DNA from: Hydrogenophaga sp.
Lineage (GTDB): Bacteria > Pseudomonadota > Gammaproteobacteria > Burkholderiales > Burkholderiaceae_C
Reading direction: 5' to 3'
NCBI RefSeq assembly: GCF_030158645.1
Contig: NZ_JAOASO010000038.1
Coordinates: 1-64,000 of the forward strand
Length of the DNA: 64,000 nucleotides
Shown: positions 1 through 64,000 of the stretch, piece after piece
How positions within the stretch are numbered: position 1 is the stretch's first letter
Layout: every line of letters begins with the position of its first letter
Program-made: the position numbers and the translations under genes
The notes under the pieces: model-generated
The model's database searches: none
What the model saw: only the letters and a program-made list of their open reading frames with translations
What the model was told of the DNA's origin: nothing

Positions 1-1559
<1,559 letters not shown>

Positions 1560-1585
1560 GCGGTCGGGGTTGTTCAACCAGACAC

Positions 1586-1603
1586 ACGGGGCTTCGGCCC
1601 CGT
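1586..1603 (+). terminator. UUCG-capped hairpin between ftsH and folP
   Basis: ACGGGGC and GCCCCGT form a perfect 7-bp stem closed by a TTCG tetraloop, followed by a T-rich but interrupted stretch (TGTCGTTTCTGTTT). It looks like a rho-independent terminator or attenuator that would reduce readthrough from ftsH into folP. Confidence 0.7.
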
Positions 1604-1630
1604 TGTCGTTTCTGTTTCACAGTTTCCACC

Positions 1631-2461
1631 ATGCATTGGCAAACCACCCGTTTCGACATCGACCTGTCCACGCCACAGGTGATGGGCATCGTCAACGTGA
1701 CGCCCGACTCCTTTTCCGATGGTGGCCAGCACGCCGGCACGGCGGCCGCACTCAGGCACTGCGAACAACTCATCCGGGACGGGGCGCACCTGCTGGACAT
1801 TGGCGGCGAATCGACGCGGCCCGGCAGCCCGGCGGTGCCGCTGGATGAAGAGCTCGGGCGCGTGCTGCCGGTGATTCGCGAAGCGGTCAAGCTGGGTGTG
1901 CCGGTCTCGGTGGACACCTACAAACCCGAGGTGATGCAGGCGGCGCTCGACGCGGGGGCCGACATCGTCAACGACATCTGGGCCTTGCGCCGTGGCGAGG
2001 CGCTGGACGTGGTGGCGGAGCATCCGCGCTGTGGTGTGTGCTTGATGCACATGCACCGCGACCCGCAGACCATGCAGGTGGCGCCGATGGCCGGTGACGT
2101 GGTGCCGGTGGTGGCGGCCTTCCTGCGCGATCGGGCGCATGCTCTCACGGCGCGCGGCGTGGCGCACAAGCGCATCGTGCTGGACGCGGGCGTGGGCTTC
2201 GGCAAAACCGTGGCGCAGAACTTCAGTTTGCTGGCGCGCCAGAGCGAGCTGCTGGCGCTGGGCTGGCCCATGCTGGCCGGCTGGTCGCGCAAATCGTCGC
2301 TGGGCGCCGTCACGGATCGTGAGCTGCCTTCTGACCGCGTGGCCGCCAGCGTGGCCGCGGCACTGCTGTCGGTGGAGCGCGGTGCGAGGGTGGTGCGCGT
2401 GCACGATGTGCGCGAAACGGTGGATGCGCTCAAAGTCTGGCAGGCCATCCAGCCCGTGTGA
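1631..2461 (+). CDS. folP: Dihydropteroate synthase
   Basis: Condenses 6-hydroxymethyl-dihydropterin diphosphate with p-aminobenzoate to make dihydropteroate in folate synthesis; cytosolic, and the target of sulfonamides. The 276-residue protein has the pterin-binding signature MGIVNVTPDSFSD at residues 18-30 and the second signature LLDIGGESTRPG around 55-66, with the late SRKS segment of the family. Length is normal. The ATG at 1631 starts just before the conserved region, and the upstream hairpin at 1586 marks the gene boundary. glmM follows after about 60 bases, the classic ftsH-folP-glmM order. Confidence 0.97.
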   Translation: MHWQTTRFDIDLSTPQVMGIVNVTPDSFSDGGQHAGTAAALRHCEQLIRDGAHLLDIGGESTRPGSPAVPLDEELGRVLPVIREAVKLGVPVSVDTYKPEVMQAALDAGADIVNDIWALRRGEALDVVAEHPRCGVCLMHMHRDPQTMQVAPMAGDVVPVVAAFLRDRAHALTARGVAHKRIVLDAGVGFGKTVAQNFSLLARQSELLALGWPMLAGWSRKSSLGAVTDRELPSDRVAASVAAALLSVERGARVVRVHDVRETVDALKVWQAIQPV

Positions 2462-2522
2462 ACGCGGTGGCAGCGCGTCGATAATGACGCAGCTTTGACA
2501 CAACAAGAGACAGGACACGCAC

Positions 2523-3866
2523 ATGCCCCGCAAATACTTCGGCACCGACGGCATCCGCGGCACGGTCGGCCAGCCGCCCATCACCCCCGACTTCGTTTTG
2601 CGCCTGGCGCACGCCGTCGGTCGCGTGCTGCGCCGCACCGAGTCGCACCCCACGGTGCTGATCGGCAAGGACACGCGCATCTCGGGCTACATGCTCGAGG
2701 CCGCGCTGGAGTCCGGTTTCAACTCGGCCGGCGTTGACGTGGTGCTGCTTGGCCCCGTTCCCACCCCTGCCGTGGCTTACCTCACGCGGGCCCAGCGCGC
2801 CAACCTGGGCGTGGTGATCTCTGCCAGCCACAACCCGTTTGCCGACAACGGCATCAAATTCTTCAGCGCCATGGGCACCAAACTGCCGGATGACTGGGAG
2901 CACGCGGTGGAAGCCGCGCTGGACGAGCCACCGGTTTGGGCTGCGTCGTCCGAGTTGGGCAAGTCCCGCCGCATGGAAGACGCGGCCGGCCGTTACATCG
3001 AATTCTGCAAAAGCACCTGCTCGCACAACCTCTCGCTCAAGGGACTCAAGATCGTGGTGGACGGCGCCAACGGCGCGGCGTACCAGATCGCCCCTGCGGT
3101 CTTCCACGAGTTGGGCGCCGAGGTCATCAGAATAGGCTGCTCTCCCGACGGCTTGAACATCAACCACGGCGTCGGCGCCACGCACCCGCAGGCCATGGTG
3201 GACGCGGTCAAGGCGCACGGCGCGCACTACGGCATTGCGCTTGACGGTGATGCGGACCGCCTGCAGATGGTGGACGCCGACGGTCGTCTGTACAACGGCG
3301 ACGAACTGCTCTACCTCATCGTGGCCGATCGGCTCGCACGCGACCACGACGTGCCGGGTGTGGTGGGCACCCTCATGACCAACATGGCGGTGGAGGTGGC
3401 GCTCAAGGCGCGTGGCGTGAAGTTCGTGCGCGCCAAGGTGGGCGACCGTTACGTGCTCGAAGAACTGGAAAAACACGGCTGGATCCTCGGTGGAGAAGGC
3501 TCGGGGCACCTGCTCGTGCTGGACCGCCACACCACCGGCGACGGCCTGGTGTCGGCCCTGCAGGTGTTGCACGCCTGCGTGGACAGCGGCAAGACCATGG
3601 CGCAGCAACTGGCCGATGTGACGCTGTTCCCGCAGACGCTGATCAATGTGCGCCTGCAGCCCGGCCAGGACTGGAAAACCAACACCTTCCTGGCGCAGCA
3701 GACGCACGCCGTGGAAGCCGAATTGGGCGACAGTGGTCGTGTGCTCATCCGCGCCAGCGGCACCGAACCGCTGCTGCGCGTGATGGTGGAAGCGCGTGAG
3801 GCACAGAAAGCGCAGGCCTGCGCCGAACGGCTCGTGGCCGCCGTGCGGGCGCAGGTGCCGGCATGA
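2523..3866 (+). CDS. glmM: Phosphoglucosamine mutase
   Basis: Interconverts glucosamine-6-phosphate and glucosamine-1-phosphate, the step leading to UDP-GlcNAc for peptidoglycan and LPS. The 447-residue protein opens with FGTDGIRG, has the catalytic phosphoserine loop ASHNP with the serine at residue 102, the metal loop DGDADR, the sugar-binding GEGSGH and the C-terminal phosphate-binding RASGTEP. Length matches the family. Its stop overlaps the start of the next acetyltransferase gene in an ATGA, so the two are probably translated together. Confidence 0.97.
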
Positions 3867-4351
3867 GCGCGGTGACCGTGGTTCGCGCGGACTGCGCCAA
3901 CCCCGTGCACGCCGCGGCCCTGGTGGACCTGCTCGACGCCTACGCCAGCGACCCGGCGGGCGGTGGCGAAGGCCTGTCCGCGTTTGCGAAACAGCACCTT
4001 GTTCGCGAACTGGCTGCGCGGCCCCAGGCCTACAGCGTGCTGGCCTTCGATGGTGAGCAGCCGGTGGGCCTGGTGAATTGCATCGAAGGCTTCTCCACCT
4101 TCGCCTGCAAGCCGCTGGTGAATGTGCATGACGTGGCCGTGCTCGCCAGCCACCGCGGGCGCGGCATCGCCGAGCAGATGCTGGCACTCGCCGAAGCGAT
4201 GGCCGTCGAGCGCGGTGCGGTGAAGATGACGCTCGAGGTGCTCTCGGGCAACCATCCGGCGGTGCGCCTCTATGAGCGCATCGGCTTCGCCGGTTACGAG
4301 CTCGGCCAGGTGATGGGCACAGCCAATTTCATGCAGAAATGGCTGCGCTGA
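3863..4351 (+). CDS. GNAT-family N-acetyltransferase
   Basis: A 162-residue GNAT protein. The acetyl-CoA-binding motif is visible as [17 protein letters not shown], followed by the typical GNAT ending with [15 protein letters not shown]. The substrate is not readable from sequence. It starts inside the glmM stop codon (ATGA overlap), which suggests translational coupling and perhaps a role linked to amino-sugar supply, but this is inference from position only. It converges on the DUF1343 gene with a 7-base gap. Confidence 0.85.
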
Positions 4352-4358
4352 AACCGCT

Positions 4359-5561
4359 TCAGTAGAGCAGGAAGGGCGCGCGCGCCGCCGCCCAGGCCTC
4401 TTCGTCGGCCGCCGCCGCCGCTTCGAGCACCTCGGGGGCGGCGCTCACATCGTCCACCCACTCTCGCAGCAGCGGCCCGCCGTTGATGAGGTCGATGGCC
4501 AGCCGGTCGTGTTCGTACTCGTAGGCGAAGTCGCGCCACAGCGGGTAGTCGGGCGCCTGCAGACGCAGCGCGCGAAACGCCAGGACCTGCAGCCGCCAGG
4601 GCTTGAAGGTGGCGTGGTCGTAGTGGCTCGGGTCTTCCACGTGGATTTGCACACCGGCGCACAACTGCCCCTGGTGCTTGTGGAAGGTGGGCTCGAAGAA
4701 ACACGGGCGCAGCACGCATCCCCGCAGCCACTGCGGCGCGATGCGGCGCATGTCCGCCAGCAGGCGGGGCACGTCGATGTCGGGCGCGCCGAACAGCTCG
4801 AGCGCGCGCGTGGTGCCGCGCCCTTCGGACAAGGTGGTGCCCTCCAGCATCACCGTGCCGGCGTACGCGCGTGCCATGCTCAGGTTGGCCGCGTTCGGAC
4901 TGGGGTTGACCCAGCTGCGCTCGGTGGGCCAGCCGAAGCCGGGCGCAGCTTCGGGTTGCCAGCCGCTCATCGTGACCACGCGGTAGTCCACGCTCAGGCC
5001 CAGGGTGGCGATGAACCAGTGGCCGAGTTCGCCCATGGTCATGCCGTGGCGCATGGGCATGGGGCCGGCGCCGACGAAACTCTCCCAGCCTTCGCGCAGC
5101 GTGAGACCTTCGATGGGTCGGCCCGCCGGGTTGGGCCGGTCCAGCACCCACACCGCCTTGCCGTGCCGTGCGGCGGCTTCCAGCACATAGCGCAGCGTGG
5201 TGATGAAGGTGTAGATCCGGCAGCCGAGGTCTTGCAGGTCGACCAGCAGCACGTCGAAGCTGGCCATCATCGCGTCGGTCGGTCGGCGCACCTCGCCGTA
5301 CAGGCTGAACACCGGGATGCCCAGTGTCGGGTCGAGGTAGTCGGGGGACTCGACCATGTTGTCCTGCTTGTCGCCGCGCAGGCCGTGCTGCGGGCCGAAG
5401 GCGGCCGACAGCGTCACGTCGGGCAGCGCGGCCAGCGCGTCGAGCGCGTGCGTGAGGTCGCGCGTGACCGAGGCGGGGTGGGCCAGCAAGGCCACGCGCT
5501 GGCCTTTGATCGGGGCGCGAAGGGCAGGGTCTTGCAGGAAACGATCGAGGCCGAATTGCAT
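4359..5561 (-). CDS. DUF1343 protein, NamZ-type exo-N-acetylmuramidase-like
   Basis: About 400 residues of the DUF1343 family, whose characterised member NamZ releases terminal MurNAc from peptidoglycan fragments. Family landmarks seen are an N-terminal segment with LLAHPASV, then AFGPQHGLRG, VFSLYGE, LLVDLQDLGCRIYT, VLDRPNPAGR and PTERSWVNPSPN. I chose the ATG at 5561 because conserved sequence begins directly after it; upstream codons in the open frame encode low-complexity Arg/Pro sequence. No clear signal peptide is visible from this start. It is the last gene of the minus-strand run, 5 bases after the DOMON-like gene. The exact substrate is not proven. Confidence 0.85.
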   Translation of the reverse strand: MQFGLDRFLQDPALRAPIKGQRVALLAHPASVTRDLTHALDALAALPDVTLSAAFGPQHGLRGDKQDNMVESPDYLDPTLGIPVFSLYGEVRRPTDAMMASFDVLLVDLQDLGCRIYTFITTLRYVLEAAARHGKAVWVLDRPNPAGRPIEGLTLREGWESFVGAGPMPMRHGMTMGELGHWFIATLGLSVDYRVVTMSGWQPEAAPGFGWPTERSWVNPSPNAANLSMARAYAGTVMLEGTTLSEGRGTTRALELFGAPDIDVPRLLADMRRIAPQWLRGCVLRPCFFEPTFHKHQGQLCAGVQIHVEDPSHYDHATFKPWRLQVLAFRALRLQAPDYPLWRDFAYEYEHDRLAIDLINGGPLLREWVDDVSAAPEVLEAAAAADEEAWAAARAPFLLY

Positions 5562-5566
5562 GGCGT

Positions 5567-6127
5567 TCAGTTCTGGGGCAAGGCCAGGCGCAGGACGCGC
5601 CCGGCAGGGTGGTGGAAATCGGGCCGCTCGCACGGGTGCTGCAAACCCCAGTAGCTCAGGCGCCCGTCGCGCTCTTCAAGCACCATGCACAGCGCCAACT
5701 CGAACGGGTGCGAGGGGAGGGTGGCCGGTGGCATGTGCACGTCCAGGGTGAGCCGCGTCGGTGAGATGGCACATTGCATCACCGGCGCCGGCAGGTCGGG
5801 TGCCCGTTTGGTGTCGCGCTGGCGCTCGCCCGCAAAGCGGTAGGCGGCCCATTGGCCCGAGGGCGAGAAGTTGAACTCGCGGTAGGCCGCTTCACCCTCT
5901 GCGGCCACAAAGGCCTCCAGGCAGGTGTGTTGCCACAGGTCGTCGGCCGGACCGGGTGCGGTGGCGGGTGGAATGCGCAGGCCCGCGGTGTTGCCGGTCA
6001 ACGCGTACCGCAGTCGCAAACCGGCGCGCGTGAAGTCCACCGCGACCGACACATCCAGCGGCAGACCCGCCGGCGTCGCCGGATGGCAATGCAGTGGGTG
6101 AGGGGCGTGGGTCTCGAGAGGATTCAC
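5567..6127 (-). CDS. DOMON-like domain protein of unknown function
   Basis: A 186-residue soluble protein resembling the DOMON-like family found beside DUF1343 genes in Betaproteobacteria. DOMON folds are beta-sandwiches that bind haem or sugars, but no ligand residues can be assigned here. Visible landmarks are DLWQHTCLEAFV, YREFNFSPSGQWAAYRF and a closing WGLQHP...RPDFHH. I prefer the GTG at 6127: conserved sequence begins soon after it and the farther ATG at 6226 would run into the preceding thioredoxin-like gene. Tight spacing to DUF1343 (5 bases) suggests one transcript. Confidence 0.65.
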   Translation of the reverse strand: MNPLETHAPHPLHCHPATPAGLPLDVSVAVDFTRAGLRLRYALTGNTAGLRIPPATAPGPADDLWQHTCLEAFVAAEGEAAYREFNFSPSGQWAAYRFAGERQRDTKRAPDLPAPVMQCAISPTRLTLDVHMPPATLPSHPFELALCMVLEERDGRLSYWGLQHPCERPDFHHPAGRVLRLALPQN

Positions 6128-6164
6128 AGGCCCGTATTCTCTCAGGCCCCCGGGTCGGTGCTGG

Positions 6165-6413
6165 TCAAGGCGAGGCGGGCGACAGCAACCAGGCTTGCAC
6201 CTCGGCGGCGGTGGGGATGCGGCCACTGCTCACCAGCTTCTCGTTGATGACCAGGCCCGGTGTGGAGATCAGGTCGAAGGCAATGATCTGCTTCATGTCG
6301 GTCACCTTCACGAACTCCGCTTCGATCCGGGCTGCGCTGGCGGCCTCGCGCGCCACCGCCTCCAGCTTTTTGCAGTTGGCGCAGCCGGAGCCGAGGATTT
6401 TCACGGTCAACAT
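6165..6413 (-). CDS. Small thioredoxin-like redox disulfide protein
   Basis: An 82-residue thioredoxin-fold mini-protein with a CxxC active site in GSGCANCKK (Cys11 and Cys14) and the cis-proline segment STPGLVIN. It is the small family often annotated as redox-active disulfide protein 2, which commonly accompanies an ArsP/DUF318 permease. Here it follows such a permease by about 30 bases on the same strand, so it may supply reducing power or handle metalloid-thiol intermediates for that transporter; this is inference. Confidence 0.85.
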   Translation of the reverse strand: MLTVKILGSGCANCKKLEAVAREAASAARIEAEFVKVTDMKQIIAFDLISTPGLVINEKLVSSGRIPTAAEVQAWLLSPASP

Positions 6414-6442
6414 GGGTGTTCTCCTGTGGGGAATGGGCGGGA

Positions 6443-7888
6443 TCAGGCGGGCACGGTCGCGCGCTGGCGTTTGCGCAACTGGCGCAGGGCCACGGACAAG
6501 GCGAGCAGCACCAGCGCCATCACCGCGGTCAATGCGGGCCAGCCCGCGCCGTCTGACCAGGCGCCAAAAATCAGGCCGGCGCACACGCTGAAGACCGCCA
6601 CCCAGGCAACGTAGGTCGCCGTCTTGGTCCAGCCGATCACGGCAGCCACCATCAACATGCTTTGCAGGCTGAGTTCCGGATCGGCCATGAGGTAGGCCAG
6701 CAAGGGACCGGGGTGCATGCCGAGGTCGAGGAACATGCGTGCCACCGGCACTTCCACCAGCGTGGGAAAGTACATGAAGACGCCAAAGCCCACCGCCACT
6801 GCGTTGGCCTGCACCGTGTTGCTGCCCGCGAGGGACTCGATCCATTCCGGCCGGATCAGCTGGCGCACCATGCCCACGATGAACACGCCGATCACCAGCA
6901 CCAGAAAGATCTGCTTCACGAAGCGCCAGGTTTCCCACAGCCACGAAGGCCAGTCATCGGCGGCAAGCCGCTTTGCGTGGTACCAGACCGACCCCATGGC
7001 CAGCGCCACGGCCACCGCGCGGCCCGTGACCACGATGTCCAGCCCGTTGCTGCCCGGCACCAGGCTCATCGAAGCCACCAGCAGCGTGGTCGCGGCCAAG
7101 CCCAGCACGAGCCAGGTCCAGCGGTTGGCACCCTCGGTGACGTTCTCAAGACCCTTGTGCGCGACGGCGGCGATCAGCACCAGCAGCACGATCAGCAGCG
7201 AGCCGTGCAGGCTCACACCCTCTTCGCCCTTGGCCGCGTCAAACGGGACCCAGCCGAGCAGGGTGGTTTGCCAGCTTTGCGCCCACGTGCCGGGCAACAC
7301 GAACGATCCCAGTGATGCGGTCAGCGGCCACAGTTTCAGGGTGCCTGCGATCAACAGCGCCACCAGCGACACCAGAACCCCCAGCGCAGCCGGCGAGATG
7401 CTGGCCTTGTCCGCAAAGAGTGGGTCGGTCTGTGCATCGTGGGCCGCGTCATCGCGCCAGAACATCAGCGCCATCAACAGACCGATGCCGACGCCGAACA
7501 CCAGGCACAGCACGAGGCGGGCCACAGCGAATTCGGGCCCGAGGATGCTGCCGGTGTAGGCCAGCGCCATGATGTTGCCCGCCGGTGCGAAGAACAGAAA
7601 GGTCATGGCCGGACCAATCCCGGCGCCCTTGCGGTAGATGCCGGCGAACAAGGGCACGATGGTGCAGGAACACACCGCCAGCAGCGAGCCCGCCGCCGCC
7701 GCCGCCGGGTAAGACACGAAGGCGGGCACATGGCGGCCGAGCCAGCGCGTGATGCTGGCCTTGGGGATCAACGAGGCCATGGCACCGGCAATGAAAAACG
7801 CGGGCAGCAGGCACAGCAAGACGTGCGCCGCCAAGTAGGCCGCCAAGCTGCCGGCTCCGCCGTGGATCATCTTCAGAAACAGTTCCAT
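6443..7888 (-). CDS. ArsP/DUF318-type permease
   Basis: A 481-residue polytopic membrane protein with roughly ten hydrophobic segments. The family signature around CSCTIVPLFAGIYRKGAGIGPAMTFLFFAP, with its CxC pair, is characteristic of the DUF318/UPF0718 permeases, some of which (ArsP) export methylated trivalent arsenicals. The region around residues 145-165 is a charged cytosolic linker. The ATG at 7888 follows AGGTGG at a workable distance; a GTG one codon upstream is an alternative. Position next to the ars genes and the following thioredoxin-like gene supports a metalloid role, but the substrate is not established. An FNR-like site lies in its own upstream region. Confidence 0.85.
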   Translation of the reverse strand: MELFLKMIHGGAGSLAAYLAAHVLLCLLPAFFIAGAMASLIPKASITRWLGRHVPAFVSYPAAAAAGSLLAVCSCTIVPLFAGIYRKGAGIGPAMTFLFFAPAGNIMALAYTGSILGPEFAVARLVLCLVFGVGIGLLMALMFWRDDAAHDAQTDPLFADKASISPAALGVLVSLVALLIAGTLKLWPLTASLGSFVLPGTWAQSWQTTLLGWVPFDAAKGEEGVSLHGSLLIVLLVLIAAVAHKGLENVTEGANRWTWLVLGLAATTLLVASMSLVPGSNGLDIVVTGRAVAVALAMGSVWYHAKRLAADDWPSWLWETWRFVKQIFLVLVIGVFIVGMVRQLIRPEWIESLAGSNTVQANAVAVGFGVFMYFPTLVEVPVARMFLDLGMHPGPLLAYLMADPELSLQSMLMVAAVIGWTKTATYVAWVAVFSVCAGLIFGAWSDGAGWPALTAVMALVLLALSVALRQLRKRQRATVPA

Positions 7889-7972
7889 CACACACCCACC
7901 TGGTCACATCGTTTCATTATGGGAATCCGACGTGCCCCGGGAAGGGGGCGGACCAGGTCATTTGCGATCTGT

Positions 7973-7986
7973 TTGAGCGGGATCAA
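7973..7986 (-). promoter_or_regulatory. Candidate FNR/Anr-type site upstream of the permease
   Basis: On the minus strand the sequence reads TTGAT-CCCG-CTCAA, one mismatch from the FNR/Anr consensus TTGAT-N4-ATCAA. It lies in the 138-base gap between arsH and the permease gene, about 85-98 bases before the permease start, suggesting that the permease unit has its own, possibly oxygen-responsive, promoter. The rest of the gap shows nothing else clear. Confidence 0.35.
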
Positions 7987-8026
7987 CAAAGGGCCAGACG
8001 CCGCCCCGCCGGACCGGCCTGTGGCG

Positions 8027-8729
8027 TCAGAGGGCGCTCTGGTTCACGCGCTTCATCAGCTCGGCGGCCGTTTCCCTGCGTTCGCTGTAACGGTCCACCA
8101 GGTAGGGCGACACGTCGCGTGTGAGCCAGGTGAACTTCACCAGCTCCTCCATCACGTCCACGATGCGCTCGAAGAAAGGCGAGGGCTTCATGCGGTCGTG
8201 GTCGTCGAACTCCTGGAACGCCTTGGCAACCGACGACTGGTTGGGGATGGTGATCATCCGCATCCAGCGGCCCAACACCCGCATCTGGTTGACGGCGTTG
8301 AACGACTGCGAGCCGCCGCAGACTTGCATGACCGCCAGCGTCTTGCCCTGTGTGGGTCGCACAGCGCCCACCGACAAAGGGATCCAGTCGATCTGCGCTT
8401 TCATGATGCCGGTCATGGCCCCGTGCCGCTCGGGCGAGCACCACACCATGCCTTCGGCCCACGCCGCCAGCTCGCGCAACTCGACCACCTTGGGGTGTGT
8501 GTCGGGCGCGTCGTCGGGCAGGGGCAGGCCGCTTGGGTTGTACACACGCGCCTCAGCGCCCATGGCCCTCAGCAGTCGCGCGCACTCTTCCACCACGAGG
8601 CGGCTGAACGAGCGCGGACGCAGAGACCCGTAAAGCAGCAGGATCCGGGGTGCGTGGCTGCTGACCAAGCCGGGCCGCAGGCGTTGCGGGTCGGGCACCC
8701 TGAAGTGGGTGGGGTCCGCCTGGGGCAGG

Positions 8730-8749
<20 letters not shown>
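8027..8749 (-). CDS. arsH: NADPH-dependent FMN reductase ArsH
   Basis: A 240-residue flavoprotein of the ArsH family, which oxidises trivalent organoarsenicals or reduces quinones and metals using NADPH and FMN. The flavodoxin-like phosphate loop [14 protein letters not shown] and the segments [21 protein letters not shown] and [16 protein letters not shown] are family hallmarks. I chose the ATG at 8749 because AAGGGA lies upstream at SD distance; an in-frame TTG lies farther up. The gene overlaps the 3' end of acr3 by 20 bases, so it belongs to the same operon. Confidence 0.95.
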
Positions 8750-9793
<1,044 letters not shown>

Positions 9794-9794
<1 letters not shown>

Positions 9795-10294
9795 CAGGCT
9801 TTGACCTGACCAATGCCGGCGAGCTCTTGCTTCAGTGCGAGTTTGTCCAGCTTGTCGATGGGCAGCACCGTGAACAGGGCGATGCGCCGGTTCATCACGA
9901 TGAAGCAGTCGTTGAAAGCGCGCTGGATGACTTCGTCGCTGCCCCTGACCGCGGCCGGATCTTCAACACCCCAGTGGGCCGACATGGGTTGGCCGGGCCA
10001 GACGGGGCACACCTCACCGGCCGCCTTGTCGCACACGGTCAGCACAAAGTCCATGTGGGGCGCATCGGCAGCAGCGAACTCGCTCCAGTTCTTGCTGCGC
10101 AAGTCGGCGGTCTTGAAGCGGTTGCGCTCCAGCAGTTCGATGGCGAGGGGGTTCACCGCACCGGCCGGGTGGCTGCCGGCGCTGAAAGCGCGGAAGCGGC
10201 CCGCGCCTTGCTGGTTGAGGATGGCCTCGGCCATGATGCTGCGGGCCGAGTTGCCGGTGCAGATGAACAGGACGTTGTAGACAGGAGGCGTCAT
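9794..10294 (-). CDS. arsC: Arsenate reductase, low-molecular-weight phosphatase fold
   Basis: Cytosolic enzyme reducing arsenate to arsenite for export by Acr3. The 166-residue protein has the P-loop CTGNSARS near the N terminus with the nucleophilic cysteine, and the later pair of cysteines in [15 protein letters not shown] that relays the disulfide; this is the thioredoxin/glutaredoxin-coupled LMW-PTPase class rather than the E. coli plasmid class. It lies between arsR (10-base gap) and acr3 (1-base overlap). Confidence 0.95.
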
Positions 10295-10304
10295 GGGAAA
10301 CCTT

Positions 10305-10634
10305 TCAGCAGGTGGTGCAGACGGGGACGGGTGTGGTCACTTCACAGGGTTGTCCCTGGCAGCAGTGGGCGGTGAGGAACTGCAGCAAATCGTTCATGGC
10401 GCCGAACTCGGCGCGGTAGATCAGGTGGCGGCCATCGCGCTCCTGCGACACCAGACCCGCGTGGCTGAGCTCCTTGAGGTGGAACGACAGCGCCGTGCTG
10501 GCCACACCCAGCGATTCGCTGAGCTGACCCGGCGTGAGGCCCTGGGGACCTTGTGCCACAAGGGCGCGAAAGATGCGCAGGCGCGTCTCTTGCGCGAGGG
10601 CACCGAGGGATTTGACGGCGAGGGTTTCGTCCAT
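10305..10634 (-). CDS. arsR: Arsenical-resistance repressor ArsR
   Basis: ArsR/SmtB-type winged-helix repressor that leaves DNA on binding arsenite. The 109 residues contain the recognition helix region TALSFHLKELSHAGLV and the wing ERDGRHLIY. It lacks the ELCVC-type pair in the DNA-binding helix; instead cysteines cluster at the C terminus (HCCQGQPC and a final CTTC), the alternative As(III)-binding arrangement. The gene sits inside the operon it probably controls, 10 bases after arsJ. The palindromes at 14351 and 12995 are the likely operators. Confidence 0.94.
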   Translation of the reverse strand: MDETLAVKSLGALAQETRLRIFRALVAQGPQGLTPGQLSESLGVASTALSFHLKELSHAGLVSQERDGRHLIYRAEFGAMNDLLQFLTAHCCQGQPCEVTTPVPVCTTC

Positions 10635-10644
10635 GGAATGTCCT

Positions 10645-11883
10645 TCAGGCGGTGGTGTGATGCAACGCGGCCCGGGTGGGCAGCTTGAGCGTGGCCAGCC
10701 AGCAAACGATCAACATGAGCGCCGAGCCCAGCAGCGCATACAGCAGCCCGCCCCACTGGTAGAGCAGGCCCGAGAGCAGCGTGCCGCTGAAGCGCCCCAG
10801 CGCGTTGGCCGCGTAATAAAAGCCGACGTCTTCGGCCGCTTTCTCCGAGCCGGCGTAGGCCAGCACCAGGTAGGAGTGCACCGACGAGTTCACCGCGAAC
10901 GCAAAGCCGAACACGCCGAGGCCGCCCACCACCACCCAGGGGAGGTGCGGCACGTCCAGCGCCACCGCCACCGCCAGGCCGATGGGCACCAGCGCCAGCA
11001 AGGCCGACCACAAACGGGCCGCGGGCACCTCGGTGCTCAGGCCGTCGGCGCTGCGTTTGACGAAGGTCGGTGCCATGGCCTGCACCGCGCCGTAGCCAAT
11101 GGTCCAGGCGGCCAGAAACGTGCCCACCATGGTGAAGGTCCAGCCCTGCGAATACAGGTACACCGGCACACCCACCACGAACCACACGTCGCGCGCGCCG
11201 AACAGCACCACGCGCGCCGCGGCCAGCACGTTCACACCGGTGTTCTTCGCAAACAGTTCCTTGGCCGACTTCGAGGCCTTGTTCTTGCCCATCATCTGCG
11301 GCAGCGAACTCACCACGCCGACCAACACCAACGCCAGCAGCGCCGCCATGGCCCACAGCGCGTGCTGGAAACCCAGCGTCTGCAGCAGCAGGCCGCCCAG
11401 GAAGAAGCCCACACCCTTCATGGCGTTCTTGCTGCCGGTGAAAAAAGCGACCCACTTGAAGAGCTGGCCCGAACCCTGGTTCTTCGCCTGATCGGCCGTG
11501 ACCTTGATGGCCGACTTGCTGGCGGTTTTGGTGAGGTCCTTGGCCACGCCGCAGATGCCCTGCGCCAGCACCACCCAGGCCACCGACATCGCTGCGCTCC
11601 ACGCGGGATCGAGGAAGGACAGCACCGTGAAGCCGATGATCTGCGTGACCAGTCCCACGGTGAGCATGCGCGTGATGCCGTAGCGCGTGGCCAGCCAGCC
11701 GCCGACGAAGTTGGCCACGATGCCGGCGGCCTCGTACAGCAGGAACAGGAACGCCAACGTGAACGGCGAATAGCCCAAGCCGTAGAAGTGCAGCAGCACC
11801 AGCATGCGCAGCGCGCCGTCGGTGAGCGTGAAGCCCCAGTAGGCGGCGGTGACGATGGCGTAGTGGCGTTCGGCGGTGTTCAT
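10645..11883 (-). CDS. arsJ: Organoarsenical efflux MFS transporter ArsJ
   Basis: A 412-residue, 12-segment major-facilitator protein. Next to GAPDH it forms the known ArsJ pathway: GAPDH makes unstable 1-arseno-3-phosphoglycerate from glyceraldehyde-3-phosphate and arsenate, and ArsJ exports it. Recognisable parts are TDGALRMLVLLHFYGLGYSPF at the N terminus, the long cytosolic loop with KDLTKTASKSAIKVTA, and FAVNSSVHSYLVLAY. The start codon is 54 bases after the GAPDH stop; a dispersed repeat fills that gap. Confidence 0.93.
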   Translation of the reverse strand: MNTAERHYAIVTAAYWGFTLTDGALRMLVLLHFYGLGYSPFTLAFLFLLYEAAGIVANFVGGWLATRYGITRMLTVGLVTQIIGFTVLSFLDPAWSAAMSVAWVVLAQGICGVAKDLTKTASKSAIKVTADQAKNQGSGQLFKWVAFFTGSKNAMKGVGFFLGGLLLQTLGFQHALWAMAALLALVLVGVVSSLPQMMGKNKASKSAKELFAKNTGVNVLAAARVVLFGARDVWFVVGVPVYLYSQGWTFTMVGTFLAAWTIGYGAVQAMAPTFVKRSADGLSTEVPAARLWSALLALVPIGLAVAVALDVPHLPWVVVGGLGVFGFAFAVNSSVHSYLVLAYAGSEKAAEDVGFYYAANALGRFSGTLLSGLLYQWGGLLYALLGSALMLIVCWLATLKLPTRAALHHTTA

Positions 11884-11896
11884 GGGTTTGCGGGGG

Positions 11897-11923
11897 CCTC
11901 GACAGGCTCAGCCCGAACGGAGG
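11897..11923. repeat. Dispersed palindromic repeat unit between GAPDH and arsJ
   Basis: The gap holds CTCGACAGGCTCAGCC followed by CGAACGGAGG, an imperfect inverted repeat of a type I recall being scattered through intergenic regions of many beta- and gammaproteobacteria. It is therefore probably a REP-like unit inside the operon rather than a gene-specific signal. Only one full copy was found in this window. Confidence 0.55.
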
Positions 11924-11937
11924 TTGGCTGGGTGCGT

Positions 11938-12981
11938 TCAGATGCCGACGGTTTGCATGTGGCAGGCCAGGTCGACCATGCGGCAGGCGTAGCCCATTTC
12001 GTTGTCGTACCAGGCGTAGACCTTGAGCAGCGTGCCGTCGGTGACCATGGTGGAGGGCGCGTCGACGATGCTCGATCGTGTGTCGCGGGCGTAGTCCACG
12101 CTGACCAGCGGGCGGGTCTCATAGCCCAGGATGCCGGCCAACGGGCCCCGGGCTGCTGCTTCGAACAGGGCGTTCACCTCGTCCACCGTGGTCTCGCGCC
12201 GCAGTTCGAACACGCAGTCGGTGAGCGAGGCATTGAGCGCCGGCACGCGCACCGCGTGGCCGTTGAGCTTGCCCTTGAGCTCGGGGTAGATCAGCGCGAT
12301 GGCGGTGGCGCTGCCGGTGGTCGTCGGCGCCAGGCTCAGCATCGCGCTGCGGGCGCGGCGCAGGTCCTTGTGCGGCGCGTCCACCACCAGGTTGGTGTTG
12401 GTCGGGTTGTGCAGCGTGGTGATCTGGCCGTGGCGGATGCCGATGGCCTCATGCACCACCTTCACCACCGGCGCCAGGCAGTTGGTGGTGCACGAGGCGG
12501 CGGTCACGATGCGGTCGCGCGCGGGCTCGTACCGCGTTTCGTTCACACCCACCACGATGTTGAGCACGCCGCCCGTTTTCACGGGTGCGGCCACGATCAC
12601 GCGCTTCGCACCGCGGTCCAGATGGCCCTGGATCGTCTCGGGCGTGAGGAACTTGCCGGTGCATTCCAGAACCAGGTCAACGCCCAGATCGCCCCATGGA
12701 ATTTCGCCCGGTGTGGCGTGGGCGCTGAAGCCCAGGCGATGCTGGTCAATGCGGATGGCGTCTTCACCGTCGGCGGCGATGTCGGCGCGCCATTTGCCCT
12801 GCACGCTGTCAAAGGCCAGCAGGTGCGCGGTGGCCGCTGCGCCGCCCTTAAATTCGTTCAGATGCACCGCCTGCAGCCGGTTGCCGGCGCGCGGGTCGGT
12901 GGTGTCGCGTTCGGCTGCGCCCAGGGCGGCGCGCAGGGCCAGGCGGCCGATGCGGCCCATGCCGTTGATGCCAACTTTCAT
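11938..12981 (-). CDS. gapdh: ArsJ-associated glyceraldehyde-3-phosphate dehydrogenase
   Basis: A 347-residue GAPDH. The N terminus [18 protein letters not shown] is the NAD-binding motif, the catalytic cysteine lies in ASCTTNC, and [13 protein letters not shown] closes the fold as usual. Placement between arsJ and the ATP-grasp gene in an ars cluster marks it as the dedicated arsenate-detoxifying paralogue and not the glycolytic housekeeping copy. I chose the ATG at 12981; upstream codons are unrelated in composition. A TTCAA-N6-TTGAA palindrome lies 14 bases upstream of the start. Confidence 0.93.
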
Positions 12982-12994
12982 GTGGGAACTTCCT

Positions 12995-13010
12995 TTCAAG
13001 ATTGGTTGAA
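12995..13010. promoter_or_regulatory. Candidate ArsR operator upstream of the GAPDH gene
   Basis: TTCAA-GATTGG-TTGAA is a perfect 5-bp inverted repeat with a 6-bp spacer. With flanks it reads TTTCAA-N6-TTGAAGTGT, the same extended sequence as at 14350-14370. A further TTGAA follows at 13014. It lies just before the GAPDH start, where a repressor would block an internal promoter. Confidence 0.55.
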
Positions 13011-13057
13011 GTGTTGAACGGTTTTGTGACGCCCGTGTGACCCTCATGCGGCCGCGC

Positions 13058-14350
13058 TCAGGGCACGACGACGACCGGCGCGAAGCCGCCGCCTTCGGTG
13101 CGGAAGTTGGTGGTCTGGCCGGTCCAGGTGCGTGCGGCCAGCAGTTGCACCCCACCGCGGTAGGTGTAGGCGCGCAGATCCAGCTTGAGGCGCTGGGTGC
13201 CGTCCTGCACCCGCACCAGCCGCTCGCTCGGGGGCACGAGGGCTTGCGCCACGTAGTCGCCCGCCAGGATCTCGGCCCACACGCGTCGGGTCAGCTTGTC
13301 GCCCCGGTAAGCGGCGCGTGCGCCAAAGCCCGCCGCTGGTTTGAAGAACAGGCCACGGCGGGCGGCCCACAACGCGTCCGCCCGGTCGGCGCTCACCCGT
13401 TGCGTGCTGGGCACGACGGTGTCGAGCAGCGCGCGGTCTGCCTCGCTGACGCCCCACTGCGCGAGCAGGTCGCCGTCGGACAGCGCGACCAGGTTGCGCT
13501 TGTCGGCATGCAGGGCGTGTGTGCGCGGGTGGGGTGTGAGCACCACCGCGCCGGCCTCATGGGCCAGACGCAGGGCTTGGTGGTCGTCCTCCTGCAGATA
13601 AAAGTCGGTCAGGCGGTTGTAGACGAGGTCCACGGCCATGCCCGCGGGCAGGGCGGGGTGGTGCAGCGCGCCGTCGTGCCACTGCAGCTCGGTCGCGTCC
13701 GCCACCACGGCTGTCAACCCGTGCGCGGCGAACAGTTCGCGAAACACGTCGAATTCGGGCGCGAGGTATTGCTGCGTGGGCGCGTCGTCCACGATCAGCA
13801 CGTTGCGCCACGGTGCCTGGCCGCGCTGCGATGCCCATTCCGCGCGGAACATGTCCACGAACTCCGCGTCGAGTGCGCGCAGCGCGCCTCGGGGATCGGC
13901 CACCTGGCCCATGGCGTTGCAGCAGGCGCTGTGTGCGCGGGCCAGGGCGGCATTGAGCAGTGCGCCGCCCGCGTTGCTGTTGATCTCGATCAGGCGCGGC
14001 CCCGCGTCGGTGAGGTGGAAGTCGTAGCCCATGAACACGCCCGCCGGGCCGTGGTCGTGCGCGGCGATGGCGGGTGCCCGCGCCAGCGCCTGCTGTTGCC
14101 AGGCGGGCAGGGCGATCACGCGCTCGATCGCGGCCACCGCCTGCTGGATGCGCCGTTCCATGGCGCTGTCCATGAACACGGCGCTGGCCGAAAACAGATG
14201 CGGGTGGCTGAGCGTCAAGCGCGCGACCAGGCCGTCCAGGGCCGGGCCGGTTTCGAGCTGTTCGCGCAAAAGCGGCAGTGACAGCGTCTGGCAGGCGCAG
14301 CCCAGGTTGAGGGTGTCGGCAAGGTTCATGGCAGGTGCTCTTTCAATCAT
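13058..14350 (-). CDS. Unrecognised ATP-grasp-like protein in the ars operon
   Basis: A 430-residue soluble protein I do not recognise by name. It carries ATP-grasp-like pieces: [10 protein letters not shown] at 120-129 (metal-ligand type), a lysine and glycine-rich loop [19 protein letters not shown] at 335-353, and a late Arg/Asn-rich, glycine-rich region at 391-424. The EIN motif precedes the FKP lysine, which suggests a circularly permuted grasp order. All four cysteines are paired: Cys18-x-Cys20 and Cys143-Cys144. It is first in the minus-strand ars unit and preceded by a candidate ArsR operator. A ligase making a thiol or metabolite used in arsenic handling is one guess. An ATG at 14329 is an alternative start. 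Confidence 0.6.
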
Positions 14351-14366
14351 TTCAATAATAGTTGAA
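14351..14366. promoter_or_regulatory. Candidate ArsR operator upstream of the ATP-grasp gene
   Basis: TTCAA-TAATAG-TTGAA, a perfect inverted repeat with 6-bp spacer, abuts the ATG at 14350. Extended flanks match the GAPDH site (TTTCAA-N6-TTGAAGTGT). It is probably the main operator of the ars operon; if the later start at 14329 is used, it lies 22-37 bases upstream of the gene. Confidence 0.55.
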
Positions 14367-14392
14367 GTGTGACGATGAACGTCGCCGGGCGG

Positions 14393-14410
14393 TTGTCACC
14401 AAAAATTCAT
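14393..14410 (+). promoter_or_regulatory. Weak candidate PhoB box before the acyltransferase gene
   Basis: TTGTCAC-CAAA-AATTCAT has the 7-4-7 spacing of a PhoB box; the first half matches CTGTCAT/C well, the second only in its TCAT end. No good -10 follows at the expected 10-base distance, so this is the weakest of the PhoB sites in the window. Confidence 0.35.
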
Positions 14411-14450
14411 GCGATTGCCTTGGGAAGGTCATGACCTGTTTTCACACTGC

Positions 14451-15269
14451 ATGTTCATGAACACAGAACCCATTTTTCAAGCTGCATCTGCAGAGCCGGC
14501 ACTCGTCAACCTGACCGCGCTGCCCGTGCCGCACGGCATCGAAGTGTCGTGGGCCAGGCACCTGAGCGAGGTGCGTGAAGCACAAAAGCTGCGTTTCGAC
14601 GTGTTTGCCACCGAGATGGGAGCCCGCTTGCCCAACACGGTTCCCGGCCACGACGTGGACCTGTTCGACGACTTCTGCGAACACCTGCTCGTGCGCGACA
14701 AGTCCAGCCAACAGGTGATCGGCACCTACCGCGTGCTCACGCCGGCCCAGGCCAAGCGCGTGGGCAGCACCTACAGCGACACCGAATTCGACCTCACCCG
14801 CCTGCGCGGCGTGCGCGAGCGCATGGTGGAGCTGGGCCGCAGTTGCGTGCACCGGGACCACCGCCACGGCGGCGTGATCATGGCGCTGTGGGGCGCGCTG
14901 GCCAGCTTCATGGTGCGCAACCAGCTCGACACCATGATCGGCTGCGCCAGCATTCCCATGCAGCACGAGGGTGCGCACGGCATGGTGGGCGGCGGGCACG
15001 CAGCGGCCAGCATCTGGCGGCAGGTGAAAGACCAGCACCTCGCGCCGATCGACTTTCATGTGCGCCCGCGCCTGCCGTTGCCGGTGGACCGGCTGAACAG
15101 CGCGCTGGAGGTGCAGCCGCCGGCGCTCATCAAGGGCTACCTGCGCCTGGGCGCCAAGGTGATGGGCCCACCGGCCTGGGATCCGGATTTCAACGCCGCT
15201 GACCTGCCCATGCTGATGCGGCTCTCCGATCTGCCCGCTCGCTACCGAAAGCACTTCCTGGGGGCCTGA
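14451..15269 (+). CDS. OlsB-like GNAT N-acyltransferase
   Basis: About 270 residues of the hemolysin/OlsB family (Acetyltransf_5 type), whose OlsB members transfer a 3-hydroxyacyl chain from ACP to ornithine, making lyso-ornithine lipid. Typical pieces are EAQKLRFDVFATEMGAR, FDDFCEHLLVRD, VIGTYRVL, and VELGRSCVHRDHRHGGVIMALWGAL. No OlsA partner is visible; a glycosyltransferase starts 7 bases downstream, so the product may be glycosylated instead. Start choice is uncertain: ATGs at 14451 and 14457 are equivalent and neither has a strong ribosome site. Location beside a phosphate-starvation cluster fits a phosphorus-free lipid role (inference). Confidence 0.75.
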   Translation: MFMNTEPIFQAASAEPALVNLTALPVPHGIEVSWARHLSEVREAQKLRFDVFATEMGARLPNTVPGHDVDLFDDFCEHLLVRDKSSQQVIGTYRVLTPAQAKRVGSTYSDTEFDLTRLRGVRERMVELGRSCVHRDHRHGGVIMALWGALASFMVRNQLDTMIGCASIPMQHEGAHGMVGGGHAAASIWRQVKDQHLAPIDFHVRPRLPLPVDRLNSALEVQPPALIKGYLRLGAKVMGPPAWDPDFNAADLPMLMRLSDLPARYRKHFLGA

Positions 15270-15276
15270 TGCGCGC

Positions 15277-16398
15277 ATGAAGATCCTGCTCGTCACCGAC
15301 GCCTGGCAACCCCAGGTCCATGGGCTGGTATCCACCCTGGTGGATCTGGTGCGCCAGTTGCAGGTGAACGGGCATGAGGTGGTGGTGATCCAGCCCGGGC
15401 AGTTCCACACGCGGCACTGGCCGTGGCACTCGGGTCAGCCCGGTCTCGCGTTTGCACTGTTCCCGGGCGCCCGTTTGCGCTCGCTGATGGACGCGGCCCA
15501 GGCCGATGCGATTCACATCGCCACCGAGGGGCCGCTTGGGTGGGCCGCCAGGCGCCACTGCCTGAGGCGCGGCTTGCCGTTCACCACGGCCATCCACGGC
15601 AGCTTCCCCGAGACGCTGAAGGGCGCTGTGGGACTGCCCTTGTCCTGGGGATCTTCGTTGCTGCGGCGGTTTCACCAGCCGTCCAGTGGCGTGATGGTGC
15701 CCAACGAGGGCCTGCTCAACCGGCTCAAAGAGCGTGGTTTTCAGCGTTTGCGCCTGTGGGCGCCCGGGGTGGACACGCACCTGTTTGCCCTGAACGACCG
15801 CCAGCGCCCGCTGGCTGCCATCGGCCCGCTCGCCCACCCGGTGAGCTTGTATGTGGGGCGGCTCTCGGTTGAGAAAAACGTCGAGGCCTTCCTGGCTCTG
15901 GATGTGCCGGGCAGCAAGGTGGTCTGCGGCGAAGGCCCCATGGCCTCGGGGCTGCGTGCGCGCTACCCCAACGTGCACTGGCTGGGCGAGTTGCCGCGCC
16001 AGGAACTCGCACAGGTTTACGCCGCAGCGGACGTGTTCGTGTTTCCCTGCCGGGGTGAAACCCAGGGACAGGCGATGCTGGAGGCGATGGCCAGCGGCGT
16101 CCCGGTGGCCGCGTATCCGGTGGACGGGCCACTGCAACTCGTGGGCCAGGGCCGGGGCGGTGCGTTGCACGACGATCTGCGCGTGGCCTGGCACGATGCG
16201 CTCAAGATCCAGCGCCACGAAGCGCGCGACCGCGCCCTGCTGTCGGGCTGGGGGCGGTCCAGTGCGGTGTTCCTGTCGAACCTGGTGGTGTTGCCCCGGC
16301 ATCTCCGACTGCGGCCGAAGCCAGGCTTCGGCGTGCGGGTGAACCCGGCGGGTGCCATCACAAAACTGTCACACAAACGTCATTCGGCCGTTGAATAA
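15277..16398 (+). CDS. GT4-family glycosyltransferase, MgtA-like
   Basis: A 373-residue GT-B fold glycosyltransferase. The N-terminal half has DAWQPQVHGLVSTLVDLV, HIATEGPLGWAARR and HGSFPETL; GVDTHLF precedes the second domain with LYVGRLSVEKNVEAFL, the nucleotide-sugar site and the E-x7-E-type segment GETQGQAMLEAMASGVPVAAYPVDGP. This pattern resembles MgtA-type alpha-mannosyl/glucosyl transferases that act on lipid acceptors. The immediate upstream OlsB-like gene suggests a shared lipid product. The last 45 bases of the gene contain the PhoB box for ppk1. Sugar and acceptor are unknown. Confidence 0.85.
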   Translation: MKILLVTDAWQPQVHGLVSTLVDLVRQLQVNGHEVVVIQPGQFHTRHWPWHSGQPGLAFALFPGARLRSLMDAAQADAIHIATEGPLGWAARRHCLRRGLPFTTAIHGSFPETLKGAVGLPLSWGSSLLRRFHQPSSGVMVPNEGLLNRLKERGFQRLRLWAPGVDTHLFALNDRQRPLAAIGPLAHPVSLYVGRLSVEKNVEAFLALDVPGSKVVCGEGPMASGLRARYPNVHWLGELPRQELAQVYAAADVFVFPCRGETQGQAMLEAMASGVPVAAYPVDGPLQLVGQGRGGALHDDLRVAWHDALKIQRHEARDRALLSGWGRSSAVFLSNLVVLPRHLRLRPKPGFGVRVNPAGAITKLSHKRHSAVE

Positions 16399-16399
16399 T
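16355..16399 (+). promoter_or_regulatory. PhoB-dependent promoter of ppk1
   Basis: CTGTCAC-ACAA-ACGTCAT (16366-16383) is a PhoB box with exact 7-4-7 spacing. A third half-site, CCATCAC, lies one helical turn upstream at 16355-16361 in the same 11-base phase. Ten bases after the box is AATAAT (16394-16399), a good -10 at the spacing typical of PhoB-activated promoters. The site overlaps the 3' end of the glycosyltransferase gene. Confidence 0.75.
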
Positions 16400-16497
16400 C
16401 GTCACGGGACAGGCGCTCGCTGCGAGGCACACTCTGTGTGACGCCGTGCGCCAGGACCCCAGGGCGGTCGCACCCCGCGACAACAACAAGACCTGAC

Positions 16498-18576
16498 ATG
16501 AGCGGCAACCACTCCAACAGCAAGCATCCTTTCCTCGATCGCGATCACAGCATCCTGGCCTTCAACGAGCGCGTCATGGACTGGGCGCGCCGCCCCGACG
16601 TTCCGCCGCTCGAACGCCTGCGCTACCTCAGCATCGTCTCCAGCAACCTCGACGAGTTCTTCGAGGTTCGCGTCGCACCCCACCTCACCGCCGCGCAGGC
16701 CAACGAGCAGCGTGGCCTGTACACCGCGCAGAGTTTCGAGAAGCTGTCGGAAAAAATCCACGAGCTGGTGGCACAGCAGTACGCCATCTACAACGACGAA
16801 CTGCTGCCCCTGCTGGAGAAAAAGGGCATCAAGCTGATCTCGCACGGCGAACGCAATCCGCGGCAGCGGCGCTGGGTCAAGGAGTTCTTCGTCAACGAAG
16901 TGCAGCCCTTGCTGATGCCGGTGGGCTTGGACCCGGCGCACCCGTTTCCGCAAGTGGCCAACAAGTCGCTCAATTTCATCGTGCGCCTGGCGGGCAAGGA
17001 CGCGTTCGGGCGCGAGAACGAGATCGCGATCGTGAAAGTGCCGCGCATCCTGCCGCGCTTCTTCCGCATGCCCCCGATCAAGGGCTCCAAGCAGACGCAC
17101 TTCGTGTCGATCTCCAGCCTGATCCGCTCCCACCTGGGCGACCTGTTCCCGGGCCGACAGGTCACCGAGTTCTCGCAGTTCCGCGTCACGCGCCACTCCG
17201 ACCTGGCGGTGGACGAGGAAGAGGTGAAGAACCTGCGCACCGCGTTGCGCAAGGGCTTGCAACAGCGTCACTACGGCCAGGCCTTGCGGCTGGAGGTCTC
17301 GGCCGGTTGTTCGGAGTTTCTGTCCAACTTTTTGCTGGAGCAGTTCGCCTTGCCCGCCAAGGCCTTGTACCGCGTGCCCGGTCCGGTGAACCTGGTGCGC
17401 CTGAACCAGCTGATCGACAAGGTGGACGCGCCCGCGTTGCGCTTCGAGGCTTACAACGGCGGCTGGCCCGCACAGCTCACCCCCGGTCAGTCCTACTTCG
17501 AGCGGCTGCAGCAGGGCGACGTGTTGATCCACCAGCCCTACGAGAGTTTTGACGCGGTGCTGGCGTTCCTGCGCGAGGCGGTCGAAGACCCGGACGTGCT
17601 GGCCATCAAGCAGACCATCTACCGCACCGGCGCCAAGTCGGAGCTCATGAACCTGCTGCGCGAAGCCGTGCGCCGGGGCAAGGAAGTCACGGCCGTGGTG
17701 GAGCTCAAGGCGCGCTTCGACGAGGAAGCCAACATCAACTACGCCGAGCGGCTGGAGTCCGTGGGCGCGCAGGTGGTCTACGGTGTGGTCGGGCTCAAGA
17801 CCCACGCCAAGATGCTGCTGGTGACCCGCCGCGAAGCCAGCGGGCTCAAGCGTTACGCCCACCTGTCCACCGGCAACTACAACCCTGGCACAGCCAGGCT
17901 CTACACCGACCTGAGCTACCTCACGGCCGACGACGCGCTCACCGCCGATCTGGAACAGATTTTTCTGCACCTGGCCAGCCAGAACCGCCTGCCCAAGCTC
18001 AACAAGGCGCTGATCGCACCGTTCCATTTGCACAAGGCCATGCTGGACAAGCTGGAGGCGGCAGGAGCGGCCGCCAAAGCCGGCCAGGATGTGCGCGTGA
18101 TCGTCAAGATGAACGCCTTGACCGACGAGCAGCTGGCGCGGGCACTCGCGGTGGCCTCGCAGCAGGGCGTGAAGATCGACCTCATCATCCGCGGGGCCTG
18201 CATCCTGCCGGCCCAGGTGCCCGGCTTCACCGACAACGTGCGCGTGCGCTCGGTGATCGGTCGCTTGCTGGAGCACTCCCGGGTGTTCTATTTCCGCACC
18301 GGTGACGCGGAAGAGCTCTGGCTGTCGAGTGCCGACTGGATGAACCGCAACATGCTGCGCCGGATCGAACTGGCCTGGCCCGTGACCGACCATGCGCTGC
18401 GCCACCGCATCATGGACGAGTGCCTGTCGGCCTACCTGCACGACACCAAGGACGCCTGGCTGCTGCAGCCCGATGGCCGCTACGTGCCCGCCAGCATCAC
18501 GGGCAGCGGTCGCACGCGTGCGGTGATGCACTCTGCCCAGGCCAGCCTGATGGCGCGCTACGGCAGCAAGGGATGA
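16498..18576 (+). CDS. ppk1: Polyphosphate kinase 1
   Basis: Peripheral membrane enzyme polymerising ATP gamma-phosphate into polyphosphate. The 692-residue protein starts the conserved N domain at FLDRDHSILAFNERVMDWA, has PFPQVANKSLNFIV and, in the catalytic half, GLKTHAKMLLVTRRE with the autophosphorylated histidine, then YAHLSTGNYNPGTARLYTD. SSADWMNRNMLRRIELAWPV is also typical. The ATG at 16498 is chosen because the conserved region starts about 12 residues later. A PhoB promoter sits about 100 bases upstream; sixA follows directly. Confidence 0.97.
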   Translation: MSGNHSNSKHPFLDRDHSILAFNERVMDWARRPDVPPLERLRYLSIVSSNLDEFFEVRVAPHLTAAQANEQRGLYTAQSFEKLSEKIHELVAQQYAIYNDELLPLLEKKGIKLISHGERNPRQRRWVKEFFVNEVQPLLMPVGLDPAHPFPQVANKSLNFIVRLAGKDAFGRENEIAIVKVPRILPRFFRMPPIKGSKQTHFVSISSLIRSHLGDLFPGRQVTEFSQFRVTRHSDLAVDEEEVKNLRTALRKGLQQRHYGQALRLEVSAGCSEFLSNFLLEQFALPAKALYRVPGPVNLVRLNQLIDKVDAPALRFEAYNGGWPAQLTPGQSYFERLQQGDVLIHQPYESFDAVLAFLREAVEDPDVLAIKQTIYRTGAKSELMNLLREAVRRGKEVTAVVELKARFDEEANINYAERLESVGAQVVYGVVGLKTHAKMLLVTRREASGLKRYAHLSTGNYNPGTARLYTDLSYLTADDALTADLEQIFLHLASQNRLPKLNKALIAPFHLHKAMLDKLEAAGAAAKAGQDVRVIVKMNALTDEQLARALAVASQQGVKIDLIIRGACILPAQVPGFTDNVRVRSVIGRLLEHSRVFYFRTGDAEELWLSSADWMNRNMLRRIELAWPVTDHALRHRIMDECLSAYLHDTKDAWLLQPDGRYVPASITGSGRTRAVMHSAQASLMARYGSKG

Positions 18577-18602
18577 CCGTGATTGCCCCGGAAAGCCGCA
18601 GC

Positions 18603-19085
18603 ATGGACCTGATTCTCTGGCGGCACGCCGAAGCCCACGAGCACCCCGATGGGCTTGCAGGCAAGCCGGGCGACGCCCGGGACCTTTTGCGCCGGCTCAC
18701 GCCGCGCGGCGAAAAGCAGGCCGCGCGCATGGCGGCCTGGCTGGACCGGCAACTGCCGGACGGTGCGCGCATCTGGAGCAGCCCGGCTTCGCGCTGCGAG
18801 CAGACGGCGCTCGCCCTGGGACGCAAGTTCAAGCTGCGCGAAGCGCTGTTGCCCGAAGGCGATCCGCTGGCGTTGCTGGAACTGGTGCAGTGGCCCCACG
18901 GGAAGTCGCCGGTGGTGGTGGTGGGGCACCAGCCCACGCTGGGGCGGGTGGTGGCCCGCCTGCTCAATCTGGCCGAGGACGATTGTTCGGTGAAGAAGGG
19001 GGCTGTGTGGTGGCTGCGGCACCGCGAGCGCGCCAGCGGCAGCCAGACCGTCGTGGTGACGGTGCAAACCCCCGAGTTGATCTGA
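18603..19085 (+). CDS. sixA: SixA-type histidine phosphatase
   Basis: A 160-residue member of the histidine phosphatase superfamily with the catalytic RHAE (LILWRHAEAHE) at the N terminus, the second histidine in VVVVGHQPTLGR, and the substrate-side SSPASRCEQTA. SixA proteins remove phosphate from histidine phosphotransfer domains. GGAAAG lies 7 bases before the ATG at 18603, so I prefer it over an upstream ATG at 18573 that overlaps the ppk1 stop but has no spaced ribosome site. Close coupling to ppk1 suggests a role in phosphate or polyphosphate control. Confidence 0.85.
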   Translation: MDLILWRHAEAHEHPDGLAGKPGDARDLLRRLTPRGEKQAARMAAWLDRQLPDGARIWSSPASRCEQTALALGRKFKLREALLPEGDPLALLELVQWPHGKSPVVVVGHQPTLGRVVARLLNLAEDDCSVKKGAVWWLRHRERASGSQTVVVTVQTPELI

Positions 19086-19091
19086 ACGAAG

Positions 19092-19110
19092 CCCGGGGAC
19101 TTGCCCCGGG
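19092..19110. terminator. Bidirectional hairpin between convergent genes
   Basis: CCCGGGG and CCCCGGG pair perfectly over 7 bp around an ACTTG loop, 7 bases after the sixA stop and 7 before the end of the convergent lysine-rich gene. No strong T-run follows on either side, so its termination strength is uncertain. Confidence 0.6.
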
Positions 19111-19116
19111 TCGGTG

Positions 19117-19545
19117 TCAGGCGGTGGCAACCTTTTTGGCGGGCGCAGCGGCCTTCTTGGCTGCGGGCTTGGCAGCCACTTTTTTCGCGACCGCTGCGTT
19201 GACGGCGGGCTTGGCCACCGGCTTGGTGGCCACTTTCGCGGCGGCCTTCACCGCAGGCTTGGCGACCGGTTTGGCCACGGGCTTTTTCGGCGCTTCGGGT
19301 TTCTTCTCGGTGCCAGTTGGGCGGCCGGTCTTGAGCGTGGGAACGGCGGACAACGCGGCCTTGAAGGCGGCGTCGTTCAGGCCTTGCAAGGCCATGAGGC
19401 CAGCGCGCAGCAGCTCGCTTTTCTTCACGCTGGTGCCCAGCGCAATGGCGCGGGTCTTGAGCGTTTCGATGGCGGCAAATTCCGCTTTGGGGATGGTGAA
19501 GCTGTCGCGCACGAGCTTGGGCTTCTTGTTGTTCTGACTGGCCAT
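19117..19545 (-). CDS. Lysine/alanine-rich histone-like protein with PhoB box
   Basis: A 142-residue protein in two parts. Residues 1-70 (with KLVRDSFTIPKAEFAAIETLKTRA and SELLRAGLMALQGLND) look like a small helical, perhaps ribbon-helix-helix-like or oligomerising domain. Residues 75-142 are a lysine, alanine, proline and valine tail of KPVAKPAVKAAAK-type repeats, like histone H1, AlgP or the PAKKA tail of PhaM. Such tails bind DNA or polyphosphate. It stands between sixA and ppx and is preceded by a near-perfect PhoB box on its strand, so a role in polyphosphate-granule or nucleoid organisation under phosphate limitation is plausible. Function not known. Confidence 0.7.
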   Translation of the reverse strand: MASQNNKKPKLVRDSFTIPKAEFAAIETLKTRAIALGTSVKKSELLRAGLMALQGLNDAAFKAALSAVPTLKTGRPTGTEKKPEAPKKPVAKPVAKPAVKAAAKVATKPVAKPAVNAAVAKKVAAKPAAKKAAAPAKKVATA

Positions 19546-19580
19546 GGGTGGACTCCGTTGGTCGATGAAAAGGCTGGCAG

Positions 19581-19605
19581 TATAAACCGTATAAACCGTT
19601 TATAT
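19581..19605. repeat. AT-rich tandem repeat and palindrome before the lysine-rich gene
   Basis: TATAAACCG occurs twice in tandem (19581-19589, 19590-19598), and the second copy forms the near-palindrome TATAAACCGTTTATA (19590-19604). It supplies possible -10 elements for the minus-strand gene and may be an operator, conceivably for that gene's own N-terminal domain. Confidence 0.45.
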
Positions 19606-19609
19606 GGTT

Positions 19610-19627
19610 GTGACAGTGACATGACAG
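19610..19627 (-). promoter_or_regulatory. PhoB box of the lysine-rich gene
   Basis: On the minus strand the sequence reads CTGTCAT-GTCA-CTGTCAC, a textbook 7-4-7 PhoB box and the best match in the window. It lies 65 bases before the start at 19545. The spacing to the AT-rich -10 candidates is not the ideal 10 bases, so the exact promoter is unclear. Confidence 0.75.
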
Positions 19628-19660
19628 ATGCGTGACGCAGAGCGTCGCGAGCGCAGCCGG

Positions 19661-21145
19661 TCAGCGAATGTCGGCGGTGAATTTCCAGGCCGATTTTTGC
19701 CAGGCCACCACCTCTTCACCCAGCAACCACGCCGATTGCGGGTAGCGTTTCGCCCAGCCCGGGTTGGTGGCCAGCTTGAAGGCGCGTGCCTTGTAGCTCA
19801 GCTTGACCGATTCGTGCTCGGGCATCTGGCGCGCATGGCACAGCAGCACCGCCAGCCGCAGGGCCATGAGCTGTTTGGCGAACAACTCGTCCTGCAGCGC
19901 TTCTTCGAGCTTGCGCAGCTTGCCACGCTGGCCCAGCACCAGCTGACTCATGCGGTGCAGTTCGGGCAACGAGAAGCCGCGGGCGTCCACGTTGTCCAGG
20001 ATGTACGCGCCGTGGTGGTGCGAACGCTCGTGCGAAATGTGGGTGCCGATTTCGTGCAGCCGCGCAGCCCAGGCCAGCTTTTGCGAATAACGTTCGTTTT
20101 GCGCGTCCAGCGCGGCGATCTGCGCGAAGAGGGCGGTGCTCACCGCACTCACACGCTTGCCCTGCGCCTCGTCGGCCGAGAAGCGGTGGGTCAGCCAGCT
20201 CACGGTGCGCTCACGCACGTCGCCGCCGTCGGTGTCGCGGTCGATCAGGTCGTACAGCGCGCCGTGGCGCAGGGCGCCCTGAGCCGGCAGCATCTGCTCG
20301 ATGCCGAACAAATCAAAGATGGCGCGCAACACGCTCACACCGCCGCCGATCACCGGACGCCGGTCGTCTTTGAGGCCTTCGATGCGAAGCTGGTCGACGT
20401 TGCCCGCCTTGATCATGCGGTCGGTGAGCCAGTCCAGCCCGGAGCGGGTGACCACGCCCGAGGCCCAGCCGTTGGCGGCCAGCATGTCGGCAACCGCACT
20501 CACCGTGCCGGACGAGCCGTACGCGATGGTCCAGTCGGCCGGCGGGAATTTGTCCAGCGCCTCGTCGATCACGGCCTTGGCGGCCACCTCGGCCGTCTTG
20601 AAGGCTGCCAGCGAACACTGTCCTCTGGGAAAGTACCGGGTGGACCAGGCCACGCTGCCCAGCCGGTAGGACTCCATGGTGCGGGCCGAATACCCTTGGC
20701 CGAGGATCATTTCCGTGGAGCGTCCGCCGATGTCGACCACCAGCCGTTTCTCGTCGGAGTGAGGCAACAGGCGTGAGACGCCCTGGTAGATCAGCCTTGC
20801 TTCTTCGTAGCCGGACACCACGTCGATCGGGAACCCCAGGATGGTCTGGGCCTGGCGCACGAAGTCGTCGCGGTTTCTGGCTTCGCGCAGCGTCTGGGTG
20901 GCCACGGCGCGCACCTGCTGGCGCTTGAAACCGTGCAGCCGCTCGGCAAAACGGGCCAGGCACTCCCAGCCGCGTTCCATGGCGGCCTGGCTCAGGTTTT
21001 TTTCCTCGTCCAGCCCGTTGCCCTGGCGCACGGTCTCCTTGAGGTATTCGATCCGTTCGATGTGCCCCGAGTGGTAGCGGCCGATTTCCAGCCGAAAACT
21101 GTTGGAGCCGAGGTCGATGGCGGCAAGTAAGGTACCGTTTTGCAT
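19661..21145 (-). CDS. ppx: Exopolyphosphatase, Ppx/GppA family
   Basis: Hydrolyses terminal phosphates from polyphosphate, or pppGpp in GppA members; the two activities cannot be separated by eye. The 494-residue protein has the actin-fold ATPase motifs LLAAIDLGSNSFRLEIG near the start, SGYEEARLIYQGV, VVDIGGRSTEMILG and AYGSSGTVSAVADML, then an HD-like C-terminal region with ARLHEIGTHISH. ATG at 21145 is chosen because the conserved beta strand begins five residues later. It is divergent from pstS, and the shared 223-base region contains the pstS PhoB promoter. The neighbourhood with ppk1 favours exopolyphosphatase. Confidence 0.93.
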   Translation of the reverse strand: MQNGTLLAAIDLGSNSFRLEIGRYHSGHIERIEYLKETVRQGNGLDEEKNLSQAAMERGWECLARFAERLHGFKRQQVRAVATQTLREARNRDDFVRQAQTILGFPIDVVSGYEEARLIYQGVSRLLPHSDEKRLVVDIGGRSTEMILGQGYSARTMESYRLGSVAWSTRYFPRGQCSLAAFKTAEVAAKAVIDEALDKFPPADWTIAYGSSGTVSAVADMLAANGWASGVVTRSGLDWLTDRMIKAGNVDQLRIEGLKDDRRPVIGGGVSVLRAIFDLFGIEQMLPAQGALRHGALYDLIDRDTDGGDVRERTVSWLTHRFSADEAQGKRVSAVSTALFAQIAALDAQNERYSQKLAWAARLHEIGTHISHERSHHHGAYILDNVDARGFSLPELHRMSQLVLGQRGKLRKLEEALQDELFAKQLMALRLAVLLCHARQMPEHESVKLSYKARAFKLATNPGWAKRYPQSAWLLGEEVVAWQKSAWKFTADIR

Positions 21146-21296
21146 GCGAGGGGAGAGCTGCGAGCCAGAACAGCTCAGGGAAAAGGCAAGACAAGGCAGG
21201 GCGAGCCCGGATTGTGACGCATGCCCGGGGCAGTACCCCACTTTGCGGTCCGGAGCCGCCCGGTGTCTTCACGGCGGACTCTGTGACATTGGTGAG

Positions 21297-21330
21297 ATGT
21301 CACGGCGTTGTCACATTGCCTGCCTAGAGT
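21297..21330 (+). promoter_or_regulatory. PhoB-dependent promoter of pstS
   Basis: ATGTCAC-GGCG-TTGTCAC (21297-21314) is a PhoB box with exact spacing, followed after 10 bases by TAGAGT (21325-21330) as -10. This is the standard layout in which PhoB replaces a -35. An additional single half-site for the opposite direction (ATGTCAC on the minus strand, just upstream) could affect ppx. Confidence 0.8.
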
Positions 21331-21368
21331 CGCTCCTGTTCCTCTTCCCAACCGCAAGGAGTCTCGCA

Positions 21369-22400
21369 ATGATCAACAAACGCATCTTCCTCCAGGCCGT
21401 CGCTGCTGCTGCCATAGCCACCGCCGGCATGGGCTCCGCCATCGCTGCCGACATCACCGGCGCTGGCGCCACGTTTCCGTTCCCGATCTACGCCAAGTGG
21501 GCTGAAGCCTACAAGAAAGAAACCGGCACCGGTCTGAACTACCAGTCGATCGGCTCCTCCGGTGGCCTGCGCCAGATCCGCGCCAAGACCGTGGCTTTCG
21601 GCGCGTCCGATGCGCCCGTGTCAGGTGCCGACCTCGACAAGGACGGCATGGTCCAGTTCCCGGCCATCATCGGCGGCACCGTGCCCGTGATCAACCTCGA
21701 CGGCTTCAAGCCGGGTGAACTGCGCGTGACCGGCCCCGTGCTGGCCGAGCTGTTCCTGGGCACCATCACCAAGTGGAACGACCCCAAGCTGGCCGCCCTG
21801 AACCCTGGCAAAACCCTGCCGGACCAGAACGTGACCGTGATCCACCGCGCCGACGGCTCGGGCACCACCTTCAACTTCACCGACTACCTGAGCGCTGTGA
21901 GCAAGCCCTGGGCCGACACCGTGGGCAAAGGCGCTGCCGTCAAATGGCCAGCACCTTCGTCCGTGGGTGGCAAGGGCAACGAAGGCGTGGCCGCCAACGT
22001 GAACCGCGTCAAGGGTGGCGTGGGCTACGTCGAGTACGCCTACGTCAAGAAGAACAACATGAACTTCCTGCAGCTGCAGAACGCCGACGGCAAGTACGTG
22101 AGCCCGGACGACAAGACCTTCGCCTCGGCCGCCGCCGGCGCCGACTGGTTCAGCGTGCCCGGCATGGGCGTGTCGATGGTGAACGCCAAGGGTGCCGAGA
22201 GCTGGCCCATCAGCACCGCGTCGTTCATCCTGATGTACAAGAACCCGGCCGACAAGGCGCAGTCCGCCGAAGTGCTGAAGTTCTTTGACTGGGCTTTCAA
22301 GAGCGGCAAGGGCATGGCCGCCGAGCTGGACTACGTGCCGCTGCCCGACTCCCTGACCGCCGATATCCGCTCCAAGGTGTGGTCGCAGATCGCCAAGTAA
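21369..22400 (+). CDS. pstS: Periplasmic phosphate-binding protein PstS
   Basis: High-affinity phosphate receptor of the Pst ABC importer. The 343-residue precursor has a typical signal peptide (residues 1 to about 26, ending ...GSAIAA) and the mature start DITGAGATFPFPIYAKWAEAY. Phosphate-contact segments IGSSGG and HRADGSGTTFNFTDYL are present. AAGGAG lies about 8 bases before the ATG at 21369, which decides the start over longer open-frame options. Preceded by a PhoB promoter; a hairpin after the stop probably limits transcription of the transporter genes relative to PstS. Confidence 0.97.
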   Translation: MINKRIFLQAVAAAAIATAGMGSAIAADITGAGATFPFPIYAKWAEAYKKETGTGLNYQSIGSSGGLRQIRAKTVAFGASDAPVSGADLDKDGMVQFPAIIGGTVPVINLDGFKPGELRVTGPVLAELFLGTITKWNDPKLAALNPGKTLPDQNVTVIHRADGSGTTFNFTDYLSAVSKPWADTVGKGAAVKWPAPSSVGGKGNEGVAANVNRVKGGVGYVEYAYVKKNNMNFLQLQNADGKYVSPDDKTFASAAAGADWFSVPGMGVSMVNAKGAESWPISTASFILMYKNPADKAQSAEVLKFFDWAFKSGKGMAAELDYVPLPDSLTADIRSKVWSQIAK

Positions 22401-22420
22401 GTTAGGCTGCTTCCAAATTG

Positions 22421-22454
22421 CATCCGCCGGTCGGTTCAGTCGGGCCGGCGGATG
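22421..22454 (+). terminator. Intra-operon hairpin between pstS and pstC
   Basis: CATCCGCCGG and CCGGCGGATG form a perfect 10-bp stem with a 14-base loop, followed by TTGATTTGT. It lies 20 bases after the pstS stop and 40 before pstC. It is most likely a partial terminator or 3'-stabilising element giving more PstS than membrane components, as in other binding-protein operons. Confidence 0.65.
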
Positions 22455-22494
22455 TTGATTTGTGGGGCCGGTCAACCACCGGATCGGAGTCAAC

Positions 22495-23493
22495 ATGAGC
22501 CTGGGAACCACGATGAGTTCGCAACCCGTGTCCATTGAACTGGACAACCCCAACATGGCGTCGATTGCCAAACGGCAACGCTTTCAGGACGTCCTGTTTC
22601 ACCGCATCACACAGAGTTTCTCGCTGCTGGTGCTGATCGCCCTGATGGGCATCATCGTCTCGTTGTTCATCAACGCGTGGCCCACGTTCCAGAAGTTCGG
22701 CTTCAACTTCATCTGGCGCGTCGAGTGGGACATCATCAATGAAGAATTCGGTGCCGCGATCGCGATCGTCGGCACCATCGCCAGTGCTTCCATCGCCATG
22801 CTGATCGCCGTGCCGCTGGCCTTCGGCATTGCGCTCTTCCTCACCGAAACCTGCCCGGTGTGGCTGCGCCGCCCGCTGGGCACGGCGGTCGAGTTGCTGG
22901 CGGCCGTGCCGTCCATCATCTACGGCATGTTCGGTCTGTTCGTGTTCGCGCCGCTGTTCGCCGACTATTTTCAGGTGCCGGTGCAACAGGTGCTGGGTGG
23001 CATGCCGCTGGTGGGCTTTCTGTTTGGCGGCAGTACCAACGGATTCGGCATCCTCGCCGCCGGCATCGTGCTGGCCTTCATGGTGCTGCCTTTCGTGGCG
23101 GCGGTGATGCGCGACGTGTTCGAGATCGTTCCGCCCATCCTGCGCGAATCGGCCTACGGCCTGGGCTGCACGACCTGGGAGGTGGTGCGTCGCGTGGTGC
23201 TGCCCTACACCCAGAAGGGGGTCATCGGCGGCATCATGCTCGGCCTCGGCCGGGCGCTGGGCGAAACCATGGCGGTCACGTTCGTGATCGGCAACGCCAA
23301 CCGCATGCCGACTTCGCTGTTCTCACCTGGCACCTCGATCGCATCCACCCTGGCCAACGAGTTTGGTGAAGCTGCCGACTTCCACCTCTCCACCCTGTTC
23401 GCACTCGGCTTCCTGCTGTTCGTGATCACCTTCCTGGTGCTCTCGGCGGCCAAGATCATGATGTTGCGCGCCGAAAAGGCCAAAGGCTTCTGA
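22495..23493 (+). CDS. pstC: Phosphate ABC transporter permease PstC
   Basis: One of the two inner-membrane subunits of the phosphate importer; 332 residues with about six hydrophobic segments and the ABC-permease EAA loop near [21 protein letters not shown]. Short periplasmic part around [18 protein letters not shown]. The ATG at 22495 has GGAG at SD distance; an upstream in-frame GTG at 22462 lies too near the hairpin to be preferred. pstA begins one base after the stop. Confidence 0.95.
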
Positions 23494-23494
23494 C

Positions 23495-24349
23495 ATGGAA
23501 CTCAACAACGCCATCTACAAAAGCCGCCAGCGCACCAACGCCATCGGCCTGACCCTCTCGATGGGCGCCATGGTGCTCGGCCTGGTCGTGCTGCTCTGGA
23601 TCTTGAGCGTGTTGCTCAGCAACGGCCTGGCCGCGCTGGACTGGAACATGTTCACGCAGTCGACCCCCGCCCCGGGCAGCGAAGGCGGCGGCCTGGCCAA
23701 CGCCATCGTCGGCAGCTTGATGATGGTCGGCTTCTCGGTGCTGGTGTCCACGCCCATCGGCGTGTTCGCCGGGGTGTACCTCGCCGAGTACGGAGACGAA
23801 AGCAAGACCGCCGAACTCACCCGCTTCGTGACCGACATCATGCTGTCGGCACCCTCCATCGTGCTGGGCCTCTTCGTGTACGCGATTGCGGTGGCCACCG
23901 TGGGCAACTTCTCGGGTTGGGCGGGCAGCCTGGCGCTGTCGCTGATCGCCGTGCCGGTGGTGGTGCGCACCACCGAAAACATGCTGCGCCTGGTGCCAGG
24001 CAGTCTTCGCGAAGCCGCCTTTGCCCTGGGCGCACCGCGCTGGAAAGTGGCCACGCTGGTCACGCTGCGCGCGGCCAAGAGCGGCGTCATGACCGGTCTG
24101 TTGCTGGCGGTGGCCCGCATCAGCGGCGAAACGGCACCGCTGCTGTTCACCGCGCTCAACAACCAGTTCTTCAGCACCGACATGGGCGCGCCCATGGCCA
24201 ACCTGCCGGTGGTGATCTTCCAGTTTGCGCTGAGCCCCTACGACAACTGGATCCGCCTGGCCTGGGGTGGCGCTCTGCTCATCACCTTGTCGGTGCTGGT
24301 GCTCAACATCGTGGCCCGCGTGTTCCTGCGCGAGAAGAAGCCGGGTTGA
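23495..24349 (+). CDS. pstA: Phosphate ABC transporter permease PstA
   Basis: Second membrane subunit of the Pst system; 284 residues with six hydrophobic segments. The EAA loop reads [21 protein letters not shown], and [18 protein letters not shown] is a PstA hallmark. It is spaced 1 base from pstC and 34 bases from pstB, with all four pst genes in one direction. Confidence 0.95.
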
Positions 24350-24383
24350 TCCCCGCACGGCTCCACCCTTCAATTTCAAAGTT

Positions 24384-25190
24384 ATGGACATGACCATGCC
24401 CAACACCGCCTCCGCAGCCCAACCCGCTGTCGCCGCCAAAAACGCGCTCGAGTTGCGCAACCTCAACTTCTTCTACGGCAAGTTCCAGGGCCTGAAGAAT
24501 GTCAATCTGAACATCGAGGAACGCAAGGTCACCGCTTTCATCGGCCCTTCGGGCTGCGGCAAGTCGACCCTGCTGCGCACACTCAACCGCATGTACAGCC
24601 TGTACCCCGGCCAGCGCGCCGAAGGTCAGATCAATTTCTATGGCCAGAACATCCTGGACGAGAAACAAGACATCAACCTGCTGCGCGCGCGCATCGGCAT
24701 GGTGTTCCAGAAGCCCACGCCGTTCCCGATGTCGATCTACGACAACATCGCCTTCGGCGTGAAGCTCTATGAAACGCTGGGCAAGAGCGAGATGGACGAC
24801 CGCGTGGAGTGGGCGCTGTCCAAGGCCGCGCTGTGGAACGAGGTGAAAGACAAGCTCAACCAGAGCGGTCTCTCGCTCTCGGGCGGTCAGCAGCAGCGCC
24901 TGTGCATTGCGCGCAGCGTGGCCGTGAAGCCGTCGGTCTTGCTGCTCGACGAACCCACCTCCGCGCTGGACCCGATTTCCACCGGCAAGGTGGAGGAATT
25001 GGTGCACGAACTCAAGCAGGACTACACCATCGCCATCGTCACCCACAACATGCAGCAGGCTGCCCGCTGCAGCGACTACACGGCCTACATGTACCTGGGC
25101 GAGCTGGTCGAGTTCGGTTCCACCGAGCAAATTTTCTTCAAGCCCGCCAAGACCGAGACCGAGGACTACATCACCGGGCGTTTCGGCTGA
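24384..25190 (+). CDS. pstB: Phosphate ABC transporter ATPase PstB
   Basis: Cytosolic ATPase powering phosphate import. In 268 residues it shows Walker [10 protein letters not shown], the Q-loop [17 protein letters not shown], the ABC signature [14 protein letters not shown] and Walker [13 protein letters not shown], with the switch histidine in IVTHNMQQA. The ATG at 24384 is used; ATGs at 24390 and 24396 are alternatives and no strong ribosome site separates them. Confidence 0.96.
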
Positions 25191-25243
25191 TTTCAGCCCG
25201 CGTTGAACACCGAGCAGTTCCGAGCCACAACGGGAGATATTTC

Positions 25244-25945
25244 ATGAGCGACAAACACATTTCCAGCCAGTTCGACGCCGAGTTGAACTCCATCTCGTCC
25301 CAGGTTCTTGAAATGGGCGGTCTGGTCGAATCCCAGCTCCACCAGGCGGTGTACGCCCTGGTGCACATGAGCATGGAGTCGGCCGAGCAGGTGATCGAGA
25401 ACGAGAACCGCATCAACCAGATGGAGCTGCAGATCGATCACGAGATCATCTCCACCATCGGCCGGCGCCAGCCCACCGCGCGCGACCTGCGTTTTCTCAT
25501 GGCGATTTCGCGCACCACGCAGAACCTGGAGCGCGCAGGTGACGAAGTCGCCCGCATCGCTCGCATGGTCAAGTCCATCATCGAAAACGGTTCACCGCGC
25601 AACCTGCCCAGCTCCGAGCTGCGGGTGGCCGCCGACCTGGCCTCGGCCCTGCTGCGCAAGACGCTGGATTCGTTCGCGCGACTCGACACCACCATGGCGG
25701 TGGCCATCATCAAGGGCGACAACGCCATCGACGATGAATACAACGGCTTTCTGCGCAAGCTCATCACCTACATGATGGAAGACCCCCGCACCATCTCGCC
25801 GAGTCTGGACCTGTTGTTCCTGGCCAAGTCGATCGAGCGCGTGGGCGACCACGCCAAGAACATCGCCGAGCAGATCATCTTCATCGTCAAGGGTGAAGAC
25901 GTTCGGCACACCCCCATGTCCCAAGTCGAGTCGGTGGTCGGATGA
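25244..25945 (+). CDS. phoU: Phosphate signalling protein PhoU
   Basis: Links Pst transporter status to PhoR, holding the Pho response off when phosphate is plentiful. The 233-residue all-helical protein has the two PhoU repeats with metal-binding motifs around NRINQMELQIDHEII/ERAGDEVARIAR and the second-copy ERVGDHAKNIAE. GGGAG precedes the ATG at 25244. Its TGA overlaps the phoB start in an ATGA. Confidence 0.95.
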   Translation: MSDKHISSQFDAELNSISSQVLEMGGLVESQLHQAVYALVHMSMESAEQVIENENRINQMELQIDHEIISTIGRRQPTARDLRFLMAISRTTQNLERAGDEVARIARMVKSIIENGSPRNLPSSELRVAADLASALLRKTLDSFARLDTTMAVAIIKGDNAIDDEYNGFLRKLITYMMEDPRTISPSLDLLFLAKSIERVGDHAKNIAEQIIFIVKGEDVRHTPMSQVESVVG

Positions 25946-26673
25946 GGAAGCTCCCACGCGTTCTGGTGGTGGAGGACGAACCCTCCATCGCCGAGCTGAT
26001 CGCCGTCAACCTGCGGCACAACGGCTTCGCGCCGACCGTCGTGTTCGACGGCGTGGCCGCGCAGCGCGAGGTGGATGCGGTGCTGCCCGATGTGATCCTG
26101 CTCGACTGGATGCTGCCCGGTGAAAGCGGTGCCTCGCTGGCCCGGGGCTGGCGCAAGAACGAACGCACCAAGACCATCCCCATCCTCATGCTCACCGCGC
26201 GCAGCGACGAGAGCGACAAGGTGCAGGGACTGGACGCGGGCGCGGACGACTACATCACCAAACCGTTCTCCACCCAGGAGCTGCTGGCGCGCATCCGCGC
26301 GGTGCTGCGCCGGCGCGCGCCCGAGATCGTCAACGACTCGGTTCAGGTGGGTGAACTGGCACTGGATGCAGGCACGTACCGCATCACGTTCCGCGGCTCC
26401 GAACTCAAGGTCGGGCCGACCGAATTCAAGCTCTTGCATTACCTCATGAAGCACGCAGAACGGGTGCACACCCGTGGTACGCTGCTCGACAAGGTCTGGG
26501 GAGACCATGTTTTCATCGAGGAGCGAACCGTGGACGTGCATGTCAAACGATTGAGGGAATCACTGGGTGAAGCCTCCGGCATGATCGAAACGGTGCGTGG
26601 TGCGGGCTACCGGCTCACGTCGATGAACAACACCGGGCGACCGGCGCAGGGCACCCCCATTTCCGCCTCATGA
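25942..26673 (+). CDS. phoB: Phosphate response regulator PhoB
   Basis: OmpR-family activator that binds PhoB boxes when phosphorylated. The 243-residue protein has the receiver acidic pair in VVEDEPS, the phosphoacceptor Asp in ILLDWMLPGESG, the conserved lysine in ITKPFSTQELLAR, and a winged-helix domain ending ERTVDVHVKRLRESLGEASGMIETVRGAGYRL. Coupled by ATGA to both phoU and phoR. Its targets are probably the boxes seen at 16366, 19610 and 21297. Confidence 0.96.
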   Translation: MRKLPRVLVVEDEPSIAELIAVNLRHNGFAPTVVFDGVAAQREVDAVLPDVILLDWMLPGESGASLARGWRKNERTKTIPILMLTARSDESDKVQGLDAGADDYITKPFSTQELLARIRAVLRRRAPEIVNDSVQVGELALDAGTYRITFRGSELKVGPTEFKLLHYLMKHAERVHTRGTLLDKVWGDHVFIEERTVDVHVKRLRESLGEASGMIETVRGAGYRLTSMNNTGRPAQGTPISAS

Positions 26674-27989
26674 CCCGGCGAGCCATCGAGCTGTTGCTCC
26701 TGGTCGCCTTGGGAGCCGTGCTGGGCTGGACGCAGGATTCACCGGGATGGACGTTTGCCGGCGCCCTGGTGGGCGCGCTGGGATGGTCGGTGCTGGATGG
26801 GTTGAGGGCCCGCAGCTTTCTGCGGTGGCTCAACAAGGCCGATGTGACCCGTCAGCCCCGCCTCTCAGGCACTTGGGGCGAAATGGTGGATCGCGCCCGC
26901 AAGTTGATCAAGAAACTCGAAAAAAAGGCGCAGAGCAGCGATGCCCGCCTGGAAGACTTTCTTGCGGCCATCCAGGCATCTCCCAACGGGGTTGTGCTGC
27001 TCGATTCGGCCGGCCGAATCGAGTGGTCCAACCTCACCGCGGCCAACCAGCTGGGCTTTGATCCGCAGCGCGATCTCGGCCAGTACGTGCGCAACATGGT
27101 GCGTAACCCGGCCTTCACCGCCTACCTGGCGGGTGGGGATTTCAACCAGGAAATCCAGATCGATGGGATCGGGCCGCGTCCCTCCCAGCCGTCCAAAATT
27201 TCGCTGCAGATTCACCCCTATGGCAAGAAGCGCAAGCTCATGCTCACGCGCGACGTGACCGCGGTGCAGCTCGCCGAGACCATGCGCCGCGATTTCGTGG
27301 CCAATGTGTCGCACGAGATCCGCACGCCGTTGACGGTGCTCAGTGGCTTTGTGGAAACCATGCAGAGCATTCCGCTGGAAGAGGCCGATCGCACGCGTTA
27401 CCTGGGCCTCATGAGCCAGCAGGCCCAACGCATGCAGACCTTGGTGAGCGACCTGCTCACCCTCTCGCGGCTGGAGGGCAGCCCGGCCCCCGGCCCGGGC
27501 GAGTGGATCGACGGCGAAGAGCTGCTCACGCACGTGGTCCAGGAAGCCCGCGGCCTCACCCAGGCCATCTCGGCGACACAGCACCGTATCGAACCGGTGC
27601 CCGGTCCCGCGCTCTGGGTCTCGGGTGCCAAGACCGAACTGCTCAGCGCCATGTCCAACCTGCTGAGCAACGCCGTGCGCTACACGCCGGGCGGCGGGCT
27701 CATCCAGACGGGTTGGCGCTTGCGCAGCGATGGCTGGGTGGAGTTTTTCGTGAAAGACACCGGCCCGGGCATCGCGGCGGAGCACCTGCCACGGCTGACA
27801 GAGCGCTTCTACCGCGTGGACCGCAGCCGCTCGAGGGAAACCGGCGGCACCGGTCTGGGACTGGCCATCGTGAAACACGTGGCCCAGCGCCACGGCGGCC
27901 ACATCGATGCCGAGAGCACGGTCGGCGAAGGCTCGCGCTTTGCGATCGCCTTGCCGCCCAACCGGGTGCGCGAGCGCATCACCGGCTGA
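26670..27989 (+). CDS. phoR: Phosphate sensor histidine kinase PhoR
   Basis: Membrane-anchored kinase for PhoB; 439 residues. Two short hydrophobic segments (about 5-45) without a real periplasmic domain, a linker, a PAS domain (about 85-190), the H-box FVANVSHEIRTPLTVLSGF with the phosphorylated histidine, then N-box NLLSNAVRYTP, G1 DTGPGIA and G2 GGTGLGLAIVKH. The lack of a large sensing domain is usual for PhoR, which senses through Pst and PhoU. Starts in an ATGA with phoB. Confidence 0.96.
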   Translation: MTRRAIELLLLVALGAVLGWTQDSPGWTFAGALVGALGWSVLDGLRARSFLRWLNKADVTRQPRLSGTWGEMVDRARKLIKKLEKKAQSSDARLEDFLAAIQASPNGVVLLDSAGRIEWSNLTAANQLGFDPQRDLGQYVRNMVRNPAFTAYLAGGDFNQEIQIDGIGPRPSQPSKISLQIHPYGKKRKLMLTRDVTAVQLAETMRRDFVANVSHEIRTPLTVLSGFVETMQSIPLEEADRTRYLGLMSQQAQRMQTLVSDLLTLSRLEGSPAPGPGEWIDGEELLTHVVQEARGLTQAISATQHRIEPVPGPALWVSGAKTELLSAMSNLLSNAVRYTPGGGLIQTGWRLRSDGWVEFFVKDTGPGIAAEHLPRLTERFYRVDRSRSRETGGTGLGLAIVKHVAQRHGGHIDAESTVGEGSRFAIALPPNRVRERITG

Positions 27990-27996
27990 GCCGGAC

Positions 27997-29724
27997 TCAG
28001 TTGCCGACGCGCTGGTAGACCAGCAGGCTTTCCTTGCTGTCGGTGAGGCGGCTCACGGTGGATTTGAAGGCCCAGTGCGTCAATTCAACGCGTTGGTGCA
28101 GCGTGGCCTGGGTCGCGGGCGCCACCACCATGCTCTGGCACTGCGATCCTGCGCCACCACCACTGCGCACCAGCTTCAGAGCGCCGTGGTGCTGCAGCGC
28201 CGCTATCTGGGCCTGGCTCAATCCGTCCACCACCACGCAGCCTTGCGGGGGCACCAGGGTGGCAATGCGCCGCGAGACCGGCCCGTAGCTGCGACCAAAA
28301 TCCAGCAGCGGCAGCCACAGGGTCATGAGCAGCAACCAGCACAAGGTGCTGCCCGCGGCGGGCAACACCAGGCTCTTCCACAGCGCCTGCCGGTGCTTGC
28401 CCACGCGCCACGCGACCAGCCAGAGCCATGCACCGGTGGCCACCGCACCCGCGAGGAACAACCCGATCGAAAACTCCGGCACGAAGCCGGGCGCGAGCTT
28501 GGCCACGTTGGCCGCAGGTTTGGCCGGCACGCCGGTCTGCATGGCGAACCAGATCACCCAGATGACCAGCGCACAGCCCGAGAAAAAGAGCAGGGTGAAC
28601 CAGTCCACCAGCGCAGACACGCTGCGGCGCAACGTGGGCAGGGCGAAGGCGGCGAGTGCCGCCAACGCGGGCAGGGCCAGCAGCAGAGCGCGGTCGCGCT
28701 CGGGTGACAGTGCGCTGTCCACCATGCTCACCCAGGCGGCCCACAAGGGCAGGGCGACGTGGGGCCGCAGCAGCTGGTGCCGCCAGCGCCACAGCGTCCA
28801 GAGCACCAGCGGCCACGCCGGCCAGGTGAACCACACCAGCAGCTTGCCCCAGCTCTGCCACTGCACCTGCGCCAGCGCGGTCTGCAGGGCCGGTACCGGC
28901 ACCTGCCCCGCCAGCGCCGACAGACCCAGGATCAGCACCAGCAGCACGGCTGCCCAGACCAGGGGATCGCGCTGCGAGGGCGCTTCATCGGACAGCCAGG
29001 CGGTGTCGGGCTCGCTGGCCTGCCGGCGCGAGATCCACAGGACCAGCAGCAGGCCACCACCCAGTGTGGCTGCGATCCAGGGTGCGCCGCTGAAGACCAG
29101 CGCGAGCAAGGCCAGCGCCCACAGGCCGACGCTGCGCAGCGGTTGCCGTTGGCCGGTGTGGGCCATGCGTGAAGCCGTCAGGAGCAACAGAGAAACCAGC
29201 GCGAGCCGTGCCAGATCGGGCGTGGTTTCGTGCGAGAGTTGGGCCAGGCCCAGGCAGGCCATCAGCGCGAGCAGACCGGCGTCGGCCAGCGCACGCGCAT
29301 AGTCCGTGGGCTTGGCCTCACCACCGAAGGCAAACTGCACCGGCTGCGCGGCCGGCTGGCGCGCGAGGTGGTACACGGTGTACCAGGTGCAGAGCATGGT
29401 GAGGGCCAGCAGCAGCGCAAACGGAATGCGGACCGCAAACTCGGGCGAGAAAAAGGGCAGCAGCTTGATGAAGACCGCCCCCAGCCAGTACGGCAGCGGG
29501 CCGGCTTCTTCGACCGCCACCCCCAGCACCTGCGGGCTCCACCAGTCGCTGTGACCCGCAGCCATTTCCAGCATCACGCCGAAGGCGGACACGTCGGCGT
29601 TTTTCCAGGGCTCGCGCCCCAGAAAGCCCGGCAACACATAAGCGATGCAGAACAGGAAGAGGGCGATCCGCGGCAGGCGGCGCACGGCCGACTGGGTGAC
29701 GATGGCGGGGGTGGGCTGGTTCAC
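27997..29724 (-). CDS. ArnT/PMT-like membrane glycosyltransferase
   Basis: A 575-residue integral membrane protein with about eleven hydrophobic segments and a soluble C-terminal region. The first periplasmic loop has LPGFLGREPWKNADVSAFGVMLEMA, similar to the acidic/aromatic first loop of GT39/GT83 lipid-linked sugar transferases such as ArnT. The C-terminal part (VVVDGLSQAQIAALQHHG) is usual for these in Burkholderiales. Donor and acceptor unknown; cell-envelope modification is likely. I chose GTG 29724: longer open frame runs into the rpmE terminator, and TATATT lies 7 bases upstream, suggesting a leaderless message. Converges on phoR with a 7-base gap. Confidence 0.75.
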   Translation of the reverse strand: MNQPTPAIVTQSAVRRLPRIALFLFCIAYVLPGFLGREPWKNADVSAFGVMLEMAAGHSDWWSPQVLGVAVEEAGPLPYWLGAVFIKLLPFFSPEFAVRIPFALLLALTMLCTWYTVYHLARQPAAQPVQFAFGGEAKPTDYARALADAGLLALMACLGLAQLSHETTPDLARLALVSLLLLTASRMAHTGQRQPLRSVGLWALALLALVFSGAPWIAATLGGGLLLVLWISRRQASEPDTAWLSDEAPSQRDPLVWAAVLLVLILGLSALAGQVPVPALQTALAQVQWQSWGKLLVWFTWPAWPLVLWTLWRWRHQLLRPHVALPLWAAWVSMVDSALSPERDRALLLALPALAALAAFALPTLRRSVSALVDWFTLLFFSGCALVIWVIWFAMQTGVPAKPAANVAKLAPGFVPEFSIGLFLAGAVATGAWLWLVAWRVGKHRQALWKSLVLPAAGSTLCWLLLMTLWLPLLDFGRSYGPVSRRIATLVPPQGCVVVDGLSQAQIAALQHHGALKLVRSGGGAGSQCQSMVVAPATQATLHQRVELTHWAFKSTVSRLTDSKESLLVYQRVGN

Positions 29725-29787
29725 TGCGGGGAATATACAAGGCGCCCGAGACAGCGGGACGGCAAGGAGACAGGCGAAAGACGGGCG

Positions 29788-29819
29788 AAAAAAAAGCAGC
29801 CGGACAACCAGCTGCTTTT
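29788..29819 (-). terminator. Rho-independent terminator of rpmE2
   Basis: On the minus strand AAAAGCAGC and GCTGCTTTT form a 9-bp stem with a 10-base loop, followed by an unbroken run of T residues (plus-strand A8 at 29788-29795). It lies about 45 bases after the rpmE2 stop and is the cleanest intrinsic terminator in the window. Confidence 0.85.
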
Positions 29820-29865
29820 CTTGTACGGGACGCAGTGCCCCGCGGGACACCGATCAGCCAGCCGC

Positions 29866-30129
29866 TTACTTGGCGGCAGGCGTTGCCTTGCCGTAGCGGT
29901 TGCGGAAACGCTCCACACGACCACCCATGTTGTCCACGCTTTTCTGCGTGCCGGTGTAGAAGGGGTGCGACTCACTGGAGGTGTCCAGCTTGTACAGCGG
30001 CAGCTCGCGGCCGTCTTCCATCTTGATCATCTCTTTCGTGTTGGCGCAGGAGCGGGTCACGAATTTGAAGCCATTGGAGAGGTCCTGGAAGCAGACTTCG
30101 CGGTAGTTGGGGTGAATGCCGTCTTTCAT
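29866..30129 (-). CDS. rpmE2: Ribosomal protein bL31, type B
   Basis: Large-subunit ribosomal protein; 87 residues beginning [14 protein letters not shown] and with [29 protein letters not shown]. It lacks the CxxC zinc ligands of the zinc-containing form, so it is the type B (zinc-independent) paralogue. The ATG at 30129 matches the family start exactly. It follows rho on the same strand and has its own terminator. Confidence 0.95.
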
Positions 30130-30228
30130 GACGTGTCCTTGAGGTTCAGGTGCGGCAGCCGCAGGAAAACCATTTCCCTGTACTTGTCGCAATTAGCAAA
30201 GCCTGCAATTTTAGCAGGAAAGTCAGGA

Positions 30229-31491
30229 TCAGCCGCCCCGGCGCATCATGTCGAAGAACTCGGAGTTGTTCTTGGTCGATTTCATGCTCTTGAGCACCAT
30301 CTCCATGGCTTCGATTTCGTCCATGTTGTACATGAACTGGCGCAGGATGCGGGTCTTCTGCAGGATCTCGGGCTGCAGCAGCAGTTCTTCGCGGCGGGTG
30401 CCGCTGCGGTTGAGCTGGATCGAGGGGAACACACGCTTCTCGTACAGGCGGCGGTCGAGGTGGATCTCGCAGTTGCCGGTGCCCTTGAACTCTTCAAAAA
30501 TCACCTCGTCCATGCGCCTACCGGTGTCGACCAGTGCGGTGGCGATGATGGTGAGCGAGCCACCTTCCTCGATCTTTCGGGCCGCGCCAAAGAATCGCTT
30601 GGGCCGCTGCAGGGCGTTGGCGTCCACACCGCCGGTGAGCACCTTGCCGCTGGAGGGCAGCACGTTGTTGTAGGCGCGGGCCAGGCGGGTGATGGAGTCC
30701 AGCATGATCACCACGTCCTTGCCGAGTTCGACCAGGCGCTTGGCGCGCTCGATCACCATCTCGGCCACGTGCACGTGGCGCGCAGCGGGCTCGTCGAAGG
30801 TGGAGGCGATCACCTCGCCGCGCACCGTGCGCTGCATTTCGGTCACTTCTTCCGGGCGCTCGTCGACCAGCAGCACCATGAGCACCACCTCGGGGTGGTT
30901 GGCCGAAATGGCATGGCACAGGTGCTGCATCATCACCGTCTTGCCGCTCTTGGGCGGCGCCACGATCAGGGCGCGCTGGCCCCGGCCGATGGGCGCAATG
31001 ATGTCGATCACTCGGCCTGTGATGTTCTCTTCGCTCTTGATGTCGCGTTCCAGGCGCATCTGTTCTTTGGGGAACAGCGGCGTCAGGTTCTCAAACATGA
31101 TCTTGTGCTTGTTGTCCTCGGGGGGCAGGCCGTTGATCTTGTCGAGCTTGTTGAGCGCGAAGTAGCGCTCGCCGTCTTTGGGGATGCGCACCTCGCCCTC
31201 GATCATGTCGCCGGTGTGCAGGTTGAAGCGGCGGATCTGGCTGGGCGAGATGTAGATGTCGTCGGTGCTGGCGGTGTAGCTGGTGTCCGGCGCGCGCAGG
31301 AAACCAAAGCCGTCGGGCAGCACTTCCAGCACGCCGTCGGCGTAAACCAGCTCGCCGCCCTTGGCGCGCTTCTTGATGATGGCGAACATCAGCTCCTGCT
31401 TGCGCATGCGGCCGGTGTTTTCGATCTCAAGCGCTTCAGCCTGCTTGAGGACTTCAGACACGTGCAGTGCCTTGAGTTCGTTGAGGTGCAT
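30229..31491 (-). CDS. rho: Transcription termination factor Rho
   Basis: Hexameric RNA helicase ending factor-dependent transcripts. The 420-residue protein starts [15 protein letters not shown], has the RNA-binding cold-shock domain ([35 protein letters not shown]), Walker A APPKSGKT, Walker [16 protein letters not shown] and the secondary RNA site around [25 protein letters not shown]. Normal length. trxA precedes it on the same strand, the common trxA-rho-rpmE order. Confidence 0.98.
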
Positions 31492-31636
31492 GGAATTCAC
31501 TCCGGGAGGGAGTTGAGTCGGGAACCGGGGGAGGGGGCGCTGGCGTCCGGATGTCGGACGGTGCGCAGATGAGGGGCGGGGTCTGTCTCGGATCCGCCTG
31601 CGGGAAATTATGACAGGAAAAAAAGGCCGCTGAAAA

Positions 31637-31655
31637 GGTGCCCGGGCATTGCACC
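31637..31655 (-). terminator. Possible trxA terminator
   Basis: On the minus strand GGTGC and GCACC form a short stem 21 bases after the trxA stop, followed by TTTTCA, then a GC run and TTTTTTTTCC. The stem is only 5 bp, so it may be a partial terminator within the trxA-rho unit. Confidence 0.4.
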
Positions 31656-31675
31656 CAGGCACGCATCGCACGAAA

Positions 31676-32008
31676 TCAGGCCAATTGCTGGTCGATGAAG
31701 GCGGTGAGCTGGGCTTTGCTCATGGCGCCCACTTTGGTGGCGGCGAGCTGACCGTCCTTGAACAGCATCAGCGTGGGGATGCCACGGATGCCGAACTTGG
31801 CGGGCACGTCGCGGTTGTCGTCCACGTTGAGCTTGGCGATCTTGAGTTTGCCGTCGTAAGAGCCGGCCACTTCATCGAGGATGGGCGCGATCATCTTGCA
31901 CGGGCCGCACCATTCGGCCCAGAAGTCGACCAGGACGGGCGCCTGAGCTTCCAGCACATCGGCCTGGAAGCTTGCATCGGAAACATGTTTGATCAGGTCG
32001 CTCGCCAT
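31676..32008 (-). CDS. trxA: Thioredoxin 1
   Basis: General cytosolic protein-disulfide reductase; 110 residues with active site [13 protein letters not shown] and the cis-proline in [15 protein letters not shown] at 32008 preceded by AGGATG. It could also supply electrons to the LMW-type ArsC of this genome (known for the family, not shown here). Confidence 0.97.
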
Positions 32009-32130
32009 GATTCATCCTAAAAAACGTTGTATGGGGAGGTTAAAGTTTGGGCACGTGCGCGGGCTTCAAGCGGGTGAAGATTCACCACCGGCCAGCCGGT
32101 CCGCGCCATTGTGACAGAAACCCCCATTTC

Positions 32131-34776
32131 ATGACGCCAGCCAACCCGCCTTCCGAATCCGGTCTTCCCGCCCTGTTCGGGCAAGAAATCGAAGGCGGTG
32201 CCAGCGACTGGTCATCGGTGGTCCAGAACCTGTCGCAGGCATTGGCCGCGCGTGGCATCGAGCCCCGCAACGCGGTGGTGCTGGTGCCCTACGCACAACT
32301 CATGGACGTGGGTCGTCGCGCCTGGGCGACCCACCAGCCCGACGGCTTTGCGCCGCGTTTCGAGTCGAGTCGCAATTGGGCCGCGTCGCTGCAGCCCTTC
32401 ATGCCGGGCGCCACCGATCTGAGCATGGACATGGCGCGCGACACGCTCGTGGCTGCGGCTTTCATCGAGCGTGTGGCGCCCGCACGGGCCGACGCCGCGT
32501 TGCGCGCCGTGATGGTGACGCGTCTGGTGGAAGCCGCGCGGCAACTCGCGCCGCTGGCCGCTGCGGTGCCGCCAGAGCAACGCACAGCCTGGGCCGAATC
32601 GTTACAGACGTCGCTGCTGCCGGGCCCGGCCTCGCTGCAATGGGAAGGGTTGGTCGCCACGCTGGCGCTGACCTGGGCCAGCACATCCGCCTACGCCACC
32701 GATGTGTTGTGGAGCACGCAGGCCAGCCCCGGCGTCGGGGCGCAGGCGCTGGTGGTGTTGCAGGGTTTTCAGACCGATCCGTTGGCCACTGCGCTGCTGG
32801 CCCATTGGGGTGAGCGCGCGCTGAGCCTCTCATGGCCTGTGGGTGGTTTCAGCGCTTTGGGGTGGACGTTGCACGCATGCGACGACGCCGAGGACGAAGC
32901 GCAGCGGGCAGCTGCTTGCGCGATTGCGCAGGTCAATGAAGGCCATGTTCCTGTGGCCCTGGTCGCCACCGACCGGCTGCTCACCCGCCGCATCAGTGCG
33001 CTGCTGCACGGCGCGGGTGTGGTTGTGCGAGACGAGACCGGCTGGAAACTTTCCACCACCCACGCCGCTGCTCAGCTCATGAGCTTGCTGCGTGCGGCTT
33101 CACCGCGTGCCTCCATGGACGACGTGCTGGATTTTCTCAAGCAGGCGCCGCGCTGGCCCGAAGACGCTGTGCTCACGCTGGAGCAGCTGTCGCGTGAGGC
33201 TGGTGTGGCTCAGTGGCGCGCCGCCGTGCGCACAGCCAGCCTGGCGCAGGCCATGCCGCCAGGCCTGGTCGACATCCTGGGCGAACTGCAGTCGCCGCGC
33301 AGCCTGGTGCAGTGGCTGGATGCGGTGGCACAGGCATTGAAAGCCACCGGCCTGTGGGAGGCGCTTGAGGCCGACGCGGCGGGACAGCAGGCCTTGCAGG
33401 CGCTGCGCCTGGAAGAAGGGGCGGCGCGAGAGCTCTCCGAGATCGGCGAGACCGCCGGCCAGTCGACGACGGGCCGATCCCCCGGCCGCCAGCCGCTCGC
33501 CCTGTTCGCGGCCTGGGTGCGCGACGTGCTGGAAGGCGCGACCTTCATGCCGCGCGGTACCGGCGAAGCAGCGGTGGTGATCCTGCCGATGGCGCAGATG
33601 CTCGGACGCTCCTTCGCTGCCACGGTGGTGCCGGGGTGTGACGAGGTGCACCTCAACCCCAGCCCTGAGCCGCCCGGCTCGTGGACGGCGGCGCAGCGTG
33701 AGCTGCTGGGCCTGCCTTCGCGCGAGACCTTGAGCCTGGCGGCAGCGAGTGCCTGGCAGTCGTTGTTGCGCACGCCGCGGCTGGACGTGTTGTGGCGCAC
33801 GCAGGAGCTGGGTGAGCCGGTGATGCCAAGCGCCTGGGTGCTGGCGCTGCAGACCGAAGCGCCGCGCATCGGCGTCGACCCGCGCACGGCAACGGCGCTG
33901 CTCGCCGCTCCCTGCGAGCCTCCCGCGCCCTCGGCCGGCGATGTGTTGCCCGGCGCGCTCTCGGCCAGCGCCTACCAGGATCTGCGCGATTGCCCCTACC
34001 GGTTTTTCGCCATGCGCCAGCTGCGCCTGGTCGACGCGCCCGAGCTCGCGGCCGAGCCCGACCAGCGCGACATGGGCAACTGGTTGCACGCGGTGCTGCG
34101 CGCCTTTCACGAACAACGCGGCGATGCACGCCCCGGCACCGAGGCCGACCGCGCCGCGCTCGACCGGCTCGCCCTGGACACCGCTGCCGCCATGGGCCTC
34201 AACGCGGGCGAGGGCGGCGCGGGCTTCCTGCCCTATGAGGTGGTGTGGCCCGCCACGCGCGACGGCTACCTGCAATGGTTGGCCACGTTCGAAGCCACGT
34301 CCGATCGACCCGGCCCGCGCTTCGTGCAGGCCGAAGCGGTGATGACATCCGCCGTGGGCCCCTGGAAGCTCTACGGCAAGCTCGACCGCGTGGACGCACA
34401 GGACAGCCCGGAAGGCCCGATCCCGTTCGTCATCGATTACAAGACCGAGAGCCGCAAGACCACGACCGACCGATTGAAAGAGCCGCTGGAGGACGTGCAA
34501 CTGGCGTTTTACGCCGCGCTGCTGCCCGACGACACCTTGCGCGCCGCCTACCTGAGCATCAACGACCGGCCCGGCTCGGCATCGGGCGACACCGCCACCC
34601 AGCTGGTGGAACACGCCGACGTGCTGGAGGCGCGCGAACAACTGCGCGTCGGCCTCTCGCACGACATGGCCCGCGTGGCCGCCGGTCATCCCATGCCCGC
34701 ACTGGGCGAAGGCCGTGTCTGCGAGTTCTGCCAGGCGCGCGGCCTGTGCCGCAAAGATTTCTGGAGCCTGGCATGA
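32131..34776 (+). CDS. addB: AddB-like PD-(D/E)XK exonuclease subunit
   Basis: An 881-residue protein pairing with the downstream helicase. The N-terminal two thirds is a degraded helicase-like region; the C-terminal nuclease domain holds IPFVIDYKTESRKTT with the D-x-K core and EDVQLAFYAALL. Cysteines in LRDCPYRFF and in GRVCEFCQARGLC (C-x2-C-x5-C) match the iron-sulfur staple of AddB nucleases. Together with AddA it would resect double-strand ends to load RecA, replacing RecBCD. ATG 32131 is chosen; its stop overlaps the next start in an ATGA. Confidence 0.85.
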   Translation: MTPANPPSESGLPALFGQEIEGGASDWSSVVQNLSQALAARGIEPRNAVVLVPYAQLMDVGRRAWATHQPDGFAPRFESSRNWAASLQPFMPGATDLSMDMARDTLVAAAFIERVAPARADAALRAVMVTRLVEAARQLAPLAAAVPPEQRTAWAESLQTSLLPGPASLQWEGLVATLALTWASTSAYATDVLWSTQASPGVGAQALVVLQGFQTDPLATALLAHWGERALSLSWPVGGFSALGWTLHACDDAEDEAQRAAACAIAQVNEGHVPVALVATDRLLTRRISALLHGAGVVVRDETGWKLSTTHAAAQLMSLLRAASPRASMDDVLDFLKQAPRWPEDAVLTLEQLSREAGVAQWRAAVRTASLAQAMPPGLVDILGELQSPRSLVQWLDAVAQALKATGLWEALEADAAGQQALQALRLEEGAARELSEIGETAGQSTTGRSPGRQPLALFAAWVRDVLEGATFMPRGTGEAAVVILPMAQMLGRSFAATVVPGCDEVHLNPSPEPPGSWTAAQRELLGLPSRETLSLAAASAWQSLLRTPRLDVLWRTQELGEPVMPSAWVLALQTEAPRIGVDPRTATALLAAPCEPPAPSAGDVLPGALSASAYQDLRDCPYRFFAMRQLRLVDAPELAAEPDQRDMGNWLHAVLRAFHEQRGDARPGTEADRAALDRLALDTAAAMGLNAGEGGAGFLPYEVVWPATRDGYLQWLATFEATSDRPGPRFVQAEAVMTSAVGPWKLYGKLDRVDAQDSPEGPIPFVIDYKTESRKTTTDRLKEPLEDVQLAFYAALLPDDTLRAAYLSINDRPGSASGDTATQLVEHADVLEAREQLRVGLSHDMARVAAGHPMPALGEGRVCEFCQARGLCRKDFWSLA

Positions 34777-37700
34777 ACGGGGCGGCCTACCAAATCAACG
34801 GCGCACCCGTGTCCCGCGAAGCGTTTTATGCGCTCGCCTGCGACCCGGCGCGCAGCATCGCGGTGGAAGCCTGCGCTGGTGCCGGCAAGACCTGGATGCT
34901 GGTCTCGCGCATCCTGCGTGCGCTGCTCGACGGCGGCGCGCCACAGGACATTCTGGCGATCACCTTCACCAAAAAGGCCGCGGGCGAAATGCGCAAGCGC
35001 CTGGGCGAAGAGCTGCGGCGCTGGGCCGATCTGTCGGACGCCGAGCTGGCCGGCGCGCTGCAGCAGCGCGGTCTGAGCGCGGCCGACGCTGAGCGCCTCG
35101 TTCCCGAGGCCCGCAGCCTGCATGCACGCGTGACGGCCCTGGGCCGGCCGGTGCAGGTGCGCACCTTCCACAGCTGGTTTGCCGCCTTGCTGCGGGGCGC
35201 GCCGCTGTCGGTGTTGCAGGAGTTGCAGCTGCCGGTGCAGTACGAATTGCTGGAAGACGACACGCAAGCGGTGGAACAAGTGTGGCCACGGTTCTACGGT
35301 GCGCTCGCGGCCAGCCCGGCCGACCGACAGGACTTCGTGGACGCCGTGAGCGCGCATGGCCGTTTTCAGACGCAGCAGGCGCTGCGCAAGGCGCTGCAGA
35401 AACGCGTGGAGTTCGCGCTGGCCGATGCGGCGGGCGTCGTGCAGACCTCGGTGGATGCGATGGCCGAGCAGTTTCCCGAGTTCGAGAGCTTCAACGATCC
35501 GCTTCAATGGCTGGTGGACCACGCACCCACCTGCAACTTGTTGTCGGCCGCCGCCATCGCGCTCGGCCGGGCCAGCGCCGTCACGTTTGCCGCCAAGGGT
35601 GTCGAGCTGGAAAAGGCCCTCACCGGCCGCGACGGCTCGGGCGTGATCGATGCGCTGCTCACCCAGAAGAACGAGCCGCGCAAGTTCAGCGACAAGCTCG
35701 CCGGCATCGAGCAGGTGCGCGCCGCGCAAGAGCTGGCCATGCGCGCGCTGGCTGCGCGCTCACAGCACCAGGCCTGGTTGCACCACCAGCGCATGGCCCG
35801 ACTCACGCGGGTGTTGCTCACCAGCTTTGCCGCGCTCAAACACGAGCGCGGCTGGGTCGACATGAACGACGTGGAGTCTGCCGCACGCCGACTGCTGGGG
35901 GACGCCGAACTCTCGGGCTGGCTGCAGCAGCGGCTGGACGCGCGCGTGCGCCATGTGTTGATCGATGAATTCCAGGACACCAACCCGCTGCAGTGGCAGG
36001 CGCTTTACGGCTGGCTCTCGGCTTATGCCGGCGCCGGTCCGGGCGAGGCGCCTTGCGTGTTTCTGGTGGGTGATCCCAAGCAGTCCATCTACCGCTTTCG
36101 CCGCGCCGAGCCGCAGGTGTTCAAGGCCGCGCAGGCCTTCGTGGTGCAGGGCCTCTCGGGCGCGTTGCTCAGTTGCGACCACACCCGCCGCTGTGCGCCC
36201 GCCGTGGTGGATGCGCTCAACAGCGCCATGCTCGCCGCCGTGCAGGCCGGGGCGTACAGCAGCGACTTCCGCCAGCACACCACCGAGAGTCACGAGCCCG
36301 GCGAGGTGGTGGCCCTGCCGCAGGTGCCTCGCAGTGCGCGCGAGCGCGGTGGCGCGGGCGGTGAGGCCACCTGGCGCGACAGCCTGGTCACGCCGCGCGT
36401 GCTGCTCGAAGACACGATGTCCGCGCTGGAGGCGCGCCAGGCGGCCGACTGGATCGCCGACGAGGTCCACTCGGGCCGCTTGAGCCCCGATGGTTTGATG
36501 GTGCTGGCGCGCCGGCGCGAGCGCCTGGCCTGGATGTTCGAGGCGCTGCGCGAACGCGGCATCGCCAGCGAGCAGCCCGAGAAGCTGGATTTGTGTGAAT
36601 CGCCCGCCGTGCAGGACGTGGTGGCGCTGCTGGATGCGCTCGTGTCCACCCGCCACGACCTGAGCCTGGCGCGTGCGCTGAAGTCGCCGCTGTTTGGCTG
36701 GAGCGACGACGCGCTGGCCTGGATGGCCCGCTTGCAGCAACACTGGACCGTGCGGCCTGGCGCTGAGTCCAAGCCAGTCAAACCGTCGTGGTGGACGGTG
36801 TTGCAGCGGTTCGCAGGGCTGCCCGCCCACGAGCGCTCTGCTGCGCCGCCAGTGCCCGAGTCACTGGCCCACGACTTCACCGCCACCGCCGCGCGGCTCC
36901 TGCGCTACCAGCGTTGGGTGCAAAGCCTGCCCCCCCACGACGCACTCTCCGCCCTCTACGGCGATGGCGACGTGCTCGCGCGCTTTGCGCAAGCCGTGCC
37001 CGCGAGTCAGCGCGCGGGTGTGCTGGCGCAGCTGCGCGACCTGCTGGCCAACGCACTGGCACAGGACGGCGGGCGCTTCCTCACACCCTACCGTTTCGTG
37101 CGTGCGCTCAAGGCGGGTGGCATCAAGGCCACGCCCACGCACAACAGCGGCGCGGTGCGCCTGCTGACCATCCACGGCGCCAAGGGCCTGGAAGCTCACA
37201 CCGTGCTCATGCTCGACACCGACACCGGCTCGTCGCGCCCCGAGAGCATGGGCGTGCTGATCGACTGGCCGGGCGAAGCACCCGTGCCGCGCCGCTTCGT
37301 GTTTCTGGCCAGCGAGAAGAACCCGCCGGCTTGCGCAGCCAGTGCCCTCGCGCTGGAGCAGCAGGCCCGTTCGCTCGAAGAACTCAACGCCTTGTACGTG
37401 GCGCTCACCCGGGCCGAATCGCGGCTGGTGATTTCCAGCTTCGAGCCGCATGCGCGCGGCAGCGGAGCCACCACCTGGTACGAACGCCTGTTGCCGCTCT
37501 CGCAGCCGCTGGAGATTCCCGCCCCAACGGCCGGGCGCGCAACTGAAGACACCGCAACGGCCGAAACCTTCCGCCTGCTCGCGTTGCCGGCTTTGACACG
37601 CGCGGCGGTACCCAAGCCTGTGGCGCCGGAGCCAGCCGACGATGAACGCACCCGCGTCGGCCTGGCACTGCACCGCCTGCTGCAGTGGCATCCCACGCCT

Positions 37701-38114
37701 GCGCGCGGCTTCGACTGGACCACCGCGCACACGCAAGCCGTGGCGCGCGAATTCGCGCTCAGCTCCGCGCAGGCCGCGCAGGCGCAGACCATGGCGCGGC
37801 GCGTGGTGCAGGGCGAGGCCGCCTGGGCGTGGGACGATGCCGTGGTCGACCACACCGGCAACGAGGTCGACATCTTTCATGCCGGCGAGTTGCTGCGCCT
37901 GGACCGCCTGGTGCGCCGCTCCGACACCGGCGAATGGTGGGTGCTCGATTTCAAGAGCGCGGAGAATCCGGAGCAGCAGCGGGACCTGCTGACGAAAATG
38001 CAGCGGTACCGTCATGCGGTTCAAGCCGCACGTCCGGGCGCCCTGGTGCGCCTGGCCTTCATCAACCTGCACGGTCGCCTGATCGAATTGCAAGACCCAT
38101 CGATCACTCCATGA
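34773..38114 (+). CDS. addA: AddA-like UvrD helicase/nuclease
   Basis: A 1113-residue superfamily 1A helicase. Motif I EACAGAGKTWML, Ia AITFTKKAAGEMRKR, II VLIDEFQDTNPLQWQ, III FLVGDPKQSIYRFRRAEP, V LLTIHGAKGLEAHTV and VI LYVALTRAESRLVIS are all visible, and the C-terminal nuclease core reads WWVLDFKSAENPEQQ. With addB it forms a two-nuclease AddAB end-processing enzyme. Coupled by ATGA to addB upstream and to the flavoprotein gene downstream. Confidence 0.92.
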   Translation: MNGAAYQINGAPVSREAFYALACDPARSIAVEACAGAGKTWMLVSRILRALLDGGAPQDILAITFTKKAAGEMRKRLGEELRRWADLSDAELAGALQQRGLSAADAERLVPEARSLHARVTALGRPVQVRTFHSWFAALLRGAPLSVLQELQLPVQYELLEDDTQAVEQVWPRFYGALAASPADRQDFVDAVSAHGRFQTQQALRKALQKRVEFALADAAGVVQTSVDAMAEQFPEFESFNDPLQWLVDHAPTCNLLSAAAIALGRASAVTFAAKGVELEKALTGRDGSGVIDALLTQKNEPRKFSDKLAGIEQVRAAQELAMRALAARSQHQAWLHHQRMARLTRVLLTSFAALKHERGWVDMNDVESAARRLLGDAELSGWLQQRLDARVRHVLIDEFQDTNPLQWQALYGWLSAYAGAGPGEAPCVFLVGDPKQSIYRFRRAEPQVFKAAQAFVVQGLSGALLSCDHTRRCAPAVVDALNSAMLAAVQAGAYSSDFRQHTTESHEPGEVVALPQVPRSARERGGAGGEATWRDSLVTPRVLLEDTMSALEARQAADWIADEVHSGRLSPDGLMVLARRRERLAWMFEALRERGIASEQPEKLDLCESPAVQDVVALLDALVSTRHDLSLARALKSPLFGWSDDALAWMARLQQHWTVRPGAESKPVKPSWWTVLQRFAGLPAHERSAAPPVPESLAHDFTATAARLLRYQRWVQSLPPHDALSALYGDGDVLARFAQAVPASQRAGVLAQLRDLLANALAQDGGRFLTPYRFVRALKAGGIKATPTHNSGAVRLLTIHGAKGLEAHTVLMLDTDTGSSRPESMGVLIDWPGEAPVPRRFVFLASEKNPPACAASALALEQQARSLEELNALYVALTRAESRLVISSFEPHARGSGATTWYERLLPLSQPLEIPAPTAGRATEDTATAETFRLLALPALTRAAVPKPVAPEPADDERTRVGLALHRLLQWHPTPARGFDWTTAHTQAVAREFALSSAQAAQAQTMARRVVQGEAAWAWDDAVVDHTGNEVDIFHAGELLRLDRLVRRSDTGEWWVLDFKSAENPEQQRDLLTKMQRYRHAVQAARPGALVRLAFINLHGRLIELQDPSITP

Positions 38115-39424
38115 GCGACTCCAACGCAACCCCATCTGTCAACGCCGACGTGGCCATCATCGGCGCCGGCCCGGCCGGTCTCATGGCCGCCGAGGTCCTG
38201 AGCCGCGCCGGCCTGGCCGTGCACCTGTTCGACGCCATGCCCTCGGTCGGACGCAAGTTCTTGTTGGCCGGCAAGGGCGGGCTGAACCTCACCCACGCCG
38301 AGCCCTTGGAGCGTTTTGTCACCCGCTACGGCGCGGCCCAAGACCACGTGCAGCCCTTGCTGCAGCACTGGGGCCCTCAGGCCCTGCGCGACTGGGCCAC
38401 CGGTCTGGGCATCGAGACCTTCGTGGGCACCTCGAACCGGGTGTTCCCCACCGACATGAAATCTGCGCCCTTGTTGCGGGCCTGGCTGCACCGCCTGCGT
38501 CACCCGGGGCCGGGTGGTGTGCCGGTGGTGTTTCACATGCGCCATCGCTGGCAAGGCTGGAGCACTGGAACCGGCGGACCGCTGATGTTCCATGCGCCGT
38601 CCGGCCAGGTGCAGGTGCAAGCCCGCGCCACCGTGCTCGCCCTGGGAGGTGCCAGCTGGGCCCGCCTGGGGTCTGATGGCGCGTGGCTGCCATGGCTTGA
38701 AGCGGCCGGCGTGGCGGTGAGCCCGCTGCTGCCGAGCAACTGCGGCTTTGATGTGCAGGGCGCTGCCGCACACGGCATGGCGCAAGGCTGGAGCACGCAC
38801 TTCCGGGAGCGTTTCGCCGGTCAGCCTTTCAAGTCGGTGGCCATCCGCGCCACCGACAGCCAGGGCCAGCAGTTCCACCGCAAGGGTGAATTCGTGGCGA
38901 CCGCCACCGGCGTCGAAGGCAGCCTGGTCTATGCCGCCTCCAGCCTCCTGCGCGACGAGATCGCACGCAACGGCCAGGCCAGCTTCGACATCGACCTCCT
39001 GCCCGACCGCAGCGCCGAGCATGTGCTGGCCCAGGTGAGCCACCCCCGCGGCCCGCGCAGCCTGTCGAGCCACCTCAAGAGCCGGCTCGGGCTGGAGGGC
39101 ATCAAGATGGGCATCCTGCACGAGCGGCTGGACAAGGAGGCGATGAACGATCCCGCGCGCCTGGCCGCCGCCATCAAGGCCCTGCCCGTCACGGTGAGCG
39201 CGGCCCGGCCGATCGATGAGGCCATCAGCAGCGCGGGTGGTGTGCGTTGGGATGCCTTGAACCCGAACCTGATGGTGGAGACAAAGCCGGGCTTGTTTTG
39301 CGCCGGCGAGATGCTGGACTGGGAAGCTCCCACCGGCGGTTATCTGCTCACGGCCTGCCTGGCCAGTGGCGTGGTGGCTGGGGAGGGCGTGGCGCGCTAC
39401 CTTCAGCAGACCGGGCCACGCTGA
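38111..39424 (+). CDS. HI0933/TIGR03862-type FAD flavoprotein
   Basis: A 437-residue NAD(P)/FAD-dependent oxidoreductase. The Rossmann motif ADVAIIGAGPAGLMAAEVLSRAG is at the start, SVGRKFLLAGKGGLNLTHAEP follows and is diagnostic for this family, and WEAPTGGYLLTACLASG closes the FAD fold. The reaction is not known. Its ATG is within the addA stop (ATGA), but the link to recombination is not understood. A hairpin follows the stop. Confidence 0.88.
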   Translation: MSDSNATPSVNADVAIIGAGPAGLMAAEVLSRAGLAVHLFDAMPSVGRKFLLAGKGGLNLTHAEPLERFVTRYGAAQDHVQPLLQHWGPQALRDWATGLGIETFVGTSNRVFPTDMKSAPLLRAWLHRLRHPGPGGVPVVFHMRHRWQGWSTGTGGPLMFHAPSGQVQVQARATVLALGGASWARLGSDGAWLPWLEAAGVAVSPLLPSNCGFDVQGAAAHGMAQGWSTHFRERFAGQPFKSVAIRATDSQGQQFHRKGEFVATATGVEGSLVYAASSLLRDEIARNGQASFDIDLLPDRSAEHVLAQVSHPRGPRSLSSHLKSRLGLEGIKMGILHERLDKEAMNDPARLAAAIKALPVTVSAARPIDEAISSAGGVRWDALNPNLMVETKPGLFCAGEMLDWEAPTGGYLLTACLASGVVAGEGVARYLQQTGPR

Positions 39425-39431
39425 AAACAGA

Positions 39432-39452
39432 AACGCGCCCGAGGGGCGCGTT
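39432..39452. terminator. Bidirectional terminator for the flavoprotein gene and ffs
   Basis: AACGCGCCC and GGGCGCGTT form a perfect 9-bp stem with a GAG loop. On the minus strand it is followed by TTTCTGTTTT, giving a good intrinsic terminator for the 4.5S RNA; on the plus strand it lies 7 bases after the flavoprotein stop. Confidence 0.8.
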
Positions 39453-39465
39453 GTACGAAGAAGGT

Positions 39466-39559
39466 GACGAGCCTTGACCCCGGCACTGGATTCACAGTTA
39501 GGGCTGCTTGGTTCCCCACCTGACCCGGTTGGCCGCTTCACCATGCGGGAAGGCCCGTC
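39466..39559 (-). ncRNA. ffs: 4.5S signal recognition particle RNA
   Basis: The minus strand contains GGTCAGGTGGGGAACCAAGC followed by AGCC (plus 39502-39525), the conserved SRP RNA domain IV with its GGAA tetraloop and flanking Ffh-binding asymmetric loop. The outer ends pair: GACGGGCCTT at 39559-39550 with AAGGCTCGTC at 39475-39466, closing a single long hairpin of about 94 bases. A -10 box lies 7 bases upstream and an intrinsic terminator just downstream. The position next to dnaX is the usual proteobacterial location. Exact ends are estimated to within a few bases. Confidence 0.88.
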
Positions 39560-39566
39560 GGGGTGG

Positions 39567-39572
39567 ATTGTA
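39567..39572 (-). promoter_or_regulatory. -10 element of ffs
   Basis: The minus strand reads TACAAT seven bases before the inferred first nucleotide of 4.5S RNA. A matching -35 is weak (CTGCGA at 17 bases). Confidence 0.6.
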
Positions 39573-39632
39573 GGCGATGCGCTGTGGCGTCGCAGGGCTT
39601 GGGCCCGGAACCCGCCGCTTAGAATCAAGCGC

Positions 39633-41555
39633 ATGTCCTATGTCGTTCTGGCCCGCAAATACCGCCCGCGCAATTTCACCGAAATGGTGGGCCAGGGCCA
39701 TGTGGTGCAGGCCCTCTCGAACGCACTGACCACCCAGCGGCTGCACCACGCCTACCTGTTCACCGGCACGCGCGGGGTCGGCAAGACCACGGTGTCGCGC
39801 ATCCTCGCGAAGAGCCTCAACTGCACCGGGCCCGACGGCCAGGGCGGCATCACCGCGCAGCCCTGCGGTGTGTGTCCGGCCTGCCGCGACATCGACGCCG
39901 GCCGCTTCGTCGACTACACCGAGCTCGACGCGGCCTCGAACCGCGGCGTCGACGAGATCTCGCAGTTGCTGGAGCAGTCGGCCTACAAGCCGGTCGTCGG
40001 GCGCTTCAAGGTCTTCATGATCGACGAGGTGCACATGCTCTCCAGTACCGCGTTCAACGCGATGCTGAAGACGCTGGAGGAGCCGCCCGAATACCTGAAG
40101 TTCGTGCTGGCGACCACCGACCCACAGAAGGTACCGGTCACGGTGCTGTCGCGCTGCCTGCAGTTCAACCTGCGGCCGATGGCGCCCGAGACGGTGCAGG
40201 CGCACCTGCTGCAGGTGCTTCAGACCGAGCAGGTGCCCGCCGACACCCAGGCCTTGCGCCTGATCTCGCGCGCCGCGCGCGGCTCCATGCGAGACGCGCT
40301 CTCGCTCACCGACCAGGCCATTGCCTTTGGCGGCGGCCAGTTGCAAGAGGCCACGGTACGCCAGATGCTGGGTGCGGTGGACCGGTCATACGTGCTGCGC
40401 CTGATCGACGCGCTGGCGCGGGCCGACGGCGCCACGGTGGTCGACACCATCGACGCCCTGCGCCTCAACGGCCTGAACGCAGCCACCACGCTCGAAGACA
40501 TGACCGGCGTGCTGCAACGCATGGCGGTGTTGCAGGCGGTGCCGGGCCGCGCGCCGGCTGACGGCCTGGAAGATCCCGACGAGGTTGAGATCGAGCGCCT
40601 GGCTGGCAGCTTGCCGGCGGACGAGACGCAACTGCTCTACAGCCTGTGCCTGCATGGCCGTGCCGAACTGGGCCTGGCGCCCGACGAATACGCGGGCCTG
40701 ACCATGGTGCTTTTGCGCTTGCTGGCGTTCAAGCCTGCTTCGTCGGTCAACGCCACGGCGGAAAAAAAAACTCTGAAATCCGCTGAGGCGATGCCTCAAA
40801 AGGCGGCTGAAGCCGCCTCAGCGCCAGTGCGCGCACCCGTGGCAGCGCCTGTTGTAGCGGCTCCGGCGCCCAGACCCGCGGTGCTTGCTCCGCCTGCGCC
40901 CGTGGTGGTGGCTGTGCCAGTGCCTCGGCCCGCTGCAGTGGCCGCCCCCACCACCCACACGGCCCAGGCAGCCACACCGCCCGAGCTGGACGACGCACCC
41001 TGGCCCGAAGACGACGGCCCGCCCTGGGAGGAGCCCGCCGAGACCGCGCCTGCCCCGAGCCGCACCGTGGCCATTCCGGTGCGGGACGCCGGTGAACCCG
41101 GGCGCGCGGACCAGCCGCAAGTCCGCGCGCCAGCGGCACCCGCAGGGCTGGCGCCGATTGTGTCCAGCGAAGAGGGCGATTTCTGGTTTGACGCCGTCAT
41201 GCAGCTGGTGCGCAATGAAACCATTTCGGCATTGGTGCGCGAACTCGGCCTGCAGTCGCAGCTGGTGGCGCGCGACACCGACCGCTGGGTGCTGCGCGTG
41301 GAGCGCGAGTCGCTCAACCAGGGCAACAGCCGCGAGCGCCTCGCCACGGCCCTGCAAACCCTGGGCCACACGGTGCGCCTGGTGGTGGAAATTGGCAGCG
41401 TGGCCGACTCACCGGCCAAGCGCCTGGCGCTGGAGGCCGAGCGGCTGCAGCGCGAAGCCGAAGCGCAGATCATGGGCGATCCGTTCGTGCAAACCATGAT
41501 GCGCGACTTTGGCGGCAGAATCGTGCCCGGCACGCTCAAGGCCACCCGGGTCTGA
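39633..41555 (+). CDS. dnaX: DNA polymerase III subunits tau/gamma
   Basis: Clamp-loader ATPase; 640 residues as full-length tau. Walker [10 protein letters not shown] at 45-53, zinc cysteines at 64, 78, 81 and 84, DEVHMLS Walker B and SRC sensor region ([10 protein letters not shown]) are visible. A proline/alanine-rich linker (about 390-510) leads to the tau C-terminal domain that binds the polymerase. A run of nine A at 40762-40770 with downstream hairpins suggests a shorter gamma product. The ATG at 39633 begins the conserved [17 protein letters not shown] lies 7 bases upstream and there is no SD, so a leaderless message is possible. ffs lies antisense just upstream. Confidence 0.97.
40762..40817 (+). 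other. Candidate dnaX frameshift or slippage signal
   Basis: In frame the codons are GAA AAA AAA ACT, giving the slippery heptamer A AAA AAA within nine A residues. A -1 shift reaches TGA at 40784-40786 after five codons; a +1 shift reaches TGA at 40774-40776. Thirteen bases after the A run come TGAGGC-GAT-GCCTCA (40784-40798) and then GGCGGC-TGAA-GCCGCC (40802-40817), two perfect hairpins. Product would be a gamma-like protein of about 380-384 residues ending just after the ATPase and collar domains. Confidence 0.65.
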
Positions 41556-41589
41556 GCCTCACATTCACCCTCACCAAGAAAGACACAGC

Positions 41590-41922
41590 ATGTTCAACAA
41601 AGGACAACTCGCCGGCCTCATGAAGCAGGCCCAGGCCATGCAGGACAACCTGAAAAAGGCGCAAGACGAACTGGCTTTCGTGGAAGTCACGGGCGAGTCC
41701 GGTGCCGGTCTGGTCAAGGTGCTCATGACCTGCAAGCACGACGTCAAGCGCATCACCATCGACCCCAGCCTGCTGAGCGACGACAAGGACATGCTCGAAG
41801 ACCTGGTGGCTGCGGCTTTCAACGCCGCGGTTCGCAAGGCCGAAGAGACCTCGGCCGAGAAGATGGGCAAGATCACCGCCGGCATGCCGGGCCTGCCCGG
41901 TGGCATGAAATTCCCTTTCTGA
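41590..41922 (+). CDS. ybaB: YbaB/EbfC nucleoid-associated protein
   Basis: A 110-residue dimeric DNA-binding protein. The family pattern is clear: [28 protein letters not shown], then [18 protein letters not shown] and a C-terminal [13 protein letters not shown]. It lies between dnaX and recR, the standard dnaX-ybaB-recR order, and may support recombinational repair. Confidence 0.95.
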
Positions 41923-41937
41923 CCGCCAGCGCATTGC

Positions 41938-42552
41938 ATGGCCGAAGCCCATTCCCTCGAACACCTGGTTCAGGCCTTGCGCCGTCTGCCGGGGGTGGGC
42001 GTCAAGTCGGCCCAGCGCATGGCGTTTCACCTGCTGCAGCACGACCGCGAGGGCGCTCTCGCCCTCGCGCGCGCGCTGGATCACGCCGCCGCCACGGTGC
42101 AGCACTGCGCGCTGTGCCACACCTTCACCGAAGACACCATCTGCCACACCTGCCTGGACCCGCGGCGCGACCGCAGCCAGCTCTGTGTGGTGGAAACGCC
42201 GGCCGACCAGGCCGCCATGGAGCGCACCGGTGCCTACAAAGGCCTGTTCTTCGTGCTGATGGGCAAGCTCAGTCCGCTGGACAACGTGGGCCCGAAAGAC
42301 ATCGGTTTGCAGAAGCTGTTCGACCGCATCGACGCGCCCGCGCAAACGCCCACCGGCGGGTCCGAAGTGCGTGAAGTGATCCTTGCGACGAACTTCACCG
42401 CCGAGGGCGAAACCACCGCGCATGTGATCGCCCAGGCGCTCAAGGGGCGCGGGGTGCAGGTCACCCGGCTGGCGCGGGGTGTACCGGTGGGCAGCGAGCT
42501 CGAATACGTGGACCTGGGCACCATCGCCCACGCGCTGGTGGACCGGCGCTGA
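41938..42552 (+). CDS. recR: Recombination mediator RecR
   Basis: Works with RecO (and RecF) to load RecA on gapped DNA. The 204-residue protein has the N-terminal helix-hairpin-helix [20 protein letters not shown], the zinc finger [16 protein letters not shown] and the Toprim domain starting [14 protein letters not shown] with [11 protein letters not shown]. It begins 15 bases after ybaB. Confidence 0.97.
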
Positions 42553-42587
42553 GTCACTTCGATTCACATTTACTGAAAGAGGCGAGC

Positions 42588-42992
42588 ATGAAACTGGCGG
42601 GATTGACCGTGGCGTATTGGTGCGTGCTGGTGGCGTCCCTGTTGCCCATCGTCTGCGCGGGCCTGGCCAAGTGGGGCATGTTCGGCACGCCCAGGGGTCA
42701 GGGCGGCTACGACAACCACCACCCGCGCCAATGGCTGGCGAAACAGACCGACTGGCGCGCCCGCGCCAACGCAGCGCAAGCCAACAGCTTCGAAGCGCTG
42801 CCGTTCTTCATGGGCGCGGTGATCATTGCGCACCAGCTCGGCGCTTCGCAGTTGCGGCTGGACGTGCTGGCCTTCCTCTACATCGTGCTGCGCCTGCTCT
42901 ACATCATGATGTACGTGGCCGACCTGGCCACCGTGCGCACGCTGGTGTGGGTGCTGGCGCTGGTGGCGAACATCGCGATCCTGTTTGCCTGA
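42588..42992 (+). CDS. MAPEG-family membrane protein
   Basis: A 134-residue protein with four hydrophobic helices and the MAPEG pattern (NHHPRQWLAK...ARANAAQANSFEALPFFMGAVIIA, then YIVLRLLYIMMYVADLA). Eukaryotic members are membrane glutathione transferases or eicosanoid enzymes; the bacterial function is mostly unknown. A short gap after recR may place it in the same transcript. Confidence 0.85.
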   Translation: MKLAGLTVAYWCVLVASLLPIVCAGLAKWGMFGTPRGQGGYDNHHPRQWLAKQTDWRARANAAQANSFEALPFFMGAVIIAHQLGASQLRLDVLAFLYIVLRLLYIMMYVADLATVRTLVWVLALVANIAILFA

Positions 42993-43093
42993 GCACAGAG
43001 CCGTTACATCGGCTTGCAAAACACCCGGGCGGAACGCTCGGTACAAACCCGCTCAGGAATGGTCCCGATGCGGCTTTTCGCGCCGACCCGTAA

Positions 43094-43126
43094 CCTCCCT
43101 GTATTCCTAAAGCAATACAGAGGGGG
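43094..43126 (+). promoter_or_regulatory. Hairpin that buries the Shine-Dalgarno of the binding-protein gene
   Basis: CCTCCCTGTATT (43094-43105) pairs with AATACAG-A-GGGGG (43114-43126): seven contiguous pairs, one bulged A, then five more including one G-U, closing an 8-base loop. The 3' arm contains AGAGGGGG, the only ribosome site for the ATG at 43136. It resembles a translational switch (RNA thermometer or ligand-controlled), though I recognise no known riboswitch class. Confidence 0.55.
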
Positions 43127-43135
43127 CCGTCGGGC

Positions 43136-44194
43136 ATGCTCAAGCGCAGAGATTGGGGTCGGGTGATGGCAGCGGCGGCACTGACTGCGGGTCTGCCGGA
43201 TTTGCGCGCGCAATTGGTCTTGCCACCTTCGGCGCCCCTGCCGCGCAACGCGCCCAAGCTGGTGATCGCGGTGGACAACCGCACCGACTTTTCCTGCCTT
43301 CCCCTGACCATCGCCGACCGGCTGGGCTACTTTGCCAGCGAAGGTGTTGACGTGGACGTTCGGGACTTTGCCGATTCTGCCCAGGCCATGCAGGCCTTGC
43401 TGTCCGGAGCGGCCCATGCGCTGTCGGCGCCCTACAGCAGCGCCATCGCCTGGCAGATGCGGGGCCAGTCGCTGCAGTCGTTTGTGCTGCAGGGGCGCAC
43501 GCCCCAGATCGTGGTTGGCGTGTCCACCAAAACGTTTTCGCACTACCGCCAGCTCGCCGATCTTCGGGGCAAGCGGGTGGGCGTGCAGGCCATCGGTTCG
43601 CCATCGCACCGCGTGGCGCGAGCGGTGTTCAGCCAGGGCGGTTTGCGCTCGACCGACGTGCAGTTTGTTGCGATACCCAACGCCTGGGCCGCCGTGTCCG
43701 CGTTTCGCAACGGCGCGCTCGACGCGATCAGCTACACCGACCCCACCATGACGCAGCTGGAACAGGCGGGCGAGCTCAAGGTGGTGGCCGATACGCGCAG
43801 CGTGCGCGGCAACGCCGATGTGTTCGGTGGTCCGATGCCCTCGGCCTGCCTGTGTGCCACCAGCGACTTTCTTACCCAGTTCCCGCGCGCCAGCCAGTCC
43901 ATGACAGACGCCATGGTGCATGCGCTCAAGTGGCTGCAGACGGCCGGACCGTCCGACATCATCAAGGTCGTTCCCGAGCGCTATTTCCAGGGTGATCGTT
44001 CGCTCTACCTCGCGGCTTTCAACCGGGCGCGCGAAGCCTGGTCGCCCGACGGGGTCATGCCCGCCGACGGGCCGGAGATCGCGGCGAGGCTGGTTGCCCA
44101 GTTCGACGAACCCGGCTCGATGGACCGGTTTGACCTGGCCAGTACCTTCACCAACGTGTTCGCCCGAAAGGCCAAGGCCCGTTTCCGGGCCTGA
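43136..44194 (+). CDS. Orphan ABC substrate-binding protein, NMT1/TauA type
   Basis: A 352-residue periplasmic binding protein of the NMT1/THI5-like, taurine/nitrate/sulfonate group. The signal-like N terminus (MLKRRDWGRVMAAAALTAGLPDLRAQ) is possibly twin-arginine. Conserved pieces are LTIADRLGYFASEGVDVDV, ALLSGAAHALSAPYSSAIAW and DLRGKRVGVQAIGSPSHRVA. No permease or ATPase gene is adjacent, so it is an orphan receptor. Aliphatic sulfonates, thiamine precursors or similar small molecules are possible ligands. A hairpin before the start likely controls translation. Confidence 0.8.
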   Translation: MLKRRDWGRVMAAAALTAGLPDLRAQLVLPPSAPLPRNAPKLVIAVDNRTDFSCLPLTIADRLGYFASEGVDVDVRDFADSAQAMQALLSGAAHALSAPYSSAIAWQMRGQSLQSFVLQGRTPQIVVGVSTKTFSHYRQLADLRGKRVGVQAIGSPSHRVARAVFSQGGLRSTDVQFVAIPNAWAAVSAFRNGALDAISYTDPTMTQLEQAGELKVVADTRSVRGNADVFGGPMPSACLCATSDFLTQFPRASQSMTDAMVHALKWLQTAGPSDIIKVVPERYFQGDRSLYLAAFNRAREAWSPDGVMPADGPEIAARLVAQFDEPGSMDRFDLASTFTNVFARKAKARFRA

Positions 44195-44205
44195 GTCCAC
44201 CCGGA

Positions 44206-45867
44206 TCAGGGCTGCTTCTTGTCGGTCCTGGCGCTGGAGGCCACGCGCGTCTTGGCGCCACTCGTTGCCACCGACTTGGTGGTTTTCTTGCTGGCGACAG
44301 CCTTGGCTTTGGTGGGACGGCCCGCGCTCTTGGCCACCTTGCGGGTGGCGCTGGCCGCCACCTTTTTGGCGGGCGTGCTGCCGGTGGCCGCCAGTGAAAC
44401 CTGTTTGGGGAGCATCAGCGTCACACGCTGGCCGGGCTTGAGCGCGGCATTCACCGCCAGCTTGTTCCAGCCCGCCACACTGACCGCGCTCACGCCGTAG
44501 CGCTGCGCCAGACGCGCCAGGTTGTCTCCCTTGCGGGCCTTGACGACCGAGCGGCGCAGGACCATCTCGGGCTGCAGGTTGAGCTGGGCGTTGTCGGCCA
44601 CGTGCAGGGGCACGTCGCTGTTGCGTTGTCCCGTGCGCGGCACCAGCAGACTGGAGCCCGCGCGCAGGCTCATGCGGGGGGGAATGTTGTTGACATCGCG
44701 CAATTCGGACTCGCTCATGCCCACGCGCTCGGCGGCTTGTGCCACGGTCATGGTGCTGGGCACCACCCAGGCGGTCCAGCTCGCCAGCGGCCCGGTGTGG
44801 GTCTGCAGCTTGTTCTGGAAAATGACCGCGTTGTCCCAAGGCAGCAGGATGTTGGGCGTGCCGGCGGCCATGACCACCGGTTGTTTGAGCGAGGGGTTGA
44901 GCGCTCGGAAATCCGCCTCGCTCACCTCGGCCAGGCGCGCGATCAGGGCCACATCGATGTCGCGGTCCAGCGTGACGGTGTCGAAAAACGGGTGGTTGCC
45001 GATCAGCGGCAGCGTGGCGTTGTAGGCCTGTGGCCGGGCCATGATGTTCTTGACGGCCTGCAGCTTGGGCACGTAGGTGCGCGTCTCCAGCGGCATGTTG
45101 ATGTCCAGGTAGCCCGTGGGCAGACCCTGGCGCTGGTTGTTCGTGATCGCGCGGTTCACATTGCCCTGGCCCCAGTTGTAGGCGGCCAACGCCAGGTGCC
45201 AGTCGCCAAAGCGGCGGTGGAGTTGCTGCAGGTAGTCCAGTGCGGCGCGGGTCGAGGCCAGCACATCACGGCGGTCGTCGCGAAAGGCGTTCTGTTTCAG
45301 GTCGAACGACTGCCCGGTGGCGGGCATGAACTGCCACATGCCGGCGGCGCGTGCGCTGGACACGGCTTGGGGATTGAAGGCGCTCTCGATGAAGGGCAGC
45401 AGCGCCAGCTCCATCGGCATGTTGCGGCGCTCGATTTCCTCGACGATGTGGAAGAGGTACCGGCTGGAGCGCTCGGTCATGCGCTGGATGTAGTCCGGGC
45501 GCGTGGCGTACCAGCGTTCCTGGTCTCGAACCAGGTCGCTGTCGAGGTCGGTCATGGCGAAGCCGCGGCGGATGCGCTCCCACAGGTCGGCCGGTGCTGC
45601 CAGCGAGGCCACCGGCGGCACGCTGGTGCTGGCCACGCCGATGTCGCTCAGCGGGATGTTGCCGGGCAGCCGGTACGAGGGCAGGCGCTGCCCGTTGGGC
45701 GCCCGGGTGGCAGGTTCGTTGGCCGAGGGCGCGTGGGCGGTTGAACCGGTGTCGACCGTGGCGCAACCCGCGAGGAACAGACCGAGGGCCAGGGCCGCGG
45801 CGACGCGCCATCGGGACAGGAGGGCGGGGCGGTGAGAACCGAGAGGCGAAACGCAGGAGGGTGTCAT
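44206..45867 (-). CDS. mltD: Membrane-bound lytic murein transglycosylase D
   Basis: A 553-residue lipoprotein. The lipobox is LFLAGC near residue 30; the SLT domain holds the catalytic glutamate in PFIESAFNPQAVSSARAAGMWQFMP and AAYNWGQGNVNRAI; two LysM repeats follow (about 360-405 and 430-480). The last about 60 residues are a lysine/alanine/serine-rich tail unlike typical MltD. The ATG at 45867 overlaps the gloB stop (ATGA). mltD beside gloB is conserved in proteobacteria, though in E. coli the two are divergent. Confidence 0.93.
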   Translation of the reverse strand: MTPSCVSPLGSHRPALLSRWRVAAALALGLFLAGCATVDTGSTAHAPSANEPATRAPNGQRLPSYRLPGNIPLSDIGVASTSVPPVASLAAPADLWERIRRGFAMTDLDSDLVRDQERWYATRPDYIQRMTERSSRYLFHIVEEIERRNMPMELALLPFIESAFNPQAVSSARAAGMWQFMPATGQSFDLKQNAFRDDRRDVLASTRAALDYLQQLHRRFGDWHLALAAYNWGQGNVNRAITNNQRQGLPTGYLDINMPLETRTYVPKLQAVKNIMARPQAYNATLPLIGNHPFFDTVTLDRDIDVALIARLAEVSEADFRALNPSLKQPVVMAAGTPNILLPWDNAVIFQNKLQTHTGPLASWTAWVVPSTMTVAQAAERVGMSESELRDVNNIPPRMSLRAGSSLLVPRTGQRNSDVPLHVADNAQLNLQPEMVLRRSVVKARKGDNLARLAQRYGVSAVSVAGWNKLAVNAALKPGQRVTLMLPKQVSLAATGSTPAKKVAASATRKVAKSAGRPTKAKAVASKKTTKSVATSGAKTRVASSARTDKKQP

Positions 45868-46643
45868 TTGAACGTGTTTTTCCAGGTCCGTAGCGTGGCG
45901 AAAACCGACACGGCATCCGGGGTGGTGGAGGGCTCGTGGGTCTGAGCCGATCGCACCACGGCCATCTCTGCGGTGCGCAGGAAGGGGTTGATGTTTTTCT
46001 CCATGGCGATGGAGCTGGGCAGGGTGGGAAAGTTCTGGGCGCGTTGTTGCAGGCAAGTGGCTGCGTGCGTGGCGAGCACCCGATTGTCGGGCTCGACGGC
46101 TTGAGCAAACTTCAAGTTGGACAGGGTGTACTCGTGGGTACAGCACACGCGCGTGTTGCCGGGCAGGGCGGCCAGCCGGGTGAGGGAGTCGAGCATCTGT
46201 GCTGGCGTGCCTTCGAACAGGCGCCCACAGCCGCCGGAGAACAGCGTGTCGCCGCAGAAGAGCAGCGGCGCGCCTTCCCCTACCGGTGGTGCCGCGTAAA
46301 AGGCGATGTGCCCCGATGTGTGGCCGGGGACGTCGATCACCTCGAAGCGCAGGCCCAGCGCGTCCACGTGTTCGCCACCGCTCACGCGCTGCAGCGGTTC
46401 GGGCATGGGCTCATGGGCCGGCCCGATCACGCGGGCACCGGTGGCTTCCCGCAGGGCGGCGACACCGCCGGTGTGGTCCGCGTGGTGGTGGGTGATCAGG
46501 ATGGTGTCGAGTTGCAGGCCGTGCTGCGCCAGCCAGGCCAGCACACCGTCGGATTCGCCGGGGTCCACCACCAGCGCGCGCTCACGGTTGTGCAGGATCC
46601 AGATGTAGTTGTCGCTGAAGGCCGGCAGGGGGAACAGTTCCAT
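45864..46643 (-). CDS. gloB: Hydroxyacylglutathione hydrolase (glyoxalase II)
   Basis: Hydrolyses S-lactoylglutathione in methylglyoxal detoxification. The 259-residue metallo-beta-lactamase fold protein has the metal motif THHHADHTGG, the later ligands in DVPGHTSGHIAF and CGDTLFSGGCGRLFEGT, and the glutathione-site CCTHEYTLSNLKFA. ATG at 46643. Divergent from the yafS-like gene with a 110-base region that shows no clear operator. Confidence 0.96.
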   Translation of the reverse strand: MELFPLPAFSDNYIWILHNRERALVVDPGESDGVLAWLAQHGLQLDTILITHHHADHTGGVAALREATGARVIGPAHEPMPEPLQRVSGGEHVDALGLRFEVIDVPGHTSGHIAFYAAPPVGEGAPLLFCGDTLFSGGCGRLFEGTPAQMLDSLTRLAALPGNTRVCCTHEYTLSNLKFAQAVEPDNRVLATHAATCLQQRAQNFPTLPSSIAMEKNINPFLRTAEMAVVRSAQTHEPSTTPDAVSVFATLRTWKNTFK

Positions 46644-46753
46644 GGGGAGAATGCGTGCGCTGATGGGATGGGGACGTGTAGAGTCCGGGGGCTTTCGCGG
46701 TGGTTTGCAGTGTCGCAGACTTCAGCTGTTTCATTGCCCCTCTCAAGCCCTCC

Positions 46754-47554
46754 ATGACCGAAAAGTTGACCGGTTTGACCGAATGGTTTCAGACCCCGCC
46801 CGGCCAGTATTTGCTGGGCTGGGAGCAGACCCAGTTCGATCTGGCGGTGGCCGATCTGTTTGGTTACAACGCCATGCAACTGGGTTTGCCCGAACTGCAG
46901 ACCCTGCAGGCCAACCGCATGCCGCACCGCTGGCTGGCGCTGCCCGAAGAGCTTCAATCTGTGCTGGCAGCGGATGCGGGCGAACCGGACGCTGCGCCCG
47001 GGCAGCTGCGGGTGGCGCTGGTCACCGACGCGGCGGCCTTGCCCTTTCCGGCGGCCAGCCTGGATCTGGTGGTCTTGCCGCACACGCTGGAGTTCAGCGC
47101 CGATCCGCACCAGGTGCTGCGTGAGGTGGAGCGTGTGCTCGTGCCCGAAGGGCGGGTGGTGATTTCCGGCTTCAATCCCGCGAGCCTGTGGGGTTTGCGC
47201 CAGGGGCGCGCGCGCCTGAGTGGGCGTGTGGGTCTGCCGGGCACCCCCAATCTTTTTTTACCGGATGCCGGCGAATTCATCGGTCCCTGGCGTCTGCGCG
47301 ACTGGCTGCGCCTGCTGAGTTTTGAAGTAGAGTCGGACCGCTTTGGCTGTTACCGCCCGGCGATGAAGACCGACAAGTGGTTGCAGCGCACCGCCTGGAT
47401 GGACCGGGCGGGTGCGCGGTGGTGGCCGATTTTTGGCGCGGTGTATTTCGTGGTGGCGGTCAAGCGCGTGCGCGGCATGCGCCTGCTGGGACCGGCCTGG
47501 AAGCCCAGACGCGCCGCCTCTCCAGCGCCCGTGCCGGTGGCCAACCGGCGCTGA
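46754..47554 (+). CDS. YafS-like SAM-dependent methyltransferase
   Basis: A 266-residue class I methyltransferase-like protein. LVTDAAALPFPAASLDLVVLPHTLEFSADPHQVLREVERVLVPEGRVVISGFNP matches motifs post-I to III of the Methyltransf_11 group. The usual motif I (D/E-x-G-x-G) is not recognisable; the region reads ADAGEPDAAPGQL instead, so SAM binding may be altered. Order gloB-yafS-rnhA is the same as in E. coli, which supports orthology with YafS. Substrate unknown. Confidence 0.75.
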   Translation: MTEKLTGLTEWFQTPPGQYLLGWEQTQFDLAVADLFGYNAMQLGLPELQTLQANRMPHRWLALPEELQSVLAADAGEPDAAPGQLRVALVTDAAALPFPAASLDLVVLPHTLEFSADPHQVLREVERVLVPEGRVVISGFNPASLWGLRQGRARLSGRVGLPGTPNLFLPDAGEFIGPWRLRDWLRLLSFEVESDRFGCYRPAMKTDKWLQRTAWMDRAGARWWPIFGAVYFVVAVKRVRGMRLLGPAWKPRRAASPAPVPVANRR

Positions 47555-47611
47555 TGGAGGTCGAGCGACCGCCCCTGCCAATTCCTCACATCAGCTTCAG
47601 GAGAGCAACGT

Positions 47612-48046
47612 TTGAACCATGTGGTGATTTACACCGACGGCGCCTGCAAGGGCAATCCGGGCCCGGGTGGCTGGGGCGTGTATCTGCGCTCCGACGGACA
47701 CGAAAAGGAACTCTGGGGTGGTGAGCGAGAGACCACCAACAACCGCATGGAGCTCACCGCCGTGATCGAGGCCCTGGCCGCACTCAAGCGCCCTTGCCGG
47801 GTGTCGCTCTACCTCGACAGCGAATACGTCCGCAAGGGGATCACCGAATGGATCCACGGCTGGAAGCTCAAAGGCTGGACCACCGCGGCCAAGCAGCCCG
47901 TGAAAAACGCCGATCTCTGGCAGCGGCTGGACGCGCTGGTGCACGGCGGCATCCACCAGATTGAATGGCACTGGGTCAAGGGGCACGCGGGCGATCCGGG
48001 CAACGAACGCGCGGACGGACTGGCCAACCGTGGTGTGCCGGGCTGA
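47612..48046 (+). CDS. rnhA: Ribonuclease HI
   Basis: Cleaves the RNA strand of RNA-DNA hybrids. The 144-residue protein has [20 protein letters not shown] with the first catalytic Asp, the glutamate in [20 protein letters not shown] and the late [11 protein letters not shown]. The start appears to be TTG at 47612: AGGAG lies 9 bases upstream and the family N terminus begins here, with no ATG in range. Follows the yafS-like gene. Confidence 0.95.
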
Positions 48047-48204
48047 CGAACAGCCCCGGCCCGAGGTGGGATGGCGGGAACTTCACGCCACCCGCTGCGC
48101 TCTGCACTGCTACATTGCGTTGACTGTGAGCATGCCATCAATCCGGCACTCATCGCGTGCGCGGTTTTCGGGCACCTCCTGACCCAACCTTCAAAAAAAC
48201 GACC

Positions 48205-49365
48205 ATGGCCAAGAAAGCTGTTTATCTTGTGGTGGCGGTAGCGGGCCTTGCCCTGGCTTCCGGGGCCGCGTGGTGGCTGCAGAACCGCGAAGCACCAGCC
48301 ACCGCCGGCGCGGCGCCTGCGAACGCGGCGCGCGGTGCCGGTGCCGGCACGCCAGGCGTCGAAGTGACCCGGGTCAAGGCGGTCCGGCTCCAGGACGATG
48401 CTCAGGCGGTGGGCACGCTGCGCTCGCGCCAGAGCGTCACGCTCAAGCCCGAGGTCAGTGGTCGCGTGGCCCGCATCGCGTTTGCGGATGGGGCACAGGT
48501 CAAGACGGGCCAGTTGCTGGTGCAACTGGACGACACCTTGCAGCGCGCAGAACTCAGCCAGGCACAGGCCCAGCTGTCGATCGCCCGTGCCAACCTCAAG
48601 CGCAACCAGGAACTGGTCGCGGAGAACTTCGTTGCCACGCGGGTGGTGGAGGAAAGCCAGGCCAACCTGCAGGTGGCCGAGGCCCAGGTGGCGCTGGCCA
48701 CGGCGCGCATGCAGCGCATGCGCATCACCGCGCCCTTCAACGGCACGGTGGGTCTGCGCAGCATCAACCTGGGCCAGTTTGTGGGCGATGGTGACGATCT
48801 GGTGAACCTGGAAGACACTTCGTTGCTCACCGTGGATTTCCGCTTGCCCGAGCGTTACCAGAGCAGCATCGCGACCGAACAGGGTGTTCAGGTGCAACTC
48901 GACGCACTGCCGGGCAAGAGCTTCGAGGCCAAGGTGCTGGCGGTGGACCCCTTGCTCGATGCCAACGGCCGTTCGATTTCCGTGCGCGCGGTGATGCCCC
49001 GGACACCCGGAGCCGATCTGCGTCCGGGCATGTTTGCGCGGGTTCTGATCGTGTTTTCGGTCAACGACGCAGCGCTGGTGGTCCCCGAGGAAGCAATGGT
49101 GCCCCAGGGCGGCAAGCAGTTTGTTTTCCTGCTCGAGGAGCAAGGTCAGGGCGATGCAAAGAAGCTGGTGTCGCGGCGGGTCGAGGTGCAGCCCGGCGTG
49201 CGCCGTGGCGCCGAGGTGCAGATTGTCAAGGGCGTGAGCGCTGGCGACACGGTGGTGGTCGCGGGTCAGCAGCGACTGCAGCGCGACGGCACCGCTGTGC
49301 GCGTGGTCAACCTGGCCCCTGCCACAGACGCCGCGCCGCAGGCTCCCAAGTCCACCACGCCCTGA
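48205..49365 (+). CDS. RND efflux periplasmic adaptor
   Basis: A 386-residue membrane-fusion protein. A signal/anchor helix (residues about 5-24) is followed by the lipoyl halves (VTLKPEVSGRVARIAFADGAQVKTGQLLVQLD and MRITAPFNGTVGLRSINLGQFV), a helical hairpin between them, a beta-barrel and the C-terminal VVPEEAMVPQGGKQFVF. It links the inner-membrane pump to an outer-membrane channel. The pump gene starts 25 bases downstream. No outer-membrane factor gene is nearby. Confidence 0.92.
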   Translation: MAKKAVYLVVAVAGLALASGAAWWLQNREAPATAGAAPANAARGAGAGTPGVEVTRVKAVRLQDDAQAVGTLRSRQSVTLKPEVSGRVARIAFADGAQVKTGQLLVQLDDTLQRAELSQAQAQLSIARANLKRNQELVAENFVATRVVEESQANLQVAEAQVALATARMQRMRITAPFNGTVGLRSINLGQFVGDGDDLVNLEDTSLLTVDFRLPERYQSSIATEQGVQVQLDALPGKSFEAKVLAVDPLLDANGRSISVRAVMPRTPGADLRPGMFARVLIVFSVNDAALVVPEEAMVPQGGKQFVFLLEEQGQGDAKKLVSRRVEVQPGVRRGAEVQIVKGVSAGDTVVVAGQQRLQRDGTAVRVVNLAPATDAAPQAPKSTTP

Positions 49366-49390
49366 CACGCCTCGAGCCACCGGAGCCCCC

Positions 49391-52300
49391 ATGCAATTGC
49401 CTGAAATTTCCATCCGGCGCCCGGTGTTCGCCACCGTGCTCTCGCTGCTGGTCCTGCTGGTGGGGCTGGTCGCATTCAACGGTCTCACGGTGCGTGAGTA
49501 CCCCCGCATCGACGAGCCCAATGTCACGGTCAGCACCACCTTTGGCGGCGCTTCCAGCGAGGTCATCGAAACGCAGGTGACCAAGGTGCTGGAGGACTCC
49601 CTGGCCGGCATCGAGGGGGTGGACATCATCACCTCGATCAGCCGCCAGGAAGAAAGCCAGATCACGGTGCGCTTCAAGCTTGAGCGCGATCCCGACTCGG
49701 CCGCGGCCGATGTGCGGGACAAGGTCAGCCGCGTGCGACAGCGCCTGCCGCAGGACGTGGACGAGCCGGTGATCGCCAAGGTGGAGGCGGATGCACAGCC
49801 TGTGATCTGGCTGGCGCTCAACTCGGATTCGATGTCGACGCTGGAGCTCAGCGATCTGGCCAACCGCATCGTCAAGCCGCGTTTGCAGACGGCCCCCGGA
49901 GCGGCCGATGTGCGCATCTTCGGCGAGCGCCGGTACTCCATGCGCGTCTGGCTCGATGCCGACCGCCTGGCCGCTTACAGCCTCACGGTGCAGGACGTGG
50001 AAGACGCCCTTCGCAGGTCCAACCTGGAAGTGCCGGCCGGTCGCATCGAGAGCGCCCAGCGCGAATTCAACGTGACGGCGGCGACCGACCTGCAGACGCC
50101 CGAGCAGTTTCGCGAGATCGGCGTGCGCACCGTCAACGGCCAGACCATCCGCATCGGCGATGTGGCCCGCGTCGAACAGGCACCCCAGGACGAACGGACA
50201 TCGGTGCGCTACAACGGGCGCGAGGCGATTTCGCTCGGTGTCATTCGACAGTCCACCGCCAACCCGCTGGACCTGTCGGCCGGCGTGCAGGACATGCTGC
50301 CGCGGATCGTGGCCGACCTGCCCGAGGGCGTGCGTGTCGAGGTGGCCAACGACAACTCGATCTTCATCGACCGATCGATCAAGGCGGTGTACACCACCAT
50401 CGCTGAAGCCGCCGTCCTGGTGGCGCTCGTGATCTTTGTCTTTCTGCGGACCTTGCGCGCTTCCATCATTCCACTGGTGACGATTCCGGTGAGCCTGATC
50501 GGCTGTTTCGCTCTGATGGCGCTGTTCGGTTTCTCCATCAACACGCTCACGCTGCTGGCGCTGGTGCTGGCCATCGGCCTGGTGGTGGACGACGCCATTG
50601 TGGTGCTGGAGAACATCTACCGGCACATCGAAGAAGGCATGGAACCGTTCGCCGCGGCGATCAAGGGCGCGCGGGAAATCGGCTTTGCGGTGGTGGCCAT
50701 GACCTTGACCCTGGCAGCGGTGTATGCGCCGCTGGCTTTCACGCCGGGGCGCACCGGGCGGCTCTTTGCCGAGTTCGCGCTGGCGCTGGCCGGCGCTGTG
50801 GTGGTCTCCGGCTTCGTCGCCCTCACGCTCTCGCCCATGATGTGTTCCAAGCTGCTCAAGCACAACCCCAAGCCGGGACGATTCGACACCTTCATGGAGC
50901 GGCGTCTCACGGCGCTCAGCAATGGTTATGAGCGTTTGCTCGGGTGGTCGCTCAAGGTGCGCTGGCTGGTGGTGGCGGTGATGCTGGTCAGCGCGGCGGG
51001 CAGCTGGTTGCTGTTGCAGGGCACGCGCCAGGAACTCGCGCCCATGGAGGACCGCGGTGTCGTGCTGGCCTCGATCAACGGTCCCGATGGCGCAACCCTG
51101 GCCTACACCCGCAAGTACGCCGAAGCCATCGAAGGCATGGGACAGAACATCCCCGAATTCGAACGCATCTTCACCATCGTGGGCAACCCCTCCGTGGCCC
51201 AGGGCAGCGTGATCATGCGCGGCAAAGCCTGGGAGGACCGCGACCGCACGACCATGGAAATCGCACGCGAACTCGCGCCCAAGATCGCGGCCTTGCCCGG
51301 TATCAGCGCCTTTCCCATCACGCCGCCATCGCTGGGCCAAGGCTTTCGCGAGCGTCCGATCAACTATGTGATCGTGACCGGCGACTCGTATGAGAACCTC
51401 GCCCGCGTGGTGCGCCAGTTCCAGGACAAGCTCGCACAGAACCCCGGCTTTGTGCAGGTGGACACCGACCTGCGGCTGAACAAGCCCGAGATCCGCATGG
51501 ATGTGGACCGCGAGCGCGCCGCCGACATGGGCGTGACGGTGGACGCCATCGCCCGCACCGTGGAAACCATGCTGGGTGGGCGCACCGTGACGCGTTACAA
51601 GCGCGACGGTGAACAGTACGACGTGATCGTGCAGACCGAGTCGTCGAACCGCAGCACGCCCGAGGACATCGATCGGCTGTTTGTGCGCGGGCGCGGTGAC
51701 GCCATGATCCCGCTGGCCTCTCTGATCACCACGCGTGAGGTCGTGGTGCCGCGCGAGCTCAACCACTTCGGGCAACGTCGCAGCGCCTCGATCACGGCCA
51801 ACCTGTCGCCCGACTATTCCATGGGCGAGGCGCTGGACTTCATGGACGCCACGGCGGCCGAACTGCTGCCCGCGGGTTACACCACCGACCTGAACGGCCA
51901 GAGCCGGGAGTTCCGAAACTCGTCGGGTTCGCTGGCGATCGTGTTCGTGCTGTCGCTGCTGTTCATTTATCTGGTGCTCGCGGCCCAGTTTGAAAGCTTC
52001 GTCGATCCCTTCATCATCATGCTCAGCGTGCCGCTGTCCATGCTGGGTGCGCTGCTGGCGCTCAAGTTCACCGGCGGCACGCTCAACGTGTTCAGCCAGA
52101 TCGGACTCATCACGCTGGTGGGCCTGATCACCAAACACGGCATCCTGATCGTGGAGTTCGCCAACCAGTTGCGCCAGCAGGGCGTGGACAAGCTGGAAGC
52201 GGTCAAGCGCTCGGCAGCCTTGCGTCTGCGTCCCATCCTCATGACCACCGGTGCCATGGTGCTGGGTGCCATTCCTTTGGCGTTGGCCACGGGTGCGGGC

Positions 52301-52468
52301 GCCGAGAGCCGCCAGCAGATCGGGTGGGTGATCGTTGGCGGCATGAGCCTGGGCACCTTGCTCACCATCTTTGTGGTGCCAACCATGTACACGCTGCTGT
52401 CGCGCACCAAGTCGCACCAGCCGCCCGTGCCTGCGGATGGCCCTGTCGAGGTGGTTCCGGCGAAGTAG
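49391..52468 (+). CDS. RND multidrug efflux pump, inner-membrane subunit
   Basis: A 1025-residue HAE-1-like resistance-nodulation-division transporter with 12 hydrophobic segments and two large periplasmic loops. N terminus IRRPVFATVLSLLVLLVGLVAF and the proton-relay Asp pair in GLVVDDAIVVLENIYRH (TM4) are typical; SVPLSMLGALLAL and GIVE-equivalent GLITKHGILIVEFANQ are in the second half. It exports drugs or other hydrophobic compounds; the substrate is not evident. Operon with the adaptor only. Converges on moeA. Confidence 0.93.
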   Translation: MQLPEISIRRPVFATVLSLLVLLVGLVAFNGLTVREYPRIDEPNVTVSTTFGGASSEVIETQVTKVLEDSLAGIEGVDIITSISRQEESQITVRFKLERDPDSAAADVRDKVSRVRQRLPQDVDEPVIAKVEADAQPVIWLALNSDSMSTLELSDLANRIVKPRLQTAPGAADVRIFGERRYSMRVWLDADRLAAYSLTVQDVEDALRRSNLEVPAGRIESAQREFNVTAATDLQTPEQFREIGVRTVNGQTIRIGDVARVEQAPQDERTSVRYNGREAISLGVIRQSTANPLDLSAGVQDMLPRIVADLPEGVRVEVANDNSIFIDRSIKAVYTTIAEAAVLVALVIFVFLRTLRASIIPLVTIPVSLIGCFALMALFGFSINTLTLLALVLAIGLVVDDAIVVLENIYRHIEEGMEPFAAAIKGAREIGFAVVAMTLTLAAVYAPLAFTPGRTGRLFAEFALALAGAVVVSGFVALTLSPMMCSKLLKHNPKPGRFDTFMERRLTALSNGYERLLGWSLKVRWLVVAVMLVSAAGSWLLLQGTRQELAPMEDRGVVLASINGPDGATLAYTRKYAEAIEGMGQNIPEFERIFTIVGNPSVAQGSVIMRGKAWEDRDRTTMEIARELAPKIAALPGISAFPITPPSLGQGFRERPINYVIVTGDSYENLARVVRQFQDKLAQNPGFVQVDTDLRLNKPEIRMDVDRERAADMGVTVDAIARTVETMLGGRTVTRYKRDGEQYDVIVQTESSNRSTPEDIDRLFVRGRGDAMIPLASLITTREVVVPRELNHFGQRRSASITANLSPDYSMGEALDFMDATAAELLPAGYTTDLNGQSREFRNSSGSLAIVFVLSLLFIYLVLAAQFESFVDPFIIMLSVPLSMLGALLALKFTGGTLNVFSQIGLITLVGLITKHGILIVEFANQLRQQGVDKLEAVKRSAALRLRPILMTTGAMVLGAIPLALATGAGAESRQQIGWVIVGGMSLGTLLTIFVVPTMYTLLSRTKSHQPPVPADGPVEVVPAK

Positions 52469-52554
52469 GACGCTTTCGTTGACGTGATGTCGGCACGACC
52501 GGTCAAGGGTGCCAACGCGCTCGCCGATGACCGGAACCACCGGCGAGAGAAAAC

Positions 52555-53832
52555 TCAGATCACCCCGGAAAACATCATCACGTCCACGCTGTCGCCAACA
52601 GCGACGTTGCCTTGCGAATGGTGCAAGACGATGAGTCCATTGGCCTCCACCATGGAGCTCAACACCCCCGACCCCTGGTTGCCGGTGATGCGAACCGTGA
52701 GCGAACCGTCGCCCGCCCGGCTCACGATCCCGCGCTGGTATTCGGTGCGTCCGGGTTTCTTGCGCAGCGGCTCCAGGCTCTTCGCCTGCAAGAGCACCGG
52801 CGACGTGGCCGCGCCACCCATGAGCCGCTGCAGGGCAGGGCGCACGAAGGCCAGGAAGGTGACCATCACGGCCACTGGATTGCCCGGCAGACCAAAGAGC
52901 AGCGACGATTTGCCGCGCTCGGTGATGCGGCCCACCGCCATCGGGCGACCTGGCCGCATGGCAATGCGCCAGAACGCCACGTCGCCCAGCTGCTTCATCA
53001 TGGCCTTGGTGTGGTCGGCCTCGCCCATGCTCACACCGCCGCTGGTGATGATCGCGTCGGCCAGCGTCGCGGCACTGCGGAAAGCGGCTTCGAGAAGTGC
53101 GGGTTCGTCACGCACCACGCCCATGTCGATCACGTCCACACCCAAACGCTTGAGCAGGCCGAAGACGGTGTAGCGGTTGCTGTCGAACACGGCGCCTTCG
53201 CGGATGGGTTCACCCAAGGTCAGGATCTCGTCGCCGGTGGAGAAGTAGGCCACCCGGATTCTGCGGAACACCGTGACGGTGGGCAGGCCCAGGCTGGCGA
53301 TCAGGCCCAGCGCGGCGGGGCCGAGCGTCTGACCCCGGCGCAGCGCCGGCTGGCCGGCCATGAGGTCTTCGCCGAGCAGCCGGCGGTTGTCGCCGGCTGC
53401 CACCACGCCGGGCGGAATCTCGACCCTGTCGCCCTCGACCTTGACGAACTCCAGCGGCACGACCGTGTCCAGCGCAGCCGGCATGATGGCACCGGTCATG
53501 ATCTTCAGGCACTGGTCGGCTTGCAAGGCGCCCGCCCACGCCTTGCCGGCAAAAGCGGTGCCCGCCACGCGCAGCTTGAGCGGCTGGCCTGGCTGGAGCA
53601 GCCGGCTGTCGAAAGCGAAACCGTCCATGGCCGAGTTGTCGTGGGGCGGCACGCTGATGGGTGAGACCACGTCCACAGCGAGCACACGGTCCAGCGCCTC
53701 GAACACCCCCACTTCCTCGGTGGCGGTCACGGGCTGCACCAGGTGGGCCAGGAACTCGTTGACCTGGTCAGCGCTCAGCGCCTGCGGGTCGTAGCCTTGC
53801 AGCTCGGCTGCGATCTGCTCGATCGTCTTCAT
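52555..53832 (-). CDS. moeA: Molybdopterin molybdenumtransferase
   Basis: Inserts molybdate into adenylated molybdopterin. The 425-residue protein shows VPPHDNSAMDGFAF, the MoCF-biosynthesis motif FSTGDEILTLGEP with SNRY, TSGGVSMGEADHTK, and FGLPGNPVAVMVTF. ATG 53832 begins MKTIEQIAAEL; the stretch upstream belongs to mobA's 3' end. It lies 4 bases after mobA, in the run moaA-mobA-moeA on the minus strand. Confidence 0.95.
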   Translation of the reverse strand: MKTIEQIAAELQGYDPQALSADQVNEFLAHLVQPVTATEEVGVFEALDRVLAVDVVSPISVPPHDNSAMDGFAFDSRLLQPGQPLKLRVAGTAFAGKAWAGALQADQCLKIMTGAIMPAALDTVVPLEFVKVEGDRVEIPPGVVAAGDNRRLLGEDLMAGQPALRRGQTLGPAALGLIASLGLPTVTVFRRIRVAYFSTGDEILTLGEPIREGAVFDSNRYTVFGLLKRLGVDVIDMGVVRDEPALLEAAFRSAATLADAIITSGGVSMGEADHTKAMMKQLGDVAFWRIAMRPGRPMAVGRITERGKSSLLFGLPGNPVAVMVTFLAFVRPALQRLMGGAATSPVLLQAKSLEPLRKKPGRTEYQRGIVSRAGDGSLTVRITGNQGSGVLSSMVEANGLIVLHHSQGNVAVGDSVDVMMFSGVI

Positions 53833-53836
53833 GGGA

Positions 53837-54460
53837 TCAGCCCTTTTCCAGCGCGTGCAGCTCGGCCAGGGTGTTGGTGTTGTGGAAGGCGCGCGGGTCG
53901 TCGCCGGGCTGGTTGAACGGCACGACCACGGTCTTGTGCTGCGCGGTCCACGCGTCGATCTTGCGGCCACCCGCCTGCGTGAAGGCGACCAGGCTCTCCA
54001 GCAGGTCCACGCGCATCAGGCAGAACACCGGCTGGGGTCGCAACTGGCCGTCTTCTTCCTGCGCGGCGGCCATGGCGATCTCGGTGCCCTCGTCATCGAA
54101 GGCCTTGGCCAGGCGCTGCGCCAGATCGAAGGGAAAGAGCGGCGTGTCGCAGGGCACGGTGAGCAGGTAGGGCGTCTCGCACCGCTCCAGCCCGGTCATG
54201 AAACCCGCCAGCGGCCCGGGGAAGTCGCTGAGTGTGTCGGGCCACACCGGCGCGCCAAATGCCTCATAGGCGGCGAGGTTGCGGTTGGCGTTGAGCATGA
54301 GATCGCCCACCAGAGTGCCTTCCTGCATCTGCAGACGCAAGACCGTGTGCAGCGCCAGCGGCGTGCCGTTGAAGTTCTGCAAGCCCTTGTCGAGCCCGCC
54401 CATGCGGGAGCCGCGGCCCCCGGCGAGCACCAGGCCCGTGATTTCGTTGGTGTGGATCAT
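53837..54460 (-). CDS. mobA: Molybdenum cofactor guanylyltransferase
   Basis: Attaches GMP to Mo-molybdopterin, making MGD for DMSO-reductase-type enzymes. The 207-residue nucleotidyltransferase has [17 protein letters not shown] at the N terminus, [20 protein letters not shown] and VPCDTPLFP. The ATG at 54460 sets the family start; codons farther up belong to the repeat region. Confidence 0.94.
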
Positions 54461-54493
54461 GTTGTCGAAGAAAGAAGACCGCAGCGCAGGGCC

Positions 54494-54554
54494 GCCCCAA
54501 GCAAGGTCAGCCCCCTTGGGGGGCAGCGACCCGCGCAGCGGTGGAGCGTGGGGG
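54494..54554. repeat. Dispersed GC-rich repeat between moaA and mobA
   Basis: The gap contains CCCCAAG, the palindrome CCCCCTTGGGGG, and GCAGCG-rich sequence ending in GTGGGGG. I recall very similar units between genes in many Comamonadaceae genomes, so this is probably a family-specific intergenic repeat able to fold into a hairpin. It is the only copy I see in this window. Confidence 0.5.
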
Positions 54555-54561
54555 TCATGGT

Positions 54562-55677
54562 CTAGCCGCCGATGTAGCTCATCTCTACGCGTCGGGTTCC
54601 GGTGGAGGCGTCGGGGGGGAGACTGGCGCGCAGTTCGGAGTACCGGTCGCTGCGGCCCTGCCAGATGCCGGCGATGGCGCCGGCCAGTTGTTCGTCGGTG
54701 GCGCCGCCACGGATGATCGGGCGCAGGTCGTGGCCCTGGCTGGCGAACAGGCACAGGTAGAGCTGGCCTTCGGTGGACAGGCGCGCGCGGTTGCAGTCGC
54801 TGCAGAAGGCCTGGGTCACGCTGCTGATCACGCCGATTTCCCCAGAGCCGTCGGCATAGCCCCAGCGCTCGGCGGTCTCACCCGGCGCAGCGGCACCCAG
54901 CTGCACCAGCGGCAGTTCGCGGTGGATGCGCTGCACCACCTCGGCGCTGGGCAGCACCTCGTCCATGCGCCAGCCGTTGGTGGCGCCCACGTCCATGTAC
55001 TCGATGAAGCGCAGCACCACCTTCGTGTGCCGGAAATGCGCCGCCATCGGCAGGATTTCGTGGTCGTTGGTGCCGCGCTTGACCACCATGTTGACCTTGA
55101 TCGGCCCGAGCCCGGCGGCTTGCGCGGCCTCGATGCCTTCCAGCACATCGGCCACCGGAAAATCCACGTCGTTCATGGCGCGGAAGATGGTGTCGTCCAG
55201 GCCGTCCAGGCTCACCGTGACGCGCTGCAGGCCAGCGGCCTTCAGCGCAGCGGCCTTGCGTTTGAGCAGTGAGCCGTTGGTGGTGAGCGTGATGTCCAGC
55301 GGCTGGCCCTCGGTGGTGCGCAACGCCGCGAGCTGTTCGATCAGGATTTCGAGGTTCTTGCGCAGCAGCGGCTCACCGCCGGTGAGGCGGATCTTCTGCA
55401 CCCCGTGCGCCACGAACTGCCTGGCCACGCGGGTGATTTCTTCGAACGACAGCAACGAGCTGTGCGGCAGGTAGGCGTAGTCCTTGTCGAAGATTTCCTT
55501 GGGCATGCAGTAGCTGCAGCGGAAATTGCAGCGGTCGGTCACGCTGATGCGCAGATCGCGCAGCGGGCGGCCCAGCGCGTCGCCCAGCAGGCCGGTGGGT
55601 GCCACCGGTGTGGTGGGAATGCGCGCCACGGTGTTGATGAGGCGCTGATCGATCAGGGGGATGACACGTTCGGACAT
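54562..55677 (-). CDS. moaA: GTP 3',8-cyclase
   Basis: Radical-SAM enzyme starting molybdopterin synthesis from GTP. The 371-residue protein has the N-terminal cluster motif [18 protein letters not shown], and the C-terminal second cluster cysteines ([18 protein letters not shown]), ending in the essential GG. It lacks an SD: GATAAT is 6 bases before the ATG, suggesting a leaderless transcript. The metal-hydrolase gene ends 48 bases upstream. Confidence 0.96.
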
Positions 55678-55725
55678 GGGGTCATTATCGATGACACCCC
55701 ACGGGGTAGCGCTGTGGTCGTTCGC

Positions 55726-56547
55726 TCAACCCGCCCCGACGCGCGTGTACTGATCGGCATGGCTGCTGAGCCAGTTGTCCGAGAGATCGCTCGACTGCTG
55801 GTTGGGGTGGAAGTCGGGGCGGAAATAGGCGCGCCAAGGTTTGAAGCTGCTGCTCAGCAGGCCGTTGCGGCCCAGCAGGTGACGCGCCGCGCTGCGCCAC
55901 GTGGACCAGCTCCACAGTGTGCCGTCCTTGTGCAGGTTGAGCACGGTCTGGCGCAGGGCGTCGGTGAGAAAGAACACGGTGACGCGGCGCATCCACTTCA
56001 CACGCCACGCCTGGCTGCCGCCCAGGGCCTGGTAGAGGTCGAATGCTGTGCATTTGTGCTCCGACTCTTCGGCGCTGTGCCAGAGCCAGAGGTTTTTCAG
56101 TCGCGGTTCGGTGTCGTGGAACACATCGGTGTGAGAGAGCAACCATTCGGCGAACAGCGCGGTGAAGTGTTCGTTGGCCGCTGTGATGGCCAGGTGATGG
56201 CGCGGGTCGGAACCCGCCAGCAGCTTCATGCGCTCTTCGATGCGCGGCCCCCAGGTGTTCACCAGCCCGTGCTTCTCCACCTGGGCATTGAACAGGGCAT
56301 GGATGCGCCGGTGCGTGGCTTCCTGGCCCACGAAGCCTTGTACCTCGGCCCGCCACGCGGTTTGCTGCTCGGGCGGCAGACCCTTGGCGCCGTGGCGCAC
56401 CGAGTCCAGAAAGAACTGTTCACCCACCGGGAAACTCATCGACAGGGCGTTGAACCAGGCGGTGAGAAAGGCGTCGTTCGCGCACCAGTGTCGCGCCACG
56501 GGTTGTTCCAGGTCGATCAGGAGGCGGCGGACGGTGAGGGTGGTCAT
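55726..56547 (-). CDS. Predicted metal-dependent hydrolase (PF10118-type)
   Basis: A 273-residue helical protein of the uncharacterised metal-dependent hydrolase family. Likely metal ligands are in FVGQEATHRRIH, ITAANEHFTALFAEWLL and WHSAEESEHKCTAFD, the di-iron-like E/H arrangement of the family. I chose the ATG at 56547 because the conserved sequence starts there; no strong ribosome site is visible. Divergent from a TetR regulator, with an operator-like palindrome in between, so it is probably the repressed target. Physiological substrate unknown. Confidence 0.8.
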   Translation of the reverse strand: MTTLTVRRLLIDLEQPVARHWCANDAFLTAWFNALSMSFPVGEQFFLDSVRHGAKGLPPEQQTAWRAEVQGFVGQEATHRRIHALFNAQVEKHGLVNTWGPRIEERMKLLAGSDPRHHLAITAANEHFTALFAEWLLSHTDVFHDTEPRLKNLWLWHSAEESEHKCTAFDLYQALGGSQAWRVKWMRRVTVFFLTDALRQTVLNLHKDGTLWSWSTWRSAARHLLGRNGLLSSSFKPWRAYFRPDFHPNQQSSDLSDNWLSSHADQYTRVGAG

Positions 56548-56575
56548 GGTGCGGCTTTGGATGGCGTGGTCGGAG

Positions 56576-56593
56576 TGGTACGAGTCGGTACCA
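56576..56593. promoter_or_regulatory. Candidate TetR operator
   Basis: TGGTAC-GAGTCG-GTACCA is a perfect 6-bp inverted repeat with a 6-bp spacer, centred in the 108-base divergent region between the hydrolase and the TetR gene, 29 bases before the hydrolase start. Size and placement fit a TetR-family dimer site. Confidence 0.6.
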
Positions 56594-56655
56594 AAAGGCA
56601 CGATGGTGCGCGCCGAAGACCGGTCTGTCAAGCCGAGCGCCTAAGATCGCGCCAC

Positions 56656-57282
56656 ATGAAGCTGAAGCATCCACCCGGCGCTGACAACGCCTCGAACGAA
56701 CACCGTGCCCGTCTGCTGCAGGCCATGGCCAACGTGGCGGCCGCGCAAGGGTTGGCAGCCACCTCCATTGCCGCGGTGGTGGCCGAAGCCGGGGTGTCCA
56801 AGCGCACTTTCTACGAGCATTTCGCGGACAAGGATGCGTGTTTCCTCGAGCTCTACCGGGCCGCCAGCGCATCGGCCCTGCGCACGCTGCGCGACTCGGT
56901 TCAGTCGGAGCGTCCCTGGCAGGACCAGGTGGAGCACGCGCTGGGCGCCTACCTCAAGCACCTCTCGGCCGGGCCTCAACTCATCCGCATGCTGTTCGTG
57001 GAAATTCACCACCTGGGCGCCGCGGGGGCCCAGGTGCGGCGCGAGGTGATGCAGCACCTGGCCGACTTCATGCTGGAGACGATCAACACACAGGCCCCGG
57101 TGCTCACGCCCACGATGGCCATGGCCGCGGTGGGGGGCATCCACGAGCTGGTGTTGCAAGCCATCGAACGCGGCGAGGCGGCACAGCTGGACCGACTCAC
57201 GCCGAGTGCGGGGGCCGTGGTGCGCCTGCTTGCCGCCGCGCCAATGGCCGCCACCACCATCAAAAACGGCCCACCGAAGTGA
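56656..57282 (+). CDS. TetR-family transcriptional regulator
   Basis: A 208-residue regulator. The N-terminal helix-turn-helix reads LLQAMANVAAAQGLAATSIAAVVAEAGVSKRTFYEHFADKDACFLELY; the rest is a helical ligand domain with no assignable ligand. TAAGAT lies 8 bases before the ATG and there is no SD, so it may be leaderless. Likely represses the divergent hydrolase and itself. Converges on hppA with a 25-base gap. Confidence 0.9.
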   Translation: MKLKHPPGADNASNEHRARLLQAMANVAAAQGLAATSIAAVVAEAGVSKRTFYEHFADKDACFLELYRAASASALRTLRDSVQSERPWQDQVEHALGAYLKHLSAGPQLIRMLFVEIHHLGAAGAQVRREVMQHLADFMLETINTQAPVLTPTMAMAAVGGIHELVLQAIERGEAAQLDRLTPSAGAVVRLLAAAPMAATTIKNGPPK

Positions 57283-57307
57283 GCCGTCCGGGTGGTCGCG
57301 AGACCGA

Positions 57308-59371
57308 TCAGGCCGCCATCGGCAGCAGGGGCACGATCAGCAGCGCCACGATGTTGATGATCTTGATCAGCGGGTTCACGGCCGGGCCGGCGGTGTCCTT
57401 GTAGGGGTCGCCCACGGTGTCACCGGTCACAGCGGCCTTGTGAGCCTCACTGCCTTTGCCGCCGTGGTGGCCGTCTTCGATGTATTTCTTGGCATTGTCC
57501 CAGGCGCCGCCACCCGTGCACATGGAAATGGCGACAAAGAGGCCGGTGACGATGGTGCCCATGAGCAGGCCGCCCAGCGCCTTGGGGCCGAGGAGCACGC
57601 CCACCAGGATGGGCACGATCACCGGCAGCAGCGAGGGGATCACCATTTCCTTGATGGCGGCGGTGGTCAGCATGTCGACCGCGCGGCCGTACTCGGGCTT
57701 GGCCGTGCCTTCCATGATGCCGGGGATCTCCTTGAACTGGCGACGCACCTCCACCACCACCGCACCGGCCGCCCGGCCCACGGCTTCCATGGCCATGGCG
57801 CCGAACAGGTAGGGGATCATGCCGCCGATGAACAGGCCGACGATCACCATCGGGTCGCTCAGGTCGAAGGTGATCTGGTGGCCGTAGGTCTCCAGCTTGT
57901 GGGTGTAGTCGGCGAACAGCACCAGCGCGGCCAGGCCAGCGGAGCCGATGGCGTAGCCCTTGGTCACGGCCTTGGTGGTGTTGCCCACGGCGTCCAGCGG
58001 ATCGGTCACGTCGCGCACGCTGCTGGGCAGCTCGGCCATTTCGGCAATGCCGCCGGCGTTGTCGGTGATGGGGCCGTAGGCGTCGAGCGCGACCACGATG
58101 CCGGCCATGCTCAGCATGGCGGTGGCGGCGGTGGCAATGCCGTACAGGCCGGCGAGCTGGTACGACGCCAGGATGCCGACGCAGACGAACAGCACGGGCC
58201 AGGCGGTGGAGCGCATGGACACGCCCAGGCCGGCAATGATGTTGGTGCCGTGGCCGGTGGTCGAGGCTTGCGCGATGTGCTTGACCGGCGAGTACTGCGT
58301 GCCGGTGTAGAACTCGGTGATCCAGACCAGCGCGGCGGTGAGCACCAGGCCCACGGCGCAGGCGCCGAACAGGCGCATCTGGCTGCCGGTGGCGGTGATG
58401 GCGTTGTCCGGCATGACCATCTTGGTCACAAAGAAAAAGGCGATCAGCGAGAGCACACCCGCGATGGCCAGGCCTTTGTAGAGCGCGGGCATCACGTTCT
58501 TCATGCCGGGGCTGGCCTTCACGAAGAAGCAGCCCACGATGGAGGCGAGGATGGACACGCCGCCGAGCACCAGCGGGTACATCACGGCCTGCATGGGCGC
58601 GGCGCTCACCATGAGCGCACCCAGCACCATGGTGGCGATGAGCGTGACCGCGTAGGTCTCGAACAGGTCCGCCGCCATGCCGGCACAGTCGCCGACGTTG
58701 TCGCCCACGTTGTCGGCGATCACCGCCGGGTTGCGCGGGTCGTCTTCCGGAATGCCGGCTTCGACCTTGCCCACCAGGTCGGCGCCCACGTCGGCACCCT
58801 TGGTGAAGATGCCGCCGCCCAGACGGGCGAAGATCGAAATGAGCGAGGAACCGAAGGCAAAGCCGATGAGGGGGTTGAGCAGGTTGGCGAGATTCTTGTC
58901 GGGCGTGAGGTTGCCGTTGCCGACCAGAAACCAGAAGAAGCCAGCCACACCCAGCAGGCCCAGACCGACCACCAGCATGCCGGTGATGGCGCCGCCGCGG
59001 AACGCCACGTCCAGCGCCGGGCCGATGCCCTTGGTGGCGGCCTGCGCGGTGCGCACGTTGGCGCGCACCGAGATGTTCATGCCGATGAAGCCACAAGCGC
59101 CCGAGAGCACGGCACCGAGCACGAAGCCGATGGCGCTCTGGCCGTCAAGGAACACACCGATCAGGATGGCCAGCACCACGCCCACCATGCCGATGGTTTT
59201 GTATTGCCGGGCCAGGTACGCCGCCGCGCCGGTCTGGATGGCTCCGGCGATTTCCTGCATGCGGGCATTGCCCGCGTCTTGGGAAAGAATCCAGCTGCGC
59301 GACCAGAAGCCGTACGCCACGGCCACAAGCCCACAGACCAACACGAATATCAGCGCTGATTGACCAACCAT
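57308..59371 (-). CDS. hppA: Proton-pumping membrane pyrophosphatase
   Basis: Couples pyrophosphate hydrolysis to proton export; 687 residues with about 16 hydrophobic segments. Substrate motifs [35 protein letters not shown] and the later [16 protein letters not shown] and DNAKKYIE are present. The residue after GNTT is lysine (GNTTKA), which marks the potassium-independent class. The ATG at 59371 starts the first helix. It is divergent from soluble ppa. It would conserve energy from biosynthetic pyrophosphate. Confidence 0.96.
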
Positions 59372-59675
59372 TGAATCGCTCCTCGTTGTTTCGACTTGGA
59401 AGGGGCAACGCCGGTGGGTTGCCCCCGCTGCGTTGCTTCCTCGCTGCCGGTTGCGCTGCGTTGCGCAGCGTTGAAACAGGGCGATTGGCCAACGTTGCCA
59501 ATTTAGCGGCAATTCAAGGCAGCGAGCAGAAAGCGAGCCGGTAAGTCAGCTTCGAATCAGTAAAATCAGGGTAAATCCTAGGCGTGCACAACGCATGAGA
59601 CACGCCAGATGCCTCCCCAGAAGGCAGCGGGCTTGCACTGGCTGCTTCAGTTTTCAACCAACCACCCTCAAGAAC
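59372..59675. other. Intergenic region between hppA and ppa with hairpins
   Basis: A 304-base divergent region with no gene. On the hppA side it contains two perfect hairpins: GGGGCAAC/GTTGCCCC (59402-59409 with 59418-59425) and CGCTGCG-TTG-CGCAGCG (59454-59470). The middle (59500-59580) is AT-richer and holds possible plus-strand -10 boxes TAAAAT (59561) and TAAATC (59572) for ppa. No known regulator site is recognised. Confidence 0.6.
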
Positions 59676-60212
59676 ATGTCCCTCGACAACGTCTCCGCTG
59701 GCAAGAACGTGCCCGAATCTTTCAACGTGATCATCGAAATCCCGATGAACGCCGATCCGATCAAGTACGAAGTGGACAAGGAAACCGGCGCGATCTTCGT
59801 GGACCGTTTCATGAGCACGGCCATGCACTACCCGACCAACTACGGCTACGTGCCCCGCACCATTTCGGGTGACGGTGACCCGGTTGACGTGCTGGTGATC
59901 ACGCCCGTGCCGCTGATCCCCGGTGTGGTGGTGCCTTGCCGCGCCATCGGCATCCTGAAGATGCAGGACGAAGCCGGTGAAGACGGCAAGGTGCTGGCGG
60001 TGCCGATCGACAAGATCCTCTCCATCTACACCCAGTGGCAGAAGCCCGAAGACCTGAATCCGATGCGTCTGAACACCATCCAGCATTTCTTTGAACACTA
60101 CAAAGACCTGGAGCCAGGCAAGTGGGTCAAGGTGATTGGCTGGGAAGGCAAGGACGCCGCCCACAAGGAAATCCTCGACGGCATCGCCGCCTACGAAGCG
60201 CAGAAGGCCTGA
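59676..60212 (+). CDS. ppa: Inorganic pyrophosphatase (soluble, family I)
   Basis: Hydrolyses pyrophosphate to phosphate in the cytosol. The 178-residue hexameric type has the signature with three Asp in [14 protein letters not shown] and the N-terminal [29 protein letters not shown] and [10 protein letters not shown]. Its ATG at 59676 begins the conserved start; the divergent partner is the membrane pyrophosphatase. Converges on the bactofilin gene. Confidence 0.96.
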
Positions 60213-60221
60213 GCGGCCTGT

Positions 60222-60668
60222 TCAGCCAGCGGAGGGATCGGGCAACACGTCGTTCAACACCGGCAGGTTGTCCCCCGGGCCCAGGGTCTTGAACGGGCCC
60301 AGCAGGCTCGCCCCTTCGTAGAGCTGCATCCGCCGGGCCGAGAGCGAGCCGGTGGACACACCGCTGCGGGCGACATAGGCCATGCCCTGGCATTCCAGGC
60401 TGGTTTCCACCGCGCTGCCGCCCACGGCCCCCAGGTGGCCAAACAGGTACAGATCACCCAGCACGCGGATGCGCCCGCGCACCACGGCGCCGGTCCACAC
60501 GATGAGCGGGCCGTTCACTCGGATGTGGCCCGAGATCTCGCCCTGCACCAGCAGACCGCCGTTGAACTCCAGTTCACCGTGCAACTTGCCGCCCAGGGCC
60601 ACACGGTTGACCACGTTCATGGCCACCGGGTCGATGGTGAGGGTGTCCTGCGGGGTTTTCAGATCCAT
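60222..60668 (-). CDS. Bactofilin-family cytoskeletal protein
   Basis: A 148-residue protein of the polymer-forming cytoskeletal family. It has the beta-helical repeats of bactofilins: GKLHGELEFNGGLLVQGEISGHIRVNGPLIVWTGAVVRGRIRVLGDLYLFG. Bactofilins assemble filaments that localise peptidoglycan or surface enzymes. Its ATG at 60668 overlaps the end of the preceding membrane-protein gene by 10 bases, so the two are coupled. Confidence 0.8.
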   Translation of the reverse strand: MDLKTPQDTLTIDPVAMNVVNRVALGGKLHGELEFNGGLLVQGEISGHIRVNGPLIVWTGAVVRGRIRVLGDLYLFGHLGAVGGSAVETSLECQGMAYVARSGVSTGSLSARRMQLYEGASLLGPFKTLGPGDNLPVLNDVLPDPSAG

Positions 60669-61024
60669 GGCCAGCGCTCCATCCAGGTGGCCGGCAACCA
60701 GCCGGTGGTGGGGAGCCACACGATGGCCCAGAACACCGCGCTGCCCAGCATCATCAGCAAGCCCACCAAGGCGATGCCGAGGGCATGGCGTTCCAGCCAG
60801 CGGCGCAGGCGTTTGGGCCGCCGGCGGGGGGTTCCTGCGGGGGTGTCGAGGTGGTCGAGCACGGCCCAGCTTCGCCAGCCTTCGCTCAAACCGGTGTCGC
60901 CTCGGGCGAGCGAGACCGTCAGCCCTTGCGTCGATGCGTGAGGCAGGCCTTGACGGCGCCCGAGCAGCACCGAGAAAGGTGCACCCACGATGGTGTGGGT
61001 GAAGTAGGCGTCGGTCTCGTCCAT
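60659..61024 (-). CDS. Small single-pass or two-pass membrane protein, unknown
   Basis: A 121-residue protein I do not recognise. N-terminal about 75 residues are soluble and polar; then a basic stretch RRRPKRLRRWLERH and a hydrophobic segment ALGIALVGLLMMLGSAVFWAIVWL near the C terminus, so the N terminus should be cytoplasmic. It overlaps the bactofilin start and follows the FemAB-like gene by 11 bases, so it may be a membrane anchor or receptor for the bactofilin. Confidence 0.6.
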   Translation of the reverse strand: MDETDAYFTHTIVGAPFSVLLGRRQGLPHASTQGLTVSLARGDTGLSEGWRSWAVLDHLDTPAGTPRRRPKRLRRWLERHALGIALVGLLMMLGSAVFWAIVWLPTTGWLPATWMERWPWI

Positions 61025-61035
61025 GGCGACCGAGT

Positions 61036-62208
61036 TTAGCGAAGCGGATTGCGCTGGGCGAGGTGGTCCATGTACTGGTCGATGCCCTGGCTCTCGCGCT
61101 CCAGGAAGCGCTGGACCGCATCGGCGAACGACGGGTGGGCGAGCCAGTGGGCGCTGGTGGTCATGACCGGGAGCAGGGCGCGCGCCATCTTGTGTTCGCC
61201 CTGCGCGCCACCTTCGAAACGCTGGAAGCCGTGTTCGATGCACCAGGCCAGCGGCGCGTAGTAGCAGGCCTCGAAGTGCAGGCAGTCCACACGCTCCAGC
61301 GCACCCCAGTAGCGCCCGTAGGCCACGCGGGTCGCGTCGTCGATGCCGATCAGGCTGCAGGCCATGGGCTGACCATCCCGCTCGGCCACAAACAGCAGCC
61401 AGTGCTGCGGCATGGTCTGCGCCATGCGGCGGAAGAAGTCGCGGTTGAGGTAGGGCGCGTTGCCGTGTTCGAGGTAGGTGCGCTCGTAGCAGCGGTAGAA
61501 GAAGTCCCAGTCCGACTCGGCAATGCCGGCGCCGCGCGACCAACGAAACGTCACGCCGGCGTCGGCGACCTTGCGCCGTTCCTGGCGGATCTTCTTGCGT
61601 TTCTCTTGCTGCAGGCTGGCAAGGAAATGGTCGAAGCTGGTGAACAGCGAGGGTGGGTCATCCCCTGATGGCGCTTCGTTCTTCCAGTGGAACTGGACCG
61701 TGTGGCGCAGCATCATGCCGGCGTCTTCGCAGGCCTTCACGTCCTGTGGTTGTGCGAACAGCAGGTGAACCGAGGACAAGTCTTCGTCGCGCACCTGCTG
61801 GATCAATGCTTTCACCAAGGCGGTGCGAGCCCCCGCGTCAACCGCGAGCAGCCGGGCCCCCGGCACAGGCGTGAACGGAACAGCCACCAAGGCCTTGGGG
61901 TAGTAGTCCAGCCCGTGCTGCGAGTAGGCGTTGGCCCAGGCCCAGTCGAACACGTACTCGCCGTACGAATTGTTCTTCAGGTACATCGGGCAGGCGGCTT
62001 GCAACGACTCGCCGCGCCACAAGGTCACGAATTGCGCTTGCCAGCCGGCGCGAGGCCGTGCGCTGCCGCTCTCGTGCATGGCCAGCAGGTATTCGTGGCG
62101 CATGAACGGGCTCGGGTCGGGGTCGACAGCCAGCAGCGCGTTCCATGCGGACTCTGCGATCTGAGCCGGGGATGAAAACACCCGGGTGACATAATCGTTT
62201 TCACCCAC
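61036..62208 (-). CDS. DUF482/FemAB-like GNAT acyltransferase
   Basis: A 390-residue protein of the COG3146 group, with a GNAT/FemAB fold. Visible pieces are PFMRHEYLLAMHESGS, KKIRQERRKVADAGV, FYRCYERTYLEHGNAPYLNRDFFRRM and GRYWGALERVDCLHFEACYYAPLAWCIEHGFQRFEGGAQGEHKMARAL. Members are described as possible peptidoglycan-modifying acyltransferases; activity unproven. The GTG at 62208 follows GGAG at 6 bases and is the likely start. Divergent from nadE; first gene of the unit leading to the bactofilin. Confidence 0.8.
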   Translation of the reverse strand: MGENDYVTRVFSSPAQIAESAWNALLAVDPDPSPFMRHEYLLAMHESGSARPRAGWQAQFVTLWRGESLQAACPMYLKNNSYGEYVFDWAWANAYSQHGLDYYPKALVAVPFTPVPGARLLAVDAGARTALVKALIQQVRDEDLSSVHLLFAQPQDVKACEDAGMMLRHTVQFHWKNEAPSGDDPPSLFTSFDHFLASLQQEKRKKIRQERRKVADAGVTFRWSRGAGIAESDWDFFYRCYERTYLEHGNAPYLNRDFFRRMAQTMPQHWLLFVAERDGQPMACSLIGIDDATRVAYGRYWGALERVDCLHFEACYYAPLAWCIEHGFQRFEGGAQGEHKMARALLPVMTTSAHWLAHPSFADAVQRFLERESQGIDQYMDHLAQRNPLR

Positions 62209-62264
62209 CTGCAGCTCCGACGCACAGCGAGCTCAAGGCCCATTTCGCAACGTTTTCAGACCCC

Positions 62265-63959
62265 ATGACTCTTTCCATTTGCGTGGCCCAGCTCAACTTT
62301 GTGGTGGGCGACATGGCGGGCAACGCCCGGAAGGTGATCGATGCCGCCGAGAAGGCCCACGCCCGCGGCGTGAACCTGCTGCTCACGCCCGAACTCGCCC
62401 TGTGCGGCTACGCCGCCGAAGACCTGTACCTGCGCCCCGCGTTCATCGACGCCTGTGATGATGCCCTCAAAACCCTGGCGGCCGGCACCGCCCACCTCAA
62501 AGGCCTGCACATCGTGGTGGGACATCCCGCCCGTCCGGGGCTGGCCGGTGGCCAGCGGCGCGAACGCAGCGTGTCGGTGGCCCACCTGCACAACGCCGCC
62601 AGCGTGTTGCATGGGGGGGCCGTGACGCACACCTACGCCAAGCGCGAGTTGCCCAACTACCAGGTGTTCGACGAACGCCGTTACTTCGTGCCGGGCCATG
62701 ACACCTGCGTGTTCGACGTGACCGGCAACGACGGCCAGTGCGTGCGCGTGGGCCTGCTGATCTGCGAAGACGCCTGGTTCGACGCGCCCGCGGCCGATGC
62801 GAAAGCGGCTGGCGCCGAGCTGCTGGCGGTCATCAACGCCTCACCCTTCCACGCCGGCAAGGGCGGCGACCGGGAATCCGCCATGCGCGTGCGCTGCCAG
62901 GCGACCGGCTTGCCCTTGGTGTACGCACACCTGGTGGGCGGGCAGGACGAGATCGTGTTCGAGGGCCGCAGCTTCGTGCTGGCGGCCGACGGTGCGCTGG
63001 CCGGGCGCGCTGTGAGCTTTGAAGAAACCTACTTTGACGCTGCCTTCATGCGCCAGGGTGCGGGCTGGCAGATCACCGCCGAGAACGACCGCGCACACAG
63101 CCCCGAGGCCGACCTCTGGCACGCGCTGGTGCTGGGTGTTCGAGACTACCTGGGCAAGAACGGTTTCCCCGGCGCCATCCTCGGCCTGTCGGGCGGTATC
63201 GACTCGGCGCTGGTGCTGGCGATTGCGGTGGATGCGCTGGGCAAGGACCGTGTGCGCACGGTGATGATGCCCTCGCCCTACACGGCGGACATCTCCTGGA
63301 TCGACGCGCGCGACATGGCCGCACGCCTGGGCGTGCGCTACGACGAGATCGGGATCGCGCCGCAGTTCGAGGCCTTCAAGGCCAGCCTGGCCAGCGAATT
63401 CGCGGGCCTGCCCGAGGACACGACCGAGGAAAACCTGCAGGCGCGCATCCGCGGCACGCTGCTCATGGCCTTGTCCAACAAGTTCGGCAGCATCGTGCTG
63501 ACCACCGGCAACAAGAGCGAGATGGCCACCGGCTACTGCACGCTCTACGGCGACATGGCGGGCGGCTTCGCGGTGATCAAGGACGTGGCCAAGACCATGG
63601 TCTTCCAGCTGGCGCGCTGGCGCAACGCGCACGACCCGTACGGCACGGGCGCCAATCCGATTCCCGAGCGCATCATCGTGCGCCCGCCGAGCGCCGAACT
63701 GCGCCCCGACCAGAAGGACCAGGACAGCCTGCCGGAGTACCCGGTGCTCGACGCGATCATCGAGCGCTACATGGAAAACGACCAGAGCCCGGACAGCATC
63801 GTGGCCGCCGGGTTCGACCGCGCCGACGTGGACAAGGTCGTGCGGCTGATCCGCATCAACGAGTACAAGCGCCGCCAGGCACCGGTGGGCATCCGCGTGA
63901 CCCACCGAAGCTTCGGCAAGGACTGGCGCTACCCGATCACCAGCAAGTACCGCGCTTAA
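62265..63959 (+). CDS. nadE: Glutamine-dependent NAD+ synthetase
   Basis: Final step of NAD+ synthesis from nicotinate adenine dinucleotide. The 564-residue two-domain protein has an N-terminal nitrilase-type glutaminase (Glu43 in TPELALCGY, a lysine in YAKRELPNYQVFDE, the cysteine in GLLICEDAW) and a C-terminal synthetase with the PP-loop LGLSGGIDSAL and GNKSEMATGYCTLYGD. ATG at 62265. Normal length. Confidence 0.97.
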   Translation: MTLSICVAQLNFVVGDMAGNARKVIDAAEKAHARGVNLLLTPELALCGYAAEDLYLRPAFIDACDDALKTLAAGTAHLKGLHIVVGHPARPGLAGGQRRERSVSVAHLHNAASVLHGGAVTHTYAKRELPNYQVFDERRYFVPGHDTCVFDVTGNDGQCVRVGLLICEDAWFDAPAADAKAAGAELLAVINASPFHAGKGGDRESAMRVRCQATGLPLVYAHLVGGQDEIVFEGRSFVLAADGALAGRAVSFEETYFDAAFMRQGAGWQITAENDRAHSPEADLWHALVLGVRDYLGKNGFPGAILGLSGGIDSALVLAIAVDALGKDRVRTVMMPSPYTADISWIDARDMAARLGVRYDEIGIAPQFEAFKASLASEFAGLPEDTTEENLQARIRGTLLMALSNKFGSIVLTTGNKSEMATGYCTLYGDMAGGFAVIKDVAKTMVFQLARWRNAHDPYGTGANPIPERIIVRPPSAELRPDQKDQDSLPEYPVLDAIIERYMENDQSPDSIVAAGFDRADVDKVVRLIRINEYKRRQAPVGIRVTHRSFGKDWRYPITSKYRA

Positions 63960-64000
63960 GGCCGCCTCAGTTCCAGCACCGCGCGCATCTCGCCGACTTC
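63956..64000 (-). CDS. Possible 3' end of a minus-strand gene cut by the window edge
   Basis: On the minus strand the last 45 bases are open as EVGEMRAVLELRRP followed by TAA, which would overlap the nadE stop. A second minus-strand frame is also open and ends in TGA at 63967-63969, and the span is too short to identify a gene. Downstream sequence is needed to decide. Confidence 0.2.
   Translation of the reverse strand, partial: EVGEMRAVLELRRP

Follow-up and report, generated by a model that had tools for sequence, protein, structure and literature searches.

A gene at the head of an arsenic resistance (ars) cluster in Hydrogenophaga sp. encodes a member of a previously undescribed family of putative permuted ATP-grasp ligases, predicted by structure modelling to have a eukaryotic-type glutathione-synthetase-like fold. 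One clade of this family consists largely of operator-linked accessory genes in ars clusters; other clades accompany copper and, in one case, mercury resistance genes. The gene lies in the 64,000-nucleotide stretch of DNA analysed here, referred to below as the window. The ars operon is among the best-studied resistance systems, with known parts comprising reductases, pumps, repressors and arsenic-modifying enzymes, and many environmental bacteria carry this undescribed glutathione-synthetase-like enzyme among their arsenic resistance genes. If the function proposed below is correct, a recurrent operator-linked ars ligase with copper- and mercury-linked relatives would imply that bacteria under stress from thiol-binding metals produce a dedicated protective metabolite, and the four conserved cysteines and clear fold make the ligase idea directly testable.

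The gene was annotated as a (conserved) hypothetical protein in 30 of 31 plasmid records and had no listed feature in the remaining one. Among the literature matches listed, which left subscription literature mostly outside their scope and so are weak evidence of absence, no ars- or metal-linked ligase gene of this type was described. The term ATP-grasp is absent from two ars surveys (PMC4435449, PMC6205960); the ATP-grasp passages of PMC7826186 concern part of a mycosporine-like amino acid cluster, and that of PMC10092412 is one entry in an expression table.

The ars cluster of the window and its palindromes

The ligase open reading frame occupies 13058..14350 on the reverse strand and encodes 430 residues from the ATG at 14350. 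A second ATG at 14329, giving a protein of 423 residues with the N-terminus [10 protein letters not shown], is the more likely start from sequence comparison, since several relatives begin in the same way. Downstream of the ligase gene and in the same orientation lie genes encoding an ArsJ-associated glyceraldehyde-3-phosphate dehydrogenase (GAPDH; 11938..12981, NF033735, 538 bits against a cut-off of 450), the organoarsenical efflux protein ArsJ (10645..11883, NF033734, 522 bits against a cut-off of 400), an ArsR-family repressor with C-terminal cysteines (10305..10634, PF12840 and NF033788), an ArsC-like protein of the LMW phosphatase family (9794..10294, PF01451, under the ArsC equivalog cut-offs), the arsenite efflux protein Acr3 (8730..9794, TIGR00832), an ArsH-like FMN reductase (8027..8770, PF03358, named by eye), an ArsP-type permease (6443..7891, PF03773) and a small thioredoxin-like protein (6165..6398, PF13192). 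The first-pass annotation of this DNA had placed the ligase gene before GAPDH-arsJ-arsR-arsC-acr3-arsH, and this order was borne out.

A palindrome, TTCAA-N6-TTGAA, lies 5' of the ligase gene at 14351..14366 and is a putative ArsR operator. A second copy is present 5' of the GAPDH gene at 12995..13010. Both fit this pattern exactly, and these are the only two sites in the whole 64 kb window, where 0.02 were expected; two sites were seen in none of 100 shuffled sequences. The match between the two copies had been noted previously and stands, whereas the claim that the palindrome abuts the ligase start does not if translation begins at ATG 14329, which is 21 bp away. The ligase gene heads the cluster as first suggested, but its description as the first gene of one long ars operon may not strictly hold: it may form its own transcription unit, since GAPDH carries its own copy of the palindrome. 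A sigma-70 promoter scan of 12950-14500 gave no match.

The palindrome is a mark of related ars clusters. In 77 arsenic loci, duplicates included, 57 sites were found, with at least one site in 50 loci and a density of 0.475 per 10 kb. Densities elsewhere were 0.029 per 10 kb in control regions, 0.037 in loci of cysteine-less relatives, 0.06 in copper and mercury loci and 0.063 in the remaining loci. Removal of identical rows left 52 palindromes, present in 45 of 70 ars loci (0.48 per 10 kb, compared with 0.03-0.07 across the unlinked, copper, cysteine-less and control loci). Nearly all sites (53/57) were located at the start of arsR, gapdh or the ligase gene, at distances of 0-141 bp from starts defined by tblastn or open reading frames; the other four had no such start inside the limits set. 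These data support an ars-type operator before the ligase gene, and the position of the palindrome suggests that it is bound by ArsR. The operator sequences given for Pseudomonas putida in the relevant part of PMC7994332 differ from it, and the passages concerned in PMC5116461 contain no operator sequences.

On the other side of the ligase gene, the region 14409-21241 contains genes for an acyltransferase (PF13444), a glycosyltransferase and a polyphosphate-kinase-like protein, with phosphate-type genes farther away, the polyphosphate-kinase-like and phosphate-type genes being recognised by eye. Related genomes show a comparable arrangement on the chromosome, which in some cases (L046, L047, L078) has no ars genes.

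Predicted fold, conserved core and cysteine pairs

No fitting family was found for the window protein in Pfam (E up to 10), NCBIfam (E up to 1) or PHROGs (E up to 1), the sole Pfam line being a chance-level PCP match (E 0.45). CP_ATPgrasp_2 (PF14403) matched 10 of the 44 members of the family alignment (best E 8e-8), the window protein not among them, and in seven members scanned separately it gave two matches, both below the 32-bit cut-off. An AlphaFold model predicted from the 44-row alignment had a pLDDT of 94.1 and a pTM of 0.92. When this model was used in a Foldseek search, 67 matches were obtained at E <= 0.001, with glutathione synthetases and glutathionylspermidine synthetase (GspS) among the top. 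The best match was plant homoglutathione synthetase (3kal; E 4.9e-15, TM 0.63), and yeast and human glutathione synthetases (1m0w, 2hgs) were also matched; GspS appeared farther down the list as well, along with Cp1B and YgiC/YjfC. The family profile reached no PDB sequences. The fold assignment therefore rests on structure prediction, the known ligases lying beyond the reach of sequence searches.

The model points to the window protein being a member of the ATP-grasp superfamily of the permuted type, with predicted ligase activity. The first-pass annotation had described a 430-residue protein with two ATP-grasp-like motifs in permuted order, and the open reading frame, motif positions and motif order were all confirmed; the term permuted ATP-grasp is apt because the model matches eukaryotic-type glutathione synthetases. 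The first motif, [10 protein letters not shown], comprises residues 120-129 (13964..13993, reverse strand) and contains E122 and N124, a presumed Mg/ATP motif. The second, [13 protein letters not shown], comprises residues 335-347 (13310..13348, reverse strand) and contains K337, a presumed ATP-binding lysine with its loop. We take the motif order of glutathione synthetase, with E-x-N first and the lysine and loop late, to be the same as that of the window ligase. The likeness to the eukaryotic-type enzymes lies in the overall fold, whereas identity in structural alignments is about 12-15% and there is no sequence-level match. Eukaryotic-type GSS (PF03917) was matched by none of 20 relatives, but as the control was also without any match this carries no weight on absence. 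We know of no eukaryotic-type glutathione synthetase with an N-terminal C-x-C and a C-C pair.

Glutathionylspermidine synthetase and YgiC/YjfC (PF03738) likewise share the fold, and the motif residues (D, E-x-N, K, K-P) line up in the GSP_synth profile alignment. The comparison of a six-row GSP_synth alignment with the family profile was, however, not significant (E 0.038, probability 1.4%). PF03738 scored above cut-off in one of 20 relatives, with no such match in the window's genome. An HMM check against this family had been proposed, and it gave neither a significant profile match nor a direct Pfam match; membership of GSP_synth was rejected on the profile comparison. The fungal ligase Cp1B (9cjn) resembles the window protein in fold and as a small-molecule ligase but, in the passages of PMC12568646 on E-64 synthesis, belongs to another host and another pathway.

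Relatives of the window protein fall into a long cysteine clade and a shorter cysteine-less clade. At E <= 1e-10, a search of 398 genomes of the phylum gave matches in 128, many matches beginning approximately 40-60 positions into the profile and corresponding to the shorter form without the N-terminal C-x-C. Both C-x-C and C-C were present in 136 of 160 rows of the profile alignment, and 17 cysteine-less rows formed one side of a branch in a quick tree (SH-aLRT 83). The two clades are related by profile comparison (E 4e-111) and share D110, E122, N124, K284, K337, R393 and R407. By analogy, D110, E122, N124, K284 and K337 presumably form the acidic Asp/E-x-N site and the ATP lysines, which stand in permuted order in the window ligase and in both clades. 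Residues near-invariant in the cysteine clade only are N15, the four cysteines, R349 and R377. In several cysteine-less members (L208, L209, L211, L213, L215, L218-L220, L223) an MFS transporter or SbcC-like ATPase was seen nearby by eye.

The cysteines of the window ligase are C18, C20, C143 and C144 only, confirming that all four lie in the pairs C18-x-C20 (codons 14291..14299, reverse strand) and C143-C144 (codons 13919..13924, reverse strand). Among 141 rows of the cysteine clade, counted with L205 and L206 left out, C18 is present in 139, C20 and C143 each in 140 and C144 in 138. All four are kept in 75 of 77 ars-linked rows, so conservation in ars-linked relatives, set as a test of the first-pass annotation, was found. 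They are likewise kept in 22 of 22 copper-linked rows and in 36 unlinked rows, all these row counts including duplicate loci. The cysteines, being identical in copper-linked, unlinked and arsenic-linked members, thus give no arsenic specificity, and the idea that the 'metalloid-friendly' pairs are an arsenic signature with arsenic-specific chemistry was rejected as worded. Nor are the four always found together, as C143-C144 is absent from L204, which adjoins an ArsR-like gene, and C144 is lost from L051 and L106, all three with C-x-C kept. Both pairs are lost from L205. L093 and the mercury-linked member L163 have the C-C pair and align with an absent or incomplete N-terminus, incomplete in the case of L163.

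The same genome also encodes a paralogue of the window protein (52% identity), extended at its C-terminus (L112:7596-9551, contig C90), near genes recognised by eye as encoding a heavy-metal P-type ATPase and other metal-type proteins. This long paralogue had no Pfam match at E <= 1, and the predicted model of the C-terminally extended copper-type paralogue was poor (pLDDT 55).

Linkage to arsenic, copper and mercury resistance genes

A search of 299 genomes of the taxonomic family gave strong matches in 37, and 45 at E <= 0.001 of which eight were weak; the first locus set was the best 80 of 317 and is biased to close relatives. A less biased sample of 35 loci from these genomes excluded the window, L115 (without the N-terminus) and the G274 fragment, with L114 assigned to the cysteine-less group. 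Within it 18 loci had ars markers and five others a heavy-metal P-type ATPase. Of 20 control regions, positioned at round-number coordinates in 12 gene-carrying genomes, one had ars markers (Fisher p 3e-4, duplicate loci included), and of 17 cysteine-less loci none had them (Fisher p 1e-4); these p-values are a guide only because the rows are related. The cysteine-less sister clade had no metal markers of any kind in its 17 loci. Marker labels were assigned by chosen tblastn thresholds, with a lone heavy-metal P-type ATPase counted as a copper marker, and short contigs can hide neighbouring markers.

In a larger set of 134 loci outside the cysteine-less group, from which nine identical rows had been dropped with near-copies remaining, 70 were arsenic-linked, 21 copper-linked, one mercury-linked and three amidotransferase-linked, with 39 having none of these markers. 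At least one ars marker was thus present in 70 of the 134 loci and at least two in 61. In 58 of these 70 ars loci, a same-strand ars gene lay no more than 150 bp from the ligase gene. The commonest orders were ArsR before the ligase (37), ArsC after it (16) and ArsH before it (8), with Acr3 before (5), GAPDH after (4) and ArsJ before (3) being rarer. Fourteen phylum loci outside the cysteine-less group comprised one arsenic, five copper and eight with neither; these include L205, which has lost its cysteines, and the fragments L206 and L207, L205 and L206 also being in the 134-locus set. The survey of homologues proposed in the first-pass annotation therefore bears out a recurrent presence in ars clusters but not a confinement to them. 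Some of the 39 loci with no marker nearby had full flanks and lay at the same chromosomal place (L046, L047, L078).

Fifteen of 31 plasmid records were examined, of which 11 had copper markers and one mercury markers (merT and merA on pMR68). The markers had been taken from the window, L053, L058 and L081 for arsenic and from L149, L152, L158, L160 and L163 for copper and mercury, so donor loci match by construction; 12 of the 15 plasmids score, and a copper marker was present in seven of the ten left after removal of the five donors. The only mercury-marker case is pMR68 (L163), where the ligase gene follows merT, merF, merA and a gene for alkylmercury lyase at a distance of 2-3 kb. On a Stutzerimonas plasmid (L159), merB and merD are annotated approximately 5.5 kb from the gene.

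A quick tree of 115 rows, built under a simple model, contained one clade of 46 rows (support 94) with 34 arsenic-linked, 11 other and one amidotransferase-linked member and no copper-linked member. Copper-rich clades were located elsewhere, and an ArsJ-linked clade showed arsenic use of its own. Well-supported branches require the arsenic label to have changed at least 14 times.

Relatives adjoin amidotransferase genes in a further setting. In six genomes (G121, G002, G025, G152, G032, G158), an amidotransferase matching TIGR03104 above cut-off is the immediate same-strand neighbour of the ligase gene, either before or after it, and an amidotransferase adjoins it by annotation on plasmid pPNAP02 (L151). 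Relatives beside an amidotransferase of this NAGGN type were L175, L117, L179, L115, L151, L192 and L193; in L117 and L179 ars genes lie on the opposite strand approximately 2-4 kb from the amidotransferase-linked gene. In the NAGGN pathway, as set out in the relevant passages of PMC8070244, Ngg acetylates and joins two glutamines and AsnO amidates the product. The relatives stand beside the amidotransferase at the place expected of Ngg, but the Ngg of those passages belongs to another family (TIGR03103, GNAT/ATP-grasp) and the window locus has no such amidotransferase. TIGR03103 was above cut-off in none of 12 genomes, with weaker partial matches in all 12, and no control genome was above cut-off. 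It is suggestive only that a relative of the window protein takes the ligase place of Ngg beside the amidotransferase, and the amidotransferase-linked relatives perhaps belong to a different dipeptide-amide pathway.

Proposed function and alternatives

On balance, and with moderate confidence, we favour a ligase under ArsR control that has a cysteine metal site and whose product, a small peptide or amide, would protect against thiol-binding metal(loid)s. Since relatives adjoin copper and mercury resistance genes, the ligase may make a small molecule for survival of toxic metals. Beyond a ligase with a conserved four-cysteine motif, the mechanism we infer would run as follows. The protein would act as an ATP-dependent carboxylate-amine ligase with a glutathione-synthetase-like permuted ATP-grasp fold, and ArsR would switch its gene on along with the efflux genes. 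Its product, a small peptide or amide joined from two small substrates (probably an amino acid, short peptide or glutathione-like thiol), would aid tolerance of arsenite here and of copper and perhaps mercury in relatives. C18-x-C20 and C143-C144 may together form one metal(loid)-binding site that structures or gates the enzyme. A thiol-synthesising role, raised at the outset, would be a guess. Rather doubtful is the more specific possibility of a metal(loid)-gated peptide ligase, in which the four cysteines would sense As(III), Cu(I) or Hg(II) and the thiol or amide peptide made would be a general soft-metal chelator, a counterpart of phytochelatin synthase on another fold. The likeness to phytochelatin synthase is in the functional idea only, that of a metal-driven enzyme making a thiol peptide; its fold is unrelated and without ATP-grasp.

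The same cysteines could instead belong to a metal(loid) buffer or chaperone binding As(III), Cu(I) or Hg(II), with the ATP-grasp fold a scaffold or a means of ATP-driven hand-off rather than a ligase. Four near-invariant cysteines absent as a set from the metal-unlinked sister clade, and neighbours pointing to three thiophilic elements, are consistent with this, but D110, E122, N124, K284, K337 and R407 are kept even in members without metal context and an enzyme fold of 423-430 residues would be a costly buffer, making it unlikely. A ligase acting on a target protein, to which it would attach an amino acid or peptide in the manner of the tubulin-tyrosine-ligase-like and CDC123-like ATP-grasps of the same superfamily, would fit the finding that no dedicated small-molecule partner gene was recognised by the chosen markers beside the gene in ars loci. 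We consider it quite improbable, given that the fold ranks with small-molecule peptide ligases and that several loci pair the gene with a dipeptide-synthesis amidotransferase.

The genomic data bear on whether ars linkage reflects function at all. A stress or housekeeping enzyme at a conserved place near the polyphosphate-kinase-like gene might acquire ars neighbours by chance or through a shared island, and in L046, L047 and L078 the gene is kept at that place without ars markers, the location being common to related genomes and 39 of 134 loci being markerless. The several distinct ars arrangements, the forced changes of arsenic label in the quick tree, the ars-type site and the scarcity of ars markers in the sister clade and controls argue against this explanation, which is decidedly unlikely. 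That the fold is nearest to eukaryotic-type glutathione synthetases, and that arsenite consumes glutathione, would favour a second glutathione synthetase topping up glutathione under metal stress. Yet GshB was above cut-off in all ten carrier genomes checked, so ordinary glutathione does not depend on the ligase. GshB is encoded there by a gene of its own, and the window protein had no match in NCBIfam including bacterial GshB (TIGR01380). This co-occurrence, a further difference from the eukaryotic-type enzyme, also makes an ordinary glutathione synthetase unlikely. Judged from the GspS alignment, the window ligase has glycine 108 at the position where human GSS and GspS presumably have their substrate-binding arginine, and a second glutathione synthetase is very improbable indeed.

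Besides the preferred small-molecule ligase and these alternatives, one minor observation concerns the neighbours of the ligase gene. A zinc-carboxypeptidase-type gene is located close to it in L172 (10641-11651), L078 (6853-7926) and L075, those in L172 and L078 corresponding to PF00246.
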